Below are positions 1-47,168 of a stretch of 47,168 nt of DNA, piece after piece (within the stretch, counting starts at the first letter, position 1; each line of letters starts with the position of its first letter). The stretch comes from Ruminococcus sp. (GTDB lineage Bacteria > Bacillota > Clostridia > Oscillospirales > Ruminococcaceae), in the NCBI GenBank assembly GCA_017622925.1, contig JAGAQC010000031.1, positions 1-47,168 on the forward strand, written 5' to 3'. The notes under the pieces are model-generated. The model saw only the letters and a list, made by a program, of their open reading frames with translations, ran no database searches and was not told the origin of the DNA. Position numbers and translations under genes: made by a program.

Positions 1-58
1 CCGCTTTGATCGAAATATCGATAGTTTTCTTCGCACCGTTCTCATAGTCCGACGGCAT
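1..58 (-). CDS. Partial hypothetical protein, cut by window edge
   Basis: An ATG at 58 overlaps the stop codon of the preceding minus-strand gene in a TAATG junction, the classic sign of translational coupling. The frame stays open to the window edge and gives 19 residues beginning MPSDYENGAKK. The fragment is too short to name. Its position makes it the next member of the accessory operon that starts near 2497. Confidence 0.45.
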   Translation of the reverse strand, partial: MPSDYENGAKKTIDISIKA

Positions 59-336
59 TACGCATCACCGCCGGACTTGACCTCATAGACAGCATAGGCT
101 TCCATACCCAGCCAGTCATGGAGGTTTTTGAGTGCAGCTTCTGCTGCTTCGGGTGTCTTGTAGTTACCCATAGGAATCTGATTACCGCTGGTATCAGTGC
201 CGATCATTTCATAATCGGGAGTGATAATACCATTCTCGTCCGGCTCTGCATCTTCCCAATTTGTGATAACGCCGATCCTGACAAGATTATCGTAGTTCAG
301 AAACTCACCGTACTGCGTAGCGATAGTCTTAGCCAT
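58..336 (-). CDS. Small hypothetical protein of the accessory operon
   Basis: This is a 92-residue acidic protein without membrane segments or a signal peptide. I do not recognise the family. The ATG at 336 has an AGAGGTG ribosome-binding site seven bases upstream and lies inside the end of the preceding gene, so the two are probably translationally coupled. The C-terminal half (residues about 55-80) looks like an amphipathic alpha/beta segment. Small acidic proteins of this kind are common cargo between replication and conjugation genes of Firmicutes mobile elements; that role is inferred from context only. Confidence 0.6.
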   Translation of the reverse strand: MAKTIATQYGEFLNYDNLVRIGVITNWEDAEPDENGIITPDYEMIGTDTSGNQIPMGNYKTPEAAEAALKNLHDWLGMEAYAVYEVKSGGDA

Positions 337-775
337 GATTTTTCACCTCTTTCCGTAAAAGCTCATGGAGCTTGTTGTGATATTCCTCCTGAAGCCCGTC
401 ATAATAAGAAAACATGGTGTTAAGCGTTTTTCTGTCTATCCTGTCACCAAGCATATCCATGACGATTGCTTCAAATTCGCTGTGAAAGCTGTAAAATAGG
501 TCGTTTACTGCCTTTTCTACGTCCACAGACTTTTCAGGCATAGGGGCAAAATAACCGAATGTCTCCCAAACGAGCTTGTCAGGGCATAAATATCGGTACT
601 GATTACCCTTATCTGATTTTACAGCGACACCGAAATGCATAATATCCTCACGAAGAACACGCTTGAGAAATCGCTCACTTTTCCCGGTAGCCTTAGCGAT
701 CTCGCTGATCGGTACATCTCTGCCCGTAAACCTGGGGAATATTTCAGCGATGATCGTTATTTCTGATGCAATCAT
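329..775 (-). CDS. Hypothetical protein with N-terminal winged-helix-like region
   Basis: The protein has 148 residues. The first 45 resemble a small helix-turn-helix: a helix (SEITIIAEIFPRF), then a segment containing ISEIAKATGKSERFLKRVLRE, which reads like the recognition unit of a MarR/Rrf2-type winged helix. The C-terminal 80 residues look helical and carry no motif I know. ATG at 775 is preferred over a GTG at 784 because an AGGAGG lies eight bases upstream of it. The stop overlaps the start of the next gene and the upstream gene ends only 24 bp away, so it belongs to one operon. A regulator or accessory replication factor is possible but not shown. Confidence 0.6.
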   Translation of the reverse strand: MIASEITIIAEIFPRFTGRDVPISEIAKATGKSERFLKRVLREDIMHFGVAVKSDKGNQYRYLCPDKLVWETFGYFAPMPEKSVDVEKAVNDLFYSFHSEFEAIVMDMLGDRIDRKTLNTMFSYYDGLQEEYHNKLHELLRKEVKNHG

Positions 776-799
776 ACGCACCACCTCCTGTATTTATGG

Positions 800-2188
800 T
801 CAGACAGCGTAGCCGAAATCTCTTGCCACAGCCTGAACAGCCCATCGGCTTTCGCAGCCTTCGTTGAAGTGATATGTCAGAACCTCGTTGTAGAGGGAAC
901 TGATGAAATATCTGCGGAAATCCTTGATATTATCGACCTGAGCCATTTTTACAAGAACGCTCTCGACCATGTAGATATTTGCTTGGAGCATCTTGGACTT
1001 TATCACGCTTCTGGGGAAACTTGTACCTCTGAGTGTGGTGTACGGCAGAGGGGAGCAGATCTCGTCAACGATAAAGCCGACGATATTATCTGCTTCTGCA
1101 TAGCCGTCCCGACCGTCAGCGGTCAGCCAGTCTCCGAGATAGCCGTAGTCGATATTCTGTTTCACGACTTCCGTGTAATACTCAACTTCTTCTGCGTTAT
1201 ATCCCTCATTCTTCTTTTCAACATTTCCACCGTTGAAAACTTGTGAAATTCCCGCAGAAGGAATGATAGAGGATTTATCGCTCAGTAATTGATTTTTCTG
1301 TATTGTATTGTTGTTATTATATTGTCCCTGATTTTCAGACAGCGGACTTTCAGCAGGCGGATTGTCCGGATACGGGTTTTCCACCCTCTGTTTTTCACCT
1401 GAAGAAGAAACAGCAGCTTTCGCCCGTCCGCCTTCACGGATCGTGATCGCCTTACGTCTGGTCTCTGCATCAAGCTCATCAGCTTCTTCCTTGCTGACAG
1501 GAACATCGAAAAAGCTGTATACATACTCAAAGCAGTTATGAATACTCTCATTAGAGAGAAGCTGAGTGCGAACAAGGTAGCCCATATCAATGAGCTTGTT
1601 CACAGCGTTATGAACCGCTGTCTTGCCCTCTTTGCATATCGCTTTCAGTCCCGACATGGAGAAATGCCAGTAGTCAGGCAGAGAAAGCACTTTGAGAAGA
1701 AAGCCGAGGAGCTTATTCGGAATTTCCTTGTTCCGCAGGAGCTTGCTGCTGATCATAGTATAGTTATCAGTTTTCTTGACACGGTTCAGCACAGCATTCT
1801 CGACCATGAATGTTTCAAGTTCATAATCATACTGCGGGATAGAAGTATCCCTTGCAGAATACTCATAGAAACTGTAAAGCGGCTGTATCCTGCCGGTAGA
1901 TGATTCATTCGGCATAAGCGTTTTGATTTCCAAATAGCCCCATTCTTTCAGTTCTGAAAGAGCGGTGTCGATAGCAGTTTCTCCGTCAGGACATATTGCA
2001 ATAAGTCCAGCCTTAGAGAAATTCCATTCATGGGGAAAATCCATTACTCTTGCAAGCAGACCAATCGCGCTCCAACTGAGATTGGTAGACCGCACGAAGC
2101 AGTTGCTCAGAACGGCATAACCGCTGAATTTATGTATCTCGCAGACGGTATCGTCCACGGTTTTCTTTTTCCTGTTATGCTTGTCCAT
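800..2188 (-). CDS. Replication-initiator-like protein, tandem winged helix plus DUF6017-like C-terminus
   Basis: The 462-residue protein has three parts. Residues about 25-95 (LSWSAIGLLARVMDFPHEW and SKAGLIAI) and about 145-215 (SKLLRNKEIPNKLLGFLLK and SMSGLKAICKEG) are two copies of the HTH_36-type winged helix found in plasmid and phage replisome organisers. A low-complexity polar linker with an N-run and Q/S-rich stretch follows. Residues about 330-460 (YYTEVVKQNIDYGYLGDW, FPRSVIKSKML, FRRYFISSLYNE) match the DUF6017 tail common in initiator-like proteins of Firmicutes integrative elements. Start: GGGAGG lies seven bases before the second ATG (2188) but only one base before the first (2194). 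It probably binds element DNA, perhaps the repeats at 2661-2807; this is inference. Confidence 0.75.
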   Translation of the reverse strand: MDKHNRKKKTVDDTVCEIHKFSGYAVLSNCFVRSTNLSWSAIGLLARVMDFPHEWNFSKAGLIAICPDGETAIDTALSELKEWGYLEIKTLMPNESSTGRIQPLYSFYEYSARDTSIPQYDYELETFMVENAVLNRVKKTDNYTMISSKLLRNKEIPNKLLGFLLKVLSLPDYWHFSMSGLKAICKEGKTAVHNAVNKLIDMGYLVRTQLLSNESIHNCFEYVYSFFDVPVSKEEADELDAETRRKAITIREGGRAKAAVSSSGEKQRVENPYPDNPPAESPLSENQGQYNNNNTIQKNQLLSDKSSIIPSAGISQVFNGGNVEKKNEGYNAEEVEYYTEVVKQNIDYGYLGDWLTADGRDGYAEADNIVGFIVDEICSPLPYTTLRGTSFPRSVIKSKMLQANIYMVESVLVKMAQVDNIKDFRRYFISSLYNEVLTYHFNEGCESRWAVQAVARDFGYAV

Positions 2189-2206
2189 TTCCATTCCTCC
2201 CTCAGC

Positions 2207-2497
2207 TTATCTGCCGTACACAAATTCCATGTTCGCTATGTACAGCTTATTTACCGCATAAACGCAGCCATACGGCTTATCCACTTTCAGGAGAAACTTT
2301 CTGCCGTTCAGCTCAGATACAGCATTTTTGATCTCATCACGGGTGAACTTCGACAGCTCATCGTGGTCACACAGTTCATCGACAGTGGAATAATCCTTTT
2401 CGACCTTGTTGAGCATGACGGTAAGAACCGGAACACAAGCCTTAGCATCGAAGTTGTAGTTTACCCTCGGTAAGCTGATTCTTGTAGGGTTTGGCAT
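2207..2497 (-). CDS. Small winged-helix-like protein, first gene of accessory operon
   Basis: Ninety-six residues. The start at 2497 is supported by a perfect AAGGAGG six bases upstream; the open frame extends further upstream but those codons lie across a terminator-like hairpin and are unlikely to be translated. The sequence (DELSKFTRDEIKNAVSELNGRKFLLKV) has the helix-helix-wing pattern of a small DNA-binding domain and resembles a single module of the protein encoded immediately downstream (18 bp away). I infer an accessory regulator or initiator partner; no family name can be given with confidence. Confidence 0.6.
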   Translation of the reverse strand: MPNPTRISLPRVNYNFDAKACVPVLTVMLNKVEKDYSTVDELCDHDELSKFTRDEIKNAVSELNGRKFLLKVDKPYGCVYAVNKLYIANMEFVYGR

Positions 2498-2530
2498 AGA
2501 AAAACCTCCTTGACATAGTTCATCTGAAAT

Positions 2531-2561
2531 AAAAAATCGCTCCTCATTGCTGAGAAGCGAT
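2531..2561 (-). terminator. Terminator-like hairpin in leader of accessory operon
   Basis: On the minus strand ATCGCT-t-CTCA / TGAG-g-AGCGAT (2536-2561) forms a stem with a GCAA tetraloop and is followed by six U residues. It sits 34 bases upstream of the start codon at 2497, so it is either the terminator of an upstream transcript or an attenuator in the operon leader. Confidence 0.65.
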
Positions 2562-2590
2562 GTACGGTATTCAATTTTGGGCATAAAAAT

Positions 2591-2626
2591 AGCGGACAGC
2601 GCTTCTGTTATGAAACACCGTCCGCT
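2591..2626 (-). terminator. Second hairpin with T-tract, upstream of accessory operon
   Basis: AGCGGAC (2591-2597) pairs with GTCCGCT (2620-2626). On the minus strand the stem is followed by ATTTTT; on the plus strand by TTTT. It lies 30 bp from the hairpin at 2531-2561, so a minus-strand transcript would cross two terminator-like structures before the first gene. Confidence 0.5.
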
Positions 2627-2660
2627 TTTGTCCATTATCCAGTTTGATTTGTCAACAGGC

Positions 2661-2807
2661 TTTCTACCGTTTTAAGGCTGTTTTCGGCTTCTACCAAGTT
2701 TCTACCAACTTTTATCCAATTGGTTTTCTACCGAGTTTCTACCAGAATTCTTCAAAATGCTTGTATTTTCAGAACAGCGCTGTTACGCTGTTTTTGGGCT
2801 TTCTACC
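2661..2807 (+). repeat. Array of six TTTCTACC-type repeats (iteron-like)
   Basis: TTTCTACC occurs exactly at 2661, 2699, 2725, 2736 and 2800, with a one-base variant (CTTCTACC) at 2688. Copies 2688/2699 and 2725/2736 form pairs 11 bp apart, about one DNA turn, and the pairs are 37 bp apart. No gene explains the array. It lies between a divergent recombinase gene and an operon encoding an initiator-like protein, so initiator or recombinase arm binding is the likeliest role (inference). Confidence 0.75.
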
Positions 2808-2819
2808 ACCAAAAAGCCC
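2773..2819 (+). other. Pair of adjacent hairpins with T-tract
   Basis: AACAGCG (2773-2779) pairs with CGCTGTT (2786-2792), running into TTTTT; directly after it GGGCTTT (2796-2802) pairs with AAAGCCC (2813-2819), enclosing the last TTTCTACC repeat. They could terminate rightward transcripts or be part of an origin-like structure. Confidence 0.4.
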
Positions 2820-2842
2820 CATGGAATCGGAGTTTTAGTGTG

Positions 2843-2873
2843 ACTCAGTGTGACACGGTGGTACTCAGTGTGA
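2843..2873 (+). repeat. Direct repeat ACTCAGTGTGA x2
   Basis: The 11-mer ACTCAGTGTGA occurs at 2843-2853 and 2863-2873, exactly 20 bp apart, with further GTGTGA words between. It lies between the TTTCTACC array and the recombinase promoter. It may be a protein-binding site. Confidence 0.45.
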
Positions 2874-2956
2874 AATTGGTTTGGTAATAGCATATTATAG
2901 TGAGAATTGCAACAGGCGCAGAAAGATTTTCAGAAAAATAAATTTTAACATACGGC

Positions 2957-2985
2957 TTGAATAAAAAAAATATATATGTTATAAT
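2957..2985 (+). promoter_or_regulatory. Sigma-A promoter of tyrosine recombinase gene
   Basis: TTGAAT (2957-2962), a 17-bp A/T-rich spacer and TATAAT (2980-2985) stand 41 bp before the GTG start of the recombinase. Confidence 0.7.
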
Positions 2986-3025
2986 TTAAATTGAGAATAA
3001 TTGCATATGATCAGGAGGGCGTGCT

Positions 3026-4021
3026 GTGAACATAAATATGGAGCTGTGCTTTAAGGAGCTACAGTCGTTTATTATACATGAGGAGACAATAAAAAATTCT
3101 TCGGAGCAGACGGTATACAATTATTACCGTGATATGCTGCTATTTTTTAAGTATATGAAGTTCTTGAAATATAAATATCCAAAGGATATGATAATAGATG
3201 ATATTGACATCACGGATATTGACGAGGAATTTCTTAAAAATATTACTTATGAAGACCTACAGAGATATTTTCTTTATCTTAAATCAGTGCGGAAAAACGG
3301 CACTACGACGCGTAGGCGGAGAGTAGTTTCGCTAAGAAGGTTTTTCAAGTATTTACAGCTTAATCTGGAGATAATAGAACGAAATCCCACGGATAAATTA
3401 GTTGCTCCGAAGCTTGAAAAAAAGCTCCCAAAGTTCATGCTTGAAACGGAATGTATCGCCCTGCTTGATTCAATAAGCGGAAAAAACAGCGAACGTGATT
3501 ACTGTATTATCGTGCTGTTTTTGAATTCGGGCATACGTCTTAGTGAACTTGTCGGTCTGAACGATACGGACATTGACAAGCAGGGGAACGTTACCATCCG
3601 AGGAAAGGGCAGCAAGGAACGCCGTATCGTTTTCAACAGCGCATGTCTTGAAGCTATAGAGGAATACCTTGTGTTCAAGGAGAAATTCTTTGAGGGGAAG
3701 CCTTGCGACGAGCATGCAATTTTTGTCGGACGTTCGGGAAAAAGGCTTACAAACCGCTGGATAGAGGAAATAGTGAAAAAAAGAATGACCGCTGCGGGCT
3801 TCGGCGGACGGGAACTCAGTCCCCACAAGCTTCGCCATACGGCTGCAACGGTCATGTATCGCAGAGGAGTGGATATTCGCGCTTTACAGCAGATACTCGG
3901 ACACGAAAGTCTCGGTACTACTCAGATATATACCCACGTTTCGGACGCTCAGATAAAGGCTGCTATGACGGAATCTCCTCTTGAACGGCATAAAACTGCT
4001 GATGAAAATTCCGAGGAATAA
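3026..4021 (+). CDS. Xer-type tyrosine recombinase / integrase
   Basis: A 331-residue site-specific recombinase. Residues about 5-120 form the SAM-like core-binding domain (SSEQTVYNYYRDMLLFFKYM); residues about 140-315 are the catalytic domain with the complete set Arg (SGIRLSEL), Lys (GKGSKERR), His-x-x-Arg (HKLRHTAA), His (LGHESL) and the Tyr nucleophile (TQIYTHV). It cuts and rejoins DNA through a 3'-phosphotyrosine link. The GTG at 3026 is chosen because AGGAGGG lies six bases upstream; an ATG at 3038 is the alternative. Length and domain order match chromosomal XerC/XerD of Clostridia, slightly longer than usual, but the neighbouring accessory operon and repeat array leave a mobile-element integrase possible. 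Neither a dif site nor an att site was identified with certainty. Confidence 0.9.
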   Translation: MNINMELCFKELQSFIIHEETIKNSSEQTVYNYYRDMLLFFKYMKFLKYKYPKDMIIDDIDITDIDEEFLKNITYEDLQRYFLYLKSVRKNGTTTRRRRVVSLRRFFKYLQLNLEIIERNPTDKLVAPKLEKKLPKFMLETECIALLDSISGKNSERDYCIIVLFLNSGIRLSELVGLNDTDIDKQGNVTIRGKGSKERRIVFNSACLEAIEEYLVFKEKFFEGKPCDEHAIFVGRSGKRLTNRWIEEIVKKRMTAAGFGGRELSPHKLRHTAATVMYRRGVDIRALQQILGHESLGTTQIYTHVSDAQIKAAMTESPLERHKTADENSEE

Positions 4022-4161
4022 GCGGTTATCGAATAGAACATATCCATTATTTATATTTACTATATGAAGCTAAAAAATCACCTATGAATTTATAATCTTT
4101 CTTTTTCAGTCTAAAATAATTGATGCTGTAAATTCCTTATTTAATTTTTATATAACCGCTT
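4020..4161. repeat. 10-bp inverted repeat flanking AT-rich spacer
   Basis: AAGCGGTTAT (4020-4029) begins inside the recombinase stop codon and is matched by ATAACCGCTT (4152-4161), 122 bp away. The region between is AT-rich and has no gene. It could be a weak shared terminator between the convergent genes or a recombinase-related site. Confidence 0.35.
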
Positions 4162-4218
4162 ACAATATTGTTGATAATATTTTAACTTGTCTTATGATTC
4201 AATTCATTGCTTTTATAC

Positions 4219-5415
4219 TTACCATACTTCATAATCGTTTTCAACAGTATAAATCAAACTTGTAAAACTCAGGTCCTCTATTTTTGAACCGTTCATGACG
4301 GCTTCATTAACGGCGTTGAATCTTGAGCTTATGGATAATACGCGCAGGTTCTGCTCTTTTGAGGGAGATTTTTCGGATATGTAGCGGTATACCGCGTTTT
4401 CAATATATGCGTAGCTGCATAGCTGAGACTTTTTCAGTGATACGGTTGTTTTTGTTTCAGCATTATATGCGGTAATAGAATCGCCGTCTTTTATGTTTAG
4501 TAGTAATTGACAATAAATTTCAGGAATGAATGCGCTAAGCTCAAAGCCCAATGATTTTACGGGACAAGACGACACAATATCGCTCATAACTTCCTCATAT
4601 TTCTGCTGACTATTAATAGAAAACATTTTTTCTATAGCGTTGTATGTAAGTTTTTGAACTTGATCTTTTGTATATGGGCATGGCTTGTATGTTTCGTCCT
4701 TTTGAATAAGAAGGACAAACTGTTTGCATGTTCCGTAGTTTATCTGATGATCCGGTTTTGGGATAAGGCTCGAAAGCTTTTGCGTCAATTCGGGATAAAC
4801 GATACCGTTTATTCTTGCTTCACACGTTAGTTCATTTCCTGTCCATGCGGCGAACAGCTTGACCCAATAGGCTTTTTTTCTGCCAAGATAGCTTGAAATG
4901 TCTGATTTTAGCAGTTCCCATAGATCGGTGTTATCAATGATTTTTTCTCCCATGCAGAGAACTCCGAGGGTACACGGAACACGGAATACCGCTTTGCTGT
5001 TCATTATATCCGATGATATTTCATGATCTCCATCGCACTTTAACGCTCCGAGAGTAAAAGTTAGAACGCTTGTACAGAAGTTTACCGTACCCATTTTTAC
5101 GGCTTCGCTGCGGCTGCTGCCTATACCGGCGCACGATTCCACAAGTTCTTCGTCAAAGTACGGGTGAGTCATAATAAAGATAATTTGAACGGAACAGCGA
5201 CCGTTGCAGTTATTTATTTCGCCGATCTCCGCTTTCACGGAAAGGTTATATTCGCTGAAATAAAGAGAATTACCGATTATTTTACTGTTCGGAAATTTTT
5301 CTGCGATCATATTTAAAGGAGAGTTTTCGTCTGCATAAGTATTTTTTTCGGAGCGATCAGAAATTTCAGGCGTATTATCCGCCTTATTCTTTTTAAAAAA
5401 ATTAAATAATCCCAT
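4219..5415 (-). CDS. Hypothetical protein, possibly DUF6348-like
   Basis: A 398-residue soluble protein starting MGLFNFFKKN, a hydrophobic-basic opening typical of many uncharacterised cytoplasmic Firmicutes proteins; there is no signal peptide or membrane helix. The middle (residues about 130-260: CTLGVLCMGEKIIDNTDLW, SYLGRKKAYWVKLFAAW) resembles DUF6348 as I remember it, but this is weak. The gene is monocistronic, with its own promoter, and convergent with the recombinase. No function can be assigned. A suppressor-of-fused-like or phage/immunity-associated role would be speculation. Confidence 0.6.
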   Translation of the reverse strand: MGLFNFFKKNKADNTPEISDRSEKNTYADENSPLNMIAEKFPNSKIIGNSLYFSEYNLSVKAEIGEINNCNGRCSVQIIFIMTHPYFDEELVESCAGIGSSRSEAVKMGTVNFCTSVLTFTLGALKCDGDHEISSDIMNSKAVFRVPCTLGVLCMGEKIIDNTDLWELLKSDISSYLGRKKAYWVKLFAAWTGNELTCEARINGIVYPELTQKLSSLIPKPDHQINYGTCKQFVLLIQKDETYKPCPYTKDQVQKLTYNAIEKMFSINSQQKYEEVMSDIVSSCPVKSLGFELSAFIPEIYCQLLLNIKDGDSITAYNAETKTTVSLKKSQLCSYAYIENAVYRYISEKSPSKEQNLRVLSISSRFNAVNEAVMNGSKIEDLSFTSLIYTVENDYEVW

Positions 5416-5446
5416 ATAGATCCTTTCTATTAAAGCAATGGTAGCG

Positions 5447-5474
5447 AGTATATCTGTTTTGTGAGGCTAATCAA
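5447..5474 (-). promoter_or_regulatory. Candidate promoter of the 398-residue protein gene
   Basis: On the minus strand TTGATT (5474-5469), a 16-bp spacer and TATACT (5452-5447) precede the start codon at 5415. Confidence 0.45.
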
Positions 5475-5565
5475 AATCACAAAAAAATTTCCATAAATAT
5501 TTTTACGTCAGTGAGATATAATACTATCACGGCATCAAAAATTCAATTTTAAGGAGAACAAAACA

Positions 5566-5763
5566 ATGAGCAGCAAGAGCAACAACAGCGGTGTTATGAC
5601 AGAAAAGGGCAGAGAGGCGCTTGAAAGATTCAAGATGGAGTCAGCTTCAGAGCTTGGCGTAAACCTTAAGCAGGGTTACAACGGTGACCTTACCTCTCGT
5701 GAGGCAGGTTCTATCGGCGGACGTATGGTTCAGAAAATGGTAAACGCATACAAGATGCAGTAA
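5566..5763 (+). CDS. Alpha/beta-type small acid-soluble spore protein
   Basis: The 65-residue protein carries the alpha/beta SASP signature: a central ELGVNLKQGYNGDLTSREAG block followed by GSIGGRMVQKMV. These proteins coat DNA in the dormant spore, shift it toward an A-like form and protect it from UV and depurination; they are degraded at germination by the Gpr protease. The usual Gpr recognition segment (E-I/F-A-S-E) is present as ESASE, a variant at the residue after the cleavage point. A ribosome-binding site AAGGAG stands nine bases before the ATG. A forespore sigma-G promoter would be expected; the upstream AATACTA resembles its -10 but no convincing -35 is visible. It implies a spore-forming host. 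Confidence 0.95.
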   Translation: MSSKSNNSGVMTEKGREALERFKMESASELGVNLKQGYNGDLTSREAGSIGGRMVQKMVNAYKMQ

Positions 5764-5820
5764 GTAAGCGACCCATAAGTCGGTCACTGAAAATTAAAAC
5801 CGAATAACCTTTTTTATAAA

Positions 5821-5855
5821 AACAACGATATTCAAAGCGAATATCGTTGTTTTTT
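5821..5855. terminator. Bidirectional terminator between SASP gene and pnp
   Basis: A perfect 13-bp stem, AACAACGATATTC (5821-5833) with GAATATCGTTGTT (5839-5851), has a 5-base loop and T-tracts on both strands. It serves the convergent SASP and pnp genes. Confidence 0.9.
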
Positions 5856-5884
5856 GTTAGTTAGAGTCTGAACTGTCTCTTATA

Positions 5885-7999
5885 TTAGTTGTTGCGTTTA
5901 GCTTCAATTTCAGCCAAAGCGTCCTTGCGTGAAAGGTTGATCCTGCCCTGACGGTCGATCTCCGTTACCTTAACGACGATCTCATCGCCGATAGAAACTA
6001 TATCCTCGACCTTTTCAACTCTCGACTTATCGAGCTTTGAGATATGAACAAGTCCGTCCATTCCGGGGACAATCTCAACGAATGCGCCGAAATCCATAAT
6101 GCGAACTACTTTGCCTCTGTAGATAGCTCCGACCTCGGGACCGTTTGCGATAGTGTCAACGATTTGGAGAGCCTTTTTCGCATCGTTACCGTTTATACCG
6201 CTGATAAATACGTTACCCTCGTCATTGATGTCGATCTTGACATTGCAGTCAGCCGAGATTTTCTGAATGACCTTTCCGCCCTGACCGATGACTTCACGTA
6301 TTTTATCAACGGGAACTTTGGTCTGGAGCATCTTGGGCGCATACTTGTTTACCTCTGAACGGGGAGCGGGAATTGCTTTAAGCATAATTTCGTCAAGGAT
6401 ATAGATACGAGCCTTTCTTGTTTTCTCGAACGCTTCCTTGATGATAGCAGGAGTAAGACCGTCAACCTTAATATCGACTTGGATTGCAGTGATACCTTTA
6501 TGCGTACCGCCTACCTTGAAGTCCATATCGCCGAAGAAGTCCTCAAGACCCTGAATATCTACCATTGTCATAAATTCATCGCTGTCGGGCAGAGTGATAA
6601 GTCCGCAAGAAATACCTGCAACAGGGGCTTTTATCGGTACGCCTGCGTCCATGAGAGCAAGCGTAGAGCCGCATATAGAACCCTGCGATGTTGAACCGTT
6701 GGAGGAAAGGACTTCGGAAACAAGTCTCAGAGCATAGGGGAATTCTTCAACCGACGGAATAACGGGAGCTAAAGCTCTTTCAGCGAGCGCGCCGTGACCT
6801 ATCTCACGTCGTCCGGGACCTCTTGAAGGCTTTGTTTCGCCAACGGAGTAGCTCGGAAAATTGTACTGGTGCATATATCTCTTTGTATCTTCTTCGTCAA
6901 GACCGTCAATACGCTGAGCGTCGCTTACAGGACCGAGCGTGCAGACTGTAAGGACCTGCGTCTGACCTCTTGTGAAAAGTCCCGAACCGTGAACTCTGGG
7001 GAGTACGCCCGCTTCGGCTGCAAGAGGACGAATTTCGTCGATTCCTCTGCCGTCAACACGCTTGCCTTCGTAGAGCCATGCGCGGACGATTTTTTTCTGG
7101 AGCTTGTATATACACTCGTCTATCATAGCGATGTTTTCGGGGTACTTCTCGTCAAATTCAGCGTGAATATCATCGATTATCGGAGCAAGTCTTGCGTCGC
7201 GAACCGTTTTGTCGTTTGTATCGAGGGCGATCTTTACACGGTCAGCCGCAAAAGCCTCGATAGCGTCGAACATGTCGTGGTCAACTTCCATAGATTCAAA
7301 TGTGAACTTGGGCTTTCCTATTTCCTTGCGGATACCGTCTATAAAGGCGACCATTTTCTTGATCTCCTCGTGACCTGCAAGAATGCACTCCAGCATCTTA
7401 TCCTCGGGAACTTCGTTAGCTCCCGCTTCGATCATAACGATCTTTTCGGCTGAACCTGCAACAGTCAGAACGAGGTCGGTTTTTGCGCGCTGTTCGAGAG
7501 TAGGATTAAGAACGATCTCGCCGTCAACAAGACCAACATTGATGCTTGCTACAGGGCCATTCCACGGAATATCGGATATAGAGATAGCGATAGAAGTCGC
7601 GATCATGCCTGCTATCTCGGGGGAGTTATCGGGTTCAACCGCAAGGACGGTCATAACAACGGAAACATCATTGCGCATATCCTTGGGGAAAAGCGGACGG
7701 ATAGGTCTGTCAACGCAGCGTGACGTAAGGATAGCTTTTTCGCTGGGCTTGCCCTCTCTCTTTGTAAATGAGCCGGGAATCTTGCCTACGGAGTAAAGTC
7801 TCTCCTCGTAATCAACGGAAAGAGGGAAGAAGTCAACGCCCTCTCTGGGCTTTGCGCTTGCGGTAACGTTAGCCATAACTACTGTCTCGCCGTAGCGTAC
7901 CCAGCACGAGCCGTTGGAAAGTCCGCAGGTCTTGCCTGTTTCAACAATAACCGGTCTGCCTGCATAAGTCGTTTCAAAGGTTCTGTAATTTTCAAACAT
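5885..7999 (-). CDS. pnp: Polyribonucleotide nucleotidyltransferase (PNPase)
   Basis: PNPase degrades RNA 3' to 5' by phosphorolysis and can also add nucleotides; it acts as a ring trimer in the cytoplasm. The 704 residues show two RNase PH domains, the first at about 10-140 and the second at about 310-530, joined by an all-helical segment. The active-site region is clear: SNGSTSQGSICGSTL near residue 430 and FFGDMDFKVGGTHKG near 485 with the conserved Asp residues. A KH domain (VIGQGGKVIQKI) at about 555-610 and an S1 domain (GAIYRGKVVRIMDFGAFVEI) at about 620-690 close the protein. AGGAGG eight bases before the ATG fixes the start. It follows rpsO, the common bacterial order. Confidence 0.98.
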   Translation of the reverse strand: MFENYRTFETTYAGRPVIVETGKTCGLSNGSCWVRYGETVVMANVTASAKPREGVDFFPLSVDYEERLYSVGKIPGSFTKREGKPSEKAILTSRCVDRPIRPLFPKDMRNDVSVVMTVLAVEPDNSPEIAGMIATSIAISISDIPWNGPVASINVGLVDGEIVLNPTLEQRAKTDLVLTVAGSAEKIVMIEAGANEVPEDKMLECILAGHEEIKKMVAFIDGIRKEIGKPKFTFESMEVDHDMFDAIEAFAADRVKIALDTNDKTVRDARLAPIIDDIHAEFDEKYPENIAMIDECIYKLQKKIVRAWLYEGKRVDGRGIDEIRPLAAEAGVLPRVHGSGLFTRGQTQVLTVCTLGPVSDAQRIDGLDEEDTKRYMHQYNFPSYSVGETKPSRGPGRREIGHGALAERALAPVIPSVEEFPYALRLVSEVLSSNGSTSQGSICGSTLALMDAGVPIKAPVAGISCGLITLPDSDEFMTMVDIQGLEDFFGDMDFKVGGTHKGITAIQVDIKVDGLTPAIIKEAFEKTRKARIYILDEIMLKAIPAPRSEVNKYAPKMLQTKVPVDKIREVIGQGGKVIQKISADCNVKIDINDEGNVFISGINGNDAKKALQIVDTIANGPEVGAIYRGKVVRIMDFGAFVEIVPGMDGLVHISKLDKSRVEKVEDIVSIGDEIVVKVTEIDRQGRINLSRKDALAEIEAKRNN

Positions 8000-8112
8000 T
8001 ATTTTTGCCTCCTGAAATTGATTTGCATCGGCTTTAGCAATAAACTCTGCGCCCCTTGTATTTTGGGGGACGTACAGTTTAATGCTAAAAGCCGTTTATG
8101 TTTATAGACGTA

Positions 8113-8140
8113 AAGGCAGAAGGGGAGACCCCTCTGCCTT
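8113..8140 (-). terminator. Hairpin between rpsO and pnp
   Basis: A strong G/C stem (AAGGCAG 8113-8119 with CTGCCTT 8134-8140, continued inward by AGGGG/CCCCT) follows the rpsO stop on the minus strand with only a short T run. It may be a partial terminator or an RNase processing site that lets some transcripts enter pnp. Confidence 0.55.
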
Positions 8141-8152
8141 CGCAAACGATAA

Positions 8153-8419
8153 TTACTTACGGAGACCGAGCTTTTCAACGATAGCGCGGTATCTGTTGAT
8201 GTCCTTCTTTTTAAGGTAAGAAAGGAGGTTGCGTCTGTGACCTACCATCTTGAGCAGACCTCTTCTGGAGTGGTGGTCGTTCTTGTGGATCTTAAGGTGA
8301 GCGTTAAGATCGTTGATTCTTCTTGTGAGAATAGCGATCTGAACCTCGGGAGATCCTGTGTCGTTTGCGCTGGTTCTGTTAGCCTCAATAACGGCTGTTT
8401 TTTCTTCTTTCAGTAACAT
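8153..8419 (-). CDS. rpsO: 30S ribosomal protein S15
   Basis: S15 binds 16S rRNA early in assembly of the small-subunit platform. Eighty-eight residues, the standard length, with the family core [15 protein letters not shown], the [25 protein letters not shown] rRNA-binding helix segment and a final [12 protein letters not shown]. The ATG at 8419 is preferred over an in-frame GTG at 8428, since AGGTG lies six bases upstream and the family starts at this methionine. The gene has its own promoter at 8508-8536 and a structured leader; in many bacteria S15 represses its own translation through such a leader. Confidence 0.98.
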
Positions 8420-8500
8420 TGAAAGCACCTCATATTAAATAAATTCCGATAACATAGAAACAGGTGACATATGAGGACACGCCTGTCTCCAAGTACACGG
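8420..8500 (-). promoter_or_regulatory. rpsO 5' leader with possible S15-binding stem
   Basis: Between the promoter and the rpsO ATG the minus-strand leader contains GACAGG-C-GTG and CAC-CTGTT halves (about 8460-8490), which can pair. S15 autoregulatory leaders of different shapes are known in several phyla. Pairing is seen in the sequence; regulation is inferred. Confidence 0.35.
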
Positions 8501-8507
8501 TGCTTTT

Positions 8508-8536
8508 ATTATACCACAAAATTTTACATTTGTAAA
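8508..8536 (-). promoter_or_regulatory. Sigma-A promoter of rpsO
   Basis: Minus strand TTTACA (8536-8531), 17-bp spacer, TATAAT (8513-8508). Confidence 0.85.
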
Positions 8537-8628
8537 GGGATTTTAAAATATTTTTTCAAAAAAATTTGTTATATCCCATAAAGAAGCGGAGAGAGAAAAA
8601 GATAAATAAAAAAATCAATCAAAGTATA

Positions 8629-8657
8629 TTGACGTTAGGCTGAAAATATTATATAAT
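8629..8657 (+). promoter_or_regulatory. Sigma-A promoter of rpe-rnf genes
   Basis: TTGACG (8629-8634), 17-bp spacer, TATAAT (8652-8657). The predicted transcript start near 8665 argues against a start codon at 8672. Confidence 0.85.
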
Positions 8658-8695
8658 AATAGAGTAGCGTTTTGAAAAAAAGGAATGATAAAATT

Positions 8696-9349
8696 TTGAT
8701 TGATCTTGTTTCAGCATCTATTCTCAGTTCTGACTTGCTAAATCTGGAGTCGGAAATCAGAAAACTCGAAAAAAACAACGTTGACTGGATACACTTTGAC
8801 GTTATGGACGGTGTTTTTGTCCCTAATATCAGCTATGGAATACCTGTCCTTGCGCAAATCAGCAAAAAAACCGATTTGTTTCTTGACGTTCATCTCATGA
8901 TCACGGATCCGCTGAAGTATATTACGCAGTTTGACGAAGCAGGCGCGGATATGATAACTTTCCATGTAGAGAGTGCGAGCGATACTATGGAAGTTATCAG
9001 GGCATTAAAACAGACAGAATGTCACATAGGGATCGCAGTCAAGCCGAATACTCCTGCGGAAGATGTTTTTCCGTATATCGGGTATGCCGATATGATACTT
9101 GTTATGACTGTTGAACCCGGCTTCGGCGGTCAGTCCTTTATGGATATGAGTGATAAAATACGCAGTATCCGTGAATATGCCGACAAAAACGGATACGAAG
9201 AACTTCTGATACAGGTTGACGGAGGTATCGACGACAAAACCGCTCCTATCGTAAGATCGGCAGGCGCGGAAGTCCTCGTTTCGGGAAGCTACCTTTTTAA
9301 AGCGGAAAATATGGCGGAGGCTGTCGGAAAATTAAAGGAAGAAATTTGA
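8696..9349 (+). CDS. rpe: Ribulose-phosphate 3-epimerase
   Basis: Interconverts ribulose 5-phosphate and xylulose 5-phosphate in the pentose phosphate pathway. A (beta/alpha)8 barrel with the expected landmarks: SASILSSD at the N-terminus, the metal-binding His and Asp of WIHFDVMDG and LDVHLMI, MTVEPGFGGQSF, and the second catalytic Asp with the phosphate loop in QVDGGID and SGSYLF. I place the start at the TTG at 8696 (217 residues, normal family length): AAAAGGA lies upstream at a suitable distance and the promoter would leave almost no leader for the TTG at 8672. It is first in a transcript with the Rnf-like genes, which begin four bases after its stop; no metabolic reason for that pairing is evident. 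Confidence 0.95.
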   Translation: MIDLVSASILSSDLLNLESEIRKLEKNNVDWIHFDVMDGVFVPNISYGIPVLAQISKKTDLFLDVHLMITDPLKYITQFDEAGADMITFHVESASDTMEVIRALKQTECHIGIAVKPNTPAEDVFPYIGYADMILVMTVEPGFGGQSFMDMSDKIRSIREYADKNGYEELLIQVDGGIDDKTAPIVRSAGAEVLVSGSYLFKAENMAEAVGKLKEEI

Positions 9350-9353
9350 ATTG

Positions 9354-10307
9354 ATGCAGAATAAAGTAAAATCACAGCGTTTTATATGGATAGACATAAT
9401 GTTGACACTTATTGCGCTTATTGTCATGGGATATTTTTATTATGGGGTTCGCGCAGTATTATTGTGCGGCGTATGCGCTGCGGCGTCTCTTGCGGCGGAA
9501 ATAGTTTCTCTGCGCCTGATGAAACGCAGGTTCACCGCCGATGACCTTACATGTATTTCGGACGCCCTGATATTATCGCTTATGCTCCCTGCGGTAATGG
9601 ATTACACCATCGCCGCGATAGCATGTGTTTTTGCGGTAACGGTCAAGAACATATTCGGCGGAAGAAGGAATATAATATTTTCGCCTGCGGCTGCCGGATA
9701 TGTGTTTCTGTTGACTTCATGGAAAAGCAGCGTGCTTATGTTTACCGAGCCGCATGTTCATACGGGAGCGTTTGAAAAAGCAGCGGAACTTGTAAGCTCC
9801 GCAAGTCACAGCTTCAACACTACTGGAAGAATGAACTATACCGATTTTGAGATACTCATGGGGAACGTCAGCGGACCTACGGGAGCTGTCAGCATACTTT
9901 TGCTTGCGGTAGCGGCTATTGTGCTGATATTCAGGCGTAATATTTCTTTCGGAGCGTTTTTAGGAACGCTTATAGGAACTGCTATGCTTTCCGTTACCGT
10001 TCCGATGTGCGGCAGTTTGTCGGATTCCCTGAAATACACTTTTTCCACCAATATGGTGCTTTTTGCGGCTGTATATATCGTTTCGGATAAGCGGATAGCT
10101 CCCGAACGAAACTATTTTTCGTTTTTCTACGGCATGTTCATCTCGCTTTTTTCCTATATTCTGATAATTACGACTGCTGCGGAAAATGCGATAGTTATTG
10201 CGTCGATACTTTTCACCCCCGTTTCACTGGGCTTTAAAAATCTTGAAAGGTACATTTCACGTTTGGAAGCAGAGGAATCGGCAGTTAAGGGGGAGGTTGA
10301 ACAATGA
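9354..10307 (+). CDS. rnfD: RnfD/NqrB-like membrane subunit, divergent
   Basis: A 317-residue polytopic membrane protein with about nine hydrophobic helices. RnfD is a membrane subunit of the ion-pumping ferredoxin:NAD+ oxidoreductase and normally carries FMN linked to a threonine in an S/T-G-A-T motif. Family features seen here are the cytoplasmic-end RRFTADDLTCISDALILSLMLP-type region, FSPAAAGYVFLL and a GNVSGPTGAVS segment at the place of the usual GN-x-x-G-S-x-G-E-T-S. No S/T-G-A-T motif is visible, so the flavin site appears lost. The start ATG at 9354 follows rpe directly, and the stop overlaps the next gene by four bases. See the finding on the cofactor-poor cluster. Confidence 0.8.
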   Translation: MQNKVKSQRFIWIDIMLTLIALIVMGYFYYGVRAVLLCGVCAAASLAAEIVSLRLMKRRFTADDLTCISDALILSLMLPAVMDYTIAAIACVFAVTVKNIFGGRRNIIFSPAAAGYVFLLTSWKSSVLMFTEPHVHTGAFEKAAELVSSASHSFNTTGRMNYTDFEILMGNVSGPTGAVSILLLAVAAIVLIFRRNISFGAFLGTLIGTAMLSVTVPMCGSLSDSLKYTFSTNMVLFAAVYIVSDKRIAPERNYFSFFYGMFISLFSYILIITTAAENAIVIASILFTPVSLGFKNLERYISRLEAEESAVKGEVEQ

Positions 10308-10933
10308 CGAATAAAAAACGTCCCCTGCTTGAGGGACTTATCAGCGGTAATACGGTACTTTCGGGACTTATGGTAATATCGCCCGTAATAGTGTGTGGAA
10401 ACACGGTCATGAACGCTCTCGCTCTTATGTATGCGTTTTCGGCAATAACCTTTATCACCGTAATGATCGGCTCGTTTATCCCGAAAAGACTTCCCTACGG
10501 TATGAAGATCGTGATATATGCCGTGATAGCGTCAATAATTTATATTCCCGTCAAGGCGGCAGCGGAGGAATTTTTCCCCGATATTATCCCGAGGATAGGA
10601 ATATATTTTATGCTTGTTGCTGTAAACTCTCTTATAACCGTTCAGACGGAGGCAAAATTCTATCGTATGACGAGAGGAAAAATGACTGCTTCGCTTATAC
10701 TTCACATACTCGGATTCGATGCGGTGATGCTGATAATTGCAGCGGTCAGGGAGCTTTTGGCATACGGCACGTTCTGCGGCAGAATAGTCGATGCGGATAT
10801 ACTCATAAGCGGACTGGGCGCGCCGTTCGGCGGATTCATACTGTTGGGAATATTCTGCGGAATTTATCGTGGCATCGGGAACGCGATGAGACATGACGAC
10901 GATGTATCGGGAGGTGACGGCGAATGTTTCTGA
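10304..10933 (+). CDS. rnfE: RnfE/NqrD-like membrane subunit lacking both cluster cysteines
   Basis: A 209-residue protein with six predicted membrane helices and the family fold: N-terminal LLEGLISGNTVL, MNALAL, a central VNSLI segment, RELLAYGTF and a C-terminal PFGGFILLGIFCGI helix. In standard RnfE two cysteines (in LGLCP and TNC) share a [2Fe-2S] cluster with two from RnfA. Here those positions read VISP (Ser26) and VNSL (Ser109). A different cysteine, Cys31, is nearby but aligns with a Thr. An ATGA overlap (10304-10307) couples it to rnfD, and it overlaps rnfA by ten bases. The family assignment is firm; electron transfer by this protein is doubtful. Confidence 0.8.
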   Translation: MTNKKRPLLEGLISGNTVLSGLMVISPVIVCGNTVMNALALMYAFSAITFITVMIGSFIPKRLPYGMKIVIYAVIASIIYIPVKAAAEEFFPDIIPRIGIYFMLVAVNSLITVQTEAKFYRMTRGKMTASLILHILGFDAVMLIIAAVRELLAYGTFCGRIVDADILISGLGAPFGGFILLGIFCGIYRGIGNAMRHDDDVSGGDGECF

Positions 10934-11496
10934 TATCGGAGTTTGTCGTACTTCTCACGACCAATCTTATCCTTACAAAGGCTCTCGGAACGAGTACGCT
11001 TTTTATAGCCGCAGGAAGCCGAAAAAATCTTCTTTGGATAGCTATAACGATAACAGCGTTCACAACCGTCGGTTCGGCAGGGGCGTACCTGATAAACGGT
11101 ATGCTGCCCGAGAACTTCACCGACCTGAGACTTCTCCTGTATGTGCTAATCATAGGGGTCTTATATTTTGCTTTGCTTTCAGTCCTTTATTTTACGGACG
11201 GAAAAAGCTTTGGAACTACAAGAAAATATGTTCATGTTTCTGCTTTCAACTGCGCCGTTATGGGTACGCTTTTCACTATAAGCGAAAATGCAGACGCTGA
11301 TACTTCTCTGAATAATATCGTCAGCTTTATTATAAGGGGAGCGGAGGCAGGAACGGGATTTATACTTTCCGCTTTTATTCTTATGGCAGCCTTTAAAATT
11401 CTTAATTCAAAGGAAGTGCCTGCGGCGTTTCGGGGATTTCCCGCAATGCTTGTATACCTCGGCATCATATCTATGGCAATGTATGCGCTTGTTTAA
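10924..11496 (+). CDS. rnfA: RnfA/NqrE-like membrane subunit lacking one cluster cysteine
   Basis: A 190-residue protein with six hydrophobic helices, the inverted-topology partner of RnfE. Standard RnfA has one cysteine in LGLCPFLG and one in TNCAVLG. The first region here is LGTSTLF (Ser24 in place of Cys), the second keeps its cysteine in FNCAVMG (Cys110). The rest of the family pattern is well kept (VPAAFRGFPAMLVYLGIISMA at the C-terminus). GGAGGTGA precedes the start, which lies inside rnfE. No rnfC, rnfG or rnfB follows; the next gene is an unrelated cell-surface protein. Confidence 0.8.
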   Translation: MFLISEFVVLLTTNLILTKALGTSTLFIAAGSRKNLLWIAITITAFTTVGSAGAYLINGMLPENFTDLRLLLYVLIIGVLYFALLSVLYFTDGKSFGTTRKYVHVSAFNCAVMGTLFTISENADADTSLNNIVSFIIRGAEAGTGFILSAFILMAAFKILNSKEVPAAFRGFPAMLVYLGIISMAMYALV

Positions 11497-11500
11497 TTGG

Positions 11501-11515
11501 AACTGCACGGCAGTT
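11501..11515 (+). other. Short hairpin after rnfA
   Basis: AACTGC pairs with GCAGTT around an ACG loop just after the rnfA stop. No T-tract follows, so it is at most a weak terminator. Confidence 0.3.
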
Positions 11516-11581
11516 TCTCATATAGAAATAAAAAAAGTAAACAAAGCGCAGACATAATTTTTTCGGGAGATAATATAATAA

Positions 11582-12754
11582 ATGAAACGTAGGAACAAAG
11601 GAAGAAAAATTTACAAAACAAAGGAAAAAAATTACTACGGAAAAAGTCCAGTGGGAAAGATCCTGTCGGGAGCTTTGACTGTGCTTCTTATAGGCGGAAT
11701 AGGTTTTCTCGGCTACAGTTTAGCCGAACCTATTGTAAATTACACTCAGCATAAGGGGGACGAACCTGAAGCTACCGAACCTCCGACAACGGAAGCGGCT
11801 GAAACCTCCGAGGTATCCACCGAAGCCGTAACGGAAACGGTCACCAAGCCTGTCAAGGAAAGCTTTTATACGGCGGTTGCGCTTAAAACGGCTGATATGG
11901 CGTCTGTTGAATCGCTGCGGTCTGCGTTGGCGGCTGTTCCAAAAAACGAGGCGGAGTATATTGAGCTGCCATTGAAAGTCAGCGGCGGCGGAATATATTA
12001 TGCTTCGTCAGTCCTTGAAGCGCAGACGGCGATAAGATCCGAGCTGAACTTATCCGATATAGTTAAAGAGGTCGAAAAAAGCGGCTTTAAACCTGCGGCG
12101 GTCATAAGCGTGTTTCATGACAGCATTATGCCCGAAGCTTACCCCGAGGGCGGATATGTACTGTCGGACGGCAGCTCGCAATGGAAGGACGGAAGCGGAA
12201 AGCAATGGACTACGCCGTATTCCCAGCGTGCGCTTGATTACAATGCCAATATTGTTGCCGAGCTGACTTCGGCAGGCTTTGAGCAGATAATATGCTCCGA
12301 CCTGATATTCCCCGATTTTAGTGAAAGCGATCTTGAAGTCCTCGATCCCGTGCTTGGACAAAACGACAGATGTATCGCTTTGACTTCGGCAGCAAATCTT
12401 CTTTATGATAAGGCGTTTTCGGGCGGAGCGTCCATGCAGATCGAGGTGTCGGCGGAGGATATACTTAAAGGAAAGGCGGACGTACTTCAGCCTATGCTTC
12501 TTACCTCGGGAAATATCATACTTAATATTGACCTTGATAAGCTCAGCAGCGGAATAAGCGACGGAAATACAGTGTATGAATTCAGCGGCACACATGTGGA
12601 AAATATTGAAAAATGCCTTGATTTAGTGAACGACAAACTTGTGGGCTTCAATGCAGCCATAAGAATATCGGGAGCGTCCCTTGATAAAGGGGAACTTGCA
12701 GAAGCTAAGGAGGCAATATCCGATTACGGCTGCAAGGCTTATGTTATCGGATAA
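11582..12754 (+). CDS. Membrane-anchored glycoside-hydrolase-like protein (DUF4015-like)
   Basis: The 390-residue protein has a basic N-terminus, one membrane helix at about 28-50 (ILSGALTVLLIGGIGFLGY), a Thr/Glu/Pro-rich linker at about 60-95 typical of cell-wall-spanning spacers, and an extracellular domain. The segment with TTPYSQRALDYNANIVAEL and AGFEQIICSDLIFP matches the pattern of the putative glycoside hydrolase family DUF4015 (GH13-like barrel), in which the corresponding core reads NPY..W.YN...A.E....GFDEI.FDYIRFP. In this copy the family's acidic DYIRFP reads SDLIFP, so a catalytic role is uncertain. Cell-wall polysaccharide binding or hydrolysis is a reasonable guess. It is 34 bp ahead of hprK. 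Confidence 0.65.
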   Translation: MKRRNKGRKIYKTKEKNYYGKSPVGKILSGALTVLLIGGIGFLGYSLAEPIVNYTQHKGDEPEATEPPTTEAAETSEVSTEAVTETVTKPVKESFYTAVALKTADMASVESLRSALAAVPKNEAEYIELPLKVSGGGIYYASSVLEAQTAIRSELNLSDIVKEVEKSGFKPAAVISVFHDSIMPEAYPEGGYVLSDGSSQWKDGSGKQWTTPYSQRALDYNANIVAELTSAGFEQIICSDLIFPDFSESDLEVLDPVLGQNDRCIALTSAANLLYDKAFSGGASMQIEVSAEDILKGKADVLQPMLLTSGNIILNIDLDKLSSGISDGNTVYEFSGTHVENIEKCLDLVNDKLVGFNAAIRISGASLDKGELAEAKEAISDYGCKAYVIG

Positions 12755-12788
12755 ATAAATACCGATCTATCGGGGAACGGAGAAAGTT

Positions 12789-13748
12789 ATGTCACAAAAT
12801 TTTACAGTATCTCTGCAAAAGGTTATTGATGAGTTCAAGCTTGAAGTTATCTATATTCAAAAGGACGCAGAGGACATTCTTATTGACGAGACCGAGGTCA
12901 ACAGACCCGGTTTGCAGCTCATGGGATTTTATGAGTATTTCAACGCCGAAAGGATCCAAATAATAGGCAAGGTCGAGTTTGCGTATCTTTCAACGCTTGA
13001 CGAGGCTACGCGCCGTGAAAGATTGCAGCTGCTTTTCGCCCAAAGACTTCCGGCGCTGATAATCACACGAGAGCTTCCGTATTTTTCGGAGATGCTCGAG
13101 CTTGCCAAGGAATACGAAATTCCTCTGCTCAGAAGCAAGGAAAGCACGTCTAACTTTATGTCGGGACTTATTGCGTTCCTCAATCTTAATCTTGCGCCGA
13201 GAGTTACCCGTCACGGCGTACTTATCGAGATTTACGGCGAGGGCGTGTTCATTACGGGAGAAAGCGGCGTCGGCAAGAGCGAAACGGCTATAGAGCTTGT
13301 AAAAAGAGGTCACCGCCTTGTGGCTGACGACGCCGTTGAGATAAGAAAGGTATCAAATATCAGCCTTGTGGGAAGTTCTCCCGATAATATCCGCCATTTT
13401 CTGGAGCTTAGGGGTATCGGTATCATAAACGCTCGCAGACTTTTCGGTATCGGAGCTGTTAAAATGACCGAAAAAATAGATCTTGTCGTTGAACTTGAAC
13501 AGTGGAATCCCGAAAAAATATACGACAGAATGGGCGTAGATACGGAGTATGTAACGCTTTTGGGCGTAAAGATACCCTCTCTTACCATTCCTGTAAAGCC
13601 CGGACGTAATCTTGCGGTCATCTTAGAGGTAGCGGCTATGAACAACAGACAGAAAAAGATGGGATACAACGCCGCCGCAGAGCTTTTGAACAGGCTCGGA
13701 ATGGCGTCTGACCCCAAGGAAACGATACGTAATTATGAAAACTTTTAA
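12789..13748 (+). CDS. hprK: HPr kinase/phosphorylase
   Basis: HprK phosphorylates and dephosphorylates Ser46 of the phosphotransferase carrier HPr, the central switch of carbon catabolite repression in Gram-positive bacteria. The 319 residues show an N-terminal domain (1-130), then the kinase domain with Walker A GESGVGKSETA, the conserved acidic pair in LVADDAVEI, and the HprK signature LELRGIGIINARRLFGIGAV. It forms hexamers in the cytoplasm. Its place upstream of murB, rapZ and whiA is usual in Clostridia. Confidence 0.98.
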   Translation: MSQNFTVSLQKVIDEFKLEVIYIQKDAEDILIDETEVNRPGLQLMGFYEYFNAERIQIIGKVEFAYLSTLDEATRRERLQLLFAQRLPALIITRELPYFSEMLELAKEYEIPLLRSKESTSNFMSGLIAFLNLNLAPRVTRHGVLIEIYGEGVFITGESGVGKSETAIELVKRGHRLVADDAVEIRKVSNISLVGSSPDNIRHFLELRGIGIINARRLFGIGAVKMTEKIDLVVELEQWNPEKIYDRMGVDTEYVTLLGVKIPSLTIPVKPGRNLAVILEVAAMNNRQKKMGYNAAAELLNRLGMASDPKETIRNYENF

Positions 13749-13766
13749 ACAATCGGAGTATGTTTT

Positions 13767-14672
13767 ATGATCAATATTAATGATTTGACCGAGCTTTGTC
13801 GAAAACTCGGCTGCAAGCTTCATACGGACTGTTCTTTAAAGGATTACACTACCTTTAAAATAGGCGGAAAATGCCACGCAGTCGTTGATGCGGCTTCGGC
13901 AGAGGCGGCGGCTGAGTTTGTGAAGTATTTCCGAGTAAACGATGTGAAATACACCGTCCTCGGCAGGGGAAGCAATATTCTTGCCTCCGACGAGGGCTTC
14001 GACGGCGTTATACTTCACTTCGGCAGCGATTTTTCGGAAGTTACGGCAGACGGCACAAGACTTACCGCTCAGTCGGGAGCGTCCCTTTCAGCCGTATGCG
14101 TCAAAGCGCAGCAAAACGGTCTCAGCGGCATGGAAAATCTCTACGGCATACCCGGTTCTGTCGGAGGCGGACTTTTCATGAACGCAGGCGCATATGGAAC
14201 GGAGATGAAGGACGTTGTTGTTTCAGCGGAATATATTGACGAAAACGGCGCGCTGAAAACAATTACCGCCGATGAAATGAAGCTCTCCTACCGCCGCAGT
14301 ATATTTTCTGACAGAAACTGCATTGTGACTTCGGTCGCATTTGAGCTTACAAAGGGCGACCCTGACAAAATAAAGGAAGCAATGGCAGAGTGTCTGAAAA
14401 AGCGTACTTCAAAGCAGCCTCTCGAATATCCGAGCGCAGGAAGTACCTTCAAGAGACCCGAGGGCAGCTATGCGTCGCTTTTGATAGAACAATGCGGACT
14501 TAAAGGGCAGTCGGTAGGCGGCGCGCAGGTAAGCGAAAAGCACAGCGGATTCGTCATAAACACGGGAAACGCAACCTTCGCCGACGTTATGAAGCTTTGC
14601 GAAAAGATAAAAAATACGGTTATGGAAAAAACAGGCTACAGCCTTGAGCTTGAGCCGATCATACTTAAATAA
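13767..14672 (+). CDS. murB: UDP-N-acetylenolpyruvoylglucosamine reductase
   Basis: MurB reduces the enolpyruvyl group of UDP-GlcNAc-enolpyruvate with NADPH to make UDP-MurNAc, the second committed step of peptidoglycan synthesis. The 301-residue protein carries the FAD-binding block VLGRGSNILASDEGFDGVIL, the pyrophosphate-binding GIPGSVGGGLFMNAGAYG, the substrate Tyr/Arg segment LSYRRSIF and the proton-donating Ser in SAGSTFKRP, with VGGAQVSEKHSGFVIN near the C-terminus. A GGAG-type site precedes the ATG, and the gene ends ten bases before rapZ. Confidence 0.97.
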   Translation: MININDLTELCRKLGCKLHTDCSLKDYTTFKIGGKCHAVVDAASAEAAAEFVKYFRVNDVKYTVLGRGSNILASDEGFDGVILHFGSDFSEVTADGTRLTAQSGASLSAVCVKAQQNGLSGMENLYGIPGSVGGGLFMNAGAYGTEMKDVVVSAEYIDENGALKTITADEMKLSYRRSIFSDRNCIVTSVAFELTKGDPDKIKEAMAECLKKRTSKQPLEYPSAGSTFKRPEGSYASLLIEQCGLKGQSVGGAQVSEKHSGFVINTGNATFADVMKLCEKIKNTVMEKTGYSLELEPIILK

Positions 14673-14682
14673 GAGGTCGATT

Positions 14683-15555
14683 ATGAAAGTATTAATTGTA
14701 ACGGGAATGTCAGGCTCGGGAAAATCAAGCGTTATGGACGTTATGGAGGATATAGGATATTATTGCATAGATAATATCCCTCCGAAGCTTATCCCTCAGT
14801 TTATGGATCTGTGCCGTAAATCGGGGGGCGGACTGGACAAAATAGCGGTAGCGGTCGATATACGCACAGGGGATATGTTTGCGGAAATTTTCCGTTCATG
14901 GCAGGCTCTTAAATCCGATGCCAATGTTGAGGTAAAGGTGCTGTTTATTGAAGCTAACGATGAAGTTCTGATAAAAAGATATAAGGAGACTCGCCGCAAG
15001 CACCCCCTTGATGAGAAGTTCAACGGAAATATGCACGACGCTATAGCCTATGAACGCAATCAGCTTTCGCAGCTCAGGGAAATAGCGGATTATTACATTG
15101 AATCCTCGCAGTATTCAGCCGCGCAGCTCAAAGAGCAGGTCAAGCAGATATTTCTTGACAACAGTTCGGATTCCCTTATAATAAAGGTAATGTCTTTCGG
15201 TTTCAAATACGGTGTTTCTACTGAATCAGACCTTGTATTTGACGTGCGCTGTCTGCCGAATCCCTATTACGTGGAGGAACTCAGGAATCATACGGGTCTG
15301 GAGGAATGCGTACAGGAGTACGTTATGACTTCGGAGCAGTCGCAGGAGCTTTTCGGTAAACTAACCGAGCTTATAGATTTTCTTATACCTTTATACATAC
15401 GTGAGGGCAAGAGCCAGCTTGTAATAGCTTTTGGCTGCACTGGAGGAAAGCATCGCTCGATAACCTTTGCGGAGCTTATTTCCGCATATCTTGTGGAAAA
15501 CGGCTATAAGGTACAGAAATATCACCGTGATATTACTAAGGATAAAAAGATATAA
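14683..15555 (+). CDS. rapZ: RNase adapter / nucleotide-binding protein RapZ (YvcJ)
   Basis: A 290-residue P-loop protein of the RapZ/YvcJ family (formerly UPF0042). Walker A is GMSGSGKSS at residues 8-16; the C-terminal half contains the family block FGFKYGVSTESDLVFDVRCLPNPY and the GCTGGKHRS motif. In E. coli RapZ senses glucosamine-6-phosphate and guides RNase E to GlmZ RNA; the Firmicutes role is less clear but is linked to GTPase activity and competence in Bacillus. The ATG at 14683, overlapped upstream by AAGAGGT at the murB stop, matches the family N-terminus (MKVLIVTGMSGSGKSS). The usual next gene, yvcK/glmR, is absent here. Confidence 0.95.
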   Translation: MKVLIVTGMSGSGKSSVMDVMEDIGYYCIDNIPPKLIPQFMDLCRKSGGGLDKIAVAVDIRTGDMFAEIFRSWQALKSDANVEVKVLFIEANDEVLIKRYKETRRKHPLDEKFNGNMHDAIAYERNQLSQLREIADYYIESSQYSAAQLKEQVKQIFLDNSSDSLIIKVMSFGFKYGVSTESDLVFDVRCLPNPYYVEELRNHTGLEECVQEYVMTSEQSQELFGKLTELIDFLIPLYIREGKSQLVIAFGCTGGKHRSITFAELISAYLVENGYKVQKYHRDITKDKKI

Positions 15556-15635
15556 TATAAAATTGTAACGGCAGTTGCTTTTGCGGCGATAATTTCCTGT
15601 GTCACCAATATTTTTTATGAAAAGAGTTGGTAAGA

Positions 15636-16553
15636 ATGAGTTTTTCCGATGAAGTGAGAAAGGAACTTTGCACCTATATCAACGATAAGGACAAGAGATT
15701 TGCCTGTCTTTACGGTATGCTCCTTTTCAGCAGGGTATTGTCGTCGGAAAGGATATGCTTTCAGAGCAAAAGCAAAACCGCCTCGGATACATTCGGGGAA
15801 CTTTTCGGAAAGGTATTCAGGAGCAGACCTGATTGCAGGGAATCCGCCGCTAAGAACGGCAAGGTCATGTATATATACGATATTACGGACGCCGAGCTTA
15901 TCGCAAGGGTTTTTGAGAAATACCGATTTTCCGCAGACGAGCGACATATGGATACGGAAATAATATCAACGGGAAGTCTCGGAGTTTTTACTGCGGGAGT
16001 TTTCCTTGCCTGCGGAAGCGTCAACGACCCCGAAAAAGAGTATCATCTTGAATTTACGTCGCCGGAAGAAGCTCTTGCCAACGAGCTTTCCGCGCTCCTT
16101 GCCGATATAGGCGTAACTGCCGGACTGACAGTCCGCAGGGGACAGTACATCGTTTATATAAAGGGCAGCGAATCTATAGAGGACACTCTGACGTTTATTG
16201 GCGCGCAGCAATGCACTTTGGAACTGATGAACGTGAAGATATACAAGGACGTCCGCAACAAGGCGAACCGCATTACAAACTGTGATAACGCAAATATAAA
16301 TAAGGTTGTAAACGCTTCGATGAAACAGGTGGAGGATATACGTCTGATAGCCTCAACAACGGGACTTGATATTCTTTCGGAGGAGCTTCGGGAGGTAGCG
16401 GAGCTTCGTCTTAGCAGCACGGGTCTGAGCCTACAAGATATAGGAGATAGTCTTTCTGTACCCATAAGCCGTTCGGGTGTAAATCACCGCCTGAAAAAAA
16501 TTGCAAAAATTGCTGATGAGATCAGGGCAGGAGGCGGATATGAGAAAAGATGA
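15636..16553 (+). CDS. whiA: DNA-binding protein WhiA (sporulation / division regulator)
   Basis: WhiA pairs a degenerate homing-endonuclease-like (LAGLIDADG) N-terminal domain with a C-terminal helix-turn-helix. Both are visible in the 305 residues: residues 1-190 hold GSLGVFTAGVFLACGSVNDP and the later EDTLTFIGAQ, and the last 90 contain LQDIGDSLSVPISRSGVNHRLKKI. It controls sporulation septation in Streptomyces and affects cell division and chromosome segregation in Bacillus. The ATG at 15636 is preferred over a TTG at 15627, matching MSFSDEVRKEL of homologues. The 3' end overlaps dnaE by 14 bases. Confidence 0.95.
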   Translation: MSFSDEVRKELCTYINDKDKRFACLYGMLLFSRVLSSERICFQSKSKTASDTFGELFGKVFRSRPDCRESAAKNGKVMYIYDITDAELIARVFEKYRFSADERHMDTEIISTGSLGVFTAGVFLACGSVNDPEKEYHLEFTSPEEALANELSALLADIGVTAGLTVRRGQYIVYIKGSESIEDTLTFIGAQQCTLELMNVKIYKDVRNKANRITNCDNANINKVVNASMKQVEDIRLIASTTGLDILSEELREVAELRLSSTGLSLQDIGDSLSVPISRSGVNHRLKKIAKIADEIRAGGGYEKR

Positions 16554-19500
16554 ATTTGTCAATCTGCACGTTCATACGGAATACAGTCTGCTTGACGGGG
16601 CGTGCGTCATAAACCGCCTGATGGAGCGTCTTAAAGAGCTTGGACAAACAGCCGCCGCCATAACAGACCACGGCAATATGTACGGAGCTATGGAGTTCAG
16701 TCAGGCGGCTTCAAAGGCAGGTATAAAGCCGATAATCGGATGCGAGGTCTATGTTGCTCCGAGAACTCGTTTTGATAAGGACTCCAAACTGGACAGCCGC
16801 CCCTATCATCTCATACTGTTGTGCGAAAACAATGAGGGATACAGCAATCTTGTAAAGCTTGTCTCGGCGGCAAACATAGAGGGCTTTTACAATAAGCCGA
16901 GAGTCGATACCGAGCTGCTGAGAAAGTATCATAAGGGGCTGATATGCCTTTCAGCCTGTCTTGCGGGAGAAATTCCGAGACTTCTTTCCGATAACCGATA
17001 CGATGCCGCCAAACAGAAGGCTTTGGAGTACCTTGAAATATTTGGCAGGGGAAATTATTTTATAGAGGTGCAGAATCACGGTCTCAGAGATGAACTGCAA
17101 ATTCTTCCGAAGCTTTACAGACTTTCCGAGGAAACAGGCATACCGCTTGCGGCGACCAACGACTGCCATTATATCAATCGTGAGGATTCCGAGCTTCAAA
17201 AGGTTCTTATCTGCATTCAGACAGGCACTGTACTTGGCGAGCCGAACGGTCTTGATTTCGGCGCTGACGAATATTATGTCAAGTCCGCTGACGAAATGGC
17301 TGAGCTTTTCAAAGGGCATGAGGAGGCTGTTTCTGCGACCGCAAAAATTGCCGAACGGTGCAGCGTAGATTTTAATTTTGACAGCGGTATAAAAATACCC
17401 GAATTCAGGTATGAGGGATTTTCCGATAATAAAGAGCTTCTTCGCCGTCTGAGCTTCGAGGGGCTTTATTGTCGTTACGGGAACAGTCCCTCGGCAGAAA
17501 CGGTACATCGTCTTGAATATGAGCTGTCGGTAATAAATGATAAGCATTTTACCGACTATTTTCTTATTGTATGGGATTTCGTGCGTTATGCAAGAGAAAA
17601 CAATATCCCCGTAGGACCTGGCAGAGGCTCGGGAGCAGGAAGTCTCTGCGCATACTGTATAGGCATTACGGGGATAGACCCGATGAAATACAATCTGATG
17701 TTCGAGCGTTTTCTGAATCCTGAGCGTGTAAGTATGCCTGATTTCGATATTGATTTCTGCATTGAGGGACGGCAGTCGGTCAAGGATTACGTTGTCAGAA
17801 AATATGGCGAGGATAAGGTTTCTGAAATTATCGCTTTCGATACCCTGAAAGCAAAGGCGGCTGTCCGTGACATTGCCCGTGTTCTGGGACTTCCTTACAA
17901 TCTTGGGGACAAGATCGCCAAAATGATAGACCCTAAAGGAGATCTTTCATTTTCATTGAAGTCCAACAAGGAGCTTGCCGCTCTTTACTCGGCAGACCGT
18001 TCTGTCAAGCGGCTTATAGACCTTGCCTTAAAGCTTGAAGGAATGCCGCGGCATACCTCTACTCATGCGGCAGGCGTGGTGATCTCGGCTGTTAAGCTTG
18101 ACGATCTTGTGCCTTTACAGCGGAACGATAATACTATAGTGACCCAGTATACCATGACATACCTTGAATCGCTGGGATTGCTTAAAATGGATTTTCTCGG
18201 TCTGCGCAACCTTACGGTCATTCGTGATACTGTCAATGAGATAAAGCGTATTCAGCCTGACTTTGATATAAACAGCATTCCCGAGGACGATAGACAGGTC
18301 TACAGAATGCTGTCAAAAGGCGATACGGCAGGCGTATTTCAATTTGAAAGCGACGGCATGACAAAGTGGCTCACGGAAATGAAACCCGAGCGTATGGAGG
18401 ACCTGATCGTAATAATTTCTCTTTACCGTCCCGGACCTATGAAGTCTATCCCATTGTATATCAGAAATAAGAGAGAGCCGCAGAAAGCTGAATATCTTCA
18501 CCCTATTCTCAGGGAGATTCTTGAGGAGACCTACGGTATTATGGTCTATCAGGAGCAGGTTATGGAGATATGCCGAAAGCTTGCAGGATATTCTTACGGT
18601 CATGCCGATATAGTCCGCCGTGCAATGGCGAAAAAGAAGCATGAAGCAATGCTCAGAGAACGTGAGAGCTTTGTTTCGGGTGCGGAGAAAAACGGCGTTT
18701 CGTCCGACACGGCAAATAAAATATTCGATGAAATGGTAAGCTTTGCGTCTTATGCCTTTAATAAATCTCATGCAGCCGCATACGCTTATTTGGCTTATCA
18801 GACGGCATATCTGAAATGTCATTACAGGGGTATCTACATGGCGGCGCTAATGTCGAGCGTAATGACAGGCGGAGGACGTTTGGCGGACTATATAAGCGAT
18901 TGCCGAAGCTCGGGACTTGAAGTAGCCGCTCCCGATATAAATAAAAGCATGAAAGGCTTTACCTATGACGGAGAACGGCTGTACTTCGGACTTTTAGCGG
19001 TAAAAAACGCAGGCGGAGGACTTGCGGACAGGATAATCTCGGAGCGCGAGAAAAACGGCAGTTATACAGGTCTGCAAGATTTTTGCGAAAGGGTATCGGG
19101 TAGGGAACTCAGCAAGAAAGCTCTTGAAAATCTGATAAAAGCAGGAGCGTTTGACGGACTCGGACTTAACCGCCGTCAGATGCTGGACAGCTATGAGATG
19201 TTCATGGATAACGGCGGAAAATTCAGCAGGGAAATTATAGACGGTCAGATGAATCTGTTTGAAACGGGAAGTACCGAATCGGTCAATATGAAGCTGCCAT
19301 ACAAGCCCGAATATGATCGCAAGCGGCTTCTTGCTATGGAAAAGGAAGCCGCAGGAATTTATTTCACGGGCAATCCTCTTTCTGAGTACGGTTATCTTGC
19401 GGAGCTTCTGAAAGTGCGTAAAACTGCGGAAATTATAGGCAGCGACAGTATCAGGGACGATGATAATGTAAAGCTGCTGTGCATAATACAGGAAAAAAAG

Positions 19501-19944
19501 CTGCATACGACCAAAAAAGGCAGCGAAATGTGTTTTTTGACCGTTGGCGACGAAACAGGCGAGCTTGACGCCGTTGTTTTTCCCGAGCTTTATACTTTGA
19601 CTGGCGCAAGGCTCAATGAAGAAACGATCGTCTATATAAACGGAAAAATTTCGCTTAAAGACGACAGCGTGACTGTTATATGCGGCAGCATAGTTCCTGA
19701 ACAGGAATTGCTGCGTATGGCGGACAATATGCGGCTGTGCATTAAAACGAAGTCCGACAGCGTGCCTGTCAGGGAGCTTTTGGAGCTTTGCAGCATGTAC
19801 GGCGGAAATACGCCGATCTGCTTTTATCTTACGGACGCAAAGAAAATGGTGCGTCCGAAAAATAAACTTTCCCTGCGTATCACGGAGGAAGTATTCGGAA
19901 AGCTTTCGGAAATTACCGACCCCATAAATATCGGACTTATATGA
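16540..19944 (+). CDS. dnaE: DNA polymerase III alpha subunit (DnaE)
   Basis: The 1134-residue C-family polymerase begins with a PHP domain (HVHTEYSLLDG, ITDHGNMYGAM) at 1-210. The palm/finger core follows with PVGPGRGSGAGSL and the catalytic PDFDIDFC near residue 400, then TSTHAAGVVIS, LRNLTVI and YRPGPM. Near 690 lies YNFNKSHA-type SYAFNKSHAAAYAYLAYQTAYLK. A helix-hairpin-helix unit (ENLIKAGAFDGL) and a C-terminal OB fold (about 960-1050) complete it. No exonuclease domain is inserted, as expected of DnaE rather than PolC; in low-GC Gram-positives DnaE extends primers before PolC takes over. The ATG at 16540 has GCAGGAGG five bases upstream; a more distal ATG at 16501 lacks a site. Confidence 0.97.
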   Translation: MRKDEFVNLHVHTEYSLLDGACVINRLMERLKELGQTAAAITDHGNMYGAMEFSQAASKAGIKPIIGCEVYVAPRTRFDKDSKLDSRPYHLILLCENNEGYSNLVKLVSAANIEGFYNKPRVDTELLRKYHKGLICLSACLAGEIPRLLSDNRYDAAKQKALEYLEIFGRGNYFIEVQNHGLRDELQILPKLYRLSEETGIPLAATNDCHYINREDSELQKVLICIQTGTVLGEPNGLDFGADEYYVKSADEMAELFKGHEEAVSATAKIAERCSVDFNFDSGIKIPEFRYEGFSDNKELLRRLSFEGLYCRYGNSPSAETVHRLEYELSVINDKHFTDYFLIVWDFVRYARENNIPVGPGRGSGAGSLCAYCIGITGIDPMKYNLMFERFLNPERVSMPDFDIDFCIEGRQSVKDYVVRKYGEDKVSEIIAFDTLKAKAAVRDIARVLGLPYNLGDKIAKMIDPKGDLSFSLKSNKELAALYSADRSVKRLIDLALKLEGMPRHTSTHAAGVVISAVKLDDLVPLQRNDNTIVTQYTMTYLESLGLLKMDFLGLRNLTVIRDTVNEIKRIQPDFDINSIPEDDRQVYRMLSKGDTAGVFQFESDGMTKWLTEMKPERMEDLIVIISLYRPGPMKSIPLYIRNKREPQKAEYLHPILREILEETYGIMVYQEQVMEICRKLAGYSYGHADIVRRAMAKKKHEAMLRERESFVSGAEKNGVSSDTANKIFDEMVSFASYAFNKSHAAAYAYLAYQTAYLKCHYRGIYMAALMSSVMTGGGRLADYISDCRSSGLEVAAPDINKSMKGFTYDGERLYFGLLAVKNAGGGLADRIISEREKNGSYTGLQDFCERVSGRELSKKALENLIKAGAFDGLGLNRRQMLDSYEMFMDNGGKFSREIIDGQMNLFETGSTESVNMKLPYKPEYDRKRLLAMEKEAAGIYFTGNPLSEYGYLAELLKVRKTAEIIGSDSIRDDDNVKLLCIIQEKKLHTTKKGSEMCFLTVGDETGELDAVVFPELYTLTGARLNEETIVYINGKISLKDDSVTVICGSIVPEQELLRMADNMRLCIKTKSDSVPVRELLELCSMYGGNTPICFYLTDAKKMVRPKNKLSLRITEEVFGKLSEITDPINIGLI

Positions 19945-20038
19945 ATAGATAAATTAATTGCGGCTTGGTGAAAACGATATGATTCAACATGATTTATTGT
20001 ACAAAATCACGGAAAACATGCCTGAGCTTAAAAAGGTA

Positions 20039-20067
20039 TTGACTTTTTAAGGCAAAAGAGGTAAAAT
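20039..20067 (+). promoter_or_regulatory. Promoter upstream of pfkA, separated from it by a MITE-like element
   Basis: TTGACT (20039-20044), 17-bp spacer, TAAAAT (20062-20067). Transcription would start near 20075, a dozen bases before the inverted-repeat element, so the pfkA mRNA leader would include the whole element. Confidence 0.65.
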
Positions 20068-20086
20068 ATATATGTATGAAATTTAA

Positions 20087-20246
20087 GAGCCTGTTCAGCA
20101 TCTCCCCGCGCACGTCTTTTCGGTAAATTTTGCCGAATCCTGCGTTAAAAATCCTTGCCATACGACAGTATGCCTGCGAATTTTTTCCTTGCCTTCGACA
20201 AAATTATCCTCGAAAATACGCACACGTTGAGATACTGAACAGGCTC
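20087..20246 (+). mobile_element. MITE-like element, copy 1 (160 bp)
   Basis: GAGCCTGTTCAGCATCTC (20087-20104) and GAGATACTGAACAGGCTC (20229-20246) are inverted repeats, 17 of 18 matching, flanked on both sides by TAA (20084-20086 and 20247-20249), a likely target duplication. Sub-terminal TTTTCG/AATTTTG words also pair with CAAAATT/CGAAAA on the right. Internal anchors CTGCGT (20140), CGACAG (20163) and TTTCCTTGCC (20184-20193) occur at the same spacings in the element at 43308-43465. No reading frame. A transposase in trans is inferred. Confidence 0.8.
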
Positions 20247-20290
20247 TAAGCCATTAATGGCTGAATATATTGCAGAATGGAGAAGTGTTT

Positions 20291-21253
20291 ATGATCAAGA
20301 AAATCGGAGTGCTTACAAGCGGCGGCGATGCTCCCGGAATGAACGCTGCTGTAAGAGCTGTTGTAAGAGCGGCTCTCAGCAAGGGCATGGAAGTTTACGG
20401 TGTCCGCAGGGGTTACAATGGTCTTATAAACGGAGACATTTTCAAAATGGATGAAAGAAGTGTTTCCGATATTATTCATCAGGGAGGCACGATTCTCTAT
20501 ACCGCAAGATGTCCCGAGTTCAGAACTCAGGAGGGCGTGGCTAAGGCTAAGGCTAAGTGCGATGAATTCGGTATCGAAGGACTTGTCGTTATCGGCGGTG
20601 ACGGTTCGTTCAGAGGAGCTGCCGACCTTTCGGCTATGGGTATGCTTTGCGTAGGTCTGCCCGGAACTATAGATAACGATATTTCATGCACGGATTATAC
20701 TATCGGTTTTGACACGGCTATGAATACCGCTATGGAGCTTGTGGACAAGCTTCGCGATACATCACAGTCCCACGACCGTATTTCCGTTGTTGAGGTAATG
20801 GGCAGAGGCGCAGGTCATATTGCCGTAAATACAGGTGTTGCCTGCGGAGCTACCGATATTATCACAAAGGAAGTTCCTTACGACCTTGACGCTATCGCAA
20901 ACACAATGCTTGAAAAGAAATCAAAGGGCAAGCAGAATTTCGTTGTTATCGTTGCGGAGGGTATCGGTCACTCTCAGGAAATAGCTACAACGCTTCAGGA
21001 AAAGACGGGTATCGAGGCTCGCGCAACTATTCTCGGTCACGTTCAGAGAGGTGGAAGCCCCACTCTGAGAGACAGAGTAGAAGCGACACGTATGGGTTAC
21101 TATGCTGTCGAGCTTTTGGAGCAGGGCATTGGAAACCGTGTTGTCGGAATCAAGGACAGCAAGATCGTAGACTATGATATTCAGGAAGCGCTCTCTATGA
21201 GTAAGCCTTATGACGAAAAGCTTCATCATATCGCTGAAGAGATCGCATTCTGA
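20291..21253 (+). CDS. pfkA: ATP-dependent 6-phosphofructokinase
   Basis: Phosphorylates fructose 6-phosphate with ATP, the committed step of glycolysis. Its 320 residues show the group-I bacterial PFK landmarks: TSGGDAPGMNA at 10-20, VIGGDGSFRGA, the catalytic PGTIDNDI with the base Asp, GFDTAMNTAMELVDKLRDT, VEVMGRGAGHIA and GGSPTLRDR. Glycine in GGDGS at the position after the Asp is typical of the ATP-using, not PPi-using, form. The ATG at 20291 has GGAGAAG seven bases upstream. dnaE-pfkA adjacency is common in Firmicutes. The leader carries the 160-bp element described separately. Confidence 0.98.
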   Translation: MIKKIGVLTSGGDAPGMNAAVRAVVRAALSKGMEVYGVRRGYNGLINGDIFKMDERSVSDIIHQGGTILYTARCPEFRTQEGVAKAKAKCDEFGIEGLVVIGGDGSFRGAADLSAMGMLCVGLPGTIDNDISCTDYTIGFDTAMNTAMELVDKLRDTSQSHDRISVVEVMGRGAGHIAVNTGVACGATDIITKEVPYDLDAIANTMLEKKSKGKQNFVVIVAEGIGHSQEIATTLQEKTGIEARATILGHVQRGGSPTLRDRVEATRMGYYAVELLEQGIGNRVVGIKDSKIVDYDIQEALSMSKPYDEKLHHIAEEIAF

Positions 21254-21299
21254 TAAATAGAACTCTCAGTTGCCGAGAAGGTCTAATAAAAAGCAATGG

Positions 21300-21329
21300 G
21301 GCTGACGTATCTTTTTAGATGCGGCAGCC
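21300..21329 (+). terminator. Hairpin after pfkA
   Basis: GGCTG-a-CG-t-ATCT pairs with AGAT-g-CG-g-CAGCC around a T-rich loop and is followed by TTAATTTG. Likely pfkA terminator. Confidence 0.6.
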
Positions 21330-21433
21330 TTAATTTGTTTGGCAATTCTGCTGTAAACCACAATTGAATCATAGGAACAAAATGTTGATTTTGCTGAAAT
21401 TATGCCGTGAAGTTAAACTCAATTAAATATCAC

Positions 21434-21462
21434 TTGCAATTTCAGCAAACAAATAGTATAAT
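21434..21462 (+). promoter_or_regulatory. Sigma-A promoter of galE
   Basis: TTGCAA (21434-21439), 17-bp spacer, TATAAT (21457-21462), 38 bp before the galE start. Confidence 0.8.
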
Positions 21463-21500
21463 TAATGTATATATAATTAAAAAACAAATGAGGTATAAAT

Positions 21501-22520
21501 ATGTCAACAGTATTTCTTGCAGGCGGAGCCGGATATATAGGCTCTCATACAGCAGTTGAACTTCTGAACGCAGGCTATGACGTCATCATTGCCGATAACT
21601 ACAGCAACAGTTCGCCCGAAGCTGTCAGAAGGGTTGAGAAGATCACGGGAAAAACCGTGAAATCCTACGAGCTTGATATAAAGGATACATCACGGTTATC
21701 CGAAATTTTTGCAGCGAACTCCATTGACGCTGTAATACATTTCGCAGGTCTGAAAGCGGTGGGCGAATCGGTTCGCGAGCCTATAATGTACTATAGAAAC
21801 AATATTGACACCACGTTGTCTCTGCTTGAATGTATGAAAAAATATAATGTTAAAAATATTATTTTTTCATCGAGCGCAACGGTTTACGGCGAGGAAAATC
21901 CTGTCCCTTATTTCGAGACTATGAAAAGGGGAGCGTGTACAAATCCCTACGGCTGGACTAAGTCAATGATGGAGCAGATATTTGAAGATGCGGCGAGAGC
22001 GGACGATGAGCTTTCGGTAATTCTTCTCAGGTATTTTAACCCTATCGGCGCGCATGAAAGCGGAATGATAGGCGAAGATCCGCAGGGTATCCCGAATAAT
22101 CTTATGCCCTATGTATCGCAGGTAGCTGTCGGCAAGCGTGAGTGTCTTACTATTTTCGGAAATGATTACCCTACGCCCGACGGAACGTGTACAAGAGATT
22201 ATATTCATGTTACCGATCTTGCCATAGGTCATGTAAAAGCAGTTGATTATATTCTTAAAAACCGCTGTGTGGAGATTTTTAATCTCGGTACGGGAGTTCC
22301 CTACAGCGTAACGGAAATAGTCGATACTTTTGAGAGAGTAAACGGCGTAAAGGTAAACCATGTATACGGAGAAAGGCGTGAAGGCGATCTGGCGGAATGT
22401 TACGCAAACGCTGATAAGGCTCTCAAAATACTCGGTTGGAAAACAGAAAGAACATTGGAAGATATGTGCCGCGATTCATGGAACTGGCAGAAAAATAATC
22501 CCAACGGCTACAGTAAATAA
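21501..22520 (+). CDS. galE: UDP-glucose 4-epimerase
   Basis: Interconverts UDP-galactose and UDP-glucose using bound NAD+. The 339-residue extended short-chain dehydrogenase has the Rossmann motif GGAGYIGSHT at residues 8-17, VIHFAGLKAVGES, the catalytic Ser of SSSATVYGE and the YGWTKSMME motif with Tyr and Lys (YxxxK). RYFNPIGAHESG and NLMPYVSQVAVGKRE continue the GalE-specific pattern. An AATGAGGT ribosome-binding site precedes the ATG. It stands alone between its own promoter and a terminator, so it likely supplies sugar nucleotides for surface polysaccharides or galactose use. Confidence 0.97.
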   Translation: MSTVFLAGGAGYIGSHTAVELLNAGYDVIIADNYSNSSPEAVRRVEKITGKTVKSYELDIKDTSRLSEIFAANSIDAVIHFAGLKAVGESVREPIMYYRNNIDTTLSLLECMKKYNVKNIIFSSSATVYGEENPVPYFETMKRGACTNPYGWTKSMMEQIFEDAARADDELSVILLRYFNPIGAHESGMIGEDPQGIPNNLMPYVSQVAVGKRECLTIFGNDYPTPDGTCTRDYIHVTDLAIGHVKAVDYILKNRCVEIFNLGTGVPYSVTEIVDTFERVNGVKVNHVYGERREGDLAECYANADKALKILGWKTERTLEDMCRDSWNWQKNNPNGYSK

Positions 22521-22569
22521 TTTGTTATCAACAGCCTGAGCAGTAACGCTCTGCGTTGTTGGTTCAGAA

Positions 22570-22600
22570 TCCCGATGGTTAAAACTGTCGGGAGTTTTGT
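22570..22600 (+). terminator. galE terminator
   Basis: TCCCGA (22570-22575) pairs with TCGGGA (22588-22593), extended inward by GGTT/AACT with mismatches, followed by GTTTTGTT. Confidence 0.7.
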
Positions 22601-22601
22601 T

Positions 22602-22832
22602 AGAACCTGTTTAGTATCGTAAGCACTATCCAAAACTTAGTTGGATATTGTTTCTCGTATCTTTTGCCAAAAGGTTATCTCTTGAACCCTATATCGTAAA
22701 TTTTACTGCATAAAGCCATAAAGATATGGATTCGGATTTATATGGCAGGCTTTATGCAGGGAAATTTACGACAACAGAGATTCCAAAGGGGTCACCCCTT
22801 TGGCAGGGGGTGTGGGGGACAGAGTCCCCCAC
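22602..22832 (+). repeat. Composite non-coding region of successive hairpins between galE and uvrB
   Basis: The 348-bp gap has no gene but dense structure. AGAACCTGTTTAGTATC (22602-22618) resembles the terminal repeat of the element at 20087. TATCCAA pairs with TTGGATA (22627-22648). A 24-bp arm at 22694-22717 is matched by 22748-22771 with two central mismatches. CCAAAGGGG-TCA-CCCCTTTGG is 22783-22803, and GTGGGGGAC-AGA-GTCCCCCAC is 22812-22832. The last two resemble G-rich intergenic repeats I remember from Ruminococcus and Faecalibacterium genomes. Probably a repeat-element composite. Confidence 0.75.
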
Positions 22833-22867
22833 TAAAGTTGTAGACAGTGATTAAGAAAGGGTACTTT

Positions 22868-24829
22868 ATGGATCATTTCAGATTGCATTCTCAGTATGCT
22901 CCCGCAGGCGATCAGCCCGAGGCTATAGAGGCTCTTGTAAACGGGATAAACAGCGGAAAAAAAGAGCAGATATTGCTGGGCGTAACAGGCTCGGGAAAAA
23001 CGTTTACAATGGCTAACGTTATAGCTAAGGTAAATAAGCCGACGCTTGTTCTTGCGCATAATAAAATACTTGCGGCGCAGCTATGTTCGGAGTTTAAGGA
23101 GTTTTTTCCCGAAAATGCAGTGGAATATTTTGTTTCCTATTACGATTATTACCAGCCCGAGGCGTATGTGGCAAGTACCGACAGCTATATTGAAAAGGTC
23201 TCCTCTGTCAATGACGAGATAGATAAGCTCCGTCATTCAGCCACGACGGCTCTTGCTGAACGGCGGGACGTTATAATCGTATCGAGCGTGTCATGTATTT
23301 ACTCCTTGGGAAGTCCAGATGAATACCGTTCAATGGTGGTGTCGATACGTCAGGGAGCTGAAAAGCCACGTGAACAGCTTATTGCCGAGCTTATAAAAAT
23401 ACGGTACGAGCGAAACGATATTGCCTTTGAACGTAACCGTTTTCGGGTTCGTGGCGATGTTGTGGAGATTTTTCCTGCAATGTCGAGCGATACGGCGGTT
23501 CGTGTTGAATATTTCGGAGATGAGATCGAACGTATTTCCGAAATAAACGTGGTTACGGGCGAAGTCAAGGCGGTGTTGTCTCATGCGGCTATCTTCCCTG
23601 CGTCGCATTATATTGTAGGAGATGAAAAGCTTGAATCCGCTTTGGAAGAGCTTGACAGGGAGCTTGCTGAACGTATAGAATACTTCACTCAGAACAATAA
23701 GCTTGTGGAGGCTCAGCGTATCGAACAGCGTACGCACTACGATATGGAAATGCTCCGTGAAGTCGGATATTGCAGCGGCGTTGAGAATTATTCAAGGGTA
23801 TTGTCGGGCAGAGCGCCGGGAAGTACTCCGCAGACGCTTCTCGATCATTTTCCGGAGGATTTTCTGCTCATTGTTGACGAAAGCCATGTCACTCTGCCGC
23901 AGGTTCGTGGAATGTATGCCGGCGACAGAGCGAGAAAAACTACGCTGATAGACTACGGTTTTCGTCTGCCGAGCGCATTTGACAATCGTCCGCTGAATTT
24001 TGACGAATTCAACGCACATATTTCTCAGGCGATATACGTGAGCGCAACTCCGGGACAAATAGAACGTGAAAAAACAGATATAATAGTTGAACAGCTTATC
24101 CGTCCGACAGGACTTGTCGATCCTGAAATAATCGTTAAGCCGACACAGGGGCAGATAGAAGATCTTTACTCCGAAATAAATCTGCGTATCGAGCGAAAGG
24201 AAAGAGTCCTCGTAACGACTCTCACAAAGAAAATGGCTGAGGATCTTACGGCTTATTATGAAAATTTAGGCGTTAAGATACGTTATCTGCACCACGACAT
24301 CGACACTATTGAGCGAATGGAAATAATCAAAGACCTCCGCAGCGGAGTTTTTGATGTGCTTGTGGGTATAAATCTTCTGCGCGAGGGTCTTGACATACCC
24401 GAGGTAAGCCTTATAGCTATACTTGACGCCGATAAAGAGGGATTCCTCAGAAGCGAAACGTCGCTGATACAGACAATAGGACGAGCCGCGCGAAATGCAA
24501 ACGGTCAGGTAATAATGTACGCCGATGAAGTCACAGGTTCAATGGAACGCGCGATAACCGAGACCGAACGCCGCCGCAGTTTGCAGATAGCGTTCAACAA
24601 GGAACACGGTATAGTTCCTAAAACGGTAATAAAGGACATTCGTGACGTACTTGAAATAACCTCAAAGAGCAAGGTCGATGCAAAGACCAAAAAGAAGAAA
24701 ATGTCGGCGGCAGAACGACAGCAGCTTATCGACAGACTTACTGTCGAGATGAAAAATGCCGCTAAAATGCTTGAATTTGAACATGCGGCATATCTGAGAG
24801 ATAAAATTTCCGAACTTAGGGAACAGTAA
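22868..24829 (+). CDS. uvrB: Excinuclease ABC subunit B
   Basis: UvrB is the DNA-opening, damage-verifying helicase-like subunit of nucleotide excision repair, loaded by UvrA and then recruiting UvrC. The 653 residues show the Walker [11 protein letters not shown] near 40, the beta-hairpin region [11 protein letters not shown] that clamps [14 protein letters not shown], Walker [14 protein letters not shown], helicase motifs V/VI ([24 protein letters not shown]) and the C-terminal UVR domain ([27 protein letters not shown]) that contacts UvrC. The ATG at 22868 fits homologues ([20 protein letters not shown]) and has AAAGGG upstream. It is followed by uvrA. Confidence 0.98.
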
Positions 24830-24857
24830 TGCAAGTGCAATATTAAGGTGAATGAAT

Positions 24858-27677
24858 ATGATAAAAAAAATAGTAATTAAGGGTGCAAGAGCAAACAACC
24901 TGAAAAACATAGACGTTGAGCTGCCGAGGGATAAGCTCATCGTCATGACGGGACTTTCGGGGTCGGGAAAATCATCGCTTGCCTTTGATACGATATATGC
25001 GGACGGTCAGCGCCGTTATGTCGAGAGCCTTTCTTCATATGCAAGAATGTTTCTTGGACAAATGGATAAACCTGATGTGGACAGTATCGAGGGTCTGTCG
25101 CCCGCTATTTCAATAGATCAGAAAACTACCTCGAAAAATCCTCGTTCCACGGTAGGAACGGTAACTGAGATATACGATTACCTCCGTCTGCTTTATGCAA
25201 GGATAGGAGTTCCCCATTGTCCTATATGCGGACGTGAGATCGCCCAGCAGACTATAGATCAGATGGTGGACAAGATAATGGAGCTTCCTCATGGAACAAA
25301 AGTGCAGCTTCTTGCGCCTATCGCACGAAACCGCAAGGGACAGTACGCAAAGGAGCTTGAATCCGCAAGAAAGTCGGGTTTTGTCCGTGTACGTATAGAC
25401 GGTATAATGTATGAACTGTCAGAGGAGATAAAGCTTGAAAAAAACAAAAAGCACAATATTGAAATAGTTGTTGACAGAATAATTATCAAAGAGGGGATAG
25501 AGTCACGAATTACCGACAGCCTTGAAACTATCTTCAAGCTTACCGACGGACTTGCTCTTATTGATGTCATTGACGGCGATGAAATGCTGTTTTCACGGAA
25601 TTTTGCCTGTCCCGAGCATAACATCAGTATCGGTGAGCTTGAACCTGTTATGTTCTCTTTCAATAATCCTGTGGGAGCGTGTCCGAAATGCACGGGACTG
25701 GGTATGCTTCGTCAGATAGACCCGAAAGCCATTGTTCCCGATAAAAGGCTCAGCATATTGGGCGGAGCTATAAATGCCAGCGGCTGGAACAGTCTTGACG
25801 AAACTTCAATTGCCGTAATGTACTATAAGGCGATCTCCAAGAAATACGGGATACCACTTGACGTTCCCGTGAGCGAGCTTACAAAGGAACAGCTTAATAT
25901 TTTCCTGTACGGCACAGGAACGACAGAGCTTGAACTGCGGCGTCCCGAATCCTTGGGCGGCGGAAAGTATAAAAGTCCCTTTGAGGGTATCATTCCCAAT
26001 CTTGAGCGGAGATACCGTGAAACCAACAGCGATTACAGCAAGGCTGTTATCGAGGAGACTATGGTGGAATGCAGCTGCCCCGAGTGTAAAGGAAAAAGGC
26101 TTCGTCCCGAATATCTGGCGGTAACGGTCGGCGGCAAAAATATCAGCGACCTGACGGACCTGTCTGTAAAAAATGCTATCGAATTTTTCGGAGAGCTGAA
26201 GCTTACCAAACAAGAAGGCTTGATAGGCGAACGCATAATCAAGGAGGTAAAAGATCGTTTATCGTTCCTCAGCAGCGTAGGACTGGAATATCTCACACTT
26301 TCACGAGCTTCGGGGACATTATCGGGCGGCGAATCGCAGCGTATACGTCTTGCAACTCAGATAGGCTCATCGCTTGTGGGAGTGCTGTATATTCTTGACG
26401 AGCCGAGTATCGGTCTGCACCAGCGTGATAACGATAAGCTGATAGCAACTCTGAAACGTCTGCGTGATATTGGAAACACGCTTATAGTCGTAGAGCATGA
26501 CGATGATACGATGCTTGCGGCTGACTATATCGTCGATATAGGTCCGGGAGCAGGCGTAAACGGCGGAAACGTTGTATTTGCGGGAACTGTCGATAAGCTC
26601 CTCAAATGCAGAAGTTCCATAACGGGACAGTATCTCAGCGGCAAAAAGAAAATACCCGTACCGCAGCAAAGGCGTAAGGGTAACGGAAAATTCCTTACAG
26701 TCAAAGGTGCGTCCGAGCATAATCTTAAAAATGTCAACGTCAAGATACCGCTGGGCGAGTTTATATGCGTAACGGGAGTTTCGGGAAGCGGCAAGTCGTC
26801 GCTTGTCAACGAAATAATTTATAAGCACCTTGCAAACAGGCTTAACCGAGCAAAAACCATTCCCGGTAGCTTCAAGGAGATCGAGGGACTTGAAAATCTC
26901 GATAAGGTAATATGTATAGATCAGTCGCCTATAGGACGTACTCCTCGTTCAAATCCTGCAACCTATACAGGCGTATTCGACGACATACGAGAGCTTTTTA
27001 CCTTGACGCCTGACGCAAAGGCGAGAGGATATAAAAACAGCCGTTTCAGCTTCAATGTAAAGGGCGGACGTTGTGAAGCCTGTTCGGGAGACGGAATTAT
27101 CAAGATAGAGATGCACTTTCTGCCTGACGTGTACGTACCATGCGAGGTCTGCAAGGGTAAACGCTATAATCGTGAGACCCTCGAAGTCCATTATAAGGGC
27201 AAGTCGATTTACGATGTGCTTGAAATGACCGTAGACGAGGGCGTGGAATTTTTCGAGCATATTCCAAAAATATTCAGGAAGCTGAAAACCTTGCAGGAGG
27301 TAGGCTTGGGTTATATAAAGATAGGTCAGCCTGCTACCACTTTATCGGGCGGAGAAGCTCAGCGAGTGAAGCTTTCCACGGAGCTTTCCAGAAAGGCGAC
27401 AGGGCAGACTATATACATTCTCGACGAGCCTACTACGGGACTTCATACAGCGGACGTTCATAAGCTCATAGACGTGCTTCACAAGCTTACAGATCAGGGC
27501 AATACGGTGCTTGTTATCGAGCATAACCTGAATGTAATAAAGTCAGCCGACCATATAATCGACCTCGGACCTGAGGGAGGAGATAACGGCGGTTCTTTGG
27601 TCGTGACGGGAACTCCCGAGGAAGTTGCCGCTTGCGAATCGTCTTATACAGGACAGTATCTGAAATCATATTTGTAA
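24858..27677 (+). CDS. uvrA: Excinuclease ABC subunit A
   Basis: UvrA is the damage-recognition ATPase of nucleotide excision repair. The 939-residue protein has two ABC modules, each with Walker A ([10 protein letters not shown] near 33; [12 protein letters not shown] near 645), signature ([26 protein letters not shown]) and Walker B ([27 protein letters not shown]). Three zinc-binding Cys patterns are visible. The one before [13 protein letters not shown] starts CPEH instead of CP-x-C; the others (CPICG..., [19 protein letters not shown]...CEVCKGKRY) look normal. AAGGTG lies nine bases before the ATG at 24858; the ATG six bases earlier is too close. Co-transcription with uvrB is likely. Confidence 0.98.
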
Positions 27678-27745
27678 TAAATGACAAAAGGCTGCTTGAT
27701 ATTTTGTTTATTATTCCGAACTTTTTGTAAAACGTGAGTAAATAT

Positions 27746-27774
27746 TTGTTATTTATTCGTCTTTATAGTATAAT
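27746..27774 (+). promoter_or_regulatory. Promoter of dockerin-radical SAM operon
   Basis: TTGTTA (27746-27751), 17-bp spacer, TATAAT (27769-27774), 69 bp before the dockerin start codon. This gives the pair a transcription unit of its own, separate from uvrA. Confidence 0.7.
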
Positions 27775-27843
27775 CAGTATAACAGTTTATTGAAATTAAC
27801 TCAAGCGATATGTGATAGGTTTTACAGAAAGGACGTGTTTTTT

Positions 27844-28365
27844 ATGAAGAAAACCAAAAAAACGGTCATGACAGCGGCTTTATTTGCTGCGGCGATGAAT
27901 CTTGTTCCCTCGGGAGCAGTAGAAGCCGTTGTATCCAATGACGATATGGGTACTGTCTTTGCAGCCGATGAACCCGACAGTGAAAGCGTTGTCGGGGAGG
28001 TTGAGAATGATTTTCAAGGAGTATACGGTCCTCCGTGGATGATGCTTCCGGAAAGTCAGTGGCGAGGCGACGTCTACGAGGACGGCGTTATAGACGCTTA
28101 TGACATGGTTGAATTAAGAAAAAAACTGCTGAACGGTACAGAATCGGATTGGGATGCAAAGAGAGCCGATGTAAACGGTGACGGAGAAGTCGGAATATCA
28201 GATATGGTAATGCTTCAAAAGTATCTTATGGGGCAGATAGACGGCTTTACCGAAAAAGCTGAAACGCAAACGACCGAATCCACGTCAGGAATTAAAACTG
28301 AAATAGTCACAACTACTAAAACTGTTCCTGTGCCTGTTTACGGTCCTCCGAGCATGTTTGACTGA
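27844..28365 (+). CDS. Secreted dockerin protein with two VYGPP motifs; likely radical SAM substrate
   Basis: A 173-residue exported protein. Residues 1-28 form a signal peptide (KKTKK, then a hydrophobic core, probable cleavage after VEA). Residues 75-130 are a type I dockerin: two Ca2+-binding loops (D76-VYE-D80-G...D87 and D109-VNG-D113-G...D120), each followed by a helix. Dockerins bind cohesins and dock proteins on cellulosome-like scaffolds. The module is flanked by two copies of an unusual motif, VYGPPWMM at 60-67 and VYGPPSMF at 165-172, the second ending one residue before the C-terminus, after a Thr-rich linker. No enzyme domain is present. AGAAAGGA ten bases upstream fixes the start at 27844. 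The radical SAM gene begins ten bases after the stop, so the VYGPP segments are inferred modification sites. Confidence 0.85.
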   Translation: MKKTKKTVMTAALFAAAMNLVPSGAVEAVVSNDDMGTVFAADEPDSESVVGEVENDFQGVYGPPWMMLPESQWRGDVYEDGVIDAYDMVELRKKLLNGTESDWDAKRADVNGDGEVGISDMVMLQKYLMGQIDGFTEKAETQTTESTSGIKTEIVTTTKTVPVPVYGPPSMFD

Positions 28366-28375
28366 GGAAAGTAAA

Positions 28376-29449
28376 ATGCTTGATGTAAATATAAAAAAAG
28401 AACATATGAAGACATTAGAGGCGTACCGTGCGGGTTTGATGATAAAGCCTCAGCTCCGTCACTTGTTTTTGGAGCTTACTTTGAGGTGCAACGAAAAATG
28501 CCTTCATTGCGGAAGTAGCTGCGGCGATGTTTCTTCCGAAGAACTCACCGCACAGCAGTACGCAAAATTCCTTGCCGAGGTCAAGGGCGACTTCGGAACT
28601 AAGGATAAAATGCTCTGTATCACGGGCGGAGAACCGCTTTTGAGAAAGGATTTTTTCGATATAATGGCGGCGGCTCACGAACTTGGTTTCCGTTGGGGAA
28701 TGACAAGCAACGCCACTCTTATAGACGACAGCACAGCGCGTGAGCTAAAGCGTGTCGGCATGGGGACTATTTCTGTGAGCATTGACGGACTTGAGGAAAC
28801 GCACGATGCTTTTCGCCGTACTCACGGAGGTTGGCAGCGTGCAATGAACGGCATTGAAAGTCTGCTGAGAGTTGGCGGATTTAAGCACGTTCAGGTAACT
28901 ACTGTCGTTACTCATCAGAATATAGGTCAGCTTGACGAACTTTATAAGATTTTTAACGAAATGGAGATAGACTCGTGGCGAATAATCAATATTGAGCCTA
29001 TCGGACGAGCAAAGCAGCATGCTGATCTGCTTCTTACTCCCGAGGACTACCGATATATGTTTGAATATATCAGAAATAAACGTATTGCAGGAGAGCCTGT
29101 GACCTATGGTTGCAGTCACTATCTCGGTATGGAGTATGAACGTGAGGTCAGAGACTGGTATTACCTGTGTACAGCCGGTACGTACATAGCGAGCATTATG
29201 GCAAACGGCGATATAACGGCTTGTCTTGACATTGAACGCCGACCCGAATTTATACAGGGAAATATACTTACCGATCGTTTTAAAGACGTTTGGGAGAACA
29301 AGTTTGAGATATTCCGAAAAAATCTCAGCGAGGAAAATGAAAAATGCCGAATCTGCGCAGAAAAATGCCGTTGCCATGGCGATTCCTACCATAGCTGGGA
29401 CTTTGATAATCATGAACCGCAGGTTTGTTTTAAGGACATTTTATTTTGA
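28376..29449 (+). CDS. Radical SAM/SPASM enzyme, putative peptide maturase
   Basis: A 357-residue protein with the radical SAM cluster CNEKCLHC at residues 38-45 (CxxxCxxC), the GGEPLLR S-adenosylmethionine-binding motif near 90, SVSIDGLEETHDAFRRT and a C-terminal SPASM-type domain rich in cysteine: YGCSHY, YLCTAG, DITACLDI, then CRICAEKCRC and a final QVCF. SPASM proteins bind extra [4Fe-4S] clusters and modify peptides (PqqE, AlbA, thioether and cyclophane maturases) or proteins. AGGAAAG precedes the ATG at 28376, ten bases after the dockerin gene, indicating a substrate-enzyme pair. I associate this with the radical SAM peptide maturases known from Ruminococcus and Fibrobacter (FibroRumin), but could not verify that. 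Chemistry unknown. Confidence 0.88.
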   Translation: MLDVNIKKEHMKTLEAYRAGLMIKPQLRHLFLELTLRCNEKCLHCGSSCGDVSSEELTAQQYAKFLAEVKGDFGTKDKMLCITGGEPLLRKDFFDIMAAAHELGFRWGMTSNATLIDDSTARELKRVGMGTISVSIDGLEETHDAFRRTHGGWQRAMNGIESLLRVGGFKHVQVTTVVTHQNIGQLDELYKIFNEMEIDSWRIINIEPIGRAKQHADLLLTPEDYRYMFEYIRNKRIAGEPVTYGCSHYLGMEYEREVRDWYYLCTAGTYIASIMANGDITACLDIERRPEFIQGNILTDRFKDVWENKFEIFRKNLSEENEKCRICAEKCRCHGDSYHSWDFDNHEPQVCFKDILF

Positions 29450-29463
29450 ACGCAGCACCAAAA

Positions 29464-29509
29464 ATACCGCTAAAGTTGAGTTAGATCGCACTTTAGCGGT
29501 ATATTTTTT
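29464..29509. terminator. Bidirectional terminator between radical SAM gene and SGNH gene
   Basis: ATACCGCTAAAGT (29464-29476) pairs perfectly with ACTTTAGCGGTAT (29490-29502), followed by ATTTTTT on the plus strand. The genes on either side converge. Confidence 0.9.
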
Positions 29510-30497
29510 ATTCTTCGTATTTCTTAAAAAGCTTTGGAATAATGATGATAACAACGAGCAGCATAGCGCATATTCCGCCCATAATTAGCAGTATGGAAGA
29601 TAACGTCAGGTGTGGTTCGCCATATTCCTGCTTCGTGTATGTAAAGCCTGTATTCGCAAAGGCTTCGTCTACAGCTTCCGCTATGACCTTATGACCCTTT
29701 TCGTTCGGATGAATGTCAAGGTCGGCGATTCGCGTCAGTTCGGCGCATTTGCCGTCAAAATCGGCTGCAACGTCAATGACTGTGTAGCTGTCGGCTGCAT
29801 TGGTTTTGATTATTTCATTGAACTTGCCGATCTTTTCTTCTGAAAACTCCGTAACCATAGGAAAATCGGTAAATGTTTCCAACGGATCGTAAAGCGTCTG
29901 AATATATATTACCCCGTTTGTCTTACTGTTTAAAACCGATGAAATTTCCTTTAAATTCGCTTCAAAACCTGTGAGAGCGTTATCAACGTCCTCCTCCATT
30001 GTGGAAAGTGCAGCGGCAGCCTTGAATATATCAACGTCGGAAAAATCTATCGTCTTGTTTTTAGCCGTAATGCCTAAAGCGTCTATTATTTCTAAAACAA
30101 TGCCGAGCAGGTCGTTTCCTCCGATAGATACAACGACAGCATCGGTCTCGCTAAGAGCCGAATCGAGCTTTCCGCTGTTGAGGAGCTTCAAAAGATCGGA
30201 GGACGTATCTCCCGAAACTGCGAAATTCTGCATTTCGTGGCCGCTTGTTTCCGCAAGCTCCGTTTCGTACTGCTTTTTCAAAATGTTTGCATAGGAATCG
30301 GGGCAGCTGTAATTATCATTAAGGGTGTAACCGTCAAGACCGTAGCCTGCTGCGATAGAGTCGCCTAAAAACATCATATGCGGCGGCGCGTCGAGGTCGT
30401 ATGATGTTTCTATAAGGTCGCGTTTCGTCATTGAACAGCCTGTAAATCCCAGAACAGACAAAAAGCATACGGCGGCGGCAAAAATTTTTTTGATCAT
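29508..30497 (-). CDS. SGNH/GDSL-family esterase-like lipoprotein
   Basis: The 329-residue protein has a lipoprotein signal with lipobox LGFTGC (Cys21), an SGNH hydrolase domain at about 40-285 and a single C-terminal membrane helix (LSSILLIMGGICAMLLVVIIII) with a short basic tail. SGNH blocks: FLGDSIAAG (nucleophile Ser47), an NFAVSGDTSSDLL block II region with Gly, SIGGNDLL (Asn of block III) and DLDIHPNEKGH (Asp-x-x-His dyad). Such enzymes hydrolyse ester bonds of lipids or of acetylated sugars; here it would act outside the cell, tethered at both ends. The stop of smpB lies eight bases upstream, so they may share a transcript. Confidence 0.9.
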   Translation of the reverse strand: MIKKIFAAAVCFLSVLGFTGCSMTKRDLIETSYDLDAPPHMMFLGDSIAAGYGLDGYTLNDNYSCPDSYANILKKQYETELAETSGHEMQNFAVSGDTSSDLLKLLNSGKLDSALSETDAVVVSIGGNDLLGIVLEIIDALGITAKNKTIDFSDVDIFKAAAALSTMEEDVDNALTGFEANLKEISSVLNSKTNGVIYIQTLYDPLETFTDFPMVTEFSEEKIGKFNEIIKTNAADSYTVIDVAADFDGKCAELTRIADLDIHPNEKGHKVIAEAVDEAFANTGFTYTKQEYGEPHLTLSSILLIMGGICAMLLVVIIIIPKLFKKYEE

Positions 30498-30504
30498 TTT
30501 GCAC

Positions 30505-30969
30505 CTACCTGTTTCGGGATTTTATGTTACGGTCTATTTCACGGTCAGCCGCTCGTTTGGCAGCGTCCGCGCGTTTATCATAAAGCTTTTTGCCTTTGCA
30601 GAGTCCAAGCTGCATTTTTACTCGGGAGTCCTTGAAATATATGCTCAGCGGAATAAGCGACAGACCGTCCTGCTTTACCGTGCCGTAGAGCTTGTTTATT
30701 TCCCTTTTGTGCATGAGAAGCTTTCTGACACGCATAGGGTCACGATTGAAAATATTGCCCTTTTCATAAGGAGAAATGTGCATTCCTTTAACATATATTT
30801 CGCCGTTATCTATGGAACACCATGCGTCCTTCAGATTTACAGCGCCTTGACGTATTGATTTAACTTCAGTACCCACAAGCTCCATGCCGGCTTCGTAGGT
30901 TTCAAGAACAAAGTATTCATGCCGTGCCTTGCGGTTTTCTGCAATGGTTTTAGTACCCTTTGATCGCAT
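30505..30969 (-). CDS. smpB: SsrA-binding protein SmpB
   Basis: SmpB binds tmRNA and places it on stalled ribosomes for trans-translation. The 154 residues include the beta-barrel core [64 protein letters not shown] and [29 protein letters not shown], and a basic C-terminal tail (KSRNR) that enters the mRNA channel. A GGAG site precedes the ATG. No tmRNA gene was found in this window. Confidence 0.98.
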
Positions 30970-31133
30970 ATTTTTACTCCAATCAAAATAATTATACCAC
31001 AGCGATCCAAGAAAACTTACCTATTTATGAGCGTTTTTCTTGAACAGCTACAATAATTATATCCTATATCGGAAAAAATGTCAAGAAAATATCGTGTCTT
31101 AATTTGTTATAAAAATTATTTTTTTAAAAACAC

Positions 31134-31162
31134 TTGATTTTTATTTGGAAATATGTTATAAT
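31134..31162 (+). promoter_or_regulatory. Promoter of tRNA-Ser gene
   Basis: TTGATT (31134-31139), 17-bp spacer, TATAAT (31157-31162), about 90 bp before the mature tRNA 5' end. Confidence 0.7.
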
Positions 31163-31251
31163 ATTAAAGGTTCAAACGGAGACAGTATTGTCAAATCTCT
31201 GTTATGAGCTGTTTCAGCATTGTCCGTGTGCGTTGATTTTAAATTTAATAT

Positions 31252-31340
31252 GCAGTGGTATCGAAGTGGTCATAACGGACATGACTCGAAATCATGATGC
31301 CCCTTGAGGGACGTGGGTTCGAATCCCACCCACTGCGCCA
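31252..31340 (+). tRNA. tRNA-Ser (anticodon CGA)
   Basis: Eighty-nine nucleotides including an encoded CCA. The 7-bp acceptor stem is GCAGTGG (31252-31258) with CCACTGC (31330-31336). The anticodon arm is CATGA-CTCGAAA-TCATG, giving CGA for UCG codons. A long variable arm (CCC...GGG) is typical of class II serine tRNAs, and the T arm is GTGGG-TTCGAAT-CCCAC. Confidence 0.95.
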
Positions 31341-31344
31341 TTTT

Positions 31345-31375
31345 CCCCATTGCTGTTCAGCATTGGGGATTTTTC
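31345..31375 (+). terminator. tRNA-Ser terminator
   Basis: CCCCATTGCTG (31345-31355) pairs with CAGCATTGGGG (31358-31368) with one mismatch and is followed by ATTTTT, immediately after the tRNA. Confidence 0.9.
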
Positions 31376-31390
31376 GTTTAGTTGAATAGT

Positions 31391-31432
31391 GAAAAAACAG
31401 AGACACCTATGATATAAATCATAAGTGTCTCT
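31391..31432 (-). terminator. gapA terminator
   Basis: AGAGACAC-c-TATGAT (31399-31413) pairs with ATCATA-a-GTGTCTCT (31418-31432). On the minus strand the stem is followed by GTTTTTTC. Confidence 0.88.
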
Positions 31433-31467
31433 TAAAATTTTTATAATCGCAAAAAGCTGTTTTTTAA

Positions 31468-32505
31468 TTAGCCGAGTTCTGCAAAGTACTTGATAGTTCT
31501 TACCATCTGTGATGTATAAGAATTCTCGTTATCGTACCATGAAACTACTTGAACCTCGTAGAGATCGTCAGCGATCTTGGATACCATTGTCTGTGTAGCA
31601 TCGAAGAGCGAGCCGTACTTCATGCCGATTACGTCAGAAGAAACGATCTGATCCTCGTTGTAGCCGAAGGACTCGGAAGCAGCAGCCTTCATAGCAGCGT
31701 TGATGCCTTCCTTAGTAACGTCAGCGCCCTTAACAACGGCTGTAAGGATAGTTGTAGAACCTGTAGGAACAGGAACTCTCTGAGCGGAACCGATGAGCTT
31801 GCCGTTAAGCTCGGGGATAACAAGACCGATAGCCTTAGCTGCGCCTGTTGAGTTAGGAACGATATTAGCAGCGCCTGCTCTTGCTCTTCTGAGGTCGCCC
31901 TTTCTGTGAGGACCGTCAAGAATCATCTGATCGCCTGTATAAGCGTGGATAGTGCTCATGATACCGCTCTGGATAGGAGCGTAGTCGTTAAGAGCCTTAG
32001 CCATAGGTGCGAGGCAGTTTGTTGTGCATGAAGCAGCAGAGATGATCTTATCATCAGCTGTAAGAGTACCCTCGTTTACGCTGTAAACGATAGTCTTAAG
32101 GTCGCTGCCTGCGGGAGCGGAGATTACAACCTTCTTAGCGCCTGCGTCGATATGAGCCTGTGACTTGTCCTTTGAGCAGTAGAAACCTGTACACTCGAGA
32201 ACTACGTCTACGCCGATCTCACCCCAAGGAAGCTCAGCAGCGTTAGCCTTAGCATAAATTGTGAGAGTCTTGCCGTCAACTGTGATAGTACCTGCTTCGT
32301 CGTTAGCTTCAACTGTATGAAGATTCTCGCCGATTCTGCCGCAGTAGCCGCCCTGTGCTGTATCATACTTGAGAAGCTGAGCGAGCATGGAAGGCTTTGT
32401 AAGATCGTTGATAGCAACAACCTCGTAACCCTCTGCACCAAACATCTGTCTGAATGCAAGACGACCGATACGACCGAAACCATTAATAGCAACTTTAACT
32501 GACAT
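31468..32505 (-). CDS. gapA: Glyceraldehyde-3-phosphate dehydrogenase (type I)
   Basis: Oxidises glyceraldehyde 3-phosphate with NAD+ and phosphate to 1,3-bisphosphoglycerate. The 345-residue protein opens with the Rossmann motif [13 protein letters not shown], has [18 protein letters not shown], the catalytic Cys within [15 protein letters not shown], the His-containing [36 protein letters not shown] and the closing [13 protein letters not shown]. Asp in AINDLT after the second strand favours NAD+. Base composition is less biased than in neighbours, with strong codon preference consistent with high expression. AGGAGGT is seven bases upstream. Its promoter and terminator make it a single-gene unit. 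Confidence 0.98.
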
Positions 32506-32532
32506 TGGAAATTACCTCCTGATTTTTACATT

Positions 32533-32549
32533 GCAGTTTTTCAAACTGC
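32533..32549 (-). promoter_or_regulatory. Perfect palindrome in gapA leader
   Basis: GCAGTTT-TTC-AAACTGC lies between the gapA -10 box and its ribosome-binding site. It may be an operator or a 5' stabilising hairpin. Confidence 0.5.
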
Positions 32550-32558
32550 TATATTTAT

Positions 32559-32587
32559 ATTATACACTATACTGTTAAATTTTTCAA
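32559..32587 (-). promoter_or_regulatory. Sigma-A promoter of gapA
   Basis: Minus strand TTGAAA (32587-32582), 17-bp spacer, TATAAT (32564-32559). Confidence 0.85.
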
Positions 32588-32758
32588 GAGGTTAGATAAA
32601 AAATTAACAGATTTGTCATTAAAACGACATTTGACACAGCTTTCAACAAAAAATATTGTTGATTTTGACGGAAATTAACTTATAAAATACCATTCCATTT
32701 TTTTAAAAAATGTAGTATAATATTTATTGAGAGTTAGATACAAGAGGGGGATACTCTG

Positions 32759-33523
32759 ATGGATGAACTTGGTGATATTTTCGATCTTATATTTAACAAC
32801 GAATTTATCAAGGCTTTTCTCAGCGACAGTGAAAGCCAAAAAAGATTAAATATTTCGGTGATAAGTTCAATATGCTTTGAGCTTGCTGATATAAGCGATG
32901 AGGAATGTACATCCGAATTTCGTCTTGCATGTGCAAATAAAATATTAAATCAGTGCAGTCAGATGATGAAATTTTCCGAGATCTTTACTATATTTTCCGA
33001 AATTTTAAGTGAAAACGAGCCTATGACCGATACAATAGATATTTCGGAATTTTTATCGGAATTTACCAATGAATGCAGAACATATCTCAAAGGAACATGC
33101 GAAATAAGCTGTAAACCCGGAGAAATGGCAGTAACTGAAACGATGAAAAAGCTTCTTGAATTTTGTATGATAATGTATGTGCGGAAATCTGTATTGATAG
33201 GCGCTGAAAGTATATCATTTACGCATACTTTGGAATCAGAGTATATCGTTATACATGCGAAGATCGAAAAATTCGGAACTGCTGCCGAGACTGAGAATAT
33301 GCCCGAGACCGTAACTTTCGATTATGCCGACGGTATTATATCTTCGGCCGTTAAAAAATTAAACGGGAAATATACTTCGGACGACAAGGAAATGAAGCTT
33401 TATATACCGTTTAAAAACAGCGGAAGCAGCGTGCTGAAAAGTCCTCCAAAGACTTACGGCAAGCCCGTTTTCAATATTTTAAAAATTATGCTTTCGGATT
33501 TGGGCGATATAACTATTATATAG
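32759..33523 (+). CDS. Hypothetical protein, histidine-kinase-like layout
   Basis: A 254-residue soluble acidic protein. Residues about 30-90 look like a two-helix bundle (ISVISSICFELADISDEECT...NQCSQMMKFSEIFTIFSEIL), and about 95-235 alternate strands and helices in the order of a GHKL ATPase domain (EFLSEFTNECRTYL, then TMKKLLEFCMIMYVRKSVLIGAESISFTHT and a terminal KLYIPF strand). The phospho-accepting His and the N- and G-box residues are not recognisable, so catalysis is unlikely. It could be a degenerate kinase-like scaffold or spore/division regulator; this is inference from pattern only. The ATG has AGAGGGGG eight bases upstream, with TATAAT at 32716-32721 but a poor -35. Confidence 0.5.
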   Translation: MDELGDIFDLIFNNEFIKAFLSDSESQKRLNISVISSICFELADISDEECTSEFRLACANKILNQCSQMMKFSEIFTIFSEILSENEPMTDTIDISEFLSEFTNECRTYLKGTCEISCKPGEMAVTETMKKLLEFCMIMYVRKSVLIGAESISFTHTLESEYIVIHAKIEKFGTAAETENMPETVTFDYADGIISSAVKKLNGKYTSDDKEMKLYIPFKNSGSSVLKSPPKTYGKPVFNILKIMLSDLGDITII

Positions 33524-33583
33524 CCGCTTTTGAAAAAACTATTAAGATTTATCATATTAAAAAGAAAAAAATTCTTTTTTTTG

Positions 33584-33612
33584 TTGACAATATGCAAAAA
33601 AAGAGATATAAT
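33584..33612 (+). promoter_or_regulatory. Consensus promoter of CYTH-phoH-era-recO-mutS2 operon
   Basis: TTGACA (33584-33589), 17-bp spacer, TATAAT (33607-33612): a full match to the sigma-A consensus in both boxes. Confidence 0.9.
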
Positions 33613-33667
33613 ATAAAATAGCAGATAATGTGCTTTAGTTTTTATTGCAGTAATGGAGAATGCTCAG

Positions 33668-34189
33668 ATGAATGAAAAAACAGAAATTGAAAGAAAATTC
33701 CTTGTTGAAATGCCTAAGCTTGAATTTTTGGACATAAAAAGACAGCTCGGCATAATTCAGACTTACCTGAAAAACGGCGAAAACGGCTCTCAGAGGAGAG
33801 TTAGAAAGATCACCGAGAACGGTGAGGAACGCTTTGTTTATACCGAAAAAATATTTTATTCGGCGGTTACCCGAAAGGAAACGGAATTTGAAATAAGTCC
33901 GCAGAAATATTCGGAGCTGTTAAAAGAAGCAAGGCAGGACTGTAAAACTATTTTCAAGAAAAGGATATGCTTTGAGTATCGGGAACAGCTTTTTGAACTT
34001 GATGTTTATTCGTTTTCCGACAGCCGTGCGATCTTGGAGCTGGAGCTTGAAAATCCGGAACAGGATATATTTTTTCCTGAATATATAAACATAATTAAGG
34101 AAGTCACCGATTCTGAGGAGTATTCCAACGCCGCTTTGGGTACAGCCGAAGCGTTCCCCTCGGAAGCTTCGGCAGAGGGAGATAATTAA
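33668..34189 (+). CDS. CYTH-domain protein (triphosphate tunnel metalloenzyme-like)
   Basis: Residues 4-12 contain EIERKFLV, the ExExK metal/triphosphate motif that defines CYTH domains. Further basic and acidic strands follow (RRVRKI, EIERK, KKRICFEYREQLFELDVY, LELELENPEQ), giving the repeating charged-strand pattern of the tunnel. Members hydrolyse inorganic triphosphate or thiamine triphosphate, or make cAMP in the class IV cyclases. The exact substrate cannot be told. At 173 residues it is of normal length. The ATG at 33668 has GGAG nine bases upstream; an ATG at 33653 is possible. The stop overlaps the phoH start. Confidence 0.85.
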   Translation: MNEKTEIERKFLVEMPKLEFLDIKRQLGIIQTYLKNGENGSQRRVRKITENGEERFVYTEKIFYSAVTRKETEFEISPQKYSELLKEARQDCKTIFKKRICFEYREQLFELDVYSFSDSRAILELELENPEQDIFFPEYINIIKEVTDSEEYSNAALGTAEAFPSEASAEGDN

Positions 34190-35157
34190 TGGCAGAAAAA
34201 ATTATTGAAATTGACAGAGAAGATCAGCTTTCAACACTGTTCGGACAGTTCGACAGCAATATCAGGCACATTGAAAAACAGTATTCCGTACAGATCATCA
34301 ACAGAAACGGAAACGTCAAGATCATCGGCGAAGAAACGGGAATTTCCGACGCTGCAAGAGCGGTACAGGCTCTTTTAAAAATGACGGGCAGCGGTCAGAC
34401 GCTCAGCGATCAGACAGTCCGATATGTTACGACTATGGTTGCTGAGGGCGCAGAACGGCAGCTTGAAGAACTCGGCGGCGACGGCGTATGTATCACTTCG
34501 TCGGGGAAGATCGTTAGACCGCGCACGGTCGGTCAGAAACGATACCTCGATGAAATAAAGAACAATACCATTGTCCTCGGAATAGGTCCTGCCGGTACGG
34601 GTAAGACCTACCTTGCCGTAGCTATGGCTGTCAAGGCGTTCCGTGAGCATAAGGTCAAGAAAATAATCCTTACCCGTCCTGCCGTTGAAGCAGGTGAAAA
34701 GCTCGGTTTTCTTCCCGGCGATATGCAGGATAAGGTCGATCCGTATCTGCGTCCTCTTTATGATGCGCTTTTCGATATGTTCGGATCGGACAGCTTCGGA
34801 CGTTACATGGAAAAGGGGATAATAGAAGTTGCGCCTCTCGCTTACATGAGGGGACGTACTTTGGACGAAGCTTTCATTATTCTTGACGAGGCGCAGAATA
34901 CTACTTCCGAACAGATAAAAATGTTCCTTACCCGTCTTGGAAACGAAAGCCGAATGGTGATCACAGGTGACATTACGCAGATAGACCTCCCGGATGCGCG
35001 CAAATCAGGGCTTGTCGAAGCAATTAAGATCCTGAAGGGCATAGAAGATATAGGCATTCACCGTTTCAGCGAAAAAGATGTTGTTCGGCACAGGCTTGTA
35101 CAGGATATTATCAAGGCATATGAAAAATTTAACGAAGGGAGAAAAAATCATGCCTAA
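34189..35157 (+). CDS. phoH: PhoH-family ATPase
   Basis: The 322-residue protein has an N-terminal KH-like segment (about 1-95; IEKQYSVQIINRNGNVKIIGEE) and a PhoH ATPase domain with Walker A GIGPAGTGKTYLA, RPAVEAGEKLGFLPGD, Walker B AFIILDEAQNTT and MVITGDITQIDLP. PhoH proteins are predicted RNA-linked ATPases; in many bacteria the gene precedes ybeY, and the two are thought to work in rRNA maturation or ribosome quality control. It overlaps the CYTH gene by one base and ybeY by eight. Confidence 0.95.
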   Translation: MAEKIIEIDREDQLSTLFGQFDSNIRHIEKQYSVQIINRNGNVKIIGEETGISDAARAVQALLKMTGSGQTLSDQTVRYVTTMVAEGAERQLEELGGDGVCITSSGKIVRPRTVGQKRYLDEIKNNTIVLGIGPAGTGKTYLAVAMAVKAFREHKVKKIILTRPAVEAGEKLGFLPGDMQDKVDPYLRPLYDALFDMFGSDSFGRYMEKGIIEVAPLAYMRGRTLDEAFIILDEAQNTTSEQIKMFLTRLGNESRMVITGDITQIDLPDARKSGLVEAIKILKGIEDIGIHRFSEKDVVRHRLVQDIIKAYEKFNEGRKNHA

Positions 35158-35662
35158 GCTAAAAGTATATGTAAAAAATAATCAGACGGAGGTCAAAGTG
35201 CCTGTCGGAATCAGACTGCTTATAAGAAGATGCTGTCAGGCTGTTCTCGCTACCGAAAAATTCGGAAGAGACGCCGAAGTATCAGTTTCCTTTGTCAGCA
35301 ATAACGAAATCAAAAATCTTAATAAAATATACAGAAATAAGGACAGCGTTACCGACGTTCTTTCGTTTCCTCTTACAAGCGAGGACGGTACTGTTGAAAT
35401 AAATCCCGAAACGAACGCCGTACAGCTTGGCGACGTGGTCATCTCTCTTGAAACTGCGGTAAAGCAGGCGCAGAATTACGGTCATTCCCTCGAACGTGAG
35501 ATAGGCTTCCTTACGGTTCATTCGATGCTTCATCTCCTTGGCTACGACCATGAAACATCGCAGCTCGACCAGCGCATAATGCGTGAAAAAGAGGAATCTG
35601 TTCTTGAAAAGCTCGGTATTTCGCGTGATGTGACGTTTGTTGTTACAGGAGATAAGGAATAA
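35150..35662 (+). CDS. ybeY: Endoribonuclease YbeY
   Basis: YbeY is a zinc-dependent endoribonuclease involved in 16S rRNA 3'-end maturation and late 30S quality control. The 170-residue protein shows VSFVSNNEIKNLNKIYRNKDSVTDVLSFPL, GDVVISLETAVKQA and the metal-binding HSMLHLLGYDHE (HxxxHxxxxxH). The ATG at 35150 has GAAGGGAG eight bases upstream; the longer frame overlapping phoH lacks one. It abuts era at the shared TAATG. Confidence 0.96.
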   Translation: MPKLKVYVKNNQTEVKVPVGIRLLIRRCCQAVLATEKFGRDAEVSVSFVSNNEIKNLNKIYRNKDSVTDVLSFPLTSEDGTVEINPETNAVQLGDVVISLETAVKQAQNYGHSLEREIGFLTVHSMLHLLGYDHETSQLDQRIMREKEESVLEKLGISRDVTFVVTGDKE

Positions 35663-36555
35663 TGTCTAAAACAGCTTTCGTAACCATTGCGGGAAGAACA
35701 AATGCCGGAAAATCCTCTCTGCTTAATGCTATAGTAGGTGAAAAGATAGCCGCTGTCAGCAGAAAGTCCCAAACGACGCGCACACGTATAACGGGTATTC
35801 GTAATATTGACGACGTTCAGCTTGTTTTTTTCGATACGCCCGGACTTCATAAGCCTGTAAACAAGCTCAGCGAGCATATGCTGAACACTGTGAAAGAATC
35901 GGTCAGCGATATTGACGCAGTCGTATTCGTTCAGGATTGTACCAAGAAGATAAACGCCAAAGAGCTTGAACTGCTCAAGTCGCTCAACTCTGCGGAAATG
36001 CCTGTTATACTCGTTCTGAACAAGATAGACCTCTTAAAAAACAAAGAGGAGCTTGCAGCCGCTATTGCCGAGCTTTCTGAAAAAGCGGAGTTTCGTGCGA
36101 TAATTCCGATAAGCGTTACCGAGGATAACGGTATCGACCTTGTGATAGACGAGATAATCAGACTTGCCGAAGATTCAGTTCACTATTTTCCCGAGGATAT
36201 GATAACGGATCAGCCCGAAAAAGTCCTTGCTGCCGAGATGATACGTGAAAAGCTTTTGGAGCTTCTTAAAGACGAAGTACCTCACGGAATCGCAGTCGGC
36301 GTTGAGCAGATGAGCGAGCGTGAGGATAAAGATATTCTCGATATATCCGCAGTTATCTACTGTGAAAAGGACTCCCACAAAGGTATCATAATCGGAAAAG
36401 GCGGAGCTATGCTTAAAAAAGCTTCTACCGCCGCTCGTATCGAGCTGGAGGATTTTTTTCAGATAAAGGTCAATCTTCAATGTTGGGTCAAGGTAAAAGA
36501 GGATTGGCGGAACAGGGAAGGTCTGATACGCAGCTTCGGATTGTCTGACAAATAA
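35662..36555 (+). CDS. era: GTPase Era
   Basis: Era binds the 3' end of 16S rRNA and helps assemble the 30S subunit. The 297 residues carry a GTPase domain (G1 GRTNAGKSSLLN, G2 SRKSQTTRTRITGI, G3 FFDTPGLH, G4 NKID, G5 near PISVT) and a C-terminal KH domain (YCEKDSHKGIIIGKGGAMLKKAS). Functional links with ybeY and the KH-containing PhoH upstream make this a ribosome-maturation operon. The start lies one base inside the ybeY stop. Confidence 0.98.
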   Translation: MSKTAFVTIAGRTNAGKSSLLNAIVGEKIAAVSRKSQTTRTRITGIRNIDDVQLVFFDTPGLHKPVNKLSEHMLNTVKESVSDIDAVVFVQDCTKKINAKELELLKSLNSAEMPVILVLNKIDLLKNKEELAAAIAELSEKAEFRAIIPISVTEDNGIDLVIDEIIRLAEDSVHYFPEDMITDQPEKVLAAEMIREKLLELLKDEVPHGIAVGVEQMSEREDKDILDISAVIYCEKDSHKGIIIGKGGAMLKKASTAARIELEDFFQIKVNLQCWVKVKEDWRNREGLIRSFGLSDK

Positions 36556-36620
36556 TTACACATATATTTCCGCTGTCTCCCGTAAATAATAATTACATAG
36601 CTTATTTTGGAGGTTCGATC

Positions 36621-36722
36621 ATGAACGAGGAACAGCTTTGGGAAAAATTTATTGTCAGCGGAAAAATTGACGATTATTTAAACTACAGTAATAAAAAGGA
36701 AACCGAAAATGACGACACTTGA
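36621..36722 (+). CDS. yqzL: YqzL-family microprotein
   Basis: A 33-residue reading frame between era and recO, preceded by TTTGGAGG nine bases before the ATG. The sequence (LWEKFIVSGKIDDYLNYSNKKE) fits the short family known as YqzL in Bacillus, where a gene of this size also lies between era and recO (W-x-x-F-x-x-x-G-x-x-x-x-Y-L-x-Y). It overlaps recO by 14 bases. Function is unknown in any organism as far as I know. Confidence 0.75.
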   Translation: MNEEQLWEKFIVSGKIDDYLNYSNKKETENDDT

Positions 36723-37455
36723 AGGTATCGTACTGAAAGAGCGGATAGTTGGCGAACAGGATAAATTTATTGATATACTCACTAAGGACAGCGGTCTTAT
36801 CGAGCTTTCCGTAAAAGGCGCGCGCAAGATAAACGGCAGGTCATCGTCATCAACGCAGCTTTTTGCGTATTCCAGATTTTGTTATGATGTTCGCCGTGAC
36901 AGATTTTGTCTGAACAGCGCAGAGCCGATACATATATTTTACGGGCTGAGAAATTCTCTTTCGGCGCTTTCTCTGGCGAGTTATTTTGCCGATGTACTGA
37001 GGTATTCTACAGCCGAACTTACCGACAGCGGAAATGTTCTAAGACTTTTTCTGAATACGCTTCATTTCCTTGAAAAAGGACTGCGCAGCGAAGCTATGCT
37101 CAAAGCTGTATTTGAACTTCGTCTTATGAGCGAAACGGGATTCATGCCCGATGTGGTATGCTGCCGAAACTGCGGCTGCTTTGAACCGCAGGAGCTTTAT
37201 TTTTCACCGAAAAACGGCGGTTTTACCTGTTCGGACTGCACTCCCGATACCGATGCTGAAAGCTGTAGATTAAAGCTTACGGAGCTTTCAGCGGTAAGGC
37301 ATATAGTCCTTGCGGATTTTGACAGACTTTTTAATTTCCGTATTCCCGAGGACAGTATGTGCAGGCTTGGCTTTTTTTCGGAATGCTATTTAAAATCACA
37401 TCTTGAAAAAAACTTTAATACGCTTGAATTTTATAAATCATTAAATGGTAAATAA
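36709..37455 (+). CDS. recO: DNA repair protein RecO
   Basis: RecO helps RecR load RecA on SSB-coated single-stranded DNA. The 248-residue protein has an N-terminal OB fold (EGIVLKERIVGEQDKFIDILTKDSGLIELSVKGARK), a helical middle and a C-terminal zinc ribbon with CCRNCGC and CSDC, as in Gram-positive RecO. It overlaps yqzL and, by a few bases, the region of the mutS2 start. Confidence 0.93.
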   Translation: MTTLEGIVLKERIVGEQDKFIDILTKDSGLIELSVKGARKINGRSSSSTQLFAYSRFCYDVRRDRFCLNSAEPIHIFYGLRNSLSALSLASYFADVLRYSTAELTDSGNVLRLFLNTLHFLEKGLRSEAMLKAVFELRLMSETGFMPDVVCCRNCGCFEPQELYFSPKNGGFTCSDCTPDTDAESCRLKLTELSAVRHIVLADFDRLFNFRIPEDSMCRLGFFSECYLKSHLEKNFNTLEFYKSLNGK

Positions 37456-37456
37456 T

Positions 37457-39850
37457 ATGAATAATTATCTTAAAACTTTAGAACTTGACAAAATTCTCAT
37501 GATGCTGTCAGACCTCGCTTCAAATGAGGAAACCAAGAGAATGGCTGCGGCAATACGTCCAAGCAGCGATCTTGCCGAAGTCCGCCGTGAGAATCTGAAA
37601 ACCAATCAGGCTCTTGAACTTTCAATACAATACGGAACGCCGCCGTTCAGCGGATTCAAGGATATTTCGGTATCGGCAAAAAGAGCAAAAACAGGCGCAG
37701 TCATATCTCTCCGCGACCTTATGGATATTGCGGTAATGCTCCGTCAGATAAGCGGACTTTCAAAGTGGTACGGCAGTTGTGAAAACTCCGAAACAGAGCT
37801 TGACTATCTTTTTTCACGTCTTGCGCCTAACGATTGGCTTCTTGAAAAGCTTGACCGTTCGATAATATCCGAGACCGAGCTTTCAGATGCGGCGAGTCCC
37901 GAGCTTGCGGCGATTCGGCGTAAAATCAATCGTGCTGAATCACAGTTGAGGGAGACCCTCGATAAAATGGTGAAAAATAAGACTACTCAGCAGTATCTTC
38001 AAGAAACGAACGTCACCATAAGAGACGGCAGATTTGTTCTTCCTGTCAAGACCGAACACAGGGGGCAGATCGGCGGTCTTGTTCATGATACGTCGGCTAC
38101 TGGGCAGACTGTTTTTATCGAACCTATGGCGGTAGTTGAAGCTAACAACGACATACGTATCCTTCAAGGCAGAGAACAGGAGGAAATAGAACGTATTATC
38201 CGTGAGCTGTGCGGCGACTGCGGAGAATACGCCGATACTCTGTGCGAAAATTACAAAATATGCGCCGAGCTTAATCTTTACTTTGCAAAAGCCAATCTTG
38301 CCGCAAAGCTGAAATGCACGATGCCTCAGATAACCGACGACGGCATTATCCGCCTGAAAAAGGCTCGTCATCCGCTGCTTGACAGGAATAAGGCTGTCCC
38401 AATTGATCTGTCTCTCGGCGAAGATTATCAGGCTCTTATAATTACAGGTCCGAATACAGGCGGAAAAACCGTAGCTCTCAAAACTGCGGGACTTCTTGCG
38501 GCTATGACTATGTGCGGACTGCTCATACCCGTTTCCGACGGCAGCAGCATATCTGTTTTTAAGAATATTCTTGTTGACATCGGTGACAGTCAGAGCATCG
38601 AGCAGAATCTTTCGACTTTTTCTTCTCACACAAATAAGGTGATAGAAATTCTCGGTACAGCGGACGAAAATTCCCTTGTACTGCTTGACGAACTCGGCTC
38701 GGGTACGGATCCTGTGGAGGGCGCGGCTCTTGCAGTGGCTATCATACGCCGCCTTATTTTCAACGGCGCAAGGCTTATGGTGACTACTCACTATCAGGAA
38801 TTGAAGATTTTCGCCATAGATACGGAGAACGTTGAAAACGCTTCATGCGAATTTGATATTGATACGCTCAGACCCACTTATCGGCTTATCGTCGGTTCGC
38901 CCGGAAAATCCAATGCTTTTGCCATATCGGAAAGTCTCGGGATGCCGTCCGAAATTATTGCGGAGGCGCAGTCTCTCGTAAGCGAATCCAACGTCCGACT
39001 GGAGGACGTTATCGGTAAGCTTGAAGCTTCACGAGCGGAGCTTGAACGTGAAAAAGAGACTGCCGCAGAGCTGCGGCGTGAAATTGCCGAGCATGAGGAG
39101 GCTATCCGCATTGAGCGTGAAGCCCTCGAAAAAGCAAAAGCCGATGAACTGGAAAAGGCTCGGCTTCAAGCCATGACGATAATCGAGCAGACAAAGGTTC
39201 AGTCCAACGAGCTTATTGACGAACTTGAAAAACTGCGTAAGGAAAAGGATAAAAAGGAGTTCAGCTCCAATCTTTCGGGAGTAAAATCGAAATCGAAGCA
39301 GAGCTTCAATAAAATGTACGATATTGCCAATCCCGTAAACGGAAACGACCCGAACGAAGGCTACGTTCTGCCGAGAAAGCTTAAAAGAGGGGATACCGTG
39401 TACGTTGTCGATCTACAGCGCAAGGGAATTGTTTCGGGAGACCCCGACGGCAGCGACTTTGTGTTTGTGCAGATGGGCGTAATGAAAACGAAGATGAACA
39501 TATCGCGTCTCAGACTTGAAGAAACTCCCAAAGTAACGCTCGGCGGTCAAAGCGTAAAAAAGCAGCGAAACAAAGCCGGAAAGGTAGGCGTAAAGGTTGA
39601 ACGCAGAGGAAAAATGGAGCTTGATATACGGGGCTGCGCCTGCGATGACGGCGTATATCAGCTCGATACGTTTATAGATCAGGCTGTAATGTCAAATATT
39701 TCAATAATATCAATTATTCACGGCAAGGGAACGGGTTTGCTCAGAGCGGCTGTACACAGACGGTTGAAGTCTCATCCTTCGGTAAAATCCTTTAGATTGG
39801 GAGTTTACGGCGAGGGTGAGGACGGCGTGACTATTGCCGAATTGAAATAA
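37457..39850 (+). CDS. mutS2: Endonuclease MutS2
   Basis: MutS2 in Gram-positives binds branched DNA and collided ribosomes rather than mismatches. The 797 residues have the MutS core (lever and clamp, about 1-310), the ATPase (Walker A ITGPNTGGKTVALKT near 330, Walker B LVLLDELGSGTDPVEG), a long coiled coil at about 515-620 rich in E/K/A, a KOW-like LPRKLKRGDTVYVVDLQRKG segment and the C-terminal Smr nuclease domain (LDIRGCACDDGVYQLDTF, IIHGKGTGLLRAAVH, GVTIAEL). The ATG at 37457 fits the family N-terminus (NNYLKTLELDKIL); an ATG at 37445 is possible. Confidence 0.96.
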   Translation: MNNYLKTLELDKILMMLSDLASNEETKRMAAAIRPSSDLAEVRRENLKTNQALELSIQYGTPPFSGFKDISVSAKRAKTGAVISLRDLMDIAVMLRQISGLSKWYGSCENSETELDYLFSRLAPNDWLLEKLDRSIISETELSDAASPELAAIRRKINRAESQLRETLDKMVKNKTTQQYLQETNVTIRDGRFVLPVKTEHRGQIGGLVHDTSATGQTVFIEPMAVVEANNDIRILQGREQEEIERIIRELCGDCGEYADTLCENYKICAELNLYFAKANLAAKLKCTMPQITDDGIIRLKKARHPLLDRNKAVPIDLSLGEDYQALIITGPNTGGKTVALKTAGLLAAMTMCGLLIPVSDGSSISVFKNILVDIGDSQSIEQNLSTFSSHTNKVIEILGTADENSLVLLDELGSGTDPVEGAALAVAIIRRLIFNGARLMVTTHYQELKIFAIDTENVENASCEFDIDTLRPTYRLIVGSPGKSNAFAISESLGMPSEIIAEAQSLVSESNVRLEDVIGKLEASRAELEREKETAAELRREIAEHEEAIRIEREALEKAKADELEKARLQAMTIIEQTKVQSNELIDELEKLRKEKDKKEFSSNLSGVKSKSKQSFNKMYDIANPVNGNDPNEGYVLPRKLKRGDTVYVVDLQRKGIVSGDPDGSDFVFVQMGVMKTKMNISRLRLEETPKVTLGGQSVKKQRNKAGKVGVKVERRGKMELDIRGCACDDGVYQLDTFIDQAVMSNISIISIIHGKGTGLLRAAVHRRLKSHPSVKSFRLGVYGEGEDGVTIAELK

Positions 39851-39899
39851 TATCGTTATTTTACGGTAAAAATTCGGAAATGTTGGGTAATGCCCTGTC

Positions 39900-39928
39900 T
39901 TGACATTTTGTGTTCAATATGGTATAAT
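39900..39928 (+). promoter_or_regulatory. Consensus promoter of HD-GYP regulator gene
   Basis: TTGACA (39900-39905), 17-bp spacer, TATAAT (39923-39928). Confidence 0.88.
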
Positions 39929-40013
39929 TAGCATAGATTAGTAGAAAATGCGTTAATAATAATATGCTGTCAAATAATTATGTTAATGTTTTGTATCGAA
40001 GGAGGCGTTTTGT

Positions 40014-41225
40014 TTGAGCGGAGTTGATAAGCACAGACAAAAGGTTCTGATCGTTGACGATAGTGAGATGAATCGTAATATTCTGTCGGAAATGCTTGGA
40101 GACGAATACGATATTATTGAAGCGGAAAACGGCGCTGAGGCTGTTAATATACTCCGCAAGGAAAGCGTTAATATTTCACTGGTGCTTCTTGATATTGTTA
40201 TGCCGGTCATGGACGGATACGGCGTACTTGCCGTAATGAACAGCAGGCATTGGATAGACGATGTGCCTGTCATAATGATCTCAGCGGATAATTCCGTATC
40301 TTCTATGCGACGGGCTTATGAGCTTGGCATAACAGAGTTTATCAGCCGTCCCTTTGACGCGCTGATAGTCAGACACAGAGTTGTGAATACCATAATGCTC
40401 TATGCAAAGCAGAAAAGGCTTGTGGGAATGGTTGCCGACCAGATCTATGAAAAGGAAAAAGACAGCAGCCTGATGATAAACATTCTCAGTCATATCGTTG
40501 AGTTCAGAAACGGAGAAAGCGGTATGCACGTCCTGAACGTTCAGATGCTTACGGAGATACTTCTCAGGCAGCTTGTCCGTCAAACGGACAAATACAATAT
40601 TTCAAAAGCGGATATTTCTCTTATTGGGAAAGCGTCGTCGCTTCATGATATTGGCAAGATCTCCGTACCCGACCATATACTGAACAAGCCCGGCAGACTT
40701 ACTCCCGAAGAATTTGAGATAATGAAAAATCATTCTGTAGCGGGCGCGTCAATGCTTGAAGAACTGACTTTATATCAGGATGAGCCGCTTGTGAAAATTG
40801 CGTATCAGATATGCCGCTGGCATCACGAAAGGTATGACGGCAGAGGTTATCCCGATGGTCTGAAAGGGGAGGAGATACCGATCTCAGCTCAGATAGTCGC
40901 TTTGGCGGACGTATACGACGCTCTCACAAGCGAACGTGTGTACAAAAAGGCGTTTTCTCATGAAAAATCCATGCAGATGATCATGAACGGCGAGTGCGGC
41001 TGTTTCAATCCGATTCTTCTGGAGTGCCTGCAATCTGCTTCGGAGGCTATAGAAAAGGTAAAAGCGCACAATTCGGACGAAAATGAAAAGCAGCGTGAGA
41101 ATCTTGCTCTTGAACTTATGCAGTACGAAGAACTTTCGGCTTCGGAAGAAACGCTCAGGCTTCTCGATTACGAACGTATGAAGAATGATTTCTTCGCTTC
41201 CGTGTCGAACGAGCTTCATTATTGA
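40014..41225 (+). CDS. Response regulator with HD-GYP phosphodiesterase domain, C-terminus frameshifted
   Basis: The 403-residue protein begins with a receiver domain (KVLIVDDSEMNRNILSEML; phosphorylation Asp in LLDIVMPVMDG; conserved Thr/Lys region FISRPFD) and continues with an HD-GYP domain (about 150-330: SLHDIGKISVPDHILNKPG and HHERYDGRGYPDGLKG, ALADVYDALTS). HD-GYP domains hydrolyse cyclic di-GMP. The TTG start at 40014 has AAGGAGG eight bases upstream. The frame stops just after DYERMKNDFFASVSNELHY; homologues I remember continue with ...FEYTVSPSM..., and that continuation is present in the +1 frame from 41224. See the next feature. Confidence 0.88.
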   Translation: MSGVDKHRQKVLIVDDSEMNRNILSEMLGDEYDIIEAENGAEAVNILRKESVNISLVLLDIVMPVMDGYGVLAVMNSRHWIDDVPVIMISADNSVSSMRRAYELGITEFISRPFDALIVRHRVVNTIMLYAKQKRLVGMVADQIYEKEKDSSLMINILSHIVEFRNGESGMHVLNVQMLTEILLRQLVRQTDKYNISKADISLIGKASSLHDIGKISVPDHILNKPGRLTPEEFEIMKNHSVAGASMLEELTLYQDEPLVKIAYQICRWHHERYDGRGYPDGLKGEEIPISAQIVALADVYDALTSERVYKKAFSHEKSMQMIMNGECGCFNPILLECLQSASEAIEKVKAHNSDENEKQRENLALELMQYEELSASEETLRLLDYERMKNDFFASVSNELHY

Positions 41226-41532
41226 GTACACCGTTTCGCCGTCAATGGTAAGCTTGTACCCGAACAACAGTAATATGTTGGAACTCAACGAGCTTATAGC
41301 TTACCCCATGGACGACGAAAGACTGACTTCGATAATAAGTATGGACGAATTGAAGGAACTCGGCTTGCTGCTTAAACATACATCGCCTGATTCGCCTGTT
41401 GTGAGCTATAATTGCAAGGCGCGTTTAAACAACGAAATTCACAGTATCAATATAATATGCCGCTCGGTATGGAACAGCAGATCCGAATTTTGCGGCGCGA
41501 TCGGTAAGGCAGCCGATTTGGGAATTGCCTAA
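41224..41532 (+). pseudogene. C-terminal domain of the HD-GYP regulator, displaced by a single base
   Basis: In the +1 frame the reading EYTVSPSMVSL...AYPMDDERL...GAIGKAADLGIA follows directly on NELHY. It has no plausible start or ribosome-binding site of its own and looks like a PAS-like C-terminal module seen on Clostridia regulators of this type. Removing one T from TATTGAG (41220-41226) would restore one continuous protein of about 505 residues. Mutation, sequencing error or +1 frameshifting are all possible. Confidence 0.7.
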
Positions 41533-41556
41533 TGGAAATGTAAAGGAGAAGTTACT

Positions 41557-41909
41557 ATGACATTAAAAGAATGCTATGCAGCTTTAGAGGGAGATTACGA
41601 AAGCGTACTTTCACGCCTTATGACGGAAAAGCTTGTACAGAAATTTGCCCTCAAATTCCTTGACGATGCAAGCTTTAATAATCTTGTAAAAAAAATATGA
41701 GCGAAAGCAAATGGGACGACGCTTTCAGGGACGCGCACACTTTGAAAGGCGTATGTCAGAATCTGAGCTTTACTAAGCTCTTTTCATCGAGCAGCATTAT
41801 GACGGAAGCTCTCAGGGACGGAAATACCGAGGAAGCGGCAAAAATTCTTTCTCAGGTTAAAGCCGATTACGAACAGACTGTTTCAGCGATCAGAGAGCTT
41901 GCTGTTTAA
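41557..41909 (+). pseudogene. HPt phosphotransfer protein with frameshift at an A8 run
   Basis: ATG 41557 (AAAGGAGAA upstream) opens a frame that reads MTLKECYAALEGDYESVLSRL...NNLVKKI and stops at 41698-41700. The other half (MSESKWDDAFRDAHTLKGVCQNLSF...IRELAV) lies in a shifted frame from 41697 and contains the HPt phosphorylatable His (AHTLKG). The break is at an eight-A run (41688-41695); one extra A would join the halves into a 117-residue HPt domain. HPt proteins relay phosphate between kinases and receivers, fitting the receiver protein just upstream. Confidence 0.75.
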
Positions 41910-41933
41910 TAGTCCGCATGAAAAGGTGATAGA

Positions 41934-42605
41934 ATGGGCGAAAAAGGATGCCACGAAGGTCACAGAGACAGGATACGCAAACGATTTGTCCAATTCGGAG
42001 CGGATTCTCTCCATGAGCATGAACTTCTTGAACTTGCGTTGTTTTACGGTATCCCAAGAAAAAACACAAACGAGATCGCTCATAAGCTGCTTGATGAACT
42101 CGGCGGTATAAACGGTATATTAAACGCTACTGCGGACGAATTGTGTAAGATCAAGGGTATCGGACCTTCGGCAGCCGCTTTTATAAGGTTTCTCAGTGAC
42201 GCATGCAGGGAATATAACAGCTTTATCCCGTCTTTGCAGTCTCCCGAAGCCGAAAGCGACTATCCAATGTATTTCCGTGACTGTTTTAACGGAACGGCGG
42301 CAGGACTTTGCCTGATACTTTGTCCGGGTACGAGCTGCCGTATCGTGTTTTCAAAGGACGGCATTCTAAACGGTACGACCGATATGGTTCAGATCGCCAA
42401 TCAGCTTCTTAAAATGGAGTGCGACAGAGTCATTATCGGCATAAACAGGATAGAAGGTCATGCGTCGCCTGAAACTGACGACATTGAACTTGCAGGTATA
42501 TTCAAGCGGCAGCTTTCCTTGTTGGGGATAGAATTGGCGGATTTTCTTATTATCGGCAGGAAACGGTCGTTTTCACTAATGTACGACGGAGCATTTTCGT
42601 TTTAA
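41934..42605 (+). CDS. RadC-like protein without JAMM metal ligands
   Basis: The 223 residues have the RadC N-terminal helix-hairpin-helix region (HRDRIRKRFVQFGADSLHEHELLELALFYGIPRKNTNEIAHKLLDELGG and LCKIKGIGPSAAAFI) followed by a domain in the place of the MPN/JAB1 fold. Standard RadC has HxHP-x6/7-S-x2-D in that domain; here the matching stretch is INRIEGHASPETDDIELAG, which lacks the two leading His residues. It probably lost metal-dependent protease-like activity. The ATG follows the HPt gene after AAAGGTGAT, and a second RadC-like gene begins three bases after its stop. RadC functions are not well established in general. Confidence 0.8.
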   Translation: MGEKGCHEGHRDRIRKRFVQFGADSLHEHELLELALFYGIPRKNTNEIAHKLLDELGGINGILNATADELCKIKGIGPSAAAFIRFLSDACREYNSFIPSLQSPEAESDYPMYFRDCFNGTAAGLCLILCPGTSCRIVFSKDGILNGTTDMVQIANQLLKMECDRVIIGINRIEGHASPETDDIELAGIFKRQLSLLGIELADFLIIGRKRSFSLMYDGAFSF

Positions 42606-42608
42606 ACT

Positions 42609-43307
42609 ATGGATGATACAACAGCTAAAATCAGAGAAAAGTACCTCAAAAACGGTTACGATTCTCTTAGTGACCTTGAAAAAATAATACTTATTCTTTC
42701 ATATTCCGAAAAAGAGAGCAATGCGGAAATATCGGCAGTCAAAATTTCTGAAATTTATGGAAATCTTCATACGGCAGCAGATTCCGACACAACTTTTTTA
42801 ATGAAAGAATGCGGAATAAGTCTTAGCAGCGCGATTCTCATAAACCTGATACCTGCGTTAAGGCGCAAGGCTGAAATGGAGCTTGTTTCTCATAACAGGC
42901 TCAATACTGCTGAAAATGCAAAAAAGTATTTTTCCGCATATCTTATAGGTAGGCGAACAGAATACGTTGTTGCTTCTTCTACGGATAAAAAATTTAATTT
43001 AAAGAATACAGCAGTTTTAGCTTACGGCGGATTTTCGGAGGTTCACTTTCCGATACGGCTTATACTTGATTTTGCTTTGAAAAATGAGGCGGAGTATATT
43101 TTTATAGCGCATTGTCACCCAAAGGATACTTCCGTACCGTCTGCGAGCGACATAAAAACAACAAAGGAAATAAGCTGCGCCTTAAATTCTATCGGAAAAT
43201 CGCTTGCCGACCACATAATTGTCGGAACAGACGGAGCAGTTTCGCTTCGTGAGCTTGACGACAGGTTGTTTGACAAAATAACTAATTATACGTTGTCCAA
43301 TACATAA
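42609..43307 (+). CDS. radC: RadC family protein with intact JAMM motif
   Basis: The 232-residue protein has a divergent helical N-terminus (KYLKNGYDSLSDLEKIILIL) and a C-terminal MPN/JAB1-like domain with the complete JAMM pattern IAHCHPKDTSVPSASDIKTT (His, His, Ser, Asp) and DHIIVG. Such domains bind zinc and resemble deubiquitinating peptidases; in RadC the substrate is unknown. It starts three bases after the preceding paralogue, so the two are co-translated and might form a heterodimer (active plus inactive), as in other MPN+/MPN- pairs; this last point is inference. The stop codon directly touches a MITE-like element. Confidence 0.85.
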   Translation: MDDTTAKIREKYLKNGYDSLSDLEKIILILSYSEKESNAEISAVKISEIYGNLHTAADSDTTFLMKECGISLSSAILINLIPALRRKAEMELVSHNRLNTAENAKKYFSAYLIGRRTEYVVASSTDKKFNLKNTAVLAYGGFSEVHFPIRLILDFALKNEAEYIFIAHCHPKDTSVPSASDIKTTKEISCALNSIGKSLADHIIVGTDGAVSLRELDDRLFDKITNYTLSNT

Positions 43308-43465
43308 GGCAACCTCTAAAAACCTCTTTTGACAAAAATCAGATATGCACGGCATATGCTGCGTCAAGCACCCTCGGAGGGCGACAGCCCGCCATCGGGT
43401 ACTTTCCTTGCCTCTGTCGCACCTATCTGATTTTTGCTTGACCAAACAGGTTTTTAGATGTTGCC
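43308..43465 (+). mobile_element. MITE-like element, copy 2 (158 bp)
   Basis: GGCAACCTCTAAAAACCT (43308-43325) and AGGTTTTTAGATGTTGCC (43448-43465) are inverted repeats, 17 of 18 matching, flanked by ATAA on both sides (43304-43307, 43466-43469); the left ATAA includes the radC stop codon. A second inverted repeat CAAAAATCAGATA/TATCTGATTTTTG (43333-43345/43424-43436) lies inside. Anchors CTGCGT (43359), CGACAG (43382) and TTTCCTTGCC (43403-43412) repeat those of the element at 20087-20246. Confidence 0.8.
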
Positions 43466-43472
43466 ATAAATT

Positions 43473-43512
43473 ATCCCGTCCAAACTGCGATTTACCGTAG
43501 TTCGGACGGGAT
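43473..43512. terminator. Bidirectional terminator between radC and ABC operon
   Basis: ATCCCGTCC (43473-43481) pairs with GGACGGGAT (43504-43512), with further AACT/AGTT pairing inside. T-rich sequence follows on both sides; the neighbouring genes converge. Confidence 0.75.
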
Positions 43513-43525
43513 TATTTAGTTATTA

Positions 43526-44674
43526 TTATTCAAGCATTATTTCTTTTATAGAGAATTTATTTATAGCTTTTGCATAGAAAAGCATTATAAGCTCGTACAA
43601 AATTATAAATGCCGCAAGTGACAAAAACATCATCGGAAAATCAAATTTGTATTCGGGTACATTTTTCATGTCCTTAAAAACTACTTCCACCATAATTTTC
43701 AGTAAGGCATATTGATATATCGAGCCGACGGCAAATCCGATATATGCGGCAGGACGATAACCTCCGAGAAGCGAATCAAAGCATTCCTTCTGTGAATAGC
43801 CAAAGACACGCATCATTGCAATGCTTTTTTTATTGCCGTTTATGACCGTAGTGACTGCGATCAAAAGCGTGACAACGGATAAAGTCAACCCTATAACCAT
43901 TATCATAGCTCCCATCATAAAGCTTGAAAGGTCTTTCATGCTGAATGACATTTGCGTCATGGAAGAAAAACAAAATGAAGCGAACGTAATAAAAAACACG
44001 AGAGATTTTCTGCTTTTCAGAGTGCTTTTTTTAATATCTGTCAGGAACGGCTGATCATTTTTGAGGTTGTCCTTATATTTGTGAATTTTGGCATTCGTAT
44101 GGAAATTCTCTCTTAAAAGAGAATTTGCAGGTATTCGGAGCTTTACACAAGCGTATAATACGGCAAGCAGCGCAAAAACGACAGTTGGCAGAAGGACAAG
44201 ATAAACAAAAAGCTCAGGGTGAAATTTAATTTCGATGTCAGGCAGGAGCTTGTCCTTATTCTGCGTATCGTAAAAAAGCGGCATAATAAAAAACGCTCCG
44301 CCGAAGCCGACAGCAGTTCCTAAAAATACGCTTGAACCGAAAATTGCAAAATGTCCTGCGATTTTCAGCTCGGAATATCCCAAGGCTTTCAATATCCCGA
44401 GTTCTTTTTTATGAGAGTCTATGTAATGCTTGATATAAAACATCAGCATAATTATCGACGTTATAAGCAGACATCCGCCCGAAACGGCGCAAACCACTTT
44501 TGCCGTGGAAACCTGCGCATTATAAAATATCATGACCTGTTCAGAATGTATCAAGTCTTTAATATTTGTGATGTCAATATAGTAATTCAGAAACATAGTG
44601 CATACAAGAACGGCGCAGCAGGATATAACAGAAATTCCCAAAAGTTTTATACTGTCTTTTATTCCTATTATCAT
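43526..44674 (-). CDS. FtsX-like ABC transporter permease
   Basis: A 382-residue membrane protein with about seven hydrophobic segments: one near the N-terminus (LLGISVISCCAVLVCTMFL), three at about 60-200 (SGGCLLITSIIMLMFYI, GSSVFLGTAVGFGGAFFIMPLF, LFVYLVLLPTVVFALLAVLYA) and three near the C-terminus. The HYIDSHKKELGILKALGYSE segment, repeated in part as NGNKKSIAMMRVFGYSQKE, is the coupling-helix signature of FtsX/MacB permeases. It partners the ATPase encoded immediately upstream in the same transcript (four-base gap). The cargo is not indicated; such regulator-linked systems often export peptides or lipids. It is smaller than typical 600-800 residue members. Confidence 0.88.
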   Translation of the reverse strand: MIIGIKDSIKLLGISVISCCAVLVCTMFLNYYIDITNIKDLIHSEQVMIFYNAQVSTAKVVCAVSGGCLLITSIIMLMFYIKHYIDSHKKELGILKALGYSELKIAGHFAIFGSSVFLGTAVGFGGAFFIMPLFYDTQNKDKLLPDIEIKFHPELFVYLVLLPTVVFALLAVLYACVKLRIPANSLLRENFHTNAKIHKYKDNLKNDQPFLTDIKKSTLKSRKSLVFFITFASFCFSSMTQMSFSMKDLSSFMMGAMIMVIGLTLSVVTLLIAVTTVINGNKKSIAMMRVFGYSQKECFDSLLGGYRPAAYIGFAVGSIYQYALLKIMVEVVFKDMKNVPEYKFDFPMMFLSLAAFIILYELIMLFYAKAINKFSIKEIMLE

Positions 44675-44678
44675 GCTC

Positions 44679-45371
44679 TCACCAACCGATCTCGAAAGCG
44701 GTTTTTCGCAGCTTATTTGTAAAGACCTCTGAAATTTTTCCGCTGTTCATTTTAATAACAGTCCTTGCCATATCGGCGATATTTGAATTATGTGTGACCA
44801 TAACGATAGTGCAGCCGAATTTCTCCTGAAGCTGACAAATATAATCGAGAGCCTGTCTGCCTGTTTGTTCGTCGAGCGCGCCTGTAGGCTCGTCAAGAAA
44901 CAGAAATTTAGGATTTTTCGCAAGCGCTCTCGCAACGCATACTCTTTGCTGTTCGCCTCCCGAAAGCTCGGCAGGATATTTATGAAGCTTTCCGCCAAGT
45001 CCGACAGCTTCAAGTATTGACCTGTAATCCTTGTTCCCTGCCAAGTCAGCGCCCATTTTCACATTTTTTTCAACGTTTAAATTTGAAAGCAGATAATACT
45101 GCTGAAAAATAAATCCTATATTCTTTTTGCGAAAATCCGTAAGCTTGCTTTCGGAAAGCTTCGTTATGTCGAGCTCGTCATAAAATACGCTGCCGCTGTC
45201 AGGCTTTTCAAGTCCCGAAATAATATTAAGAAGTGTGGACTTTCCGGAACCTGATGCGCCTAAAATAACGGTAAAATCGCCGTTTTCAATTTTTATGTCT
45301 ATACCCTGCAAGACCTGACAGCGGCTTTCACCGTTTCCATATGATTTTTTTATGTTCTTAGCGACTATCAT
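44679..45371 (-). CDS. ABC transporter ATP-binding protein (MacB/LolD type)
   Basis: A 230-residue ATPase with Walker [18 protein letters not shown]-loop FIFQQYYLL, signature [15 protein letters not shown], Walker [17 protein letters not shown] and the switch His in MVTHN. The closest groups are the MacB/LolD-type exporters, which pair with FtsX-like permeases as here. Its start shares a base with the stop of the tetR gene upstream (45371), so the three proteins are made from one mRNA. Confidence 0.95.
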
Positions 45372-45946
45372 TATTTCACTTCCTCTTTCTTTTGTTTAAG
45401 AAGTCCCAGATAGACTTCCGAAACCATTCTGCCTATTTCCTCGCCTGTGAATTGACACATTTTGGACGCGCATAATGTTGCTATTCCATGAGTGTATATC
45501 CATAAGTGGCGGTACAGCCATTCGGAGAACTCCTTGTCTACCCGACTGTCCGCTTGAACAGAGCATAGTATTTTTTCGTAATTATCGTCAATTATCGGTA
45601 ATATTCCCGAAAGCGTTGGAATTTCCTCCTGTTCCTTCATAAAAAGGAGCTGAAAAAGCTTCGGCTCTTTTATGGCGAATAAAATATACTGAGTTCCTAC
45701 GCCCTTAAAAGGCGGCTCAGCAGCTAATCCAATCTTGATATATTCATTGTATATCTTTTTTGCAGCTTCAATCACAGCTTGGTGCAGTTCGGACATATTC
45801 TTGAATACGGTAAATATCGGGCGTGAAGACGTGCCGAGTTTTGTCCCCAAGGCTCTTGCGGTCAAAGCTGAAAATCCGTCTTTTCTTACGATCTCCAGTG
45901 CGGCGTTTACTATCTCATCTTTTGTAAATTTTGAATACGGCGGCAT
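45371..45946 (-). CDS. TetR-family transcriptional regulator
   Basis: The 191-residue protein has a TetR-type DNA-binding domain (residues 1-50: FTKDEIVNAALEIVRKDGFSALTARALGTKLGTSSRPIFTVFKNM) and a helical ligand/dimer domain (WLYRHLWIYTHGIATLCASK), similar to the TetR_C WHG group. The ATG at 45946 has AAAGGAGAA upstream. It likely represses its own promoter and thus the downstream ABC genes, given the palindrome at 45972-45997. Ligand unknown. Confidence 0.93.
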   Translation of the reverse strand: MPPYSKFTKDEIVNAALEIVRKDGFSALTARALGTKLGTSSRPIFTVFKNMSELHQAVIEAAKKIYNEYIKIGLAAEPPFKGVGTQYILFAIKEPKLFQLLFMKEQEEIPTLSGILPIIDDNYEKILCSVQADSRVDKEFSEWLYRHLWIYTHGIATLCASKMCQFTGEEIGRMVSEVYLGLLKQKKEEVK

Positions 45947-45971
45947 AAGTTTCTCCTTTCACTTTAATTTA

Positions 45972-45997
45972 AAACACTTGTTGTGCAACGCATGTTT
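45972..45997 (-). promoter_or_regulatory. Candidate TetR operator
   Basis: A 26-bp imperfect palindrome: AAACA-N3-GTTG-TG-CAAC-N3-TGTTT. It covers the predicted transcript start just downstream of the -10 box, so a bound repressor would block transcription of the tetR-ABC operon. Confidence 0.65.
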
Positions 45998-45999
45998 CA

Positions 46000-46028
46000 A
46001 TTATAGCATAAAATAATTGCAATGTCAA
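46000..46028 (-). promoter_or_regulatory. Consensus promoter of tetR-ABC operon
   Basis: Minus strand TTGACA (46028-46023), 17-bp spacer, TATAAT (46005-46000): both boxes match the consensus. Confidence 0.9.
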
Positions 46029-46065
46029 GAAAATTTTTTTAGAGGTTAAATTAAATTATTTGGGT

Positions 46066-46141
46066 ACTTTTGACACCTTTTGGCACTTTTTATAAATGCT
46101 GTTTTTCGCCTATATTACGTGACTTGGCGGACTTTTGACAC
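46066..46141 (+). repeat. Direct repeat ACTTTTGACAC x2
   Basis: The 11-mer occurs at 46066-46076 and 46131-46141. The remaining stretch to 46256 is AT-rich with no gene visible. The repeats may mark the edge of inserted DNA. Confidence 0.45.
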
Positions 46142-46256
46142 TTTGTCACCCCACTAAAAGAATTATAAAATAAAAACGGGTAACTATTCAGTTCCACTGA
46201 AAAATCAACAATAATGACATCGAAAGGATGCAACAGAAAAATAGTTATTTTGCCAA

Positions 46257-46285
46257 TTTACAACCAAGCATAAACATGGTATACT
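46257..46285 (+). promoter_or_regulatory. Promoter of transposase remnant
   Basis: TTTACA (46257-46262), 17-bp spacer, TATACT (46280-46285), 20 bp before the 46306 start. Confidence 0.55.
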
Positions 46286-46305
46286 AAGAAAAACACGAAG
46301 GGTGG

Positions 46306-46506
46306 ATGAAGAGTATGGCAGTGATTGAAGAATCTCTTGAAGTAATCAAGGTGCTGCAACAAACAATCGAGGCTCTTACAACGAAATTAGAACAGACCAA
46401 TGCAAAACTTGCCGAACTGGAAGAACAACTGCATAAAGACAGTAGACCTCCTCAGAAACTAAAAAGTCACTTGAAAAGGTGGCGTAGAAGTGGTAGAATA
46501 AAATAG
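46306..46506 (+). pseudogene. IS66-type transposase N-terminal remnant
   Basis: Residues about 10-46 are a coiled coil (EVIKVLQQTIEALTTKLEQTNAKLAELEEQLHKDSR) with the strong look of the IS66 transposase N-terminus, which normally continues DSRNSSKPPS. Here DSR is followed by PPQKLKSHLKRWRRSGRIK and a stop, so the four residues NSSK and all later transposase domains are missing. Deletion and joining with other DNA is the simplest reading. An upstream promoter remains. Confidence 0.6.
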
Positions 46507-46517
46507 GGTGAAAACAG

Positions 46518-47052
46518 ATGGAAATATATGAAAAAGCCGTAAAATTGAATGATGAGGATTTCAAAGAAATCATAGGAGTTAAAAGAAGCACTTTTGAAAC
46601 TATGGTAAATATATTGAAAGATGCATATGCCGCAATCCCCAGAAAATGGAGAGGCGGACGAAAAAAGAAACTTTCTATTGAGGAACAACTCATATTAACA
46701 TTGAAATATTACCGACACTACGTCACACAAAAAGTACTTGCATTTGAATTTGGAGTAGGTGAGGGAACAGTGTGCAATACGATTAAATGGGTCGAGGAAA
46801 CGCTGATCAAAGACGGCACTTTTTCTCTTCCGGGCAAGAAAACTCTACCGGAAGATAACAGCATAGAAGTGGTTCTTGTCGATGTCACAGAATGCCCGAT
46901 TGAACGCCCTCAAAAAACAACGAAAGTACTATTCCGGCAAAAAGAAAAGGCACACAATAAAAGCACAGATCATCGCCAACAGAGAGAATGAGGAGATGAT
47001 CTTATGCGTCAATCTTTGCTGCACTTACGAGAGTGAATATCAAACCGTGTAA
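46518..47052 (+). pseudogene. IS5-group (DDE_Tnp_4-like) transposase, frameshifted and truncated
   Basis: The frame 46518-46991 (157 residues) has an N-terminal helix-turn-helix (LSIEEQLILTLKYYRHYVTQKVLAFEFGVGEGTVCNTIKWVEETL) and the first catalytic Asp region VVLVDVTECPIERPQ. At the six-A run near 46913 the family sequence moves to another frame (RKYYSGKKKRHTIKAQIIANRENEE...), which ends at 47050-47052. The later Asp and Glu of the DDE triad are not present. A one- or two-base indel accounts for the shift, so this copy is probably dead. Start has a GGTGAAA site nearby. Confidence 0.75.
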
Positions 47053-47093
47053 ATGCCAATAATAGCCACAGAAAGAAAGTGGAGGAAAATGGT

Positions 47094-47168
47094 ATGAAAA
47101 CAAGAACACACGGATTAAGCGAAAAAGAAATGGAACTCGTAAAGTATCTGATGGCAGACTGCCAAAGC
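47094..47168 (+). CDS. Probable IS256-family transposase N-terminus, cut by window edge
   Basis: ATG at 47094 with GTGGAGGA eight bases upstream opens a frame that continues to the window end (25 residues: MKTRTHGLSEKEMELVKYL...). This resembles the first residues of IS256/mutator-type transposases, which begin with a similar E-x-E-L-V-K-x-L pattern. Too short to be sure. Confidence 0.45.
   Translation, partial: MKTRTHGLSEKEMELVKYLMADCQS

Follow-up and report, generated by a model that had tools for sequence, protein, structure and literature searches.

Two adjacent genes on the forward strand make up the locus described here, which lies in a 47,168-nucleotide stretch of Ruminococcus sp. DNA (hereafter, the window). 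The upstream gene (27844..28365), identified by ORF calling, Pfam and homologues at the equivalent position, runs from an ATG at 27844 to a TGA at 28365 and encodes a 173-residue secreted dockerin protein, the precursor. Its N-terminus resembles a signal peptide, and its type I dockerin module (residues 75-128; 28066..28227; PF00404 at 47 bits, cut-off 22.9) stands between two motifs recognised by sequence pattern, VYGPPWMM (residues 60-67; 28021..28044) and VYGPPSMF (residues 165-172; 28336..28359). The VYGPP cores occupy residues 60-64 and 165-169, the second motif stops one residue short of the C-terminus, and the entire 173-residue translation is free of Cys. The ORF translation and the Pfam match agree with a preliminary description of the locus, which had proposed a secreted dockerin protein of this length carrying two VYGPP motifs. 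A search of the whole 2.5-Mb host genome with the exact DNA pattern for VYGPP gave two hits, both within this precursor, and the reversed-pattern control gave none. The first 17 codons (27844..27894) follow the consensus MKKTxxTxLTAAxFAAA, derived from 123 precursor ORFs; this segment resembles a signal peptide and may double as a recognition leader, and it is kept partly or not at all in the lipoproteins of other families.

The second gene (28376..29449) starts with an ATG located 10 bases past the precursor stop and encodes a radical SAM/SPASM enzyme of 357 residues. Its identity rests on a CX3CX2C core and on Pfam scores above the cut-offs for both Radical_SAM (PF04055; 80.2 bits, cut-off 29.5) and SPASM (PF13186; 33.6 bits, cut-off 21.5), and the earlier claim of a SPASM enzyme ten bases behind the dockerin gene therefore stands. 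ORF calling, NCBIfam, alignment and AlphaFold2 further characterise it as TIGR04133-like, under that family's cut-off. In an alignment of 50 sequences, the CX3CX2C cluster motif (residues 38-45; 28487..28510) is invariant, and two additional Cys are conserved, Cys 49 nearly without exception and Cys 246 in every sequence; the SPASM domain (residues 265-327; 29168..29356) displays the conserved Cys columns of an auxiliary cluster. The AlphaFold2 model (pLDDT 94.4) has a generic SPASM fold, with SkfB, SuiB, 5why/5wgg (which we take to be CteB), BlsE and anSME as the best Foldseek matches. Comparison of the predicted structure places the enzyme among generic SPASM maturases, leaving its chemistry undecided. 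A promoter-like TTGTTA-17-TATAAT (27746..27774, forward strand; sigma-70-like, 10/12 match) precedes the two genes, and a terminator-like hairpin with a T-run (29485..29500, forward strand) follows the enzyme gene. The evidence for both signals is weak, given that the promoter scan found three sites vs 3.7 expected in shuffles and the terminator scan three vs 1.9 expected, and transcription of the two genes from one promoter is unproven. In the window, the pair is flanked by uvrAB genes.

A search for the enzyme across genome contigs yielded 64 loci; the named ones with the closest enzymes come from Ruminococcus genomes of rumen and gut origin, Ruminococcus flavefaciens included. In a set of 99 relatives, 28 of 60 genomes of the genus, including the window's, have the enzyme (E <= 1e-50), and none of the 39 others does. 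A YGPP-containing ORF lies upstream on the same strand in 59 of the 64 enzyme loci, and in 58 of these 59 loci the nearest such ORF stops no more than 100 bases from the enzyme match. By a purely mechanical count, 34 of the 59 loci contain two or more YGPP ORFs, with a maximum of eight (L088 and L092); the 122 ORFs concerned were selected on the presence of YGPP at one or more sites, and some of them overlap or have doubtful starts (L059:3499, L089:4053/4315/4439, L058:2878 and L087:24). The loci without a YGPP ORF are varied: L095 and L096 possess the enzyme and no such ORF, L099 is truncated by the end of its contig, the L103 enzyme is preceded by two small ORFs whose products terminate in VYGPGP plus two to three residues, and the protein downstream of the L102 enzyme carries KYGV three times. 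The pairing of enzyme and precursor is not due to chance.

Beyond these two genes, little of the neighbourhood is retained. The uvrA gene is kept in 15 of 69 loci searched (the window excluded), and a survey of ORFs of at least 110 residues in 66 loci revealed no widely conserved third gene. Among same-strand ORFs of 45-130 residues within 1.5 kb, the largest cluster obtained by BLASTP, from which short diverged proteins may escape, covers 4 of 64 loci. Nor does an RRE, transporter or protease gene emerge as a consistent neighbour, whether among ORFs of at least 110 residues or among the smaller same-strand ORFs, in keeping with the preliminary remark that no transporter or protease gene is adjacent. 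Because uvrA is rarely kept and wide conservation does not extend to any third gene, the unit consists of substrate and enzyme.

Genome-wide co-occurrence was assessed in 36 genomes of the genus that were scored for both the enzyme and VYGPP, the VYGPP scan having covered 60 of the 99 relatives. Two or more VYGPP sites were found in 13 of 17 enzyme-positive genomes vs 1 of 19 enzyme-negative ones (Fisher p 1.5e-5). A wide distribution of VYGPP proteins without the enzyme, the outcome that the preliminary description had named as speaking against itself, was looked for in these genomes and not seen. In the lone enzyme-negative exception, G004, two precursor genes run off the enzyme-side end of a 3-kb contig. 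The enzyme-positive misses (G006, G007, G024 and G032) have other residues before YGPP, mostly Leu, as read directly for G024 and G032 and, for G006 and G007, in loci L072 and L074, whose contigs match theirs in length. In G022, an enzyme-negative genome that is 64% complete, VYGPPP appears in a zinc-ribbon protein, and the motif by itself is therefore not diagnostic; a stray VYGPP was also noted in G017, at the end of a reading frame. The looser pattern TAYGGNCCNCC was uninformative, since it matched in 98 of the 99 genomes and its reversed control was equally common or commoner in many of them.

The association extends to other families. A TIGR04133 search of 391 genomes of the class (E 1e-60) returned 16 matches, namely the window genome and 15 others, and the latter loci, selected on the enzyme and not on the motif, represent seven genera and five families. 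In all 15, a small X-Tyr-Gly protein lies beside or close to the enzyme; in L184 it is encoded two genes downstream, and the L188 neighbour is truncated by the contig end, its N-terminus being outside the contig. YGPP occurs in 12 of these loci (L183, L187-L196 and L146), and the remaining three read YGSP (L184), YGVP (L185) and YGID (L186). Together with the 59 of 64 loci from the contig search, this result sustains the earlier proposal of a functional pairing between enzyme and VYGPP protein. In eight of the 15 (L183, L189 and L191-L196), the motif stands directly, or one residue, after a lipobox-like Cys, for example in GCVYGPP, ACGYGPP, ACAYGPP and GCGMYGPP. Finally, when IMG/VR was scanned with the enzyme alignment, a single close locus (L147, 59%) emerged along with 13 weak matches; neither the window precursor nor the Parabacteroides enzyme retrieved any relatives there.

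The proteins that carry the motif differ considerably. Dockerin is detected in 83 of 123 precursor ORFs and has no match in the other 40, a DUF805 domain is found in one of the 123, and a lipobox-like pattern is present in 29 of 122. Relatives outside the genus have lipoproteins or membrane proteins as carriers, and a Pfam scan of 10 of the 15 class-locus proteins detected dockerin in none. On a tree of 55 selected enzyme sequences, the dockerin label changes five times, and at least three of these changes are forced by well-supported branches. Read from these sequences, the carrier is swapped among dockerin protein, lipoprotein and membrane protein with the motif held constant. Since precursors without dockerin are numerous and other carriers serve outside the genus, an essential role for the dockerin is not supported. 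The observation thus proves stronger than the preliminary description supposed, being one of a motif-substrate system with exchangeable carriers.

Among the best 25 of 77 NCBIfam families, the top match of the enzyme is TIGR04133, at 267.2-267.8 bits against a cut-off of 425, and the enzyme is 31-34% identical to three TIGR04133 examples; by sequence, it is a divergent relative of TIGR04133 that falls outside the family cut-off. In records of Parabacteroides, Phocaeicola and Treponema, TIGR04133-type enzymes adjoin TIGR04134 lipoproteins with the motifs CEYGSP, CEYGTP and CYGMP. Another example is L183, a locus of the Bacillota, where the enzyme scores 385.6 bits against TIGR04133 and the lipoprotein, which reads CGMYGPPP, scores 52.3 bits against TIGR04134 (cut-off 39.8). 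The Ruminococcus dockerin proteins therefore share YG-x-P with those lipoproteins of Bacteroidota that were examined. The two systems therefore resemble one another in enzyme type, two-gene layout, exported and anchored substrate, and YG-x-P motif; they differ in the substrate, which in the TIGR04134 case is a lipoprotein with the motif at its lipid anchor and in the window a dockerin protein in which the motif is repeated. No match to TIGR04134 was obtained for the window precursor at E <= 10, and a TIGR04134 search of the host genome was empty, a result that is uninformative because the controls were empty as well. The suggested membership in the FibroRumin group fails, as the single TIGR04136 (rSAM_FibroRumin) match that the host genome yields at E <= 10 is located on contig C68 (79 bits, cut-off 400) and not at the window locus.

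The motif itself is strongly constrained. The 122 precursor ORFs contain 305 sites of the form [VLAIM]YGPP, relative to a shuffled mean of 0.08. These ORFs were chosen for one YGPP, many hold several, and the additional sites were free to vary; with that proviso, single replacements number 0 at Tyr, 0 at Gly, 6 at the first Pro, 34 at the second Pro and 18 at X, and both prolines are replaced in 33 instances vs 15 expected by chance. In 26 further precursors, 45 sites are intact, Tyr is never replaced, Gly is replaced once, and the first and second Pro are replaced four times each. The exceptions at Gly are LYAPP in a G020 precursor and EYAPP in a protein next to the L184 enzyme; L187 and L188 contain near-motifs that read EYEAP. 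Among 402 distinct YG contexts, the X position is Val in 184 and Leu in 110, and the commonest flanking residues are Pro at -2 (133), Gln at -3 (151) and Phe at +6 (100); an aromatic residue or Met occupies +6 in 160 of 297 YGxP contexts. Substrates often carry multiple motifs, situated within Thr-rich linkers, and the residues downstream of PP are variable. As far as sequence conservation can define it, the core is Tyr-Gly after an aliphatic residue, with Tyr absolute and Gly nearly so. The preliminary description had nominated the Tyr or the Met, Trp or Phe of the motif as target of modification; Tyr, being never replaced, is the likely target, and Met/Trp/Phe are unsupported because the residues after PP vary.

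Enzymes that act on X-Tyr-Gly have been described as spliceases, and their products are called protease inhibitors in the consulted parts of three papers (PMC10533398, PMC11002830, PMC11117315), the last of which applies this term to spliceotides. In the splicease reaction, tyramine is excised and a ketoamide remains; the loss is C8H9NO, for which calculation gives 135.068 Da and PMC10533398 prints 135.0757. The consulted part of PMC11002830 also assigns PlpX to IPR026482, names the RRE protein PlpY as its partner, and characterises splicease modification as widespread and as providing a protease-inhibiting moiety. In a tree of 24 selected sequences, the window enzyme lies outside the nif11_3-type clade, with support of 97/97 on each side. 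It scores 119.8 bits (cut-off 725) against nif11-class peptide radical SAM maturase 3 (TIGR04103), presumably the family of PlpX, and among the best 25 of 77 families, heme-synthesis and mycofactocin families outscore TIGR04103. The precursor of a nif11-class maturase 3 from a Nostoc plasmid ends in GRGSIALYGLPPELF, and its terminal ALYGLPPELF strikingly resembles VYGPP-x-x-F. Cys 49 and Cys 246 of the window enzyme are missing from the Nostoc enzyme, so the cluster sets of the two may differ. An Agathobacter rectalis enzyme that is 32.5% identical to the Nostoc enzyme has equivalents of both Cys, and a 35-residue ORF ending in VMYGTGVRM lies upstream of it. Like the PlpXY spliceotide systems, the window locus combines an X-Tyr-Gly substrate (with two VYG) and a radical SAM enzyme with a SPASM domain; unlike them, it has no conserved PlpY/RRE partner, belongs to a separate clade and scores far under the family cut-off. 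Its precursor also departs from those of PlpXY in having a signal-peptide-like start and no Nif11/NHLP leader, and the substrate here is a whole, large, exported and anchored protein.

The mycofactocin maturase family offers a second comparison. MftC ranks high among the best 25 of 77 families (138.1 bits) and works on a Val-Tyr pair, according to the consulted part of PMC8326336. The likeness thus includes both a high-ranking NCBIfam match and a Val-Tyr pair as the site; in mycofactocin, however, a small peptide ending in Val-Tyr is used together with MftB, whereas the motif here is internal. Mycofactocin requires a C-terminal Val-Tyr, and two MftA sequences end in GVY. In titles and abstract openings, no account was found of VYGPP, of TIGR04133/TIGR04134, or of a radical SAM enzyme with a dockerin, cellulosome or lipoprotein, although Scott et al. 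2022 (Chem 8:2659) may hold one.

With the pairing, the motif, its near-invariant Tyr-Gly, the carrier swapping and the TIGR04133 relation established at the sequence level, it is highly probable that the enzyme modifies the motif. That it does so by excising tyramine is, by analogy, the course towards which we lean; the splicease rule fits because the near-invariant Gly directly follows Tyr. Counter-points, again drawn from sequence comparison, are the position outside the nif11_3-type clade, the score far under that family's cut-off, the lack of a conserved PlpY/RRE partner, the extra Cys and the Gly exceptions. Some of the same observations suit a different radical reaction on X-Tyr-Gly, in which Tyr is cross-linked to a neighbour through a C-C or C-O bond, a beta-carbon is oxidised, or a residue is epimerised; the outcome would be an adhesive residue or a stabilised turn instead of a ketoamide. 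SuiB and SkfB, which make cross-links, are among the closest solved folds, two conserved Cys are additional to those of the Nostoc enzyme, and +6 is frequently aromatic or Met. We regard this as a possible but lesser candidate, since a cross-link would have no fixed partner, given the variable residues after PP, and a Tyr that is never replaced before a Gly that almost never is, corresponds to the splicease rule. Thioether formation of the sactipeptide or ranthipeptide kind was rejected for want of any Cys in the precursor, and mycofactocin chemistry because the Tyr here lies within the protein, directly before Gly, and the score is far under the cut-off; the SPASM enzyme and the good scores of mycofactocin and other peptide maturases notwithstanding, either chemistry is very improbable.

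The remaining alternatives dispense with modification of the motif. VYGPP could be an unmodified binding or sorting tag, with the enzyme acting on some other substrate, as might be suggested by the zinc-ribbon protein of enzyme-negative G022 and by the enzymes of L095 and L096 that have no YGPP ORF. This explanation is improbable in view of the 15 loci from five other families in which the pair recurs with differing carriers, the arrays of up to eight tandem substrates per enzyme, the genome co-occurrence, and the lack of any other widely conserved neighbour. An ordinary dockerin protein could also have come to lie beside an unrelated radical SAM gene by accident, in a host genome with many dockerin matches; such a coincidence is exceedingly improbable, however, as the pair survives the loss of the flanking uvrAB and dockerin-free substrates still adjoin the enzyme.

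Our preferred reading is modification of the Tyr-Gly core by the partner enzyme, and on balance we think it probable that the locus represents a two-gene post-translational modification system acting on X-Tyr-Gly motifs of exported, anchored scaffolds. Before export, the enzyme would recognise X-Tyr-Gly-(Pro-Pro), where X is usually Val or Leu, within unfolded linkers of its partner, and would alter the Tyr-Gly core. The modified partner would then be secreted and retained on the cell, here through binding of the dockerin to cellulosome cohesins and, in relatives, through a lipid anchor or membrane helix. By sequence, the substrates are mostly exported and anchored. The host genome has 67 dockerin matches (four of them repeats, since contig C55 mirrors C46) and seven cohesin matches, and the precursor, with its own dockerin, is a predicted cellulosome component; the display on the cellulosome envisaged in the preliminary description is to this extent supported as a prediction.

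The product would probably be a surface-bound electrophile, most plausibly a Pro-Val or Pro-Leu ketoamide serving as a protease-inhibitor warhead. Pro-Val and Pro-Leu ketoamides are a classical design for inhibitors of serine and cysteine proteases. The inhibitor idea follows from analogy with the spliceotides, from X being Val or Leu, and from the frequent Pro at -2; inhibition of proteases by the modified motif is put forward tentatively, with distinctly less assurance than the excision of tyramine, and the group may instead attach covalently to amines or serve a structural purpose only. Such an inhibitor would shield the cellulosome and envelope in rumen and gut, in parallel to the dockerin-serpins. 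On contig C10 of the host genome, a serpin shares a 735-residue frame with a dockerin, and cellulosomal serpins are proposed, in the consulted part of PMC5301203, to guard the cellulosome against proteolysis. The precursor would resemble C. thermocellum PinA and the R. flavefaciens Doc-Serpin as a proposed inhibitor that a dockerin tethers to the cellulosome, but the serpin is a folded inhibitor domain, whereas a modified linker motif would act here. In its fullest and rather doubtful form, the proposal is of multi-copy ketoamide warheads on the Ruminococcus cellulosome and membrane, installed by a stand-alone TIGR04133-type splicease as a renewable inhibitor shield, with the same reaction occurring in the radical SAM/lipoprotein systems of Bacteroidota.

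The consulted part of PMC2930009 notes that many R. flavefaciens dockerin proteins have regions of unknown function, and some of these proteins may be substrates of such enzymes. The findings also suggest the VYGPP motif as a genetic tag which, together with an enzyme that has no obvious partner, could be used to install ketoamides in proteins. If the proposed reaction is correct, it would provide a testable activity for TIGR04133, a family so far designated only by number that is found in gut Bacteroidota and Treponema and has divergent relatives in Firmicutes, and radical SAM backbone editing would extend to whole anchored surface proteins, including parts of the cellulosome.

Relatives of the radical SAM/SPASM enzyme were also present at two loci (L095, 5001-8019; L096, 5001-8067; locus coordinates are local throughout) where a nearby YGPP ORF was absent, and where the enzyme was followed by a protein that, judged by eye, combines a papain-like peptidase with a dockerin at its C-terminus. 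In the related genome G018, a 71-aa lipoprotein with the sequence GCVYGPP (L162, 2562-2774) and the enzyme lie on separate contigs, and this lipoprotein is a possible substrate unlinked to the enzyme gene.

In zinc-ribbon proteins from IMG/VR (L147, 3243-5059) and from the related genome G022 (L166, 1227-2513), YGSP or YGPPP immediately precedes the zinc-binding CxxC. The former adjoins the enzyme; at the latter locus the enzyme is absent, and an ArgC-like protein is encoded in the same frame as the zinc-ribbon protein. In a Bacilli MAG (L102, 4049-7094), a TIGR04133-like enzyme occupies a 457-aa frame extended at its N-terminus, and the small proteins around it appear WXG100-like by eye. Three KYGV motifs occur in a downstream 224-aa protein, suggesting a secretion-system substrate that bears X-Tyr-Gly.

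Within the window's own genome, a serpin and a dockerin share a single 735-aa frame (contig C10, 63569-64906). Contigs C46 and C55 of this assembly each hold four dockerin matches, mirrored on opposite strands, and look like copies of one sequence, so that the assembly's dockerin counts are slightly too high.

The splicease comparison enzyme, maturase 3 of the Nostoc sp. C057 plasmid, is encoded with a 71-aa small protein and a Nif11 precursor ending in ALYGLPPELF (L171, 5615-7436), beside genes whose annotations name a TOMM leader-binding protein and a SagB dehydrogenase. Radical SAM maturases with approximately 48% identity to it (L178, L180 and L137) adjoin DUF1843 peptides with X-Tyr-Gly or X-Tyr-Ala/Met close to the N-terminus, and on a Tropicibacter oceani plasmid (L179) a related radical SAM enzyme is followed by trypsin-like and M23 peptidases. 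Finally, on an Agathobacter rectalis plasmid (L138), a 35-aa ORF ending in VMYGTGVRM (3806-3910) precedes a radical SAM enzyme (3995-5149) with 32.5% identity to the Nostoc maturase, possibly constituting a spliceotide system in this human gut bacterium.
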